The position numbers and the translations under genes are program-made. A model generated the notes under the pieces. That model was not told the origin of the DNA, made no database searches, and worked only from the letters and a program-made list of their open reading frames with translations. Below, one piece after another: positions 1 through 38,268 of a stretch of 38,268 nucleotides of DNA. The first letter of the stretch is position 1. The number at the start of each line of letters is the position of its first letter. Source of the DNA: a virus; the IMG/VR virus record IMGVR_UViG_3300028045_000039, positions 1 through 38,268 of that record. One strand, written 5' to 3'.

Positions 1-1634
1 CCTAATTCATCTATTAGAATGTCAGCAATCTGGTTATTAACCATATTATATCCAACTTGATATGCTTTCATCAAATCTACTAAAGATGTAGATCTTGTAT
101 TTCTATCAGAAAAAACTCTACCTTCTACAGGAAGTTTACACCCATAAAGTGAATTATTACCTTTGAATTGGAATGGTAATCTTCCAGGTTTAGTTCTATT
201 AATACCTAAATATATAGGATTTACATTATCATCCATTGTAGTTCTCCACATGGCAGGAACATTAGGACCAACTTTTACACCACCCCAAACTTCATTTATC
301 CAAATCCAATCTATATGCTCTCCTTGTAATAAAGTCTCTTTGCTTTTATTTTTAAAAATAGATGTATCATAAACAGGTTTTTCAGATATCTTATATGTTT
401 CATCAATAATCTCCTGAGTCACCTCACCATCAAATTCTATCTTAGTTAAGTGTCCAACTTTTCTCTGAGTTTTCCAATATATAGTAGAAACTCTCATCAA
501 GTTACTATCACCAAAGCCTTCTAAGTCTTCACTTTGAGAAAGTATTTGAGTAACAATATCTCCACCACGTTGTGGATCAGCCATGTAATTACTTGCATAT
601 TGTCTATATGCTAGACCGGGAGAATTAGTGTTCCACTCATGAGATCTGGTTGGATCATAATATGCTCCATCATTCTGATATCCATTAACTTGATATTGAG
701 CTGATCTTGCTGGATATATTTTTTGAAGAGATTGTAATTGCTTCTCATTCATTAAGTAGCCATACTTATCTACTACATCAGATACAGTCATCAAATCAAT
801 TTTTCCAACATAGTTAGAATCTGAAATATATCTTTGATCTGGGGATTTTTGATAAAAAGTTAATACAGGATTCCATAATTCAATATCATAATCATCTTCT
901 AGCATTTTAAAATGCCAAAACTCTCTATCTGCAATAAGGCTATCTCTAAATGCTCTTTCTTCTAATTCTTGCATTCTGAATCTCTCTTCATCAACATTTA
1001 ACTGATGAGATGCCCATTCTTCAACCATACTTCTGTATGACTTACTAAAAAAATCTTCTATTTCAGGAAGTGATTTAAGACCTTCTGGTGATAATTTCTG
1101 CTGAGCTTCTTCAGATGCTGGATCCATACCCATCTCAAGCATTGTTGCTACAAGATTTGATTCTGCCTCAGCTAATAATGACTCTTCAATTTGCATCTTC
1201 TTCTGTTCTAACATTTCATTATATGATTTGTCATCAACAGCTCTAAATTGAACTTTGTTATATCTCTTAGAAAACTCTCCGCTTAATACATTAATTACAT
1301 TAGGTACAATTGGATAAAACTTTAGTTCTAATGCTGAATCATTTTCAGCTGTTAAAACGTCCATCATTTCCTTATAGTCATTGTCTGGTTCAACAATGTA
1401 ATCAGTTTTATCAATAATACCTTTAGCTAACTTATAGTTCTTTAATAATCTTCTTGCATTAATTCTTAAAAACTCTACACCTTGTAATTCAAGCCAATCT
1501 AAATTCCATGCAGCCCAATCATCAGTCTTTTCCTTAGATGGTAAAAACTGAACCGGCTGAGTTAAACTGGAAAACGTAGATACGCCATCAGCTTTAGCTC
1601 CATTTTTTAACTGCATTGCATTTAATACTCTCAT
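1..1634 (-). CDS. Portal protein, C-terminus cut by window edge
   Basis: An open frame starts at the ATG at 1634 (MRVLNAMQLKNG) and runs without a stop to the window edge, giving 544 codons. It has the crAss-like portal look: an N-terminal region with LEGVEFLR-like text (here LELQGVEFLRINARRLLKNY), a long acidic helical stretch (about residues 145-200), then VEEWASHQ and a tyrosine-rich region. The portal forms the dodecameric ring at the capsid vertex through which DNA is packaged by the terminase. It lies directly downstream of the terminase gene with a 20-base gap, the usual terminase-portal order. The assignment rests on recalled family resemblance plus position. The missing C-terminus lies outside the window. 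Confidence 0.8.
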   Translation of the reverse strand, partial: MRVLNAMQLKNGAKADGVSTFSSLTQPVQFLPSKEKTDDWAAWNLDWLELQGVEFLRINARRLLKNYKLAKGIIDKTDYIVEPDNDYKEMMDVLTAENDSALELKFYPIVPNVINVLSGEFSKRYNKVQFRAVDDKSYNEMLEQKKMQIEESLLAEAESNLVATMLEMGMDPASEEAQQKLSPEGLKSLPEIEDFFSKSYRSMVEEWASHQLNVDEERFRMQELEERAFRDSLIADREFWHFKMLEDDYDIELWNPVLTFYQKSPDQRYISDSNYVGKIDLMTVSDVVDKYGYLMNEKQLQSLQKIYPARSAQYQVNGYQNDGAYYDPTRSHEWNTNSPGLAYRQYASNYMADPQRGGDIVTQILSQSEDLEGFGDSNLMRVSTIYWKTQRKVGHLTKIEFDGEVTQEIIDETYKISEKPVYDTSIFKNKSKETLLQGEHIDWIWINEVWGGVKVGPNVPAMWRTTMDDNVNPIYLGINRTKPGRLPFQFKGNNSLYGCKLPVEGRVFSDRNTRSTSLVDLMKAYQVGYNMVNNQIADILIDEL

Positions 1635-1654
1635 TCTAGATATTTTTAATTAGT

Positions 1655-3841
1655 CTACTTATAATTTTTAAATCCAGATCTACTAGGTCTATTGGTATTT
1701 CTTGATCTATTCCGCCCTATATTTTTAAACGGACTATACTTTAATTTACTGAAATTATCTGACTTTACCAAAGAATTATCTTCTGATTCTTGCCGCTTAG
1801 AGTAGCCTCTATTTGATTGTTGGATTTTTGCAAAAGCTATTAAAGCTCCAAAAGCAACTAGCCTATCTACGTTTAATCCAGGATAATAAGCTAACATTTC
1901 TTTAATTAACATTGGATCTGGTATTCTTTCTACACCTAAAGTCTGATTAATAACAACACCATTTACGTCTGTTTCTTCATCTATAACCTCTCTTAAAAAT
2001 TCTATGGCATAAGATATCAAATGACTCTTAAATAAAGTACCTGTATTTTTCCAACCATATTCTTGATATACCGTTCTATTAGATCCAAGATCTTTTAAAA
2101 ACAATATCTGTTGTTTAGGTACTAAATATCTCTGTTTTTTTCTAGCAATCATATGCTGAATAAAAAGAGAAATGTTATTTTCTACAACTGTCCAAGCATT
2201 ATACCATTCAATGATTAACTCTAATCTTTCATGAGTTTTATTTATATCATCAAATCTACCACACCAAGCAGCTACTATTTTATCTTTTTCTAAAAATTGC
2301 TCTACATCTCCTGCCGCAGTAGTTCTTGTTACTTCTGCAGCATTTTTATAAACAAATATGCTACACAAAGAATCTGATGTTGTTGTCTTGCCTTCTGAAA
2401 CAGGGTCAATAGAAGCATAATAAGCACCAAACTCTGGGTTTTTTACAGGTCTTTCCCAAACAACTATAGTACCTGTTTTATCTGTTTGTTTTTTATCTAC
2501 AGGAAATCTAGTTATTGGTAATTTATTTGTCCTCTTTGCAAAGATCCCTTTTTCATTTCTATCTAATTCAATAAGTTCATAAGGGTATTCTTTTTCTTCA
2601 ATTCTTTTTTGTTGTCTGCTTAAAATGCCTTGTGGAAATATTGATGCTTTTCTATATGCAAATGCTTCTGCAATATTCAAAGGTTTTTGAGATATTCTTA
2701 ATTGAAACTGTTCCCCATTTAGTTCATTCTTCCAACGTGCCCTTTCTAAAGTAATTGCTTCTATAGCTTCTTCTACTAAAGAGTTACCATAGTCATCAAT
2801 ATAAGGGGGCATAGACCACTGTTCAGGAATAAATAATCCAGCCATACCAACTGTGCCATCAGCGTCTATTAGATCCGTTTCTACAGAATATATATCATTT
2901 GATTTAGGATTTATAATCATTTCCTTTAATGGATTACATTGCTCCAAGTCACCCACTGATCCAGCTGCTATAAACATACCTGTAGTCATCATACCAGATG
3001 ACATTGCAGGACGTAAATACTCATATGTCTCTGACATCTTGGGTGCAATCCCAGCCTCTTCATGAAAAAAGTATGTACAAGGTCCACCTACTCCTGTAGT
3101 AGCATTTTTTTCAAATGATCCCCCTTGTATTTTTGATTTAAGACCTCTGGCAGTTTTTCTATTTCCAACTTTTACTTCAATCTGTTGCTGCCACAATAAA
3201 ACTTTTTCAGGATTACTTGGTCTATACCATGCAGTATGTTCATTAAGAAATATTTTATATTCATCTAAAAATTTCCATGATCCTTTATCATTTATAAAAT
3301 CTTTAAGAGATGCTCCAACTTTACAAATGCTTCCCTCTTCAAACCAATACTGATTTATAATCTTACCCATGTGAAAATAAGATGATGCTATTTGACGTTT
3401 TTTAAGTATTGCTGAATGTTTATCATTTAATTCAGCTAATAGCTCATAAAGAGCCATATGATATTGTGCATCTCTTACTTTAGCAAACCCGTATTTTTTT
3501 TCTTCTTTATCAAAGATTGGCAAAAAATTTAACCACATATAATAATCTCTTGATAAATACCAAGACTTATCATCATCCTTATAAATTACACCTACTCTAC
3601 ATTTATTTTTTTGATCATTCCAATAAGAAATAAAATCTTTTGATCTAAAAGGTTTATCACAATAAAACCCATTCTCATTAAAGGTCTTAGCCTCTCTATT
3701 AAATTCTTTAGATAAAATGGTAAAATTATATTTTCCAGGCTCACTAAATATACTTAATAAAAATTCTATGAAATCATTCTTAGTTTCAAAATCAGTAGTT
3801 TCCCATGTACCTTTATAATATGTGGGTATGGATTTATACAT
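1655..3841 (-). CDS. terL: Terminase large subunit (TerL)
   Basis: This 728-residue protein fits the ATPase-plus-nuclease packaging motor. A basic P-loop-like segment KKRQIASS (about 147-154) takes the place of a classical Walker A. A Walker B-like stretch TYFFHEEAG ends in two acidic residues (about 256-264) and is followed by a coupling-type motif AAGSVGD (292-298). The C-terminal RNase H-like nuclease is marked by the acidic strand YYASIDP (D479), VVENN (about E554) and a late PDP segment. It would cut concatemeric DNA and drive it through the portal encoded just downstream. Its start overlaps the GroES-like gene by 8 bases, suggesting coupled translation. The C-terminal tail is basic (RNRSRNTNRPSRSG). 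Confidence 0.9.
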   Translation of the reverse strand: MYKSIPTYYKGTWETTDFETKNDFIEFLLSIFSEPGKYNFTILSKEFNREAKTFNENGFYCDKPFRSKDFISYWNDQKNKCRVGVIYKDDDKSWYLSRDYYMWLNFLPIFDKEEKKYGFAKVRDAQYHMALYELLAELNDKHSAILKKRQIASSYFHMGKIINQYWFEEGSICKVGASLKDFINDKGSWKFLDEYKIFLNEHTAWYRPSNPEKVLLWQQQIEVKVGNRKTARGLKSKIQGGSFEKNATTGVGGPCTYFFHEEAGIAPKMSETYEYLRPAMSSGMMTTGMFIAAGSVGDLEQCNPLKEMIINPKSNDIYSVETDLIDADGTVGMAGLFIPEQWSMPPYIDDYGNSLVEEAIEAITLERARWKNELNGEQFQLRISQKPLNIAEAFAYRKASIFPQGILSRQQKRIEEKEYPYELIELDRNEKGIFAKRTNKLPITRFPVDKKQTDKTGTIVVWERPVKNPEFGAYYASIDPVSEGKTTTSDSLCSIFVYKNAAEVTRTTAAGDVEQFLEKDKIVAAWCGRFDDINKTHERLELIIEWYNAWTVVENNISLFIQHMIARKKQRYLVPKQQILFLKDLGSNRTVYQEYGWKNTGTLFKSHLISYAIEFLREVIDEETDVNGVVINQTLGVERIPDPMLIKEMLAYYPGLNVDRLVAFGALIAFAKIQQSNRGYSKRQESEDNSLVKSDNFSKLKYSPFKNIGRNRSRNTNRPSRSGFKNYK

Positions 3842-4112
3842 CCACTAAAATTGCAAATATATCACCCTCTTGAATCAATAAGTGTTCTACATCATTATGC
3901 TTCATTGGTACAGGTAGGCAATGATCTGTATATTGAACTACATCACCAACTTTTATCTCTTCTACAGATGCTCCAACACCAACAACAGTACCTATGTTTT
4001 CTCTTTCTTGAGCACCATCAGGTATCATAATGTTTGTGTTATTAAAAAACTTTTCAGCTTCTTTTTGTTTTATCAGAATTTTTTTTCCTACCGGAACTAT
4101 TTGTTGTGCCAT
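3834..4112 (-). CDS. GroES-like co-chaperonin
   Basis: This 92-residue protein has the length and layout of the Cpn10/GroES family. VPVGKKILIKQ forms the first beta strand, a mobile-loop-like segment TNIMIPDGAQ leads into IGTVVGVGAS, and VGDVVQYTD and EGDIFAIL complete the barrel. In T4 the analogous gp31 replaces host GroES so that GroEL can fold the major capsid protein; a similar role in capsid folding is an inference here. It sits between a small gene and terL in the packaging block and overlaps terL by 8 bases. The start MAQQIVPVG is the only plausible one. Confidence 0.85.
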   Translation of the reverse strand: MAQQIVPVGKKILIKQKEAEKFFNNTNIMIPDGAQERENIGTVVGVGASVEEIKVGDVVQYTDHCLPVPMKHNDVEHLLIQEGDIFAILVDV

Positions 4113-4206
4113 TTTTTTTGGTTTCTTTATTGTTAATTAATTTTTTTTTATCAGTATTGAAATCTGGTTCATCCCAATAACAAAAGTGCCATTTATCTTT
4201 TGTCAT
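4054..4206 (-). CDS. Small overlapping ORF, 50 aa, unknown function
   Basis: A 50-codon frame begins MTKDKWHFCYWDEPDF and ends at 4054. Its ATG overlaps the TGA of the upstream 172-residue gene as ATGA, a classic coupling arrangement. The first 31 codons fill the otherwise empty gap before the GroES-like gene; the remaining codons overlap that gene in another frame. The N-terminal part looks protein-like (aromatic and acidic), while the overlapped tail is lysine/serine-rich and may only reflect the GroES frame. I do not recognise a family. Moderate-to-low confidence that it is translated. Confidence 0.45.
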   Translation of the reverse strand: MTKDKWHFCYWDEPDFNTDKKKLINNKETKKNGTTNSSGRKKNSDKTKRS

Positions 4207-4721
4207 ATTTGGTCATATGCTAATCCTGCACCTCCTCTAACTGAACTTTCTTGCTCCTGCTTCATATCACTAAAAGCTCCTTTATATGACTGCCTAATCT
4301 GTTCAAATTTTGCAGCAGCGTTTATCATAGAGTTCATATTTCCATCTCTACCATGTTCTATAGGTGTTACTTCCATATACTTAGCTAATCTATCTAACAT
4401 AGCTTTGATACCTACATAAGCTCTATATGTTGGTGTTTCATACATCTGTTTGCACATATCTAATGCATATCTAATCTTACCATCTTCAGGAGAATCTTCT
4501 AATTGTATTTCTTCAATTATTATATCTTCCTTTTCATGTTCTGGCAAATTAAAAAATGGATTCATGTCAGGATTAGGACAAGACATATAAAAAATGTATT
4601 GATAAATTTTTAAATAACTATCAGGATACTCTTCCATAATTTTATTTAAAAAAGGTAAAGCATAACAATGCTCTGTTGGTACCACTTTTGAGTTTTGTAC
4701 ATCAAATAATCTTATTAGCAT
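4203..4721 (-). CDS. Conserved-looking phage protein in packaging block, unknown
   Basis: This is a 172-residue, acidic, mainly helical protein with a proline/acid-rich middle (EHEKEDIIIEEIQLEDSPED) and a C-terminal segment rich in Q, G and A. No catalytic motif is visible. It lies two genes upstream of terL, so a structural or packaging role (even a small terminase or head-completion protein) is possible, but nothing in the sequence proves it. It is probably cotranscribed with the genes on both sides. Confidence 0.7.
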   Translation of the reverse strand: MLIRLFDVQNSKVVPTEHCYALPFLNKIMEEYPDSYLKIYQYIFYMSCPNPDMNPFFNLPEHEKEDIIIEEIQLEDSPEDGKIRYALDMCKQMYETPTYRAYVGIKAMLDRLAKYMEVTPIEHGRDGNMNSMINAAAKFEQIRQSYKGAFSDMKQEQESSVRGGAGLAYDQI

Positions 4722-4733
4722 AATTTTATATTT

Positions 4734-4988
4734 TTAGTTTAGATCAATATATCCTTTCACTGTAGCATAAGAATCAGCAACATAAATTGGAGTTACCAAA
4801 CCAGTTACATATACTTGTCTAGCATCAAGGATTGTTCCATCTAAATTGTATACTACCCCAACACCAATTATCTGCGATTGATCTATTGCTAATGGGTTAC
4901 CTGATCCTGGTGCAACATATAAAGGTTCTGATTGATCCACTGGAGCTTTTACTGCTAAATAAACTTGTGTTAATACTACTGATGCCAT
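4734..4988 (-). CDS. Small beta-rich protein, unknown (possible virion component)
   Basis: This 84-residue protein alternates short hydrophobic strands with G, P, S and N turns (YVAPGSGNPL, IIGVGVVYNLDGTI), with few lysines. That composition is typical of small capsid-decoration or fibre proteins. No recognised domain. Its start shares one base with the stop of the upstream nuclease gene, which indicates tight operon packing. The virion role is inferred from composition and location only. Confidence 0.65.
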   Translation of the reverse strand: MASVVLTQVYLAVKAPVDQSEPLYVAPGSGNPLAIDQSQIIGVGVVYNLDGTILDARQVYVTGLVTPIYVADSYATVKGYIDLN

Positions 4989-5800
4989 TATCTATTTTCT
5001 TTTAACCACATTATTAAAGAATTTACTTCATCTTTAAGGTATGGTAATTCATACATTTTAATTGTTTCTAATACAGGCTCTCCATTAACATGTTCATTAA
5101 CAGGATAACCATTTTTATCTTCCCCTATTTGTTTAAACTTTACATGTTGTATTACTAACTTGCCTATTTTAAGTTTAGGATTGTGTTTTTTAATAATATA
5201 CGCATAAATACTTAATTGTAGATTATAATGATTAAGATTACAATCATCTAAATTATTTACAGGCTTAAACATTTTGCTTGTTATACCTTCCCAATTAGTA
5301 AATCCTTTTTCTTTAATCTCTTTATTAGTTTTATAATCATATATGTTAATATAACCATTTACAATTTCAACTAAATCAGCCTGACCACAAATTCCAGCAG
5401 ACTTTAAATATACCAAGTGTTCTGGATATATACCATCTTCCACTTTTTGTTCAGGTGCTAATTTAATACCATCATCATTAACTAAAGGTTTAACAATTGG
5501 TATCTCTGTGCCATCACGTTGAATGGTGTCAAAATCTAACATGTCAGCTTCTCTCTGATTATGATAAAAATTACCTAACTTAATAGCTCTTTTAGTCTCA
5601 TTATCCCATGCAGTTAGTATTTCTTTTTCAGTCATACCATACCATTTAGATCTTTTATTTTTAGCTGACTTTTTAGCTTGACTCTTAGCATCAAACTTAG
5701 GTTTAAACATACCTATAAAAGAAGTTACACTTAACCACTCTATAGTATCTTTGTCTATACTTTCATAACTATGTCCTTCTTCTTTAAATATAATTGCCAT
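4988..5800 (-). CDS. PD-(D/E)XK (RecB/Cas4-like) nuclease
   Basis: This 270-residue protein carries the RecB-type nuclease signature: GICGQADLVEI (the conserved GxxD), then INIYDYKTNKEI (D-x-K) and, about 45 residues on, YNLQLSIYAYII, matching the QxxxY motif IV. The N-terminal third contains a basic KSQAKKSAKNKRSKWYG patch that could bind DNA. Such nucleases process DNA ends in recombination or packaging. Being in the virion block rather than the replication block, it may act during packaging or trimming, or be a head-associated nuclease. A second protein of this fold is at 30922-31920. Confidence 0.8.
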   Translation of the reverse strand: MAIIFKEEGHSYESIDKDTIEWLSVTSFIGMFKPKFDAKSQAKKSAKNKRSKWYGMTEKEILTAWDNETKRAIKLGNFYHNQREADMLDFDTIQRDGTEIPIVKPLVNDDGIKLAPEQKVEDGIYPEHLVYLKSAGICGQADLVEIVNGYINIYDYKTNKEIKEKGFTNWEGITSKMFKPVNNLDDCNLNHYNLQLSIYAYIIKKHNPKLKIGKLVIQHVKFKQIGEDKNGYPVNEHVNGEPVLETIKMYELPYLKDEVNSLIMWLKENR

Positions 5801-5804
5801 AATA

Positions 5805-6047
5805 CTATGCTATTGTTATATACCAATACGGTAAATCTGGATTTGATGGATCTATTGTCCATGTTATAGCCTCTTCTTTTTCAATGTCAGGTATCCATTC
5901 TGGTGGTAACACTGTTTGATTATCAAATGCATTAGCTTTTGCCTCAGCATTTAATAATATTACTGCTGAATCTTTTGTAATCAATTTATATTCTAATAAA
6001 TCTTTTACAATATCTGATACAACTATTGGTTTAAGTAAATCACTCAT
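5805..6047 (-). CDS. Hypothetical protein, 80 aa
   Basis: A short protein with an N-terminal helical half (SDIVKDLLEYKLITKDSAVILLNAEAKANA) followed by a tryptophan/proline-rich acidic tail (PPEWIPDIEKEEAITWTIDP). No recognised domain and no membrane segment. It sits in the minus-strand operon with four bases between its stop and the nuclease start. Function unknown. Confidence 0.65.
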   Translation of the reverse strand: MSDLLKPIVVSDIVKDLLEYKLITKDSAVILLNAEAKANAFDNQTVLPPEWIPDIEKEEAITWTIDPSNPDLPYWYITIA

Positions 6048-6053
6048 TGTTTA

Positions 6054-6371
6054 TTATTTAATCTGTTGGTTTATTTTATTCTCTTGTTCTTCTGTGGTAT
6101 ATGCATCCCAAAATCCTTTTGGACATTCAGAAGATAATGATCTAACTTTAAATGCTAAACTACAACCACAATCTGAACAACATGGTTGAGTTCCTGGAGC
6201 AATACAATCACTTCCTTTAGCATCAAATAAAGAACACTTTATACATATTTGAAATCTATCAGTTGCTACAGCTTCAATATGTTCTTTTTTAAATATCTTA
6301 TTTTTTATTCCTTCTGCAATCTTATCTGCATTTCTAAATGCATCTATATATTTTTTCCACGGCTTTGACAT
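6054..6371 (-). CDS. Cysteine-rich probable zinc-binding protein
   Basis: This 105-residue protein has a central cluster of nine cysteines: CIKC, then C eight residues later, then CCSDCGC and a final C in SSECPKGFWDA. The spacing suggests one or two zinc-binding knuckles. The N-terminus is basic (MSKPWKKYIDAFRNADK). It abuts the IHF-like gene with no intervening bases. It may bind nucleic acid or act as a structural zinc protein; I recognise no named family with certainty. Confidence 0.7.
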   Translation of the reverse strand: MSKPWKKYIDAFRNADKIAEGIKNKIFKKEHIEAVATDRFQICIKCSLFDAKGSDCIAPGTQPCCSDCGCSLAFKVRSLSSECPKGFWDAYTTEEQENKINQQIK

Positions 6372-6728
6372 TTACATTTTTGATTTAAATTCCTTTTTCT
6401 TTAAAATATCTTTCTCCATTTGTTCTAGAGCTTTTTCCATTTCTTCAATATTTAATAATATGTTTTCACTTTTAGCATAACCATTATATGTACGTTTAGC
6501 TATATTTCCTAACATACTCTTTTGCCTTTTTATTGCATTTTCTAACTTATTCTTTCTAAGATAAAATGTACCTAATCCTTCAATATAGATTCTAGGAAAT
6601 TCTAACTTAGAAAGTTTTTTTCTTACTTTACTATAGTAGAATGTTATAAAATCATCAACCAATTGAGAGTGTACTCCCACCTCTTCTGCTATGCCATCTT
6701 TAAATTCACTATGCTTCTTCGGATTCAT
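6372..6728 (-). CDS. IHF/HU-like DNA-binding protein
   Basis: This 118-residue basic protein resembles the HU/IHF fold. An N-terminal helical pair (GIAEEVGVHSQLVDDFITFYYSKVRKKL) is followed by the strand segment FPRIYIEGLGTFYLRKNKL, which mirrors the IHF LRNFGTFxLRxR strand. The usual long DNA-embracing arm appears shortened and the C-terminus is an added lysine-rich coiled-coil-like helix. IHF-like subunits near the terminase are a feature I associate with crAss-like phages. Likely roles are DNA bending in packaging or virion DNA organisation. It overlaps the next gene upstream by 20 bases. Confidence 0.75.
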   Translation of the reverse strand: MNPKKHSEFKDGIAEEVGVHSQLVDDFITFYYSKVRKKLSKLEFPRIYIEGLGTFYLRKNKLENAIKRQKSMLGNIAKRTYNGYAKSENILLNIEEMEKALEQMEKDILKKKEFKSKM

Positions 6729-7080
6729 TCCCTAGAATTTTATAATTCAGTAATACTAATCCTTTTACTTGCACGTTTATTTCTTTCTTTATACTAATTG
6801 TTTTTTTATTAGTACCACTTTTTACTAAAAGATTTTTTTTCTCAGCTTTTGAAATTGCATTTCTTGCTGACTGAGGGCTTTTAAATATTAGCTTCTCAGT
6901 CAAGATTCCGCAAAACTTAGAAATCTCTATTTTAGGGTTTTTAGAAAGTTCAGTTAAAAAATCTAAATCAGTATTGCTTATTAATGTTTTATTAAAGAAA
7001 CAATAAGTAAGTATCTGATACTTTATTGAATCATTAATATCCACCTTAAGTTTTAAATCTACATTAGTTACTATTGCCAT
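6709..7080 (-). CDS. Probable winged-helix protein next to IHF gene
   Basis: This 123-residue protein has a helix-turn-helix-like centre: LISNTDLDFLTELSKN, then SPQSARNAISKAEKKNLLVKSG, which reads as a recognition helix followed by a wing (SIKKEINVQVKGLVLLNY). This resembles winged-helix or replication/partition-type domains, but no family is assigned. Its 3' end overlaps the IHF-like gene by 20 bases, so the two are probably made together and may act together on phage DNA. Confidence 0.65.
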   Translation of the reverse strand: MAIVTNVDLKLKVDINDSIKYQILTYCFFNKTLISNTDLDFLTELSKNPKIEISKFCGILTEKLIFKSPQSARNAISKAEKKNLLVKSGTNKKTISIKKEINVQVKGLVLLNYKILGNESEEA

Positions 7081-7081
7081 A

Positions 7082-8005
7082 TTATAAACTCATTATCATA
7101 TCAACTAAATCAGGATGAGGATAACAATCAGATTTATCTCTCCTTACGTTGGTATGTGTTAATAATCCTTTTACTTTTCCAAAATAAGCATCATCATGAA
7201 AATCAAACCCTTTATGTGCACCATATTTATGTATATATTCTTGTAAGCCAACTCTGATGTCTATATCATCTCTTTCTCCTACATATCTTATCCATTTTTC
7301 AGTTTCTTTAATCTGAGCATCAGTATAGCTATGCCACCTGCTATGACCTCTAAAAGGTTTTTCTAATATGGTAACTTGACTTGGTGTACAACGAGACCTT
7401 ACATAAGTCTTATCATCATCCGTTAAATATCCCATGTTACATATCTCTAAACCTACAGAACTTCTATTCATTCTGCCAGAACCAGTTCTACCTAAGTGCC
7501 ATCCTTGACACTTTTCTGGAAATGCTTGAATCATAATTCCATCATTATCTACATTTCCATTTCTGTGGTCTATACCACCTAAAACAAACTCTGTTGCTAC
7601 TCTACCTCTGCTATCTCTACCCCAATGATCAACTGTTCTGTAAGGATTTGCATGACCAGCAGTATGATGTAAAAAAATATAATTGTTTTCTACAGGTCCT
7701 TCTACATATTGACCTTTAGGTAAAAAATGTCTGTGAATTACTTGATCAAATGTAGTCTCAAAATACTCTGCAGAAATGTCTGTATCTTCATCTATTTCCT
7801 CTGTAACTGTAATTTCTTTATTAAATAACAAAGTCCACATTGGAGAATCAACAATTCCTGTAATAGGAAAATTATTGCTTAGTTGAAATCTTATTACAGC
7901 CTTTTCTGTTATAGGCCCAAAATCTCCATCAGATGTAATGTTTAATGCTCTTTGAAGAGTTTGTACATCAGATCCTTTATCTCCTCTTTTTAGTATCCGC
8001 ATCAT
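7082..8005 (-). CDS. Endolysin: N-acetylmuramoyl-L-alanine amidase with peptidoglycan-binding domain
   Basis: The 307-residue protein starts with a peptidoglycan-binding type 1 repeat (about 4-60: LKRGDKGSDVQTLQRALN, DGDFGPITEKAVIRFQ). After an acidic linker comes an Amidase_2-type zinc amidase. YIFLHHTAGH gives the first zinc histidine, SVGLEICNMG the core strand, LLTHTNVRRDKSDCYPHPDL the later histidine and cysteine ligands. It would cleave the amide bond between N-acetylmuramic acid and L-alanine to lyse the host. No signal peptide is seen, so a holin or other route would be needed; membrane peptides nearby are candidates. The start has two consecutive Met codons. Confidence 0.9.
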   Translation of the reverse strand: MMRILKRGDKGSDVQTLQRALNITSDGDFGPITEKAVIRFQLSNNFPITGIVDSPMWTLLFNKEITVTEEIDEDTDISAEYFETTFDQVIHRHFLPKGQYVEGPVENNYIFLHHTAGHANPYRTVDHWGRDSRGRVATEFVLGGIDHRNGNVDNDGIMIQAFPEKCQGWHLGRTGSGRMNRSSVGLEICNMGYLTDDDKTYVRSRCTPSQVTILEKPFRGHSRWHSYTDAQIKETEKWIRYVGERDDIDIRVGLQEYIHKYGAHKGFDFHDDAYFGKVKGLLTHTNVRRDKSDCYPHPDLVDMIMSL

Positions 8006-8006
8006 A

Positions 8007-8306
8007 TCAGTCTATTTTTGAAGCAGCTTCTTCCATAGCTTGTTTAAAAGCTTTAGCTTCTTCTGAATTAACATCCACACCTTCTTTCTGCTCAGCATAT
8101 TGCTGTGCCATAAACATTTGAGCTTGCATACGCTCTGCTCTAGACTTCTCAATAGTAGCCAGCAGCACTTCATATTCTGCCTGTACTTCTAAATGAGGAA
8201 TGTTGTCTTTGTAAAATGCAGTAATTTCTTCTCTGCGTGCAGCCATCTCTTCTTTAGATAAAGTAGGATCATTTTCTTCCGTTAAGTTTTTTGTTGATTT
8301 TGACAT
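8007..8306 (-). CDS. Small helical, glutamate-rich protein, unknown
   Basis: This 99-residue, almost wholly helical protein is rich in E, A, Q and M (EMAARREEITAFYKDN, AERMQAQMFMAQQYAEQKEG). It has no motif and could be a coiled-coil scaffold or assembly factor. One base separates its stop from the endolysin start. A palindrome-framed promoter-like box (8323-8361) lies just upstream, so it may begin a sub-transcript with the endolysin. Confidence 0.65.
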   Translation of the reverse strand: MSKSTKNLTEENDPTLSKEEMAARREEITAFYKDNIPHLEVQAEYEVLLATIEKSRAERMQAQMFMAQQYAEQKEGVDVNSEEAKAFKQAMEEAASKID

Positions 8307-8322
8307 GTCTTAATTTTTAATG

Positions 8323-8361
8323 TTAAACTAATTTTTACAAATATATATAAAATTAGTTTAA
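8323..8361 (-). promoter_or_regulatory. Perfect 13-bp inverted repeat around a TAnnTTTG box
   Basis: Arms 8323-8335 (TTAAACTAATTTT) and 8349-8361 are exact reverse complements with a 13-base centre. On the minus strand the centre holds TATATTTG (8345-8338), matching the Bacteroidota -7 element, 32 bases upstream of the ATG at 8306. No TTG is found 17-23 bases further upstream, so the promoter is incomplete. An operator or an AT-rich transcript hairpin are both possible. There is no T-run after the stem on the minus strand, which argues against a terminator in that direction. Confidence 0.4.
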
Positions 8362-8385
8362 ATAAAAAAAGTTTATAGACCTTAT

Positions 8386-8817
8386 TTATATTAAAGTCTT
8401 AAAACCGACATGTAAATAATTTAGATTTTGATTTATTTGAAGAATGCTGCCAGTTGCATAGAGTTTCTTATATAGTTTTAAATCTATCCCCACTCTACCA
8501 ATTATTAATCCGGGATCATGATTTAGTTTATATGCTGGGCCTATATATACCCTAAACTTATCAAAAGATACTTCATATTGTAAAAATGTATAAGTTGCAC
8601 CATAATGTCCTTGCCCCATTGCTAAAATTCCAAGAAACAATTTGTCATATCCTACCTCAGCAACAACACCCCTTGCATGAAGACATGCTACATATCCAAT
8701 AGCTGCAGATTTATTTTTATCTAAAGTATAACTTTTAGGTTTATAAAAAGGGCTGCACTCCTGACCATATGCAACACTGCACAATAAAGTATATAATATT
8801 ATAACTATCTTGCCCAT
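8386..8817 (-). CDS. Secreted beta-rich protein, outer-membrane-barrel-like
   Basis: I choose the start MGKIVIILYTLLCSVAYGQ (8817) because it gives a textbook signal peptide: one lysine, a hydrophobic core and AYG|Q cleavage. A longer frame from 8850 would add 11 residues before it. The mature part (about 124 aa) alternates strands and turns (GVVAEVGYDKLFLGILA, FRVYIGPAYKLN, GLIIGRVGIDLKLY, NYLHVGFKTLI) like a small outer-membrane beta-barrel. The lack of a lipobox argues against a lipoprotein. It lies between lysis and structural genes, so a lysis or superinfection-exclusion role at the outer membrane is possible but unproven. Confidence 0.65.
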   Translation of the reverse strand: MGKIVIILYTLLCSVAYGQECSPFYKPKSYTLDKNKSAAIGYVACLHARGVVAEVGYDKLFLGILAMGQGHYGATYTFLQYEVSFDKFRVYIGPAYKLNHDPGLIIGRVGIDLKLYKKLYATGSILQINQNLNYLHVGFKTLI

Positions 8818-8884
8818 ACTTTTTTGCATTTGATTTAGGACAATAATCATCCATCCAATCCCATTCCCTACCGCTATTTATCAT
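8741..8884 (-). CDS. Possible overlapping ORF, 47 aa
   Basis: A frame from the ATG at 8884 (MINSGREWDWMDDYCPKSNA) runs 47 codons to TAA at 8741. Its first 22 codons lie in otherwise unassigned DNA and look protein-like (W and D rich). Its last part overlaps the signal-peptide region of the secreted protein in another frame and is hydrophobic (NIIYFIVQCCIW). Its start overlaps the end of the 28-residue membrane peptide by 11 bases. Either this is a real small gene nested as spanin pairs can be, or a chance frame. Confidence 0.35.
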   Translation of the reverse strand: MINSGREWDWMDDYCPKSNAKKYGQDSYNIIYFIVQCCIWSGVQPFL

Positions 8885-8960
8885 TTTCTATATCACTTAA
8901 CAAATACATTACAAAAGCAGTAATACATAAAGCTAGCATTATATCAAATACTAGCGTCAT
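8874..8960 (-). CDS. Small membrane peptide, 28 aa
   Basis: The frame starts with the ATG at 8960, immediately after the stop of the upstream basic-protein gene. It encodes MTLVFDIMLALCITAFVMYL followed by LSDIENDK. That is one transmembrane helix with a short acidic tail. Size and position next to the lysis genes suggest a holin-like or accessory membrane peptide. Too short for a family assignment; support comes from tight packing and clear membrane character. Confidence 0.45.
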   Translation of the reverse strand: MTLVFDIMLALCITAFVMYLLSDIENDK

Positions 8961-9251
8961 TTACCATTTAACTTTATCAGCCCAATATGCTGCAGACATT
9001 TTACCTTTTGCAATATTTTTGCCATGCCTAGCTTTAAAAGACTTTCTTTTTGCTTTCATTTTAGCTGACTCTCCTGCTTTAGGTTTACCTGCAGTACTAG
9101 CACCTTGTTCTCCAAATCTAATTGTCTTTACTTTATCTCCAATCTTAGCTACTACAACATGGGATTTTTTTGGATGTGATGGAGTACGTTTAGGTTTGTT
9201 ATAAGCTGATACCCCTGCTCTTGCTAATCTGCTATCTTTTTTTGCTGCCAT
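8961..9251 (-). CDS. Basic phage protein (Lys-rich), conserved type
   Basis: This 96-residue, strongly basic protein contains a block I recognise from many phage genomes: AYNKPKRTPSHPKKSHVVVA, then KTIRFGEQG, and a tail KARHGKNIAKGKMSAAYWADKVKW. No enzymatic motif. It is the first of three small basic proteins in 8961-9910. Such proteins are often virion-associated and could neutralise packaged DNA, but the function of this family is not established to my knowledge. Confidence 0.75.
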   Translation of the reverse strand: MAAKKDSRLARAGVSAYNKPKRTPSHPKKSHVVVAKIGDKVKTIRFGEQGASTAGKPKAGESAKMKAKRKSFKARHGKNIAKGKMSAAYWADKVKW

Positions 9252-9253
9252 TA

Positions 9254-9496
9254 TTATCTTTTTTTGCCTTTATGCAAACCGTGACTTGCGTGTTGTTTAC
9301 CTTTCTTTGTAGCAGCACGCTTTTTTTTATTTGCAGCTGCTAGTTTAGCTTTTCCTTTTTTAGTGCTTTTTAATTTAGCAATAGTCTTCTTAGGTGCATA
9401 AACCTCCCCTGTTTCAGAACTCTTTTTTCCTGATGCGGTTGTCCATTTCTGTTCAGTCCATCTAGTAAGACTTTTCTGTTGTTTAGTTTTTGCCAT
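9254..9496 (-). CDS. Very basic small protein (Lys/Ala-rich)
   Basis: This 80-residue protein starts with LTRWTEQKWTTASGKKSS, a block I recall from small phage and bacterial proteins of unknown function. It then becomes almost entirely K, A, T and G (KSTKKGKAKLAAANKKKRAATKKGKQ), resembling histone H1-type tails. It probably binds nucleic acid electrostatically. Its start overlaps the membrane/coiled-coil gene by 14 bases. Confidence 0.7.
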   Translation of the reverse strand: MAKTKQQKSLTRWTEQKWTTASGKKSSETGEVYAPKKTIAKLKSTKKGKAKLAAANKKKRAATKKGKQHASHGLHKGKKR

Positions 9497-9722
9497 TTCT
9501 TTTATGTTTACACTGAGACTCTTGAAGCCTGATAAGTTCTTTCTCTAAGTTTACAATTCTGTCTTCAGATTCATTGATCATTCTAATCTTCTTTTCTAAT
9601 CTAGATTCTAATACTATCATGTCATCTGTTAACTGTGCTATTTGACTATAAGCTATACCCATTGTAAATATTATACCTATAATCCAAATTATATTACCAA
9701 TATTTAGAGTAAGATCTTTCAT
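9483..9722 (-). CDS. Membrane-anchored coiled-coil protein (spanin- or holin-like)
   Basis: This 79-residue protein has one N-terminal membrane helix (NIIWIIGIIFTMGIAYSQI, about 9-27). It is followed by a heptad-like coiled coil (LTDDMIVLESRLEKKIRMI, then EDRIVNLEKELIRLQE) and a short basic C-terminus. That topology fits an inner-membrane spanin or an accessory lysis protein, but is not diagnostic. It is packed between basic-protein genes with overlaps at both ends (1 base and 14 bases). Confidence 0.6.
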   Translation of the reverse strand: MKDLTLNIGNIIWIIGIIFTMGIAYSQIAQLTDDMIVLESRLEKKIRMINESEDRIVNLEKELIRLQESQCKHKRNGKN

Positions 9723-9910
9723 TACTTTTTAGATTTATATCCGCCTCCGTTAGCTTTGTAACGTTTAGCTAGCATTTGAGCTTTGCGTGCAGACCACTGA
9801 CCAGGAGCACCACCTTTTCCACCAGCCTTAATAGAGTTAAATAATCTCTTACGCATTCCAGGCTTTGTATAATTACCAGAACTATTTACAGTACTTTTTT
9901 TAGTTGCCAT
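9722..9910 (-). CDS. Small basic protein with GGKGGxPGQWSARKAQ motif
   Basis: This 62-residue protein contains the block YTKPGMRKRLFNSIKAGGKG followed by GAPGQWSARKAQMLAKRYK and a glycine/lysine tail. I recognise this as a widespread small protein of unknown function in phages and some bacteria. It is strongly basic and probably binds nucleic acid or packs in the virion. It is the third of the basic small proteins here. Confidence 0.75.
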   Translation of the reverse strand: MATKKSTVNSSGNYTKPGMRKRLFNSIKAGGKGGAPGQWSARKAQMLAKRYKANGGGYKSKK

Positions 9911-10555
9911 CTATACTACTGTTACTTGTGATGCGGATAATACAATCCAATTAGTTCCATCTGACCATATTGTAACAGATGCATATAATTTATCTAATAC
10001 AAGAGTTCCAGCACCATTAATTTCTTCTGAACCAGCAGCATTCAATGTTAATGTTCTTGAACCTGATGTAGTTCCGTTTGTTGTAACAGTAATTTTTCTA
10101 AATACCCATCCAGTAGCACTTGCATTAGGTAGATTAACTGTTGCATTAGCTCCGTCACCTGTACTACCTACTATAAATAATTGGCCCTGTGCATTTACTG
10201 GTAATTGTACTGGTGTTGCAGTGTCTGCACTAATAAATGTTAAATCAACATATTCATTAACATCTTTACGGTTCATGTCTACTGTAATAGCAGTCCCCCC
10301 TACTCTAGTTAGAGTTAATAAATCTGTTGCTCCATCAAAAGTTGCAGAGTTAACATATTCATCTGGTGAATTGCCTGCATTAACAAAAGTTTTAATAGAA
10401 CCCATTGTAACAAGTTCTGTTTCTACTTTTGGATGAGGTTTCATTCTTTCTTGTGCACCGGCATATCTTGCTATTGCAATATAATCATCAGTTTTAGGTG
10501 TCACTGTCTTTTTTCTTGACAGCATACCCATCATGTCTTGTAATATTGTTCCCAT
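9911..10555 (-). CDS. Beta-rich structural protein (head fibre or tail appendage-like)
   Basis: I choose the start MGTILQDMMGML (10555) because it follows an A-rich tract and clears the upstream gene; a start at 10582 would overlap it by 16 bases. The protein of about 214 residues has an N-terminal helix. A long region rich in T, G, A, N and V follows, with repeated short strands (FDGATDLLTLTRVGGTAITV, SGSRTLTLNAAG, WSDGTNWIVLSASQVTVV). This is typical of phage fibres and appendages. The C-terminal GxNWIVLS block is common in phage beta-structured receptor-side proteins. Confidence 0.65.
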   Translation of the reverse strand: MGTILQDMMGMLSRKKTVTPKTDDYIAIARYAGAQERMKPHPKVETELVTMGSIKTFVNAGNSPDEYVNSATFDGATDLLTLTRVGGTAITVDMNRKDVNEYVDLTFISADTATPVQLPVNAQGQLFIVGSTGDGANATVNLPNASATGWVFRKITVTTNGTTSGSRTLTLNAAGSEEINGAGTLVLDKLYASVTIWSDGTNWIVLSASQVTVV

Positions 10556-10566
10556 TTTATTTATTT

Positions 10567-11070
10567 TTATAAGTGTTTCCATCGGATGTATTTACCCTCT
10601 GGTTTTAATAATTTTTTTAAATCCTCAATAACATTTGGATCATTTGTTTCTTCATAAGAATCAAAATATACAATGTCAAATTTTTCATCTCCAAATACCT
10701 GTTTAAATGGAAATCTATTTACGTCCCCGTATAGTATATGTACGTTGGGATTTACATTTTCATCTAATAGAACAACGTCTGGATATTTTTCTATAACGGT
10801 TAAGTGTGCCCCTTCTTCTATTACACGATCATTTATAAACCCTATACCATAACCAATAGACAAAATTTTATCACCCTTCTTAACGTTCTCAAAAAACTCT
10901 TGATTGGTGATTGCTTCATATTCTGTATCTGACATAATAAGCATCCCGTCTTCCGTGTTGTATAAAACCTCATACTCTTCTCCTATTGTAGATAAGGAAA
11001 AATACTTAGCCCAATCATCATGCTCTATCTTTGCTTGACCTTCATATTTATATTTCTCACGAACTAGCAT
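10567..11070 (-). CDS. Class I SAM-dependent methyltransferase-like protein
   Basis: This 167-residue protein carries a Rossmann methyltransferase core. Motif I is DKILSIGYGIGFINDRVIEE. The acidic end of strand 2 is LTVIEKYPDV, a third strand with bound acid is HILYGDVNRFPF, and motif IV-like FDIVYFDSYEE is followed by LLKPEGKYI. The layout is close to spermidine synthase or guanidinoacetate methyltransferase-like enzymes. Substrate unknown. In motif I the usual second Gly is kept (GYGIG). It overlaps the next gene upstream by 14 bases and belongs to the first part of the minus transcript. Confidence 0.7.
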   Translation of the reverse strand: MLVREKYKYEGQAKIEHDDWAKYFSLSTIGEEYEVLYNTEDGMLIMSDTEYEAITNQEFFENVKKGDKILSIGYGIGFINDRVIEEGAHLTVIEKYPDVVLLDENVNPNVHILYGDVNRFPFKQVFGDEKFDIVYFDSYEETNDPNVIEDLKKLLKPEGKYIRWKHL

Positions 11071-11374
11071 CTATTGATTTTGGATATTTACTTATTAATA
11101 TTTCATGCAGTTTAGCACACCTTTCATACTCCTCTGAGTCTATATACCATTCAATCATATTTTCTAATTCTGATTGCAATGGGCCATATTCCGGATCAAA
11201 ACCCATAAGTGCTGAATCCCCATCTATATAGTTACACTCTAATAAAGAATCAAAAGTCATTTCCCCACTTAATATTTTATACGAATTGTCATATGCAATA
11301 TTAACCATCTCTTCTTCTATCTGTTTCTGATAAATGTCATCTAATGGATCTTTGTTTTTTTCTTCTTCACTCAT
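11057..11374 (-). CDS. Acidic hypothetical protein, 105 aa, first gene of the minus operon
   Basis: This 105-residue acidic, helical protein begins MSEEEKNKDPLDDIYQKQIE and contains SELENMIEWYIDSEEYERCA, which resembles the UvrB/UvrC-type short helical motif (ExMixxxexxexYexCaxl). No catalytic residues stand out. As the first gene of the leftward block it may be an early or regulatory product of that operon. Overlap of 14 bases with the methyltransferase gene indicates translational coupling. Confidence 0.65.
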   Translation of the reverse strand: MSEEEKNKDPLDDIYQKQIEEEMVNIAYDNSYKILSGEMTFDSLLECNYIDGDSALMGFDPEYGPLQSELENMIEWYIDSEEYERCAKLHEILISKYPKSIDASS

Positions 11375-11634
11375 AGCTGTTACAAATTAATGTTCTGCTT
11401 CTATATAAGTAATATACAAATTTATACTGTGTTCTAAAAATAATTTATAATATTTCATTGCCCACGGGACACACAAAAAATTTTTTTTCCTAATTTTTTA
11501 CACCCCCTTGGGTATAGCAAATGTTTTATATATGGCATGCTTGAGAGGATCTTGCTATCTGATCCCCAACTAATTTTTGCGGTAAGGGTACCCCCGTGTT
11601 TAAGTGGTACTCAACAAACATAATAACTAATAAC
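11375..11634. promoter_or_regulatory. Divergent intergenic control region between the two gene blocks
   Basis: This 260-base non-coding gap separates leftward virion genes from rightward early genes. On the minus strand TAAATTTG at 11424-11417 matches the TAnnTTTG box, about 43 bases upstream of the ATG at 11374. No TTG at the right distance is seen. On the plus strand I see TAATTTTTG near 11571 (one base too long), a small GGATC/GATCC hairpin (about 11548-11566) and the 8-base palindrome GGGTACCC (11586-11593). A/T homopolymer tracts lie near 11478-11503. Promoters must lie here, but exact sites are uncertain. Confidence 0.55.
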
Positions 11635-11979
11635 ATGAACGTATTCTTTAGAAAAATGCAAATTAATGAGTCTACAGGCTCTGCGGTGCTACAATGTACA
11701 TCACAACCTGTGACCAACACAATCAAAAAAATTGCTGGAGTTGAAGTATCAGCTTCCAGCACACAAAGTATTGTTTGGGGTAGTCTATCCCTTAAAGACC
11801 CATCTACGGGTAAGACAATGCGGGCAAATCATCCTACCATTCAGTCACTCATGCAAAAGCTTGAGCCAGGACATGAATTGGTAGGCTTTAGATTTTCATC
11901 CAATCCACAGATTGACATGAAAACTGGTGAGGAAACTAATATGTTTTGGGTGGAAGCCTATGACGTAGAGAATCCATAA
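11635..11979 (+). CDS. Early-region protein, 114 aa, unknown
   Basis: I use the ATG at 11635 (MNVFFRKMQINESTGSAV) rather than an upstream in-frame GTG at 11596, because the ATG follows an A-rich tract. The protein is beta-rich with an OB-like feel: IAGVEVSASSTQSIVWGSLS, ELVGFRFSSNPQIDMKTGEE, MFWVEAYDVENP. No recognised family. It is the first plus-strand gene after the divergent region and is closed by its own strong terminator at 11991, so it can be expressed as a single-gene early transcript. Confidence 0.7.
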   Translation: MNVFFRKMQINESTGSAVLQCTSQPVTNTIKKIAGVEVSASSTQSIVWGSLSLKDPSTGKTMRANHPTIQSLMQKLEPGHELVGFRFSSNPQIDMKTGEETNMFWVEAYDVENP

Positions 11980-11990
11980 ACATCAGAACA

Positions 11991-12018
11991 AGGGAGAGTG
12001 TAATAGCTCTCCCTTTTA
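11991..12018 (+). terminator. Intrinsic terminator with TGTAATAG loop
   Basis: AGGGAGAG (11991-11998) pairs perfectly with CTCTCCCT (12007-12014) around the loop TGTAATAG, followed by TTTATT. It ends the 11635 gene. The same eight-base loop recurs in two hairpins at 12485 and 12538. Confidence 0.85.
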
Positions 12019-12023
12019 TTACA

Positions 12024-12125
12024 AATAAGAATGGCACAGTTTGCCTTGTGGGATAATGCCTACATACTCAATGGACATCAGGCTAAGGATAACCAACGAG
12101 TGCCATTCTTATTGTATTTTTTTTT
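12024..12125 (+). ncRNA. Candidate structured RNA: 14-bp perfect stem closed by a 9-T run
   Basis: Arms 12024-12037 (AATAAGAATGGCAC) and 12100-12113 are exact reverse complements, followed by GTA and nine T (12117-12125). The 62-base interior can extend the rod: CCTT pairs with AAGG and GCCT with AGGC in nested order. A 36-codon frame from 12031 (MAQFALWDNAYILNGHQAKD) lies inside, but its ATG is buried in the stem. I favour a terminated small RNA or a long-loop terminator over a coding gene. No promoter is evident between this and the terminator at 11991. Confidence 0.5.
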
Positions 12126-12149
12126 AACAATTAGAGTATAATATTATTA

Positions 12150-12494
12150 ATGAAAGTAAAAAGAAAATTAAAGGGTAATTCTATTGTGTTAACAATAAGA
12201 TTACAGTCAGCAATAGAAGTGCACTTATTTAATCAAGCAACATTTGTACATGATTCTTATGATACAGATATGAGTGAATTTGATGATAAGGAATTCAACA
12301 GGCAAAAACATAGATATGAGTCTATGAACTTAACCATACATAAAAGTGGAGACATATTGTCCACTAACTTCTTTGGTGTAATTAAGCCAGAATCACAACT
12401 TACTGGAACATTTGATGAAGAAGGAACCTATGAACAAGTCAATAGTGCAGTTGATAGCTTTGTTCACTACATAAGAGAGAGCATGGGTGTGTAA
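12150..12494 (+). CDS. Early-region protein, 114 aa, unknown
   Basis: This 114-residue protein starts MKVKRKLKGNSIVLTIRLQS and continues with an acidic, charged middle (DTDMSEFDDKEFNRQKHRYE) and a beta-like C-terminal half (LTIHKSGDILSTNFFGVIK). No known domain. It is flanked by terminator hairpins on both sides; its TAA stop lies in the loop of the hairpin at 12485-12502. It has the look of a small host-takeover protein, but this is only inferred from location. Confidence 0.65.
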   Translation: MKVKRKLKGNSIVLTIRLQSAIEVHLFNQATFVHDSYDTDMSEFDDKEFNRQKHRYESMNLTIHKSGDILSTNFFGVIKPESQLTGTFDEEGTYEQVNSAVDSFVHYIRESMGV

Positions 12495-12502
12495 TAGCAC
12501 TC
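12485..12502 (+). terminator. Weak terminator-like hairpin overlapping the stop codon
   Basis: GGGTG (12485-12489) pairs with CACTC (12498-12502), one G-T wobble, around the loop TGTAATAG that contains the stop of the preceding gene. No T-run follows (TTAATT), so it looks like a duplicated, decayed or regulatory copy of the hairpin at 12537. Confidence 0.4.
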
Positions 12503-12536
12503 TTAATTAAAACAACCAAAGGCGGGATCCTGGATT

Positions 12537-12563
12537 GGGGTGTGTAATAGCACCCTTTTTTTT
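12537..12563 (+). terminator. Intrinsic terminator with TGTAATAG loop
   Basis: GGGTG (12538-12542) pairs with CACCC (12551-12555) around TGTAATAG and is followed by eight T (12556-12563). It shares the 16-mer GGGTGTGTAATAGCAC with the hairpin 53 bases upstream. Confidence 0.85.
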
Positions 12564-12571
12564 AATCACCA

Positions 12572-12699
12572 TTGCTAGTTACACGGCTTATTTTTTGTTA
12601 TCCTACCTCTTCCTGCTCTCTGCTCTTGAACTTTCCTCTACTCTCTGCTCCCGAACTATGTTTTGCAGTGCATGTTGCTAATTACACAACTTATTTTTT
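12572..12699. repeat. Two copies of a 25-base direct repeat, 103 bases apart
   Basis: Copy 1 (12572-12596) and copy 2 (12675-12699) share 22 of 25 bases. Both run TTGCTA, G/A, TTACAC, GG/AA, CTTATTTTTT. The T-run at the end of each could also serve transcription termination, but no stem precedes it. Confidence 0.7.
12616..12657. repeat. Tandem-like 17-base direct repeat, 25-base period
   Basis: CTCTCTGCTCTTGAACT (12616-12632) and CTCTCTGCTCCCGAACT (12641-12657) differ at two positions. The pair lies between the two copies of the 25-base repeat. The pyrimidine-rich character is unlike the surrounding DNA and suggests a protein-binding site or a short sequence expansion. Confidence 0.65.
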
Positions 12700-12950
12700 A
12701 TTTATTTGTGTGTTGCAATGTATAGATGAGGTCTCATAAGCCATATAAAGCACCTTTAAGGCCCTTATTATAATAACTGGACCATATAGATATAAATATA
12801 GCTAACACTACAACAGGTGTAACTATTACACTCAACAATACAACATGAGTAGTCTTTGTCTCTTCCTCTATAGGAATAGCATAGTATTACCCGCAATATA
12901 GAAATCACTACTTTAACAATCTTTACATTAATCACTAAAACAAAAAACAT

Positions 12951-13238
12951 ATGCAAATACTTATCACACATCCTGAACGTTTTGTTCAGTACAAGAAAAA
13001 CATTGGAATCATTCTGTTCAATACAGATGACAGTCCAAAGGTTAACCTATTTACAGGTAACCAACATTTCGTAATCAAACGTAATGAAATTAAGTCTCCT
13101 CTAATGGCTGACTTAAAAGAAAAATTAAACACTGATGAATCATTAAGAGATCTAGCATTTGAGCATGATCTTATTGAAAAGCAATGGTCTCATCATGATC
13201 GTAAATCTTATCTAACTTATTATTCATCTTTTAACTAA
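12951..13238 (+). CDS. Early-region protein, 95 aa, unknown
   Basis: This 95-residue protein starts MQILITHPERFVQYKKNIGI. It has a beta-rich first half (IGIILFNTDD, VNLFTGNQHFVIKRNEI) and a charged helical second half ending in an aromatic tail (RKSYLTYYSSFN). No known domain or membrane segment. Six bases separate it from the membrane protein gene downstream, suggesting joint expression. Confidence 0.65.
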   Translation: MQILITHPERFVQYKKNIGIILFNTDDSPKVNLFTGNQHFVIKRNEIKSPLMADLKEKLNTDESLRDLAFEHDLIEKQWSHHDRKSYLTYYSSFN

Positions 13239-13244
13239 ACTACC

Positions 13245-13565
13245 ATGAAATCTATTGTAAAATTATTTTATGTTGTTATACTACCTATAGTTGTGGTAAC
13301 AACAGCCTTGTGTTATATGTTTACAGATATACATCTGTCAGGACTAATGAATGTAGCATGTGTCCTATCCATTGTAAGCGTTATATCTAATTCAATATTT
13401 TGGATGGTACATTGGGACAAAACATCTATGATACCTATTGTAAATTTTGAATGGCAACCCGTCTTTGGATTGGCCATAGGAATTGACACAGGGTATAAGA
13501 AAGACGTGAGTCTAATGATTGTACTACCGTGCATTACATTAGAAATTAAAAGACGTAAAAAATAA
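13245..13565 (+). CDS. Membrane protein with two N-terminal helices, unknown
   Basis: This 106-residue protein has two membrane helices: LFYVVILPIVVVTTALCYMF (about 7-26) and SGLMNVACVLSIVSVISNSI (about 32-51). A beta-like soluble part follows (VNFEWQPVFGLAIGIDTGYK, VSLMIVLPCITLEIKRRKK). The basic C-terminus would lie in the cytoplasm. A membrane protein in the early region might block superinfection or alter host membranes, but no family is recognised. Confidence 0.65.
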   Translation: MKSIVKLFYVVILPIVVVTTALCYMFTDIHLSGLMNVACVLSIVSVISNSIFWMVHWDKTSMIPIVNFEWQPVFGLAIGIDTGYKKDVSLMIVLPCITLEIKRRKK

Positions 13566-13777
13566 GTGCCACACCTGACACCCTAACAACACCAGTAATA
13601 TTATATCTATAATATCACTAGGTAGTATCAGTTGATAGCATAGCAGGAAAGCATAGCAAATAATGGTTATGGTGGTAACCTAAACATAGTAGTATCAATC
13701 ATACAAATTCATTTTTAATTTGGTTTTAAAGTTGTTCGCAGTATGATTGGTCTACTATGTTTTTCTAAAATTAAATT
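13566..13777. promoter_or_regulatory. Intergenic region packed with dyads and short repeats
   Basis: In 212 non-coding bases I see a perfect palindrome ATATTATA-TC-TATAATAT (13598-13615) and a tandem 9-mer AGCATAGCA at 13637 and 13650 (13-base period). There is also a GGTTA/TAACC hairpin (13665-13680) and the long imperfect hairpin at 13682-13762. Such density suggests operators or structured leader RNA for the 13778 gene. No standard promoter box is evident. Confidence 0.5.
13682..13764 (+). ncRNA. Long hairpin leader or attenuator upstream of 13778 gene
   Basis: The left arm 13682-13704 and right arm 13741-13762 pair over about 20 of 22 positions: 11 bp AAACATAGTAG with CTACTATGTTT, a small internal mismatch, then 9 bp CAATCATAC with GTATGATTG. 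A 36-base loop can fold a further AAATT/AATTT stem. Five T (13760-13764) follow, and the next ATG is only 13 bases on. It may act as an attenuator, RNase III site or small RNA. Confidence 0.5.
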
Positions 13778-14323
13778 ATGAAAGAAGAAACATATAGCAT
13801 AGCAGCAGGAACTGTTAAACATATTATTAAATCTATAGTAAATAAAGATAGGCTTGAAAATAAAGGCAACATAGAAAACGTCATAAGTATATTAAGTACT
13901 TCATTGAATCGTGATCATGTTAGTGCCTTAATGGAAATGATATTATCTAAAGACATACATATACCATTAGCAATTGGTGACTATGTTAAAGTAAAACCGC
14001 CAGTTTATCATGCAGGTGATAAGTTTGAATGGGATGTACTTATGGATAATGGCCTGGCAACAGAAGACAAACATGTCTATGGTATAATTACAGAAGATGG
14101 TTCATGGTCAAGTGAGTTTGATCCATACTCTCATAAGATGAAAGTAGATTTGTTTTATTATGACAAGGATTTAATCAAAGACAATTCTTCAATAACAACC
14201 TTTTCATTGCAAAAAGTATCTAAGGAGGATATACCTTACTTTAAAGAGTTAGAGAAACCAGCCCAGAAAGATCTTTTAGATTTGATAAAGGAAGAAGAAG
14301 AAAAATTACAGAATGAATTATAA
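13778..14323 (+). CDS. Hypothetical protein, 181 aa
   Basis: This 181-residue acidic protein has a helical N-terminal half (HIIKSIVNKDRLENKGNIEN and following), a beta-rich middle (GDYVKVKPPVYHAGDKFEWD, HVYGIITEDGSWSSEF) and a glutamate-rich C-terminal helix (LDLIKEEEEKLQNEL). The middle GDYVKVKPP segment resembles small SH3-like barrels. No family is recognised. It starts with the TTAAATTATG context seen at two other genes and is two bases from the next gene. Confidence 0.65.
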   Translation: MKEETYSIAAGTVKHIIKSIVNKDRLENKGNIENVISILSTSLNRDHVSALMEMILSKDIHIPLAIGDYVKVKPPVYHAGDKFEWDVLMDNGLATEDKHVYGIITEDGSWSSEFDPYSHKMKVDLFYYDKDLIKDNSSITTFSLQKVSKEDIPYFKELEKPAQKDLLDLIKEEEEKLQNEL

Positions 14324-14325
14324 CT

Positions 14326-14511
14326 ATGGCAAGTATATCAGTAGAACTATTAAGAAAAGATTACAGTGAATGGCAGAAACTAAAAAGCAAAGAACCTTTT
14401 GGTAGAGTAATGAACTCTAGATATCACTTTGAAGATAAGGAACTGGAAAAAGAATTAGATTCTAATATAGCCTTATTAATAATAATGTCTAGACATGTCG
14501 TCAAACTATAG
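14326..14511 (+). CDS. Small charged protein, 61 aa, unknown
   Basis: A 61-residue helical, highly charged protein (MASISVELLRKDYSEWQKLK, FEDKELEKELDSNIALLII). No motif is seen. Two bases follow the previous stop and its own 3' end overlaps the helix-turn-helix gene by 17 bases, so it sits in a coupled trio. Function unknown. Confidence 0.55.
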   Translation: MASISVELLRKDYSEWQKLKSKEPFGRVMNSRYHFEDKELEKELDSNIALLIIMSRHVVKL

Positions 14512-14743
14512 ATTTGGTATTGTTAGCCGTGATGTCATAACAGAACCAGATTTATCACTGCAAGCAAAAGCTGTTTATTCAATACTTGCTTGCTATGCCA
14601 ATAAACAAAGATCTTGCTTTCCTTCTATATCAACATTAGCTAATGACTTAAATGTAAGTCAAAGAACAATCAAAAGACTGATAAAAGAACTGAAAGAACA
14701 AGGTTATGCCAAAAGAGTAGGCAGAAAGCTAATAATAAAATAA
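14495..14743 (+). CDS. Helix-turn-helix DNA-binding protein (HTH_36-like)
   Basis: This 82-residue protein matches the small HTH domain common in replication-initiation and phage regulatory proteins. LSLQAKAVYSILACYANKQR leads in, SCFPSISTLANDLNVSQRTI forms the helix-turn-helix, and KRLIKELKEQGYAKRVGRKL the recognition helix and wing. The N-terminal YRFGIVSRDVITEPD is also typical of this group. Only the DNA-binding domain is present, so it is probably a regulator of the early region or replication. Confidence 0.8.
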   Translation: MSSNYRFGIVSRDVITEPDLSLQAKAVYSILACYANKQRSCFPSISTLANDLNVSQRTIKRLIKELKEQGYAKRVGRKLIIK

Positions 14744-14828
14744 GACCATTAGCTATATATATGCTCTTTAAATTCTGCTCTTATACTAAAATGTATTTGA
14801 TATACCAAATTAAGTGATCTATTTATTA

Positions 14829-14836
14829 TAAATTTG
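14829..14836 (+). promoter_or_regulatory. TAnnTTTG promoter-like box
   Basis: TAAATTTG lies 22 bases upstream of the ATG at 14859. A TTTG at 14796-14799 is 29 bases upstream, longer than the 17-23 usual in Flavobacterium. Plausible but incomplete promoter for the 14859 and 15169 genes. Confidence 0.4.
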
Positions 14837-14858
14837 TTAAACATACTTAGCAAATAGA

Positions 14859-15125
14859 ATGATAATTCAGTTACCTAATGGACGTATAGTTGAATGCTCA
14901 GTTGAGCAATACCTATCTCTTTCTGATGAAGAGATAAAAGACCTCAACGGTCTTAGCGCAGCTTATACTAAAGAAGTGGGTAATCCTTTCTACAACACTT
15001 ATTTCAATTCAAACAAGATAGACCAAGATTCTGAAGATTATCTTCAGGAAAGAGAACCGGCTTTAGATGAAATTGAAGAGATTGAAAAAAGAATTGACCC
15101 TGATTTTCACAGTGATGATGTCTAA
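14859..15125 (+). CDS. Conserved-looking acidic small protein, 88 aa
   Basis: The N-terminus MIIQLPNGRIVECSVEQYLS followed by LSDEEIKDLNGL resembles a small protein I associate with crAss-like phages, though I cannot name it. The C-terminal third is strongly acidic (ALDEIEEIEKRIDPDFHSDD). No enzymatic motif. It precedes the 189-residue possible ssDNA-binding candidate and shares its terminator. Confidence 0.65.
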   Translation: MIIQLPNGRIVECSVEQYLSLSDEEIKDLNGLSAAYTKEVGNPFYNTYFNSNKIDQDSEDYLQEREPALDEIEEIEKRIDPDFHSDDV

Positions 15126-15168
15126 AAGATAGACACATCAATCATTTTATTATTTAACAACAAAAATT

Positions 15169-15738
15169 ATGCAAAGTAAAGTAAACATCGTTGCTGATGA
15201 CATGGGAAATGTTATCCGCCAATCAAGCACAAGTTCAGAGTATGGATTTGTAAGACTACAACAAGACAGAGTTACATTTGGTAACAATGGTTGGGTTAAA
15301 AAATCAAACATTAGTACACTATTACATGGTAAGTTAGAAGATCTTCAGTCATTAGGACTAGATACTATGGCAACAATACCAGGTAGAATTGTAATTAAAG
15401 AACAGTTAACACCGTTCAATCAAAACAATCCAGATCGTGATTTAAAGTATGCAGGTGATACAGGTATCATTTGTTGTGTTGATGGAGAACCTATTTATAG
15501 GAAAACATTCTATGTTGCTGATGCAGCATCACAGGATGTCTTAGTAGCTCACAATAATAGTGATGCTATTAAAGAAGCCAATGCTTCTGATTTCAACGCT
15601 GCAAAGTCTACAGTAGCTATGCCAGAAGATCCAGCTAAAGCATTTGGATTTGACGCAAGTGATGAGGAAGTAACAGAAGAACCTGTTAATGAAATAGTTG
15701 AAGAGGTTTCTGAAGAAGTAGAAACTTTTGAACTGTAA
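15169..15738 (+). CDS. Protein with acidic C-terminal tail, possible ssDNA-binding type
   Basis: This 189-residue protein has a beta-rich body (EYGFVRLQQDRVTFGNNGWV, TIPGRIVIKEQLTPFNQNNP, YAGDTGIICCVDGEPIYRKT). It then has a disordered linker and a long acidic tail (DASDEEVTEEPVNEIVEEVS, then EEVETFEL). A compact beta domain with an acidic tail is the hallmark of single-stranded DNA-binding proteins, but no OB-fold motif is certain. A better SSB candidate lies at 23893. It is followed by a terminator. Confidence 0.6.
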   Translation: MQSKVNIVADDMGNVIRQSSTSSEYGFVRLQQDRVTFGNNGWVKKSNISTLLHGKLEDLQSLGLDTMATIPGRIVIKEQLTPFNQNNPDRDLKYAGDTGIICCVDGEPIYRKTFYVADAASQDVLVAHNNSDAIKEANASDFNAAKSTVAMPEDPAKAFGFDASDEEVTEEPVNEIVEEVSEEVETFEL

Positions 15739-15765
15739 AACATAGATCACTCTAAAGAATGCATT

Positions 15766-15806
15766 GAGGGGACTAACACTTAGGTGGAGGTTCCCTCTTT
15801 CATTTT
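15766..15806 (+). terminator. Probable intrinsic terminator
   Basis: GAGGGGAC (15766-15773) pairs with GTTCCCTC (15790-15797) with one G-T wobble, loop of 16 bases, then TTTCATTTT. It closes the 14859-15738 unit. Confidence 0.6.
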
Positions 15807-15852
15807 AAACATCTTATTCAATTTATTATTTAAAAAAACAAAAACTATATGT

Positions 15853-16395
15853 ATGCTATCTCAGGAACAAATAACACAAATAAAACAAAATGAAAGTAAA
15901 GCTTTATTATCACAGCTTTTGCAACGTTACCACTACTATGGATTACTGGAAGAATATCAGTTACATCCAACCTCAATAATTAACAACTTCACATACTCAT
16001 CGCTAAACTCTTATCAGCATTTCTTATTTAAAAGAGTGTTACATGGGTTAAACGTTTATGATAAAGCTGAAGTTGAAAAGTTGCACTGGGATAAGAAGAG
16101 AAGAATATCTAAAGTCTGGAGAAGAGGTCAAAGAGAAATCAATGCTTGGAAGCAGATGATCTGTAATAAGAAAGTTAACAACTATTTCAAAAGGACATTC
16201 AAAGGTCCTGCTGTAGAGTTTATGCTTAGTATACCAGTTGATGAGTATCTAGAGGATTACAATAATACTTTAACCTTTAAAGATTTAAACGTTAATTATG
16301 AAGATGTAATCTTACTATTCATGTCAAAGGGTTTATTACCTAAAAACTTTCTTACTCTTAAGCCTAATGATAATCAAAAACAACTTAAGGCGTGA
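15853..16395 (+). CDS. Hypothetical protein, 180 aa, basic middle
   Basis: I use the ATG at 15853 (MLSQEQITQIKQNESKALLS). An upstream in-frame GTG would start inside the terminator hairpin. The protein is helical with a basic central block (HWDKKRRISKVWRRGQREIN) and ends in a lysine-rich tail. No catalytic motif is seen. It overlaps the HNH-type gene as GTGA, so the two are coupled and perhaps both act on DNA. Confidence 0.65.
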   Translation: MLSQEQITQIKQNESKALLSQLLQRYHYYGLLEEYQLHPTSIINNFTYSSLNSYQHFLFKRVLHGLNVYDKAEVEKLHWDKKRRISKVWRRGQREINAWKQMICNKKVNNYFKRTFKGPAVEFMLSIPVDEYLEDYNNTLTFKDLNVNYEDVILLFMSKGLLPKNFLTLKPNDNQKQLKA

Positions 16396-16796
16396 TTAAA
16401 CAGAAAAAGAAGCTATGCAGTAATTGCAATACTGACCAGTTCATTTGGAAAAATGATAAGGGTAATAGGTATTGCAAGAATTGCTGGTATAGAAGCAAAA
16501 GTTCAGATGCTAAACCATTAAAGAAAGCACCTATCAATCAAAAGTCAAAGAAAATGCAGGTCATTGATCAAGCTTACACTAAACTTAGACGTAAGTTTAT
16601 GGAGGGACATCCAATGTGCCAAGCAGCTTTGCCTTGTTGTACTGGTGGTTCAACAGATGTTCATCACAAAAAAGGACGTGGTAAATATCACTTAGTGGTT
16701 AGCACTTGGCTTTCAGTCTGTAGAGCTTGTCACATGTACATAGAAGAGCATCCTAAAGAAGCAATTGAGCTTGGATATTCAGAAAAACGTGACTAA
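16392..16796 (+). CDS. HNH-type nuclease with N-terminal zinc ribbon
   Basis: The start is a GTG overlapping the previous stop as GTGA. Of 134 residues, the first 35 form a zinc ribbon (CSNCN and CKNCW). The second half holds an HNH-like core: CQAALPCCTGGSTDVHHKKG with the DVHH catalytic pair, then VCRACHMYIEEHP. The layout resembles NinG/Rap-type recombination endonucleases and small phage HNH enzymes. It lies at the end of the early operon, directly before the tRNA cluster, where homing-type HNH enzymes are also common, but no intron is seen around it. Confidence 0.75.
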   Translation: MIKQKKKLCSNCNTDQFIWKNDKGNRYCKNCWYRSKSSDAKPLKKAPINQKSKKMQVIDQAYTKLRRKFMEGHPMCQAALPCCTGGSTDVHHKKGRGKYHLVVSTWLSVCRACHMYIEEHPKEAIELGYSEKRD

Positions 16797-16808
16797 CTTT
16801 GATCATCA

Positions 16809-16882
16809 GGTCCTATAGCTCAATTGGATAGAGCAACAGCCTTCTAAGCTGTAGGTTCAAGGTTCAAGTCCTTGTGGGATCA
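16809..16882 (+). tRNA. tRNA-Arg (anticodon TCT)
   Basis: The 74-base cloverleaf has acceptor GGTCCTA paired to TGGGATC (two G-T pairs), D-arm AGCTCAATTGGATAGAGCA, anticodon loop CTTCTAA in stem ACAGC/GCTGT, and T-loop GGTTCAAGTCC. Discriminator A; CCA is not encoded. It reads AGA, a heavily used codon in these AT-rich genes. Confidence 0.93.
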
Positions 16883-16887
16883 CTGAT

Positions 16888-16976
16888 GGCCGGATGATGG
16901 AATTGGTAGACATGAAGGACTTAAAATCCTTTGGGCAGTAATGTCCGTGTGGGTTCAAGTCCCACTCCGGTTACCA
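16888..16976 (+). tRNA. tRNA-Leu (anticodon TAA)
   Basis: Class II tRNA with a long variable arm. Acceptor GGCCGGA pairs with TCCGGTT (two G-T pairs), anticodon stem AAGGA/TCCTT encloses CTTAAAA, T-stem GTGGG/CCCAC. ACCA at the 3' end is encoded, unlike the flanking tRNAs. It reads UUA. Confidence 0.92.
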
Positions 16977-16984
16977 GTAGTACT

Positions 16985-17104
16985 AAAGAGAGGTGGTGAA
17001 GCTGTAATAGATGATCGTGCTAAGATGACAAAAAAGGGTTTGGAGTAGTCACAGCATAAACAAATCATCTATCAGAAACCCTGAAAGACCCGGAACCTCT
17101 CTTT
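16985..17104 (+). ncRNA. Pseudoknot-capable structured RNA between tRNA genes
   Basis: Perfect outer stem P1: AAAGAGAGGT (16985-16994) with 17095-17104. Perfect P2: ATAGATGAT (17007-17015) with 17064-17072. P3: GTGCT (17017-17021) with AGCAT (17053-17057). P4: TGAC (17026-17029) with GTCA (17048-17051). The apical loop GGGTTT (17036-17041) pairs with AAACCC (17076-17081) outside P2, forming a pseudoknot. The 3' arm runs into five T (17102-17106). It is not a tRNA or a recognised group I intron. The class is unknown to me; the phage-associated manA and wcaG RNA motifs should be tested. Confidence 0.7.
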
Positions 17105-17108
17105 TTAT

Positions 17109-17182
17109 GGACTCTTAGCTCAGTTGGTCAGAGCAATTCACTCATAATGAAGAGGTCACAGGTTCAAGTCCTGTAGGGTCCA
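17109..17182 (+). tRNA. tRNA-Met (anticodon CAT)
   Basis: The 74-base cloverleaf has acceptor GGACTCT with AGGGTCC, D-arm AGCTCAGTTGGTCAGAGCA, anticodon loop CTCATAA, T-loop GGTTCAAGTCC and discriminator A. CCA is not encoded (ACCC follows). It is not initiator-like. Reading as elongator Met is likeliest, but a lysidine-modified Ile(CAU) cannot be excluded. Confidence 0.9.
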
Positions 17183-17225
17183 CCCTGATGTTTAATAATA
17201 CATTGTCAAGAAATTTTAAAACCAA

Positions 17226-18323
17226 ATGAAAAGAGAAGAAATACAAAAGAAAGCACTAGAGATAGGCTTACATTACAAAAGAGCAGGCTTAGCAATAAGC
17301 ATGGGAGTAGGCAAGACAAGAATTGCAATACAACATCTTCAAAGGTGTTATAATCCCTTTATAAAAGCATTAGTTGTTATACCAAAACTTTCAGTAGCAG
17401 ATGCTTGGAAAGATGAACTTGAGAAAATGGACCTGTTGAGTTTAGAATCACATTTAACTTTTACAACCTATTTATCATTAAACAAACACAACCCAGCTGA
17501 CTATGACGTGGTTTATTTGGATGAGTGTCATACTTTATTAGATTCACATAGGCCTTTTCTATCTATGTTTAATGGAAGAATACTTGGTTTAACAGGTACA
17601 CCACCTAAACATAAAGATTCTGAGAAAGGTAGAATGGTAGGTACTTACTGTCCAATAAAGTTAACGTTTAGTGTAGATGATGCAACTAACTCTAACATAC
17701 TAAATGATTATAAAATTATAGTACATGAGTTAGAGTTATCTCAGCTTAAGACACTTAAAAAGAATAGTAAAAATGGAGGGTCTTGGTGGACTTCAGAGCT
17801 TTTGGATTATAATTATGCAACCAAACGTTGTGTAGAAGCTCAGACACCTAAGCAAAGACAGTTCTCTGCTATCATGAGAATGAAAGCATTGATGAGTTAT
17901 GCTACTAAAGAAGAATATGTTAAGTCTTTATCATCTAATCTAGATAGTAAGTGTATCATATTTGCTAATACCCAAAAACAGGCTGATAAGTTATGTACAT
18001 ACAGTTATCACTCTGGTAATGATAAAAGTGAGTATAACTTAGAATTGTTTTCAGACGGTAGAATAGATCGTTTGTCTTGTGTATTACAGTTATCAGAAGG
18101 TGTTACAATACCAAATCTAAAACAGGGTATTATTATGCATGCATATGGTAATGAAAGAAAGTCTTCACAGAGAATAGGTAGATTGCTTAGATTAAATCCG
18201 TCAGAGACAGCAGTTTGTCATATACTATGTTATAAAGGCACGCAGGATGAAGTGTGGGTAAAGAAAGCACTTAAAGATTTTGATACAAATAAAGTTAAAT
18301 ATTATAACCCTTTAACCAGTTAA
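17226..18323 (+). CDS. SF2 DNA/RNA helicase (DECH type)
   Basis: This 365-residue protein contains the SF2 motif series in order: Walker A SMGVGKT (25-31), motif Ia VVIPKLSVADAW, motif II DECH (about 99-102), motif III LTGTPP (about 122-127) and motif VI QRIGRLLR near residue 321. It would unwind or translocate along DNA using ATP. Crass-like replication modules typically encode such a helicase; possible roles are recombination-dependent replication or branch migration. It opens the long rightward module after the tRNA cluster with an A-rich start. Confidence 0.87.
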   Translation: MKREEIQKKALEIGLHYKRAGLAISMGVGKTRIAIQHLQRCYNPFIKALVVIPKLSVADAWKDELEKMDLLSLESHLTFTTYLSLNKHNPADYDVVYLDECHTLLDSHRPFLSMFNGRILGLTGTPPKHKDSEKGRMVGTYCPIKLTFSVDDATNSNILNDYKIIVHELELSQLKTLKKNSKNGGSWWTSELLDYNYATKRCVEAQTPKQRQFSAIMRMKALMSYATKEEYVKSLSSNLDSKCIIFANTQKQADKLCTYSYHSGNDKSEYNLELFSDGRIDRLSCVLQLSEGVTIPNLKQGIIMHAYGNERKSSQRIGRLLRLNPSETAVCHILCYKGTQDEVWVKKALKDFDTNKVKYYNPLTS

Positions 18324-18326
18324 AAA

Positions 18327-18458
18327 ATGACACATGATGATTACTTGAACCAAGGAAATCCTGTTGATGATCCAGAACATGAGTGCAGAGAATGCGGTAA
18401 GATGTCAGATTATGAGGATTATTGCAGCAGGCAGTGTTGGATGGCAAGTCAAAAATAA
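18327..18458 (+). CDS. Mini zinc-finger protein, 43 aa
   Basis: The ATG at 18327, three bases after the helicase stop, opens 43 codons: MTHDDYLNQGNPVDDPEHEC, then CRECGKMSDYEDYCSRQCWM. The CxxC ... CxxxC arrangement with the YCSxxCW end is typical of treble-clef/zinc-knuckle mini-proteins. Tight spacing and the ordered cysteines make it believable despite its size. It may bind nucleic acid or a protein partner; no family name assigned. Confidence 0.6.
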   Translation: MTHDDYLNQGNPVDDPEHECRECGKMSDYEDYCSRQCWMASQK

Positions 18459-18471
18459 AAAAAAGAATATT

Positions 18472-18705
18472 ATGGGAAAAATGAAAGAAGTATGGATGGA
18501 AATGTTACAAAATGAGTACAAAGGAGATTATGACGCATATTTAGAAGATTTAGCAAGGCAAACATGTGAGGAGTTTATACCTATGGATGAAACACCTTGT
18601 CCTAATTGTTTTGAAAAAACACTACATCAGAATGAATCTGATATAGTATGTGATGTATGCGGTCAGAACTTTATACAAGTAGAGAATGCATTGAGATTTA
18701 AATAA
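18472..18705 (+). CDS. Small zinc-ribbon protein, 77 aa
   Basis: I choose the ATG at 18472 (MGKMKEVWMEMLQNEYKGDY) because it follows an A-rich tract after the mini zinc-finger gene; the upstream in-frame codons overlap that gene. The C-terminal half is a zinc ribbon: CPNCFEKTLHQNESDIVCDV with CDVCG. Zinc ribbons of this kind bind DNA or mediate contacts in polymerase-associated factors. Function unproven. Confidence 0.65.
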   Translation: MGKMKEVWMEMLQNEYKGDYDAYLEDLARQTCEEFIPMDETPCPNCFEKTLHQNESDIVCDVCGQNFIQVENALRFK

Positions 18706-18723
18706 ATAACTAAAACATTAAAT

Positions 18724-18828
18724 GTGAAAATAAATGACCCAAGAGATAAGCCGGAAACAGAATTAGATCAAGAACAAGAGACAGATCAAAATATTAATAA
18801 TGATTATGATGAACACATGTTTATATGA
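18724..18828 (+). CDS. Small acidic ORF with GTG start, 34 aa
   Basis: A GTG-started frame encodes a very hydrophilic acidic peptide (KINDPRDKPETELDQEQETD and on to DEHMFI). Its TGA overlaps the next ATG as ATGA, which supports translation. No ATG in frame upstream exists. Low complexity makes it uncertain. Confidence 0.35.
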   Translation: MKINDPRDKPETELDQEQETDQNINNDYDEHMFI

Positions 18829-18965
18829 AAAATAAAAAACACAGACAGTACAGGAGCAATCAAGGTAGATCTCCTGAGAAACAAAGCAATTCTGAAAAAG
18901 CTTTTATGATTGCTACAGTAAGTTTAATTATTATTATAACTATTTTAGCAGTAATAAATGTATAA
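18825..18965 (+). CDS. Small tail-anchored membrane protein, 46 aa
   Basis: The ATG overlaps the previous TGA (ATGA) and the TAA overlaps the next ATG (TAATG), so both junctions show coupling. The peptide has a basic, disordered N-terminus (MKNKKHRQYRSNQGRSPEKQ) and one C-terminal membrane helix (MIATVSLIIIITILAVINV). A membrane peptide in the replication block could tether replication proteins to the membrane or act on the host envelope; not known. Confidence 0.6.
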   Translation: MKNKKHRQYRSNQGRSPEKQSNSEKAFMIATVSLIIIITILAVINV

Positions 18966-19348
18966 TGAAAGAGAATTTATATATAAAGGCATCAATTAAA
19001 AATGGAGAATTACATTTTCCTATAAAAGCTACAGGAACTAGATATAGAAATTTCCTGAATCAGTTACCTGATGACTCTAAGTTAGAGATATTTATAGGAG
19101 TGAGTGGTGATAAAGGGAGTAATCCTCAGCTTGCCAGAGTACATGCAATGATAAGAGAGATAGCACAAGAAATTGGTTATACTTTTGAAGAAGCAAAAAT
19201 AACAGTTAAAAGAGCAGCTGGTCTTTGCTTTGTAAAAAACAAGCAAGAGTACTGTAAGTCATTTGCAGACTGTGATAAAGATGAGCTGAATCTTGCTATA
19301 CAGGCTTGTATTGAAATAGGAGACTTTAGCAATATGAACTTAAGGTAG
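18965..19348 (+). CDS. Possible NinB-like recombination protein
   Basis: This 127-residue protein starts MKENLYIKASIKNGELHFPI. It has the block SNPQLARVHAMIREIAQEIG followed by YTFEEAKITVKRAAGLCFVK and KSFADCDKDELNLAIQACIE. The pattern (a short polar beta region, then QLxRVHAMIRxIA and an EEAK helix) resembles the NinB/Orf family that helps RecA loading, but the match is by feel only. It ends exactly where the oppositely oriented 19349 gene ends. Confidence 0.5.
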   Translation: MKENLYIKASIKNGELHFPIKATGTRYRNFLNQLPDDSKLEIFIGVSGDKGSNPQLARVHAMIREIAQEIGYTFEEAKITVKRAAGLCFVKNKQEYCKSFADCDKDELNLAIQACIEIGDFSNMNLR

Positions 19349-19771
19349 TTATTTTACTACTTTCATCTTGCTATTGATCTCTTTTAGTTTTTCAGATACG
19401 TCAGCACCTTTAGTTACCAGATTAGATAACTCTTCCATATCTTTTTTAGTAGCTGTAGTCTCAGTATGAATTTCTAGTCCTTGTTCTTTAGCTTTAAACT
19501 TCAGCAATTGAAGTAATGAAAATAAAGTATATAAATTAGATTCATATAAATTAATTTCAAACTGAGGTGGTTCATCACCTTCTTTTAGTTCAGCTATCTT
19601 GTTAAACTTTTCAAATGTAGCTGGAAGTAAACTTGGATCTTCTGCATCTAAAATCATTTCTGACAGTATACGCTGAAATGCTTCAATATATGCTGCACTT
19701 ACTTCTATACCTGTTATAGATTTAGTTTGGTCGTAGGTAACAACTGTATTTAGTTTTTTATCTTCACTCAT
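19349..19771 (-). CDS. Lone reverse-strand gene, 140 aa, unknown
   Basis: This is the only minus-strand gene in the rightward block. I use the ATG at 19771 (MSEDKKLNTVVTYDQTKSIT) because the promoter boxes at 19790-19821 would start transcription downstream of the other in-frame ATG at 19792. The protein is acidic and helical (YIEAFQRILSEMILDAEDPS, LFSLLQLLKFKAKEQGLEIH, NLVTKGADVSEKLKEINSKM). It may form coiled coils. It converges on the 18965 gene and diverges from the glycosylase gene. Function unknown; an anti-sense placement suggests separate timing. Confidence 0.7.
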   Translation of the reverse strand: MSEDKKLNTVVTYDQTKSITGIEVSAAYIEAFQRILSEMILDAEDPSLLPATFEKFNKIAELKEGDEPPQFEINLYESNLYTLFSLLQLLKFKAKEQGLEIHTETTATKKDMEELSNLVTKGADVSEKLKEINSKMKVVK

Positions 19772-19789
19772 CTTTAATGTCTTTACAGA

Positions 19790-19821
19790 CAAATATACAA
19801 AATAAAAATAATGGAACCAAA
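19790..19821 (-). promoter_or_regulatory. Bacteroidota-type promoter for the lone reverse gene
   Basis: On the minus strand TTTG (19821-19818), a 20-base spacer, then TATATTTG (19797-19790) match the TTG / TAnnTTTG consensus. The expected start site is about 13 bases before the ATG at 19771. The -33 box lies inside the first codons of the divergent glycosylase gene. Confidence 0.65.
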
Positions 19822-20485
19822 AATAGATAATTTAAAAAGTCAACTAAAGGTTGATATAGAAAAATCAAACTGGGGTAATATCCTTACTCCTTTTATAGAT
19901 AGCAAAGCATTTGATGAAGTAGTAGATTCTTTAGTATCACTTGTAGACAGTGGTAAAAGATTTACTCCAAAGTTTAAAGACGTATTCAATGCTTTTAAGG
20001 AATGTGATTATAATAATTTGAAAGTTGTTATAGTAGGTCAGGACCCGTATCCTCAGTTAGGATCAGCTGATGGCTTAGCATTTAGCTGTAGTAAAAAAGG
20101 TAAAGCAGAAAAGTCTTTACAATATATCAATAAAGCAATTGATACAGATCACACTGATTTGAGATGCTGGGCTAACCAAGGCGTACTATTGATTAATACA
20201 GCTCTTACAGTTGAGATCAATAAAATAGGATCACATTTTTGGAACTGGAAACCTTTTACTGAGTATCTGTTTACAGAGTTAAACAAGGACAATAAAGATA
20301 TAGTCTTTATTTTAATGGGTAGAAAGGCAGAAGCTTGGCAACTGTTGTTATCAAATCAAAAGTTATTAAAGTGTAGTCATCCTGCATCAGCAGCTTATAG
20401 AGGTGGTGTGTGGGATTCAAATGATGTATTTACTAAAGCAAATCAGGAGTTGGAAAGACAGGGTAAAACTTGTATAGTGTGGTAA
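19811..20485 (+). CDS. ung: Uracil-DNA glycosylase
   Basis: This 224-residue protein matches the family 1 UDG. KVVIVGQDPYPQLGSADGLA contains the water-activating loop GQDPYP (76-81, catalytic Asp about 78). GVLLINTALTVEINKIGSHF is the uracil pocket region, and CSHPASAAYRGG is the counterpart of the HPSPLS minor-groove loop. It excises uracil from DNA in repair or discards dU incorporated during phage replication. UDG is common in crAss-like phages. The start directly follows A-rich sequence, and its first codons overlap the reverse gene promoter. Confidence 0.92.
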   Translation: MEPKIDNLKSQLKVDIEKSNWGNILTPFIDSKAFDEVVDSLVSLVDSGKRFTPKFKDVFNAFKECDYNNLKVVIVGQDPYPQLGSADGLAFSCSKKGKAEKSLQYINKAIDTDHTDLRCWANQGVLLINTALTVEINKIGSHFWNWKPFTEYLFTELNKDNKDIVFILMGRKAEAWQLLLSNQKLLKCSHPASAAYRGGVWDSNDVFTKANQELERQGKTCIVW

Positions 20486-20500
20486 TAATTAGTATATTTG
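20470..20500 (+). promoter_or_regulatory. Bacteroidota-type promoter before the DnaA-like gene
   Basis: TTG (20470-20472), a 20-base spacer and TATATTTG (20493-20500) match the consensus. The box ends 21 bases before the ATG at 20522. It lies over the 3' end of the glycosylase gene, so it could start a separate transcript for the DnaA-like and helicase genes. Confidence 0.6.
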
Positions 20501-20521
20501 TAAAACAAAACCCTCAGATAA

Positions 20522-21034
20522 ATGTCTAAAGATCAGGAAGTTATAAAAGATTTAGAGATACTTAATTTTAAAAAGAAGTTTTTAGATGAGTATGGTATTA
20601 ACCTTTATATCTATAAAGGATTGAATAAAAAGTTTAAGATTGAATTAGATGTATATATGCTATGTGCACTTAGTTGTATAAAAGAAGATTATCCTCAGTA
20701 TAAGTTTGTCAAAACTATCAGAGAGAAAATTAGATTTCGTGAATATCTAGTGTTTGTACAGGTTATGAGTTATTTAGCTTATAAAGATGGCCACACTAAA
20801 TCAGCAATAGGTAAAGCTATTCGCAGGAACCATGCAAGCATAATTAATCATATTAGAAATGTAGAGAATGGGTTCTTTGCAAAAGACAAATTAATAATAT
20901 ATGCACAACAGAAACTACTTAATAAACTAACAGAACATGTGGGAACTATTCCAGAAAATATTAAAACAGAAAGTAACACCAAACCAAGCGTTGATCCTAT
21001 TTGGGATGAAGCAAAAAGTTTCATTGCCAACTAG
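20522..21034 (+). CDS. DnaA domain IV-like DNA-binding protein
   Basis: The middle-to-C-terminal part of this 170-residue protein (about 72-120) reads like the DnaA duplex-binding domain. FREYLVFVQVMSYLAYKDGH is followed by TKSAIGKAIRRNHASIINHI, echoing the IGxxxxRxHxTVlxa signature helix. The AAA+ part of DnaA is absent. It could bind DnaA-box-like sites at a phage origin. Its tail overlaps the next gene by 98 bases in another frame, an unusually long overlap. Confidence 0.75.
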   Translation: MSKDQEVIKDLEILNFKKKFLDEYGINLYIYKGLNKKFKIELDVYMLCALSCIKEDYPQYKFVKTIREKIRFREYLVFVQVMSYLAYKDGHTKSAIGKAIRRNHASIINHIRNVENGFFAKDKLIIYAQQKLLNKLTEHVGTIPENIKTESNTKPSVDPIWDEAKSFIAN

Positions 21035-21527
21035 CAATAAAGATGATAAAGATGCCCTTGTTGCAAGAGGTTTTCTTACTTATGATGGTACTTTATATAA
21101 AATAACTCCAGAAGGCAGAGCTTTCTGTGCAACCTTAGATAATTACTTTATTAAAGCTAAGAAGAAGACTGACATACAACTGATGGGTAAAGACTTTGCT
21201 GATAATATTAATATTTATAGACAAGTATTTCCTAATCAAAAGTTGCCAAGTGGTAAACCTGCAAGGGTAAATGTAAAAATGTTATCAGAATCATTTAGGT
21301 GGTTTTTTGAAACATATGATTATGAATGGTCTGATGTAATTAATGCTACTAAGATGTATGTAAATGAATTCAGAGATGCTGAGTACATGTACATGCAAAC
21401 TAGCCAGTACTTTATTTGCAAACAGGATAAGCATAAGGTTAAGTCTTCTACATTAGCAGACTACTGTGATATGATTAGAGATGGTATTGATACTGAACAA
21501 AAAACATTTAAAGAAAAAGTAGTATAA
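20937..21527 (+). CDS. Replication-associated protein, winged-helix N-terminus, 196 aa
   Basis: The ATG at 20937 gives MWELFQKILKQKVTPNQALI, a helix that reads as part of a real domain, so I accept the 98-base overlap with the DnaA-like gene; a shorter start at 21006 would cut into it. Residues 30-65 (VSLPTSNKDDKDALVARGFL, then YKITPEGRAF) look like a winged-helix wing and turn. The rest is aromatic and helical (SFRWFFETYDYEWSDVINAT). A replisome organiser or helicase loader is a reasonable guess because the DnaB-like gene follows closely. Confidence 0.65.
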   Translation: MWELFQKILKQKVTPNQALILFGMKQKVSLPTSNKDDKDALVARGFLTYDGTLYKITPEGRAFCATLDNYFIKAKKKTDIQLMGKDFADNINIYRQVFPNQKLPSGKPARVNVKMLSESFRWFFETYDYEWSDVINATKMYVNEFRDAEYMYMQTSQYFICKQDKHKVKSSTLADYCDMIRDGIDTEQKTFKEKVV

Positions 21528-21528
21528 C

Positions 21529-21687
21529 ATGACACCAAATAAAATAACAGAAATATTAAATAAGTTAAACCTTGTACTTGAAGATTTTCAAATGCTAAGA
21601 GATGGAACATGGGTTCCAGATAAAGAGTCATGTAATGACAGTATTGATAATATAGAAAGTATTATATATGCAATAGAAAATGAGTAG
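21529..21687 (+). CDS. Small helical protein, 52 aa, before the helicase
   Basis: A 52-codon frame (MTPNKITEILNKLNLVLEDF, ending IIYAIENE) lies one base after the preceding stop and overlaps the helicase start by 8 bases. It is acidic and helical, without a motif. Tight packing on both sides supports it as a real gene. Confidence 0.6.
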   Translation: MTPNKITEILNKLNLVLEDFQMLRDGTWVPDKESCNDSIDNIESIIYAIENE

Positions 21688-22636
21688 ACCAACAGAAGGT
21701 TGGGTGGGGCAGTATGCCGCATTCAATGAAGCATTGAAATATATGCAAGGTAGACAGAATGGGACTGAAAAGTCAATATATACACCTTGGCCTAAGTTTA
21801 ATGATGCTGCTACTGATGGTTTGGAATGGAATACTCTAACGGTTATTGGTGGTAGACCAGGTTCAGGTAAAACTTTGATTAAAGATCAAATTATACGTGA
21901 GTCTTTTGCACTTAATCCAAATGATGATTTCAGAGTATTAGAATTTCAGTTTGAGATGGTGGGTAGAACCTCAGCCATTAGAGAATTTAGTTCTGTTACT
22001 GGTAAGACTTATAAAGAGTTATGTAGTGCAGGTAGTGTTTTGACTTCTGATGTACTAAACACATGCCATCAGTATGCTAAGGAAAGAGTTAAGAATCCAG
22101 TTGATATAATATCAACACCAATGACTGTAAATCAAATGCGTGAGCAAATTGATATGTATATGGATAAGCATAAAGGAAAGAAAACAATCATAACTCTTGA
22201 TCATACTATGTTAGTAAAGAGAGCACCATATCAGAATAGTACATTAGATATGTTGTTTGAGTTAGGTGAGTTCTTTACACAGTGTAAAAGAGATTATCCG
22301 TGTTTGTTTATTGCATTATCACAACTTAATAGGAATATAGATAACCCGGATAGGGCAATCAATGGTAAGTATGGTAACTATATACTTGAGTCAGATATAT
22401 TTGGTTCAGATGCTATGCTTCAACATGCAGATATGTTAATTGGTATCAATAGGCCTGCTAAACAGAAGATTGGGTTCTATGGTCCTGATAGATATATCAT
22501 TGAAAATGATAGAACTCTTGTATTGCATTTTCTTAAAGCAAGAAATGGAGATGCAAGAATGAGTTTTTTCAAGGCTAAGTTTGAACAAATGCAAATAGAT
22601 GAAATGGCAACACCAGGACAACAAGAAAGAAGATAA
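21680..22636 (+). CDS. DnaB-like replicative helicase (RecA-fold C-terminal domain)
   Basis: This 318-residue protein contains the RecA-like ATPase of DnaB. Walker A is GGRPGSGKT (about 57-65), Walker B is KTIITLDHTML (about 169-179), and the H3-type segment LFIALSQLNRN follows; ALSQLNR is the DnaB finger. It lacks a full N-terminal helicase-loader-binding domain, as is common for phage versions. It is expected to unwind the fork with the primase at 24635. The start overlaps the small upstream gene by 8 bases. Confidence 0.88.
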   Translation: MSRPTEGWVGQYAAFNEALKYMQGRQNGTEKSIYTPWPKFNDAATDGLEWNTLTVIGGRPGSGKTLIKDQIIRESFALNPNDDFRVLEFQFEMVGRTSAIREFSSVTGKTYKELCSAGSVLTSDVLNTCHQYAKERVKNPVDIISTPMTVNQMREQIDMYMDKHKGKKTIITLDHTMLVKRAPYQNSTLDMLFELGEFFTQCKRDYPCLFIALSQLNRNIDNPDRAINGKYGNYILESDIFGSDAMLQHADMLIGINRPAKQKIGFYGPDRYIIENDRTLVLHFLKARNGDARMSFFKAKFEQMQIDEMATPGQQERR

Positions 22637-22655
22637 TAAATTAAAAAGTAAAATA

Positions 22656-23177
22656 ATGGGAATAACACCAGATCAACGTAAGAAAAAAGTAGCTGATTTA
22701 AAAGAAGAACATGAAGATTACTTTCAGACTGAAGGTAAAATTAATGCATTATATATTCCAAAAATGGCTTACAGGCCAGGAGGAAAAGATGAGCTACATA
22801 TTAGCTTCTTTCCTAGTGAATTAGAAAAAGAAGAAGATATATATACAGAATTTGTAAGCATAAGCTATGATTCTGAAGATCCTAAAAGAACACTATATCT
22901 TTTGAAACATAATCCTCATTGGAGGGAAGAGTTTGAGCTTTCAACATCAAGCTCAGGGTTTCAAAGACATCTAGTGTCAGTTAGTGAACTGAAAGTAATT
23001 AATGATGTGACCAGCAGAGGTAAGTTAGTTTTAGATTTTGCTGATTTGCCAAATCCAGATAATAATTTCACTTCTGCAGGAGCTACTTCTGATAGTTCGT
23101 TAGTAGATAAACTAGAGGAAATTAATCAAACATTAAAAACGTTAACTAAAGTAATAAACAATAAATTAAATAAGTAA
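22656..23177 (+). CDS. Conserved-looking phage protein, 173 aa, unknown
   Basis: I use the ATG at 22656 (MGITPDQRKKKVADLKEEHE), because the longer frame overlaps the helicase end and the later ATG has A-rich context. It combines a charged helical start, a beta-rich middle (PKMAYRPGGKDELHISFFPS, YTEFVSISYDSEDPKRTLYL) and a helical tail (LVDKLEEINQTLKTLTKVIN). No enzymatic motif. It lies between the DnaB-like helicase and the Sak4-like ATPase, so a replication or recombination accessory role is likely but unproven. Confidence 0.65.
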   Translation: MGITPDQRKKKVADLKEEHEDYFQTEGKINALYIPKMAYRPGGKDELHISFFPSELEKEEDIYTEFVSISYDSEDPKRTLYLLKHNPHWREEFELSTSSSGFQRHLVSVSELKVINDVTSRGKLVLDFADLPNPDNNFTSAGATSDSSLVDKLEEINQTLKTLTKVINNKLNK

Positions 23178-23178
23178 A

Positions 23179-23862
23179 ATGGCCCAAAGTGTATTAATCA
23201 TTGCAGACTCAGGAACTGGTAAGTCTACATCTATTAGAAATTTAAATCCAGATGAAACATTCATTATAAATATTGCTAATAAACCTTTACCATTCAAAGG
23301 ATGGAAGACAAACTATACCTTAATAAGTAAAGAAAATAAAAAAGGAAACTTAGCATCAGCTTCATCTGCCGCAGGCATTATGAAAGCTATTACTCATGTA
23401 GATCAAAACATGACACATATTAAAACGCTAGTTATAGATGACTGGCAGTATATGAGTTCTTTTGAGTACTTTGATAGAGCTAATGAGAAAGGTTATGACA
23501 AGTTTACTCAGATTGCAGCAAATCTTGCTCAGGTAGCAAAGATGCCCAAAGATCTTAGAGATGATTTAACTGTTATATTTTTAACTCACTCTGAGGATTC
23601 AACTGACATCAATGGTAATAGAAAGATTAAAGCAAAAACCATTGGTAAAATGATAGATAACACACTAACTTTGGAAGGTCTGTTCTCTATAGTTTTATTT
23701 GGAAAAGTAAATAAAAATGATGATGGTGAACTTGAATATGGTTTTGAGACTCAAAACAATGGAGAGAACACATGTAAATCACCACAAGGTATGTTTGAAG
23801 ACTTCTTCATCCCAAACAACCTGCAGTATGTGAAAGACTGTATTAAAAAATATGAAGAGTAA
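23179..23862 (+). CDS. Sak4-like P-loop ATPase (recombination type)
   Basis: This 227-residue protein has Walker A ADSGTGKST (9-17) and Walker B TLVIDDWQ (about 88-95) with the polar THSED segment (sensor) further on. This is the compact P-loop ATPase type that phages use as Sak4/AAA_24-like recombination mediators. One base separates it from the previous gene. The following gene is an SSB candidate; Sak4-type proteins act with SSB in single-strand annealing, so the pair is meaningful. Confidence 0.75.
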   Translation: MAQSVLIIADSGTGKSTSIRNLNPDETFIINIANKPLPFKGWKTNYTLISKENKKGNLASASSAAGIMKAITHVDQNMTHIKTLVIDDWQYMSSFEYFDRANEKGYDKFTQIAANLAQVAKMPKDLRDDLTVIFLTHSEDSTDINGNRKIKAKTIGKMIDNTLTLEGLFSIVLFGKVNKNDDGELEYGFETQNNGENTCKSPQGMFEDFFIPNNLQYVKDCIKKYEE

Positions 23863-23892
23863 ATAATCAAAATTAATTAAAAGAAAAAAATT

Positions 23893-24567
23893 ATGTTAAG
23901 TACAAGCGGAATGTCAGCCGGATCAGGCAAAGAAAAACCAGTAATTGAACCAGGTAATCAAGTAGTTAGAATTAACTCTGTTACTTTTGATCAAACACCA
24001 TATGATGCAGATGCATATAATATTACATTGAATGTTGAGAGTAGACCCATGAATGGTGAATTTCAAGGGTTTCTTGTAGATCAGAACAATCCTAATGGCC
24101 CACGTTATAAAGGTCAGGTTGGTAGAGTTAGATTTAGCCCTTATGCATATAAAGACACAACTTTAGCTAACGGTAATGAAATTAGCCGTGACACAGAAGT
24201 TATGAAAGCAATGATCTTTTTATCTGAAGCACTAGGTAAAAGAGCTGAACTGGATAAGATCAGTGCAAATACTATTGAAGAGTTTATGATAGCATGTAAT
24301 TCATTGTTTTCTAACTCAGAGTATGTAAATATGTGTTTAGGTGCACGTGAGTGGGAAAATAAAGATGGTTATATAAATAATGATTTGTTTCTACCCAAGC
24401 TAAGTAAAGCTGGTGTACCTATTGAAGCATTAGATGCTGAACCAAGTAGACTTTTGACTTATGACTCAAATGATACTAATCATTTAAGAAGAGCAATTAA
24501 GAAAGTTTCACCTACTACAAGCAATTTTGAGCCTGCAAAAACAACAGGTGATGATTTTGATTTGTAA
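23893..24567 (+). CDS. Candidate single-stranded DNA-binding protein
   Basis: The 224-residue protein opens with a disordered GSGKEKP leader, then strands typical of an OB fold (GNQVVRINSVTFDQTPYDAD, AYNITLNVESRPMNGEFQGF, YKGQVGRVRFSPYAYKDTTL). It ends in TTGDDFDL, a short acidic-hydrophobic tip like the SSB protein-interaction tail. It follows the Sak4-like ATPase gene and is closed by a strong terminator, so the two probably work together. A family assignment needs a profile search. Confidence 0.6.
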   Translation: MLSTSGMSAGSGKEKPVIEPGNQVVRINSVTFDQTPYDADAYNITLNVESRPMNGEFQGFLVDQNNPNGPRYKGQVGRVRFSPYAYKDTTLANGNEISRDTEVMKAMIFLSEALGKRAELDKISANTIEEFMIACNSLFSNSEYVNMCLGAREWENKDGYINNDLFLPKLSKAGVPIEALDAEPSRLLTYDSNDTNHLRRAIKKVSPTTSNFEPAKTTGDDFDL

Positions 24568-24590
24568 TAGTTTATATTGATAAAGCTTTA

Positions 24591-24616
24591 AGGGGAGTGT
24601 AGTGCTCCCCTTTTTG
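24591..24616 (+). terminator. Intrinsic terminator
   Basis: AGGGGAG (24591-24597) pairs with CTCCCCT (24605-24611) around TGTAGTG, followed by a T-run. It closes the 20522-24567 unit. The loop shares TGTA with the early-region terminators. Confidence 0.85.
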
Positions 24617-24634
24617 TTTTATAAACAGAACCTT

Positions 24635-25609
24635 ATGTTTAGCACAAAAAATCTAGTATTAGATATAGAAGATATACCCAGCTATTGGGTGTTTCAACAT
24701 TATCTAAATTTATCAGAGTCATTGACTGGTCAAGATGTTAAAATAATTTCTGTATTTAATCCTTCTGAAAAGACAGCAAGCTTATGTATTTATGTAGATG
24801 CCAATCTGCAACAGTATAAGTTTAAATGCTTTTCTACAGGTAAAAACGGTAATAAGATTGATTTGATAAAGCATATGTTTGACTTAAGTTATTCATTAGC
24901 CGCCATAAAGGTTGTTAGTGACTATAACTTATATGTAAAAACAGAAGACTTTAAAGAAGTAAAGCTTAAGCCGGCTGCTAAATGGCAGATAGATTTTATA
25001 AAACATAGACCGTGGAGTGAAGAAGATAGTCAGTATTGGCTATCCTATAGAATAGGGATGTCTATACTTAATGAATATAATGTAAAACCTATTGAGTACT
25101 ATAACATGATTAAAGAAGAAGATAATCAAGTTAGGGCTCTTAAAGTAGAGGGATTACATATTTATGGTTACTTTGATAGACATGGTGAAGTATATAAAAT
25201 ATATCAACCAAAAAGTAAACATAAATTTCATAAAATAAATTCACACCTACAGGGACTTGATCAACTAAAGTATGATAAACCATACTTGGTAATATGTTCA
25301 TCCCTTAAAGATGCATTATGTCTTAAATCAATAGGTTATAATCTTGAAGTATTAGCACCAGATAGTGAGAATACAATGATAAAACCTCATGTAATTCAAT
25401 ATCTAAAAAAGAAATATGATAAAGTAATTACACTATTTGATAATGATGAAGCAGGTAAAACAGCAATTAAAAAGTATGCAGAAGCATATAAAATTAATGG
25501 TTGCGCTTTAACTATATGTAAAGACATATCAGATGCAATGAAAGAGTATGGTTTTGATAAAGTGCATGCTGAATTAAAACCTTTAATTAAACAAACATTA
25601 AATAAATAA
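24635..25609 (+). CDS. DnaG-like primase with degenerate TOPRIM Glu
   Basis: I use the ATG at 24635 (MFSTKNLVLD), since the in-frame upstream codons lie inside the terminator. Residues 33-80 resemble a reduced zinc-finger region (SLCIYVDANLQQYKFKCFST). TOPRIM follows: YLVICSSLKDALCLKSIG (about 217-234), then VITLFDNDEAGKTAIKKYAE with the DxD at 269-271. The catalytic Glu usual in the first TOPRIM strand is Ser here; some phage primases carry SKD-type sequences instead. It would prime the DnaB-driven fork. Confidence 0.8.
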   Translation: MFSTKNLVLDIEDIPSYWVFQHYLNLSESLTGQDVKIISVFNPSEKTASLCIYVDANLQQYKFKCFSTGKNGNKIDLIKHMFDLSYSLAAIKVVSDYNLYVKTEDFKEVKLKPAAKWQIDFIKHRPWSEEDSQYWLSYRIGMSILNEYNVKPIEYYNMIKEEDNQVRALKVEGLHIYGYFDRHGEVYKIYQPKSKHKFHKINSHLQGLDQLKYDKPYLVICSSLKDALCLKSIGYNLEVLAPDSENTMIKPHVIQYLKKKYDKVITLFDNDEAGKTAIKKYAEAYKINGCALTICKDISDAMKEYGFDKVHAELKPLIKQTLNK

Positions 25610-25610
25610 T

Positions 25611-26012
25611 ATGGAAAAAAACTCAAATAGGAAATGGTTTATACCTGGTTCTGTGCCTTCAAGTAAAAATGGAAGGAGATGGACTGGTAAATACTTTATA
25701 GCAAGTAAAACTGTAGTAAATTACAGAAAGCTCACTAAGGAATATTATCAAAAATACGCCAATGAGTTCAAAGAAGAGTTAGCAAAGCATAAAATGCCTG
25801 CTAAGATATCTTTTACTTTTGTTAGAGGTACACGTCATAAGTTTGACTATATAAATCCAGCTCAAACTGTACAAGATGATATGGTTAAAGCAGGATGGAT
25901 AGAAGATGATAACGCAGAATTTATCTTACCTGTTTTTATTCAGTACACATATGATAAAAAAAATCCAGGTGTATGGATAGAGATATTAGATAGTGGGCCT
26001 GATGACAAGTAA
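25611..26012 (+). CDS. RusA-like Holliday junction resolvase
   Basis: This 133-residue basic protein matches the RusA layout: FIPGSVPSSKNGRRWTGKYF at the start, then HKFDYINPAQTVQDDMVKAG followed by WIEDDNAEFI. The DxxN and the DD before the C-terminus are the metal-binding acidic residues of RusA. It resolves four-way junctions and fits recombination-dependent replication. Its start lies one base after the primase stop, and its end overlaps the next gene by 11 bases. Confidence 0.85.
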   Translation: MEKNSNRKWFIPGSVPSSKNGRRWTGKYFIASKTVVNYRKLTKEYYQKYANEFKEELAKHKMPAKISFTFVRGTRHKFDYINPAQTVQDDMVKAGWIEDDNAEFILPVFIQYTYDKKNPGVWIEILDSGPDDK

Positions 26013-26286
26013 AGAATTTTTTCAAATTGTTAGTCTGTTAAATGGATTACCAGAAGATTTTGACTTAGGAATTAGTTGTTATAATAGTTTTAAGTCTAAG
26101 TCACCCATGTTTGATTTACTCTTCACTAAAGCACTAAGGTATAAAAAGAGAACCAGATTCATTAAAGAGATGGAACTTAAGTATACACCTATAGAACTTA
26201 CAGTTAAGGTAATAAACAGAAAGATAAATGGTGAGAAGCAGAATTCTGTATACAAAAACATTTTATTAGAAATTATGAATAATTAG
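26002..26286 (+). CDS. Hypothetical protein, 94 aa
   Basis: I use the ATG at 26002 (MTSKEFFQIVSLLNGLPEDF), which overlaps the RusA-like stop by 11 bases; a GTG nine bases upstream is the alternative. The protein is helical and basic (LRYKKRTRFIKEMELKYTPI), with no recognised motif. Two bases separate it from the VWA gene, so it is likely in the same operon. Confidence 0.6.
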   Translation: MTSKEFFQIVSLLNGLPEDFDLGISCYNSFKSKSPMFDLLFTKALRYKKRTRFIKEMELKYTPIELTVKVINRKINGEKQNSVYKNILLEIMNN

Positions 26287-26288
26287 AT

Positions 26289-27452
26289 ATGGTAAACATA
26301 CAAGACTTAGTTGCTAAGACAACTAAAAATTTAATACTTACTGAGCCCTTTTACGGGCTCTTTTTGATTGGTATAAATAAACAATTCAGTGATAAAATAC
26401 CTACAGCAGGTGTTAGTAAACACGGTGTTGGTATGCAGTTAACAGTTAATCCTGAGTTCTACACTAATTTAAGTGAAGATCACAGGTCAGGACTGATTAA
26501 GCATGAACTTTTACACATAGCATTTGGGCATTTAATAATGAGAGATCTCTATTCAGATCATAAGCTATTTAATATAGCTGCTGATTTGGAGATTAATCAA
26601 TATATACCGGAGGAGAAGCTACCAGATGGTGGATTATTACTTTCTAGTTTTCCAGAGTTGAATCTTCCTAATAGGGCAGGTACCAAGAGGTATTATGAGT
26701 TATTGGAAGAGGCACAGAAGGATGGAACTAGTCCGTCTTTGGATAACTTAATGGATCAGATGGATGGTAGTAGTCAATATTGCCATGATACATGGAATGA
26801 CTTTGATGACCTATCTGAAGCGGATAAGAAGCTGGTGCAAAAGCAAATTGATCATCAGCTTAAAGAAGCAACAGAAGAAACTGTTAAGAAACAGGGTAGT
26901 GTACCTGGAGAGTTATCTGAACTTATTAATAGACTAATGCATGTTGAACCTGCTAAGTTTGATTGGAAAGGATACCTTAGAAGGTTTGTTGGTAATTCTA
27001 GTATAGTATACACTAAAAAACTTAGACGTAAGTATAACAAGCGTTATTCAGAAAATCCCGGCCTTAAGATTAAGTTCAAGAATCATATACTGGTTGGTGT
27101 TGATACAAGTGGATCTGTAAACACTAGTGAGCTAAAGGAATTTTTTAGTGAGCTTACGCATATGCATAAGACAGGTCATAAGATTACAGTAGCCCAATGT
27201 GATACTAAACTAAATAGTGTAAAAGAATTCAATCCAAAAAAGGATTGGGAGATACATGGTCGTGGTGGGACAAGCTTCCAACCCGTAATTGATCACTTTA
27301 ATGAAAAAAGAGGAGCTTATACAGCTCTTATATATTTAACAGATGGTGAAGCTTATGCACCAGATGACTGTCCAAAAAACACTTTATGGGTTCTTAGCAG
27401 TATATCTGATATGAATAATAAGTTACCCGGTTTAGTAATAAAATTAAATTAA
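26289..27452 (+). CDS. Metallopeptidase-like plus VWA domain protein (DUF2201 type)
   Basis: The 387-residue protein has an N-terminal zinc-peptidase-like domain with HELLHIAFGH (HExxH at 72-76, third His 81). A C-terminal von Willebrand A domain has a MIDAS motif VGVDTSGSVN (DxSxS, about 269-278). HGRGGTSFQPVIDHF and YLTDGEAYAPDD are typical VWA strands. The architecture is that of bacterial DUF2201/VWA-like proteins that pair with MoxR-type ATPases, and such a gene follows 9 bases on. Possible functions: assembly chaperone, protease or conflict module. An intrinsic terminator is embedded in codons 19-26 (26343-26365). Confidence 0.82.
   Translation: MVNIQDLVAKTTKNLILTEPFYGLFLIGINKQFSDKIPTAGVSKHGVGMQLTVNPEFYTNLSEDHRSGLIKHELLHIAFGHLIMRDLYSDHKLFNIAADLEINQYIPEEKLPDGGLLLSSFPELNLPNRAGTKRYYELLEEAQKDGTSPSLDNLMDQMDGSSQYCHDTWNDFDDLSEADKKLVQKQIDHQLKEATEETVKKQGSVPGELSELINRLMHVEPAKFDWKGYLRRFVGNSSIVYTKKLRRKYNKRYSENPGLKIKFKNHILVGVDTSGSVNTSELKEFFSELTHMHKTGHKITVAQCDTKLNSVKEFNPKKDWEIHGRGGTSFQPVIDHFNEKRGAYTALIYLTDGEAYAPDDCPKNTLWVLSSISDMNNKLPGLVIKLN
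26343..26365 (+). terminator. Intrinsic terminator inside the VWA gene
   Basis: GAGCCC (26343-26348) pairs with GGGCTC (26355-26360) around TTTTAC, followed by TTTTT (26361-26365). It lies in codons 19-26, encoding EPFYGLFL, the stretch that family members normally have. A fully paired GC-rich hairpin plus T-run inside coding DNA suggests transcriptional attenuation. Confidence 0.75.
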
Positions 27453-27461
27453 TAAAAAAAA

Positions 27462-28730
27462 ATGGCACAAGTAAATTTAAATGTAACTGAGTTAAAAGGA
27501 TTTGTAAATCACATAATTACAAACAACAGATTTTTGCAAGAACAGGGCAAGAATTCTGTATCAGTAGAGGTGGTTGGTGAATCAGGTATTGGTAAAACAT
27601 CTACCATTGTTGAACTGGCAAAGGAAAATAATTTAAACTTTGTAAAGTTAAACCTAGCACAGATAGAAGAGTTAGGTGATCTAGTAGGTTTTCCTGTTAG
27701 ACAATTTCAAATGTATAAAGAGACAAAAGTTTCACCAAAGGCAAATGACATTTCTTATACTGCAGCACAAAGAAGCGCTGCATCATCTAATCTAACACAA
27801 ATTCAACATCAAGTAACAAAGAAAGTTGGTTTATGGGTTGATGAACTTGCTGTACAAGAGTATCTTAAAACAGGATACAAAATGACAGGTAAGAACAGAA
27901 TGTCTTATTGTCCACCGGAGTGGATTGCTGATAAGAAATCAGGTGGTATCTTATTACTAGATGACTGGAACCGTGCTGATGTACGTTTCATTCAAGCTGT
28001 GATGGAACTGATTGATCGTCAGAGTTATATCTCATGGACTCTTCCAAAAGATTGGCATATAATGCTAACTGCAAACCCGGATAACGGAGACTATATGGTT
28101 AACAGTGTAGATAGTGCACAGAAGACTAGGTATGTAACTGCTAATCTGAAGTTTGATATTAATGTATGGGCTCAATGGGCAGAAGGTGCAGGTATAGATA
28201 CAAGATGTATTAACTTCTTGCTTCTTAATCCTGAGCTTGTAACTCAAGAAACTAATGCAAGATCTATTACTACATTCTTTAATGCAATATCAAGTTTTGA
28301 TAGCTTTGAAGATAACCTTTCACTGATTCAAATGATAGGTGAAGGTAGTGTGGGAGATGCATTTGCTTCTATGTTTACCACATTTATTAATAATAAACTT
28401 GATAAGTTGGTAACGCCAAAAGATCTATTGACGCATGATAGTCAACAGTATATACTTGGTGAACTTAGAGGGTGTATTGGTAAAGATGATACCTACCGTG
28501 CAGATATTGCATCAACTCTAGCAACACGTTTAGCTAATTATGCTGTTGTTTATAGTAAAGACAATACTATAAGTCAGAAGATAACAGATAGACTAAAAGC
28601 TTTATGTACGGAAGACTATTTTACTAATGATCTAAAGTATTTGATTGTAAGATCAATATTTGGTGGCAACAAGAAAAAGTTTAATAAATTAATGATGATC
28701 CCAGAGATTGTTAAAATGACAATGAAATAG
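27462..28730 (+). CDS. MoxR-type AAA+ ATPase
   Basis: This 422-residue protein has Walker A GESGIGKT (39-46), Walker B GGILLLDDWNRA (about 165-176) and a sensor-type LTANPDNGDY. The loops KLNLAQIEELGDLVG and RADVRFIQAVMELIDR are typical of MoxR enzymes. Paired with the VWA/metallopeptidase protein it likely forms a MoxR-VWA machine that remodels or activates proteins. In bacteria such pairs mature metalloproteins or take part in conflict; the phage target is unknown. The C-terminal half is helical and shares no motif with known ATPases. Confidence 0.85.
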   Translation: MAQVNLNVTELKGFVNHIITNNRFLQEQGKNSVSVEVVGESGIGKTSTIVELAKENNLNFVKLNLAQIEELGDLVGFPVRQFQMYKETKVSPKANDISYTAAQRSAASSNLTQIQHQVTKKVGLWVDELAVQEYLKTGYKMTGKNRMSYCPPEWIADKKSGGILLLDDWNRADVRFIQAVMELIDRQSYISWTLPKDWHIMLTANPDNGDYMVNSVDSAQKTRYVTANLKFDINVWAQWAEGAGIDTRCINFLLLNPELVTQETNARSITTFFNAISSFDSFEDNLSLIQMIGEGSVGDAFASMFTTFINNKLDKLVTPKDLLTHDSQQYILGELRGCIGKDDTYRADIASTLATRLANYAVVYSKDNTISQKITDRLKALCTEDYFTNDLKYLIVRSIFGGNKKKFNKLMMIPEIVKMTMK

Positions 28731-28734
28731 AATT

Positions 28735-29781
28735 ATGGCAAATAAATCAGTATATCAAGATTTTGATGCTGATGCTTTAACTTACTTTGCATTAGGGGGT
28801 GACACTGTTTACGGTGTCCTCTCTAATTCAGGGGAGTGTAATAAAGTATTATGCACACAAGATCAGACAACGTATGATAAAATACACAGTATATTAACGG
28901 TCCCAACTGAAGATGACCAAACTTTTAGAACCAAAAAGAAAGCTTTTATATTACCTAAATGTAAAGTATCACAAGATAGATTAAAAGCTGCTCTTAAAGA
29001 GCATGGTATAACTGTAACAAATGATTATATAAAAGCAGATCTTATAATTGGACATGAAGATATATCTACTCATACATTACAGAATGCGGAAAACATCCCG
29101 TCTACTATAATGATGAATAAGCTATGGAATTATGAAACTACAATGGGAGATGCAACAAAAACAGGTATCCTAAAAAAAGTTTCAGATTCTGGTTTGGAAT
29201 GTATTGTTACATCTAGAATTACAGATAGTGTAAGATACTATGATATAGATATAGAAAGCAGTTTATATGATAACTGGATGATTACTGGTATGGCTTTGAA
29301 CTTAGCTTATATAATTGACACAACAGATGTTACTGTTATTGATCCTGAGACTATACTTCATGCGTCTGCTACTAAAATGATTCTTGATGAAGAGTTACTT
29401 GCAGACCTTAAAGCTCAGCTGAATTCCTATACAGATGATAAAGCTTTAGCTCTTAAAATTATACCAACTATAGATTATAAGAAAAACTATCACTTACTGT
29501 GGCAGTTTGCACAGGACTGTCCTCATATAATGTATGCTGACAATAGAGATAAAGACCTGCAATACTGGTTAAAGGAATCTAACTTTATTGGCCTTACACG
29601 TAAGAGTGCGCAGGACATGATACTATGGTTAGAGAATAAAGGAATGTTAGATAAAGTAACATTTAGATATTTAGAACCTGTTGTAAGGAGAGAAATATCT
29701 ATAAGTAATAGAGACCTGTATACATTTAAGGTTGCTGTTAAAAAAGAGTATCAAAAATATTTAATAAAAGAAAAATTATGA
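28735..29781 (+). CDS. Unknown protein A, possible MoxR-VWA partner, 348 aa
   Basis: Starts after AATTATG and is separated by four bases from the MoxR gene. The N-terminal region (about 65-110) has RLKAALKEHGITVTNDYIKA followed by DLIIGHED, the same pattern as in the next protein (KVDLLKEKFNVKVTRNRDKA DL.I). The C-terminal half (DDKALALKIIPTIDYKKNYH) also echoes the next gene (ENRTLALEMLANCNL). I think the two are distant relatives. No catalytic motif is seen. Placed between MoxR and nuclease genes; function unknown. Confidence 0.65.
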   Translation: MANKSVYQDFDADALTYFALGGDTVYGVLSNSGECNKVLCTQDQTTYDKIHSILTVPTEDDQTFRTKKKAFILPKCKVSQDRLKAALKEHGITVTNDYIKADLIIGHEDISTHTLQNAENIPSTIMMNKLWNYETTMGDATKTGILKKVSDSGLECIVTSRITDSVRYYDIDIESSLYDNWMITGMALNLAYIIDTTDVTVIDPETILHASATKMILDEELLADLKAQLNSYTDDKALALKIIPTIDYKKNYHLLWQFAQDCPHIMYADNRDKDLQYWLKESNFIGLTRKSAQDMILWLENKGMLDKVTFRYLEPVVRREISISNRDLYTFKVAVKKEYQKYLIKEKL

Positions 29782-30920
29782 AAAAATTATATGAATTATC
29801 TGCACCTGGTGATTATGTAAATGGACACGTAGGTCAAATTATTAATAAACAAGCAAATGAAAATTGGTTAAAGATTGAAGATAAGGGTGCCTATCATATG
29901 GGTGCTGCTGAGTATTGGCATCTTAGAACAGAAGATATATCTAACTTTAATATACCTATTAGAGATGTTAAAAGTTCTCCAATTGTTTTACAGGGGAAAA
30001 AGATATACAGGTATCCATCTTTAGATTTACCTAGACAAAAGGTTGATTTACTTAAGGAGAAGTTTAATGTTAAAGTTACTAGAAATAGAGATAAAGCTGA
30101 TCTTTGCATAACGTCTTTTAAACATATTAAAAGTTTAATAGATATAAGTTGGATGGAGGTTATGTCATTTAGGGAGTTTTATTCTATATGTTTAGACATG
30201 AAAGAGGAGAACTTATTAACTAACAAAGCACTAGATCAACTGAGAATTACATTAAGTGGAATGGATAAAGATTCTATTATTAGTCTTCCTAAGTATCATT
30301 CTTATAATAAAAGTGATGAGGTAATAGAATGGTATGATAAGTTTGTAAAAATTTGTGCTAATCGGAGAAAGCTTTATAAAGATAATAGCAGAAGTTTTAT
30401 ATTGAATGCTGAAGATTATCCATCTTACTTGAGCTTAATAGATCCAAGCAATAGTACAGTATTTGACATTGATGTGTGTAATATAATAGATGAAGACTTG
30501 GCTGTACTGGATACTTCAGAGTATGATACAATACAGTCTATGATTTGTAGTGATGGAATAGAAAACAGGACACTTGCGTTAGAAATGCTAGCAAATTGTA
30601 ATCTTAACAGTTCATTTGATGTAGTTTCTGGTATATTCTATTGGTATTATGAGTGGTGCAAATCTACAACCAATTGGAATACAGCCAATGTAAAGACATT
30701 AAGGAATAGATTAGTTGACTATCAAGGTGATCATCCAAGAAACAGTGTTCATTCTCATGACAGATATATTATGGCGTTACGTAATAGTAATAAGCTTACA
30801 GAATTTGCAATTAACAAAACTAGAGAATCACTGTACAAAAATGTATTAAGTAATATTGTTGGAAAGAGTGCAATTGTGTTCACCGTTGACTTTGAAAATT
30901 TAAAACTAAAAGAAGAATAA
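29778..30920 (+). CDS. Unknown protein B, possible relative of protein A, 380 aa
   Basis: Its ATG overlaps the previous stop as ATGA. It shares with protein A the segment order KxxLLKExxxVxVTxxxxKAD at about residues 87-108, then a helical region and an LALE/ALAL block. The middle has many aromatic and acidic residues (FREFYSICLDMKEENLLTNK). No known domain is recognised. The conserved pair next to the MoxR-VWA genes suggests the four products act together, but this is inferred from order only. Confidence 0.65.
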   Translation: MKKLYELSAPGDYVNGHVGQIINKQANENWLKIEDKGAYHMGAAEYWHLRTEDISNFNIPIRDVKSSPIVLQGKKIYRYPSLDLPRQKVDLLKEKFNVKVTRNRDKADLCITSFKHIKSLIDISWMEVMSFREFYSICLDMKEENLLTNKALDQLRITLSGMDKDSIISLPKYHSYNKSDEVIEWYDKFVKICANRRKLYKDNSRSFILNAEDYPSYLSLIDPSNSTVFDIDVCNIIDEDLAVLDTSEYDTIQSMICSDGIENRTLALEMLANCNLNSSFDVVSGIFYWYYEWCKSTTNWNTANVKTLRNRLVDYQGDHPRNSVHSHDRYIMALRNSNKLTEFAINKTRESLYKNVLSNIVGKSAIVFTVDFENLKLKEE

Positions 30921-30921
30921 G

Positions 30922-31920
30922 ATGAATAGAAATTTAGAAAAAGAAGAGCAGTTTTACTTGAATGATAAGTTCAAGTTTAGCTACTCTTCATTAAACAAAC
31001 TTTTGTTTTCACCATCCTTATTTTATAAGGACTATATTTTAAATGACCGTGAGGTTAGAACAGACAAACATCTTGTAGAAGGTAAACTTATACATTGTTT
31101 AGTGTTTGAACCTGAAGAACTGGATAATAAATTTAACATTGTTCCAGGTAAAAGTCCTAGTGACAATATTAGAAAGGTACTAAAAGATATGTCTCTACGT
31201 ACTGATGCAGAAACATTAGTAAGTTGTGAAGACTCTATAATTTTAGATTCTCTTAAGAACCTTAATTTGTTTCAATCACTTAAAGCAGATGAGTCAAGAA
31301 TTGCTAAAGTTAGAACAGAAGACAATGAGCCTTATTGGAAGTTTCTTAGTAACACTAACGTTGATGTTGTTGATCAGGATACTTTATTAAAGTGTCAGGA
31401 GCAAGCAGATAACATCAAGGGTAATGGTGAAGTTATGTCTATATTTGGAGAAGTGGAAACTGATTTTGAGTTAGATCCAATTGAAACTTATGCAGAAAAG
31501 TATCTGACGTCAGGTTTATCTAAGATGCCTTTTGGTTTACACGGTTACATAGATTACTATAAAGTTAATCATAAAGATAAACTGGTAACAATATGTGATC
31601 TTAAGACAACAAGCAAATCAATATCTGATTTTAAAGATACTGTTGACTATTATAACTATTGGTTACAGGCAGCTATATATTGCAAGTTAGTTTATGAAAA
31701 TCTATCTAAGCAGGTGGATGACATTGACTCTTACAAAATATTGTTTAAGTTTGTTGTTGTAGATAGATACAACCAGGTGTATCCTTTTGATGTAAGTGAA
31801 GAAACTCTAAACAACTGGGCAATGTCTCTATTAAATGTAATAAAAGCTGCTGAGTATCATTATAACGAGAGAAACTACTCTCTGCCTTATGAATTTCTAG
31901 TAGAAAAAGTTAAATTATAG
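30922..31920 (+). CDS. PD-(D/E)XK exonuclease, RecE/Cas4-like
   Basis: This 332-residue protein carries HLVEGKLIHCLVFEPEELDN (motif I EGxxxH), GLHGYIDYYKVNHKDKLVTI leading to CDLKTTSKS (the D...DLKT core) and YYNYWLQAAIYCKLVYE (QxxxY). The layout is that of RecE-like and lambda-exonuclease-type enzymes for end resection in recombination. Paired with the Sak4-like ATPase and SSB candidate it gives a likely annealing system. One base separates it from the preceding gene. Confidence 0.8.
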   Translation: MNRNLEKEEQFYLNDKFKFSYSSLNKLLFSPSLFYKDYILNDREVRTDKHLVEGKLIHCLVFEPEELDNKFNIVPGKSPSDNIRKVLKDMSLRTDAETLVSCEDSIILDSLKNLNLFQSLKADESRIAKVRTEDNEPYWKFLSNTNVDVVDQDTLLKCQEQADNIKGNGEVMSIFGEVETDFELDPIETYAEKYLTSGLSKMPFGLHGYIDYYKVNHKDKLVTICDLKTTSKSISDFKDTVDYYNYWLQAAIYCKLVYENLSKQVDDIDSYKILFKFVVVDRYNQVYPFDVSEETLNNWAMSLLNVIKAAEYHYNERNYSLPYEFLVEKVKL

Positions 31921-31921
31921 T

Positions 31922-32497
31922 ATGAGTTCTGTATACACAGATTATTTTCAAAAGAGTAAGGTCTTTTTATACCCTTTATTGCAGTTTAAAAAAGGCTTGT
32001 CATATGTTCCTAGGCAAACATACATTGCTATGGATCATATGTACTCTTTTGATGATTACCGGTTCCTGTGTGAGTATCATGTTAAGATGTCAGAGAAGTT
32101 TAAAAAGTTCTTCAATACACATATTAAAAACCATCCCAAATTTGATCATCATATTGATTTAGGAGATGATAAACATGTATTTGTATTTGACTTTGTTAGC
32201 TTTAAAAGTGATTATAAAAGATTTTTAGTTGGCAAATACTCACATTTTACATTAGAGTCTAAGTTAATCATCTTAGATTTTTTTAGTGAGGGTAAGTCAT
32301 CTGAATATATAGAAGTCTTTTTATCACCTGATGGATATCATGCAGACTATGCTGATGCATTAAATGTAGACATAGATATAATAGAAAAAGTTTCTGAATT
32401 ATGCAGTATACCAGATCTTGATAAAGAGACTCTAATTAATAAAAATAAACAATTACTTAGTTTATTAGAAACATGTAATGTATATTTGTCTAAATAA
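31922..32497 (+). CDS. Hypothetical protein, 191 aa, aromatic-rich
   Basis: This 191-residue protein is rich in F, Y and K (MSSVYTDYFQKSKVFLYPLL, HVFVFDFVSFKSDYKRFLVG, FLSPDGYHADYADALNVDID). The C-terminus is a long helical stretch. It has no recognised catalytic motif. It sits one base after the exonuclease gene in the operon and may be a cofactor, but this is only a neighbourhood inference. Confidence 0.65.
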   Translation: MSSVYTDYFQKSKVFLYPLLQFKKGLSYVPRQTYIAMDHMYSFDDYRFLCEYHVKMSEKFKKFFNTHIKNHPKFDHHIDLGDDKHVFVFDFVSFKSDYKRFLVGKYSHFTLESKLIILDFFSEGKSSEYIEVFLSPDGYHADYADALNVDIDIIEKVSELCSIPDLDKETLINKNKQLLSLLETCNVYLSK

Positions 32498-32506
32498 AAA
32501 ATTAAT

Positions 32507-32923
32507 ATGGCACAAGTAGGACAAAATATGATGTTAGTAAATTCTAGTTTTAGAAATGCTAAATCATTTACAATGATCCCAGTGAGTATTGACTCACCAT
32601 ATGTAGAAGCTATGTTTGACCCAACGTCAGGCATTTTAGCAGTTATCAGTAAAGTAATGAAGCAATCATATCATATGGTTGCTAAATTAGATGATAACGG
32701 TCAACCAATAAGATTAAAAACTCCTAATCAACAAACTGGTAAAACAGTTAAAGAGGAGAGAAGATTGGTTGATACCTTTTCTGAGTTTTATTTATCTGAT
32801 AAAAAAGATATTGAAGACTTCATTAATATATTTGCAATGAATGCATCAGCTTTTGATTATAAGAGCTTTTTCGTAGATGCAAAAGAGACAAAAGTTTCTA
32901 ATATCATAATGCCTGGTTCATAA
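32507..32923 (+). CDS. Hypothetical protein, 138 aa, last gene before a terminator
   Basis: This 138-residue protein starts MAQVGQNMMLVNSSFRNAKS, has a beta-rich centre (FTMIPVSIDSPYVEAMFDPT, GILAVISKVMKQSYHMVAKL) and a helical acidic end. No recognised motif. Strong terminator at 32983 ends the long 24635-32923 unit here. Confidence 0.65.
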   Translation: MAQVGQNMMLVNSSFRNAKSFTMIPVSIDSPYVEAMFDPTSGILAVISKVMKQSYHMVAKLDDNGQPIRLKTPNQQTGKTVKEERRLVDTFSEFYLSDKKDIEDFINIFAMNASAFDYKSFFVDAKETKVSNIIMPGS

Positions 32924-32982
32924 TTACTTTCCAAGTATTAAAGGCCCCAACTCAGGTCTTTAGTTTGTAACAGGTATGAGAA

Positions 32983-33009
32983 GAGCCCATTGATTTGGGC
33001 TTTTTTTTT
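32983..33009 (+). terminator. Intrinsic terminator
   Basis: AGCCCA (32983-32988) pairs with TGGGCT (32995-33000) around TTGATT, followed by nine T (33001-33009). It closes the unit that includes the MoxR-VWA and exonuclease genes; the next gene starts 19 bases on. Confidence 0.9.
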
Positions 33010-33027
33010 GGCCCTAAATTTTAAATT

Positions 33028-33300
33028 ATGAAGAATCTTACTAATGAAGAAACAATAGATGTAAATATTTTACTTGCGCTTGTTAAATGCACAAGTGAAA
33101 TGTCACATAACTTACAGTACATGCATACTGAGAAAGAAAGATTGAGAATTAAACAGGTTAAAAAGAGTACTGGTTTATATGAAACACAGTTAAGTAAGAG
33201 ATTTAATTATTCTCAAACAAATGCTGTAGAAGAAATATATGATGTAATCATGGACCTTATATTAGATGCTAGGCAAGTAAGTTTAGAAAATGCAAAATAA
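33028..33300 (+). CDS. Small helical protein, 90 aa
   Basis: This 90-residue protein is helical and charged (MKNLTNEETIDVNILLALVK, TNAVEEIYDVIMDLILDARQ). It starts with the TTAAATTATG context right after the terminator, so a promoter must lie between 33001 and 33028 or transcription reads through. Fifteen bases from the polymerase gene. Function unknown. Confidence 0.65.
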   Translation: MKNLTNEETIDVNILLALVKCTSEMSHNLQYMHTEKERLRIKQVKKSTGLYETQLSKRFNYSQTNAVEEIYDVIMDLILDARQVSLENAK

Positions 33301-33314
33301 AAAAGAAAAAGAAG

Positions 33315-35324
33315 ATGGATAAAAAACACTGGGTAATGGATTATGAGACACTTTATGATTGTTTTACTGGTGTTTTTGAACATTATAAAACTAAAGAAAG
33401 AAAGATTTTTGTAATAAGTAGACTTAGAAATGATCAAACTGAATTTTTAGAATTCCTTGATCAGAATATTAAAAATAAAGAGTGGCATATATCCTATAAT
33501 GGATTAGCATTTGATGCACAGGTTACTCATCATATATTAGATAACGTTGATAAATGGAAAGATGAAGAAGGATTAGATCTTGATGGTCACTTGGTTGCTA
33601 ACCTCATCTATAAGTATGCACAACATACCATAGAGAAAAGCAACAGAAAAGAGTTTAGTGATTATCCACAGTGGAAAATGAAGATAGGTCAAATTGATTT
33701 ATTTAAAATGCATCATTGGGATAATCCTGCTAAACGTTCTAGTCTTAAGTGGATTCAGTACAGCATGGATTGGCAGAACATATTAGATATGCCAATCCAT
33801 CACAATACAGAAATTAGAACTCAGGGTGAACTTGATACAATAATTGAATATTGTGTAAATGACGTCCAGTCAACCAAGGAGATCTATAATAGATCAAAGT
33901 CTCAAGTAGCTTTAAGAAAGGAGCTTACTAAAAAGTATGGGATTAATATGTTTAGCGCATCTGAACCAAGGATAAGCAAAGAGATATTTGGGTATTATTT
34001 ATCTCAAAATCTAAATATTCCAAAAAGGGACCTCAAGAATATGAGAACTTATAGGGATAGCATCAAAATTAAGGATATAATTCTTCCTTATATAAGCTTT
34101 ACTTCTCCTGAATTTAACATGTTGCTGCAGCGTTTTTCTTCACTTGAAGTTGACGCAAGTAGTCTTAAGGGTAGTTTTAAGTATCACATTAACTATAAAA
34201 ATGTTAAGACTCATTTTGGTTTAGGTGGTGCACACGGTGCTAATAGTAAAGGTGTATATGAGCCAGAAGATGGTATGATGATTATGTCTTCAGATGTTAC
34301 TTCATTTTATCCTAATCTAGCTATTAAAAACAGATGGTCTCCAGGACACTTTCCTAAAGATGAGTTTTGTAATCAGTATGAGTGGTTCTTTGAGGAGCGT
34401 AAGAAGATCCCTAAGAGCAATCCAATGAACTATGTATATAAGATTATACTTAATTCTACTTTTGGTCTTAGCAATGATGAAAAGAGCTTCTTCTACGATC
34501 CTGAGCTTTGTATGAGAATTACTATTAACGGCCAGTTATCTCTTATGATGCTTTATGAGCAAATAATGGAGAGGATACCTGGTGCAATAGCTTTATTACA
34601 GAACACAGATGGTGTAGAAACTATAATTCCAAAAGACTATTATGATGAATACATGCAAATATGTAAAGAATGGGAGGAGAAGACTAATCTCAATCTTGAG
34701 CATGATGAGTATCAGAAAATGGTTATTGGTGATGTAAACAACTACATCGGTATAAATAACTGGGTAGAAGTGGATCTTTCTTCATGGAGAGATATTAAAG
34801 CTGAGAACCCGCATTACTTATTTAAAGTAGAAAATGATAAGTTTAGTTTTGCGCCTGTAAAGCTGAAAGGTAGATTTGATTTTCATAACCTTCAGTTGCA
34901 CAAAAACAAATCTAAACTTGTAATACCTAAAGCAATCTATCATTATTTTGTACATAACGTTCTTCCTGATGACTATCTTGATACTAATAAGAATATTCTA
35001 GATTATTGTATAGGAGCTAAATCAAAGGGTGACTGGAAACAAGTTGCAAGACAAATAAAAGAAGGTTCTTTTAATGAAGAGGACTTACAAAAGATCAATA
35101 GGTATTTTATATCTAATGATGGAGTGAAGATTATAAAGGTAAACAAAAAAGATGCAAGAGAAATACAATTAGAATCAGGCCGCTGGATGCAATCTATCTT
35201 TAACAAGATGCATATTAAACCAAAGTGGGAGGAATATAATATCAACAAGAGATATTACTTGGATGCTATAGAACAAGAGATTAATGGTATTATCACTGTG
35301 TCAAATCAATTAACATTATTTTAA
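33315..35324 (+). CDS. DNA polymerase, family B
   Basis: The 669-residue enzyme carries both domains. The exonuclease has Exo I D9-Y-E11, Exo II YNGLAFD (N62, D67) and Exo III YCVNDV (Y179, D183). The polymerase has motif A SSDVTSFYPN (D327), motif B KIILNSTFG (K376, N380) and motif C QNTDGVE (430-433, the usual DTD changed to NTD). It is the main phage replicase. Size and motif order suggest a compact protein-primed or crAss-type PolB; no obvious terminal-protein gene was seen. It follows the helical protein gene by 14 bases. Confidence 0.92.
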   Translation: MDKKHWVMDYETLYDCFTGVFEHYKTKERKIFVISRLRNDQTEFLEFLDQNIKNKEWHISYNGLAFDAQVTHHILDNVDKWKDEEGLDLDGHLVANLIYKYAQHTIEKSNRKEFSDYPQWKMKIGQIDLFKMHHWDNPAKRSSLKWIQYSMDWQNILDMPIHHNTEIRTQGELDTIIEYCVNDVQSTKEIYNRSKSQVALRKELTKKYGINMFSASEPRISKEIFGYYLSQNLNIPKRDLKNMRTYRDSIKIKDIILPYISFTSPEFNMLLQRFSSLEVDASSLKGSFKYHINYKNVKTHFGLGGAHGANSKGVYEPEDGMMIMSSDVTSFYPNLAIKNRWSPGHFPKDEFCNQYEWFFEERKKIPKSNPMNYVYKIILNSTFGLSNDEKSFFYDPELCMRITINGQLSLMMLYEQIMERIPGAIALLQNTDGVETIIPKDYYDEYMQICKEWEEKTNLNLEHDEYQKMVIGDVNNYIGINNWVEVDLSSWRDIKAENPHYLFKVENDKFSFAPVKLKGRFDFHNLQLHKNKSKLVIPKAIYHYFVHNVLPDDYLDTNKNILDYCIGAKSKGDWKQVARQIKEGSFNEEDLQKINRYFISNDGVKIIKVNKKDAREIQLESGRWMQSIFNKMHIKPKWEEYNINKRYYLDAIEQEINGIITVSNQLTLF

Positions 35325-35332
35325 AAACAAAC

Positions 35333-35635
35333 ATGGATTATTTTGAATTAGAAGCAGCCGTAGAAACATGGGCTCAAGAAAAAGGTATTCTTACTAAAGC
35401 TACACCAATGGCCCAGGCCTTGAAGACATTAGAAGAAACAACAGAACTTTGTACGGCCATTAGTAATGATGACCGTGCAGAAATTATAGATGCTATGGGT
35501 GACATAATGGTCACCTTGATTATACAAGCAAAGATGCAAGATCTTTCTTTAGAAGGCTGTTTAGAATCAGCTTACAATGTCATATCCAAACGTACAGGTA
35601 AGATGGTTAATGGTCAATTTGTTAAAGATAATTAG
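35333..35635 (+). CDS. MazG-like nucleotide pyrophosphohydrolase
   Basis: This 100-residue all-helical protein has the MazG signature: LKTLEETTELCTAISNDDRA followed by EIIDAMGDIMVTLIIQAKMQ, containing EExxE and ExxD metal-binding clusters. Such phage enzymes hydrolyse nucleoside triphosphates or reduce (p)ppGpp-type signals. It lies 8 bases after the polymerase gene and one base before the next, consistent with nucleotide-pool control during replication. Confidence 0.83.
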   Translation: MDYFELEAAVETWAQEKGILTKATPMAQALKTLEETTELCTAISNDDRAEIIDAMGDIMVTLIIQAKMQDLSLEGCLESAYNVISKRTGKMVNGQFVKDN

Positions 35636-35636
35636 T

Positions 35637-35837
35637 ATGCAATTACATGAAGTACCAAGAGGATCTAGAATAAAAGTTAAGTCTGATATAAAAGTCCCAC
35701 CTGGAGCTCCAGAAATTCAAGAAGAACAAATATTAATTTTTAATCATGTAGATGGAATGTATTCTCATTGTGTAGATTTAAATGGTAATGTTGTTCATCT
35801 TGTTGCATGGGCTGAAGTTGAATTAGTAAATGATTAA
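35637..35837 (+). CDS. Small beta-rich protein, 66 aa
   Basis: I use the ATG at 35637 (MQLHEVPRGSRIKVKSDIKV), one base after the MazG-like stop. The protein has an SH3-like beta pattern (RGSRIKV, EEQILIFNHVDGMYSHCVDL, VVHLVAWAEVEL). No named family. It overlaps the radical SAM gene by 8 bases. Confidence 0.7.
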   Translation: MQLHEVPRGSRIKVKSDIKVPPGAPEIQEEQILIFNHVDGMYSHCVDLNGNVVHLVAWAEVELVND

Positions 35838-36663
35838 AGTTCAGAAGACTAAAACTCTAGTTACCAAGACAAATAATAATAGTAGTAACTGCATAGCACC
35901 AAATATCATTTATGGTTGTTTTGGTGGCTGTGTAGATACTTACTGTTACATGTCTAGATACAATGGTAAAAGGGTTTTTGTAAACAAGAACGTTGATGAA
36001 ATTTATCAGTCTGTAGTTGAATGGGAAAAAGAATTTATTAAAGTCCCTGATCAGCAAGACCCTATATATACTATGGTAGACATTGCTTGTAACTCAGATT
36101 TAGTTCTGATGCAAAAGCATATGCCTGAACCATTGATTGATTATCTTAAACGTTATGATGATCATCCCCAACTAAATAGTACTATGGCCACTAAGTATCC
36201 TGGTTTGTTGAACCTTAATGTAAAAACGTTCAACAAGAAACCAAGGGTAAGAGTAAGTCTAATGCCTCAAAAGTATTCTAATATATTAGAACCTAAGATG
36301 CAAAAGATAGTAAGCCGTATAGCTGATATTAATCGGCTTAAGGAGTTGGGATGGGAAGTTCATTTAAATTACAGCCCTCTAGTTTTTTATCCTGGATGGA
36401 AAGAAGAATATAATAATCTTTTTTCTATGGTTAAAGACGCTGCTGGAGAAAACAAATGTGAAGTCATTGCTTTAACTAACCATGTTAAACAAATGAACAA
36501 AGCTAAACCAGAGGCAAGAGAGTTAATGAGAAGATCTTATGAAATTAAGAATCAATCAGGAGTTATGAGATATCCTTTAGAACATAAAGGAAGGTTGTTA
36601 TCTGAATTTAAAGAAATTTATTCAAAGTATTTTTCTATAAAAACAATCAGATATATATTTTAA
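35830..36663 (+). CDS. Spore-photoproduct-lyase-like radical SAM protein
   Basis: This 277-residue protein has the cysteine cluster YGCFGGCVDTYCYMSRY (C30, C34, C39; CX3CX4C). Later segments are LKELGWEVHLNYSPLVFYPG and WKEEYNNLFSMVKDA, and CEVIALTNH completes the core. This resembles spore photoproduct lyase and relatives, which use a [4Fe-4S] cluster and S-adenosylmethionine to reverse thymine photodimers. Canonical radical SAM spacing is CX3CX2C, so the third Cys is two residues further. A light-damage repair role would suit a surface-water or illuminated habitat. The start overlaps the preceding gene. Confidence 0.72.
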   Translation: MIKVQKTKTLVTKTNNNSSNCIAPNIIYGCFGGCVDTYCYMSRYNGKRVFVNKNVDEIYQSVVEWEKEFIKVPDQQDPIYTMVDIACNSDLVLMQKHMPEPLIDYLKRYDDHPQLNSTMATKYPGLLNLNVKTFNKKPRVRVSLMPQKYSNILEPKMQKIVSRIADINRLKELGWEVHLNYSPLVFYPGWKEEYNNLFSMVKDAAGENKCEVIALTNHVKQMNKAKPEARELMRRSYEIKNQSGVMRYPLEHKGRLLSEFKEIYSKYFSIKTIRYIF

Positions 36664-36672
36664 AATTAATAA

Positions 36673-37011
36673 ATGATAACAATAGTTGAATGGAAAAGCA
36701 AACAGCAATTTGAATCTAAAAAATTAGCTTCAGAATATTTTAAAATACCAGTATGGCTTATTAATAAAAGCATTGACGGAAGATGTCAAGTGTCTTATGA
36801 AAAAGGCACTTACAAATTTCAAGAATCAAGAATTCAGACTGGTAAGACAAAAACCATAAAGGTTAAGACAACAGATATAATACCATTTGGTAAACATAAA
36901 GGTAAAAAACCTAAAGAAGTACCATTAGGGTATTTGATCTGGATGTATAAAAAAACAGATTGTCCAGATTGTGTTTTAAAAGCATTAAAAGAAGTTAAAG
37001 ACTTGTTTTAA
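36673..37011 (+). CDS. DUF3820-like small protein, 112 aa
   Basis: The C-terminal part reads TDIIPFGKHKGKKPKEVPLG followed by YLIWMYKKTDCPDCVLKALK, the pattern (M)PFGKYKGxxxxxxPxxYLxW of the DUF3820 family found in many phages. The N-terminal half (VEWKSKQQFESKKLASEYFK) resembles a DNA-binding helix-turn-helix of phage small proteins. Function not established; a nuclease- or helicase-associated role has been suggested for such proteins only by context. Confidence 0.7.
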   Translation: MITIVEWKSKQQFESKKLASEYFKIPVWLINKSIDGRCQVSYEKGTYKFQESRIQTGKTKTIKVKTTDIIPFGKHKGKKPKEVPLGYLIWMYKKTDCPDCVLKALKEVKDLF

Positions 37012-37052
37012 TTCTCATAATCAATTACCTTTACACTTTAAAAGTTTAAATT

Positions 37053-37940
37053 ATGCGTTATAAAAGAGCAGTAGAAACAACACAAAATTATTTAGAAAGT
37101 CAACCTTTACCTAAACATGGTAAGAGTTATACAGTCATATCACATAAACAAGTGATAGATGACACAAAAAATTTATTGGAGAATAGTGGATTTACTATTC
37201 GTAAAGAATTATATAGAGCAAACATGAATGCCAATGTAGCACAAGGCATATATCATATCTATCCTTCTCAGACAACTGATGAAGATATCTCTAAAGAAAG
37301 GGAATTAGGAATGATGTTTGCCTGGACAAACTCTTATGATAAGAGTACAAGATTTCAGTGTGCAATTGGTGCATATGTTATGGTATGTAACAATGGTATG
37401 GTAGCTGGAGATATGATGAACTTTAAAAGGAAACACACAGGATCCGCAGGTCATGATATTAAAATGCAATTAAGCAATCAAATTAAGAATGGTGAAATGC
37501 ACTATTTACGCATCCTTAAAGACAGAAATGCGTTAAAGTCTACAGTATTAACTAAGACAGAGCAAGCAGCTTTAGTAGGTAGATTGTTTATAGATGAGGA
37601 GCTTATAACTTCTTCGCAGGTATCTGTTATTAAAAAGGAAATTAATAAACCTTCTTATGATTACTCAACAAGTGATGATAATGCCTGGGCTTTTTATAAT
37701 CATGTTACACATGCATTAAAACTATCTACGCCAAGAGATTGGCTGCAAGATACTCAGAACTTTCATGATTTCATGATGTCAAATGTTGTACCTAGTATTG
37801 ACTTAAATACTTTAGAAGAGATTTCACATAATAAAGATTACTTTAGTTGGGCCGTAGACTTCGGTGGCAACAATGGTGTCATTGAAATAGATGAAGAAGT
37901 ACAAAATCCAAATGCAATTATAGACATTGCAGAAATTTGA
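37053..37940 (+). CDS. DUF932-like phage protein
   Basis: This 295-residue protein has the DUF932 signature region FQCAIGAYVMVCNNGMVAGD, then MMNFKRKHTGSAGHDIKMQL. The N-terminal IYHIYPSQTTDEDISKEREL and the C-terminal ATPase-free region contain no catalytic motif. DUF932 proteins occur in phages and plasmids and have unclear function. It starts with TTAAATTATG and is the last complete gene of the operon, followed by a terminator at 38014. Confidence 0.72.
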   Translation: MRYKRAVETTQNYLESQPLPKHGKSYTVISHKQVIDDTKNLLENSGFTIRKELYRANMNANVAQGIYHIYPSQTTDEDISKERELGMMFAWTNSYDKSTRFQCAIGAYVMVCNNGMVAGDMMNFKRKHTGSAGHDIKMQLSNQIKNGEMHYLRILKDRNALKSTVLTKTEQAALVGRLFIDEELITSSQVSVIKKEINKPSYDYSTSDDNAWAFYNHVTHALKLSTPRDWLQDTQNFHDFMMSNVVPSIDLNTLEEISHNKDYFSWAVDFGGNNGVIEIDEEVQNPNAIIDIAEI

Positions 37941-38008
37941 AGATTGTTCTCTTAATTATAGGTGCATATATTTGCATTTGTATAAGTAAGGGTAGTGAAA
38001 ATCTTTGA
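37937..38008 (+). CDS. Possible small membrane peptide, 23 aa, TTG start
   Basis: A TTG overlapping the DUF932-like stop as TTGA opens 23 codons: KIVLLIIGAYICICISKGSE and NL, a signal-like or membrane segment. The rare start and short length leave it doubtful; the hydrophobic character and overlap are the only support. Confidence 0.25.
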   Translation: MKIVLLIIGAYICICISKGSENL

Positions 38009-38013
38009 TTCAG

Positions 38014-38063
38014 GAAGACCAACCAACTAGAGGGAGTTTTATATTCCCTCTAGGTCTTCTTTT
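38014..38063 (+). terminator. Strong bipartite terminator
   Basis: CTAGAGGGA (38027-38035) pairs with TCCCTCTAG (38045-38053), and GAAGAC (38014-38019) pairs with GTCTTC (38054-38059) across a 7-base bulge. TTTT follows (38060-38063). It ends the 33028-37940 unit. Confidence 0.85.
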
Positions 38064-38074
38064 ATAACCCTCGC

Positions 38075-38166
38075 TGTACAGAATAAGGGTAAAATTGTAC
38101 AATATGATGTACAAAATAAGGGTGAATCCTTAAAATTATAGGCGCACACATATAAAAGTAGGCGCA
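38075..38166. repeat. Iteron-like repeats before the next gene
   Basis: A 19-base direct repeat TGTACAG/AAATAAGGGT(A/G)AA occurs at 38075-38093 and 38108-38126 (17 of 19 identical), with a third TGTACA at 38096. TAGGCGCA occurs at 38139 and 38159, and a TAGGTGCA form at 37959. The next ATG is at 38188. The array may be an operator set or a replication-initiator binding site. Confidence 0.6.
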
Positions 38167-38187
38167 AACCTTTAACACCAAAGAGAA

Positions 38188-38268
38188 ATGAACTACATAA
38201 AAATAGCAAAATGGTTTTATCAGCAAGGGCGTGATGACCAAGTATACGATAAGAGCAGAACTTTTGAA
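38188..38268 (+). CDS. Start of the next gene, cut by window end
   Basis: The ATG at 38188 opens 27 codons (MNYIKIAKWFYQQGRDDQVY and on) without a stop to the window edge. It follows the repeat-bearing region. Too short to identify. Confidence 0.5.
   Translation, partial: MNYIKIAKWFYQQGRDDQVYDKSRTFE

Follow-up and report, generated by a model that had tools for sequence, protein, structure and literature searches.

Covariation supports a pseudoknotted RNA family of tailed phages that occurs in tRNA clusters, in tmRNAs and behind stop codons

Stable RNAs of unexplained role have long been known from the tRNA clusters of phages. Phage T4 carries RNA C and RNA D (species 1 and 2), and the T5 annotation (L283, positions 4285–7950 and 14849–15567) lists eight stable or tRNA-like RNAs in the tRNA cluster, namely RNA I, III, IV, 1, 2, 2H, 3, and X. 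RNA3 is annotated as a putative tRNA-like RNA and the other T4 and T5 ones as stable RNAs. GOLLD and ROOL are non-coding phage RNAs near tRNA islands (PMC12286853), and theta ribozymes, which are HDV-like, are phage RNAs that directly adjoin tRNAs (PMC10879173). Natural circular permutants exist for the hammerhead and twister ribozymes (PMC10085705, 2023). The setting of the RNA element described here, that of an unexplained RNA in a phage tRNA cluster, is already known from T4, T5, GOLLD, and ROOL; the element is a different RNA from all of these.

We analyzed a 38,268-nt stretch of viral DNA (the window), which comprises positions 1 to 38,268 of IMG/VR record IMGVR_UViG_3300028045_000039. 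The element lies between two tRNA genes (Table 1). The first-pass annotation, made from the letters alone, had drawn four nested stems of 10, 9, 5, and 4 bp and a 6-bp GGGTTT/AAACCC pseudoknot at this place, and direct reading of the sequence reproduced the element and all of these pairings base for base. A conserved 3-bp helix (CTG/CAG) had been overlooked. Directly before the tRNA cluster, the window encodes a small protein (16392–16796) that contains paired cysteines and an HNH-like motif, DVHHKKGR.

Table 1 Features of the RNA element and its surroundings in the window.
Feature	Position	Strand	Basis
tRNA-Leu (TAA), upstream neighbour	16888..16976	+	ARAGORN
GTAGTACT, left over from the 3' acceptor strand of a tRNA-Leu of another phage; putative recombination scar	16977..16984	+	same bases working in the L098 tRNA-Leu
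Whole RNA element, type a, closed by P1	16985..17104	+	covariance model match 16987–17102, 104.2 bits; covariation
P1 5' strand AAAGAGAGGT	16985..16994	+	pairs with 17095–17104, 10 bp, perfect
Conserved junction GGTGAAG (family: AGUGAAG or AGUAACG)	16995..17001	+	near-invariant alignment columns
Short helix CTG, partner CAG 17073–17075	17002..17004	+	covaries as CTG/CAG, CTC/GAG, CAG/CTG
P2 5' strand ATAGATGAT	17007..17015	+	9 bp, perfect, with 17064–17072
Extra stem 5' strand GTGCT, pairs with 17053–17057, 5 bp	17017..17021	+	direct reading only, no covariation data
P3 5' strand TGAC, pairs with 17048–17051, 4 bp	17026..17029	+	helix 3: double changes in 5/5 pairs
A-rich conserved part of apical loop (family: GAAAAA or GAAUAA)	17030..17035	+	alignment
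Pseudoknot 5' strand GGGTTT	17036..17041	+	97.1% of cells paired in type a alignment; covaries in both permutants
Invariant apical-loop AGTA	17044..17047	+	invariant alignment columns
P3 3' strand GTCA	17048..17051	+	covariation
Extra stem 3' strand AGCAT	17053..17057	+	direct reading
P2 3' strand ATCATCTAT	17064..17072	+	covariation
CAG, 3' strand of short helix	17073..17075	+	covariation
Pseudoknot 3' strand AAACCC	17076..17081	+	covariation
Conserved 3' junction TGAAAGACCCGGA (family: YGAAAGACCCGAA or YGAAACACCCAAA)	17082..17094	+	GAAA and ACCC invariant in alignment
P1 3' strand ACCTCTCTTT	17095..17104	+	covariation; double changes in 8/8 modelled P1 pairs
tRNA-Met (CAT), downstream neighbour	17108..17185	+	ARAGORN

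The search for relatives started from a weak blastn match (E 0.04) in Cellulophaga phage phi14:2, which lies inside a tmRNA gene (Rfam tmRNA, 46.0 bits with a gathering score of 47, E 5e-17). A first search pattern, AAAAAGGN{3,12}AGTAGN{8,38}GAAANACCCG, was made from the letters common to the window and phi14:2 and matched 97 stretches of viral contigs. Nearly all of them were true relatives, and a few (e.g., L106, L115, L129, and L164) resembled chance matches in protein-coding sequence; among pattern matches in genome contigs, most looked like such chance matches. Blastn with the copy from Klebsiella phage RaK2 led to proteobacterial phages, including Mosigvirus mogra, the T5-like phages Stubb and My1, Vequintavirinae, Rhizobium phage RHEph12, and the jumbo phage Hallingskeid, and further patterns added more members. 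Together, the pattern and covariance-model searches yielded ~100 distinct relatives, from viral metagenome contigs and from T4-like, T5-like, Vequintavirinae, jumbo, Rhizobium, and Cellulophaga phages. Exactly one copy was present in 27 of the 28 whole records searched. The remaining record (G010) had no match at E 0.001, yet its locus L099 has a weak one; two places matched at L141. No match was found in E. coli genomes, plasmids gave only one short match over a tRNA end, and the single positive among 299 Flavobacteriaceae genomes was itself the genome used as starting point.

The element occurs as two circular permutants. In type a, the order is P1 5' strand, junction, CUG, P2 5' strand, P3 hairpin, P2 3' strand, CAG, pseudoknot strand, junction, and P1 3' strand. 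Type b has the same parts but begins at the P3 hairpin, with P1 as an inner hairpin and P2 open. This relation was established by sequence reading and conserved anchors, without a single joint alignment. The window element has all features of the family defined by the type a covariance model R1 (P1, CUG:CAG helix, P2, P3, pseudoknot, and conserved junctions); its bit score has to be read with the window sequence being among the model's own 35 sources, and the GAAA.ACC motif of the 3' junction was also a criterion for choosing family members. A GC-rich type b element with the same flanks was seen in an Afipia massiliensis genome (L220) and in a viral contig (L123), and is probably a prophage copy.

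In an alignment of 35 type a relatives, window copy included, compensatory double changes were found in 25 of the 29 pairs, and 90.7% of cells were pairing. The covariation score was 0.551; sliding the partner strand gave no more than 0.141 and shuffling no more than 0.190, and none of 500 shuffles reached the observed values. The covariation included the pseudoknot and the short helix (double changes in 9 of the 10 pairs of helix 2, which is P2 plus the short helix). The pseudoknot was also tested across both permutants with members that were chosen by anchors, without using the pairing. The anchor search gave 101 distinct stretches (79 type a and 22 type b, a few chance matches among them), and 0 of 2000 shuffles were as good as the observed co-variation. 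Both strands changed together, giving GGGTTT/AAACCC, AGGTTA/TAACCT, AGGATT/AATCCT, GGTATT/AATACC, GGCGTT/AACGCC, AGCATT/AATGCT, AGGTCA/TGACCT, and GGGATT/AATCCC. The core was very conserved whereas the helices drifted, and the junction bases were kept across phages with very different hosts.

That the element is a chance fold, or a repeat with no function as RNA, would be in line with the modest folding energy of the window copy, which by itself is unimpressive (z −1.4). However, this explanation is refuted by the compensatory changes, the copy number, and the pseudoknot covariation, and we give it almost no credence. Judged from comparison of sequences rather than from energy, the window element is a real structured RNA and chance is excluded. 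The same comparison establishes a fold in which P1 is followed by an internal loop bearing two conserved strands, then by the short CUG:CAG helix, P2, and P3, and in which the apical loop pairs back to the internal loop through a 6-bp pseudoknot.

Known RNA families did not account for the element. When the window element was compared by cmscan with all 4227 Rfam families at E up to 10, the only hits were snR75 and ST7-OT4_3, both at chance level, and the manA RNA and wcaG RNA models, which the first-pass annotation had offered as comparators, were left unmatched. At gathering score, the whole window contained tRNAs only, and nothing was found over the element in 16 loci (one counted twice). 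Two representatives of the family had no match beyond chance in Rfam 15 at E up to 10. HDV-like models did not match over the element (E up to 10 for the two representatives; gathering score for loci), nor did hammerhead, twister, and other self-cleaving ribozymes (E up to 10; 11 loci at gathering score) or the GOLLD and ROOL models. Neither ARAGORN nor Rfam called a tmRNA over the window element. The earlier description of an unrecognised RNA amid tRNA genes therefore stands, and such a setting is typical of the family. T4 RNA C and RNA D were rejected as homologues, because model R1 found nothing in the tRNA cluster of T4 (L232). The T5 stable RNAs were also rejected; none of the eight matched R1, whose best hit in the T5 cluster with filters off (12 bits, E 0.39) lay outside every annotated RNA. 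We considered whether the motif GAAAGACCC resembles the 23S rRNA peptidyl transferase loop and dropped the idea, as several proteobacterial members have GAAACACCC. No description of the RNA was found in the literature, as far as open-licence papers go and without the supplementary data of the HRIMA and HMP2 motif studies, and an earlier sighting without a name is possible. Taken together, this is probably a widespread phage RNA without known job that has been overlooked until now.

The window copy is a horizontal gain, because no copy was found among 80 related-phage loci with the neighbouring helicase gene and because a foreign tRNA-Leu remnant precedes the element. Related loci with the same tRNA trio have 0–65 nt between tRNA-Leu and tRNA-Met. 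In the window, GTAGTACT fills the gap from the end of the complete tRNA-Leu to the element; in L098 these bases (CAGTAGT plus AC) form the working acceptor strand of that phage's own tRNA-Leu, which directly precedes its element. The window element therefore probably arrived with a piece of a donor tRNA. The first-pass annotation had held that related phages with this position otherwise filled would refute the RNA. Such phages exist, none of them with the RNA, but the conclusion drawn from them does not hold, because the copy was gained horizontally and the covariation stems from other phages. In one related phage, the 65-nt spacer at the element's place (L004, 3705–3769) has inverted repeats TATACCC/GGGTATA.

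To describe the genomic setting, we surveyed 85 type a copies. A same-strand tRNA was found ≤100 nt away from 54 of them, no tRNA was found within 100 nt of the other 31 (some loci incomplete), and an opposite-strand tRNA within 3 kb was never found (0/85). The downstream tRNA was within 25 nt in 41 copies, usually with a gap of 5–7 nt, and the upstream tRNA was within 25 nt in 36 copies, usually with a gap of 2–4 nt. The neighbouring tRNAs belonged to about ten isotypes on each side, and the stretches around the element contained up to 24 tRNAs. On the reverse strand of L134, a tRNA-Leu upstream of the element was missed by ARAGORN and is seemingly split by a group I intron-like stretch (no model run).

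Most type b copies were located directly 3' of the stop codon of a gene or of a phage-tmRNA tag, and some had a terminator-like stem behind them. The tag setting was found in four tmRNAs at five loci, of which L002 (phi14:2) and L088/L146 were identified by ARAGORN and L276 and L277 by eye; here the element is an inner part of the tmRNA. Within the L277 tmRNA (380–1010), positions 785–1010 matched an Rfam group I intron, starting near the tmRNA's 3' T-arm region. A strict rule placing type b invariably behind a stop codon does not hold: L170 and L273 have type b copies in tRNA clusters, and in Cellulophaga phage phi19:3 the element (L234, 2001–2126) overlaps an HNH endonuclease frame at the frame's 3' end, with the stop codon of the frame inside the pseudoknot strand. 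Identity of phi19:3 to phi10:1, which belongs to another phage family, was 98.4% over the element and its terminator-like tail.

The positions of type b behind stop codons or tmRNA tags could indicate a cis role. A cis-acting element of the carrier transcript, serving as an exonuclease block or as a 3'-end or tRNA-maturation signal, would suit these copies and the terminator-like stems, and P1 ends nearly flush with the flanking tRNAs. We nevertheless consider it rather improbable, as one copy per genome is odd for a general stabiliser and a cis signal need not preserve many unpaired core bases over unrelated phages and settings. An aptamer or riboswitch-like sensor within non-coding transcripts is suggested by the compact pseudoknot and the conserved unpaired junctions, which resemble a binding pocket, but no constant downstream gene was seen and the element is mostly before tRNAs or after stop codons, which makes this reading very unlikely.

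The main rival to a trans-acting RNA is a self-cleaving ribozyme, in which the conserved internal loop and the pseudoknot would form an active site cutting the carrier tRNA, tmRNA, or mRNA transcript. A 2023 paper lists natural circular permutants only for hammerhead and twister ribozymes, 5S rRNA, and group II introns (PMC10085705), HDV-like theta ribozymes have already been found beside phage tRNAs (PMC10879173), and a strongly conserved core with drifting helices is what a ribozyme might show. However, each genome has a single copy with varied tRNA neighbours, despite the many tRNAs around it, and no Rfam ribozyme model matches. A cut in the core would also leave a half-element on each adjoining tRNA and break the carrier tmRNAs. 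A new ribozyme class is thus possible but somewhat unlikely, and we remain just as hesitant to propose a new natural class of catalytic phage RNA with two circular permutants in tRNA arrays, tmRNAs, and mRNA 3' ends.

We favour, with about an even chance of being right, a new family of small (about 85–130 nt) structured RNAs of tailed phages that act in trans after release by tRNA processing, with the mechanism being inferred. The single copy per genome argues for a trans-acting RNA and not for a processing element needed at each tRNA. Two permutants in such diverse carrier transcripts (tRNA arrays, tmRNA, and mRNA 3' ends) indicate that the core is an independent domain, and an independent trans RNA is further suggested by the tRNA-like packing and by unpaired junctions conserved across phages of Bacteroidota and Proteobacteria. 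The annotated stable RNAs of unknown function in the T4 and T5 tRNA clusters, at comparable positions, also speak for it. In the putative mechanism, the element would be transcribed together with the tRNA operon, and the 5' cut of the next tRNA by RNase P and 3'-end nucleases behind the previous tRNA would free it as a stable RNA closed by P1. The freed RNA, from its single copy, may then act in trans on a target that is nearly the same in Bacteroidota and Proteobacteria; a component of the host's machinery for translation or RNA is the most likely candidate. Against this trans-acting RNA, the transcript, its ends, and its target are all without measurement, and 31 of the 85 type a copies have no tRNA within 100 nt.

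This element gives one of the unexplained RNAs of phage tRNA clusters an identity as a shared family with a precise fold. The family is spread across phage families and host phyla, is mobile as a cassette, and is also present inside phage tmRNAs. If action in trans on a conserved host part proves true, the RNA marks a target common to many phages. Since the recorded host of Escherichia phage mogra is E. coli K-12 MG1655, both function and self-cleavage are open to experiment.

Compared to described systems, the element resembles the phage-associated RNAs manA and wcaG in having a pseudoknot and matches neither. It lacks the CUGANGA core of the hammerhead, and its topology differs from that of theta ribozymes, which have a minimal HDV-like fold with the cleavage site at the tRNA 3' end and occur mostly in gut phages. 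L109 and L276 have GOLLD (at 4451–4861 and 6195–6708, respectively) close to the element within one tRNA array, but GOLLD and ROOL are hundreds of nucleotides long and have another structure. The stable RNAs of T4 and T5 are not homologous to the element by covariance model, but they are like it in their position in the tRNA cluster, in their mostly similar size, and in their unknown function.
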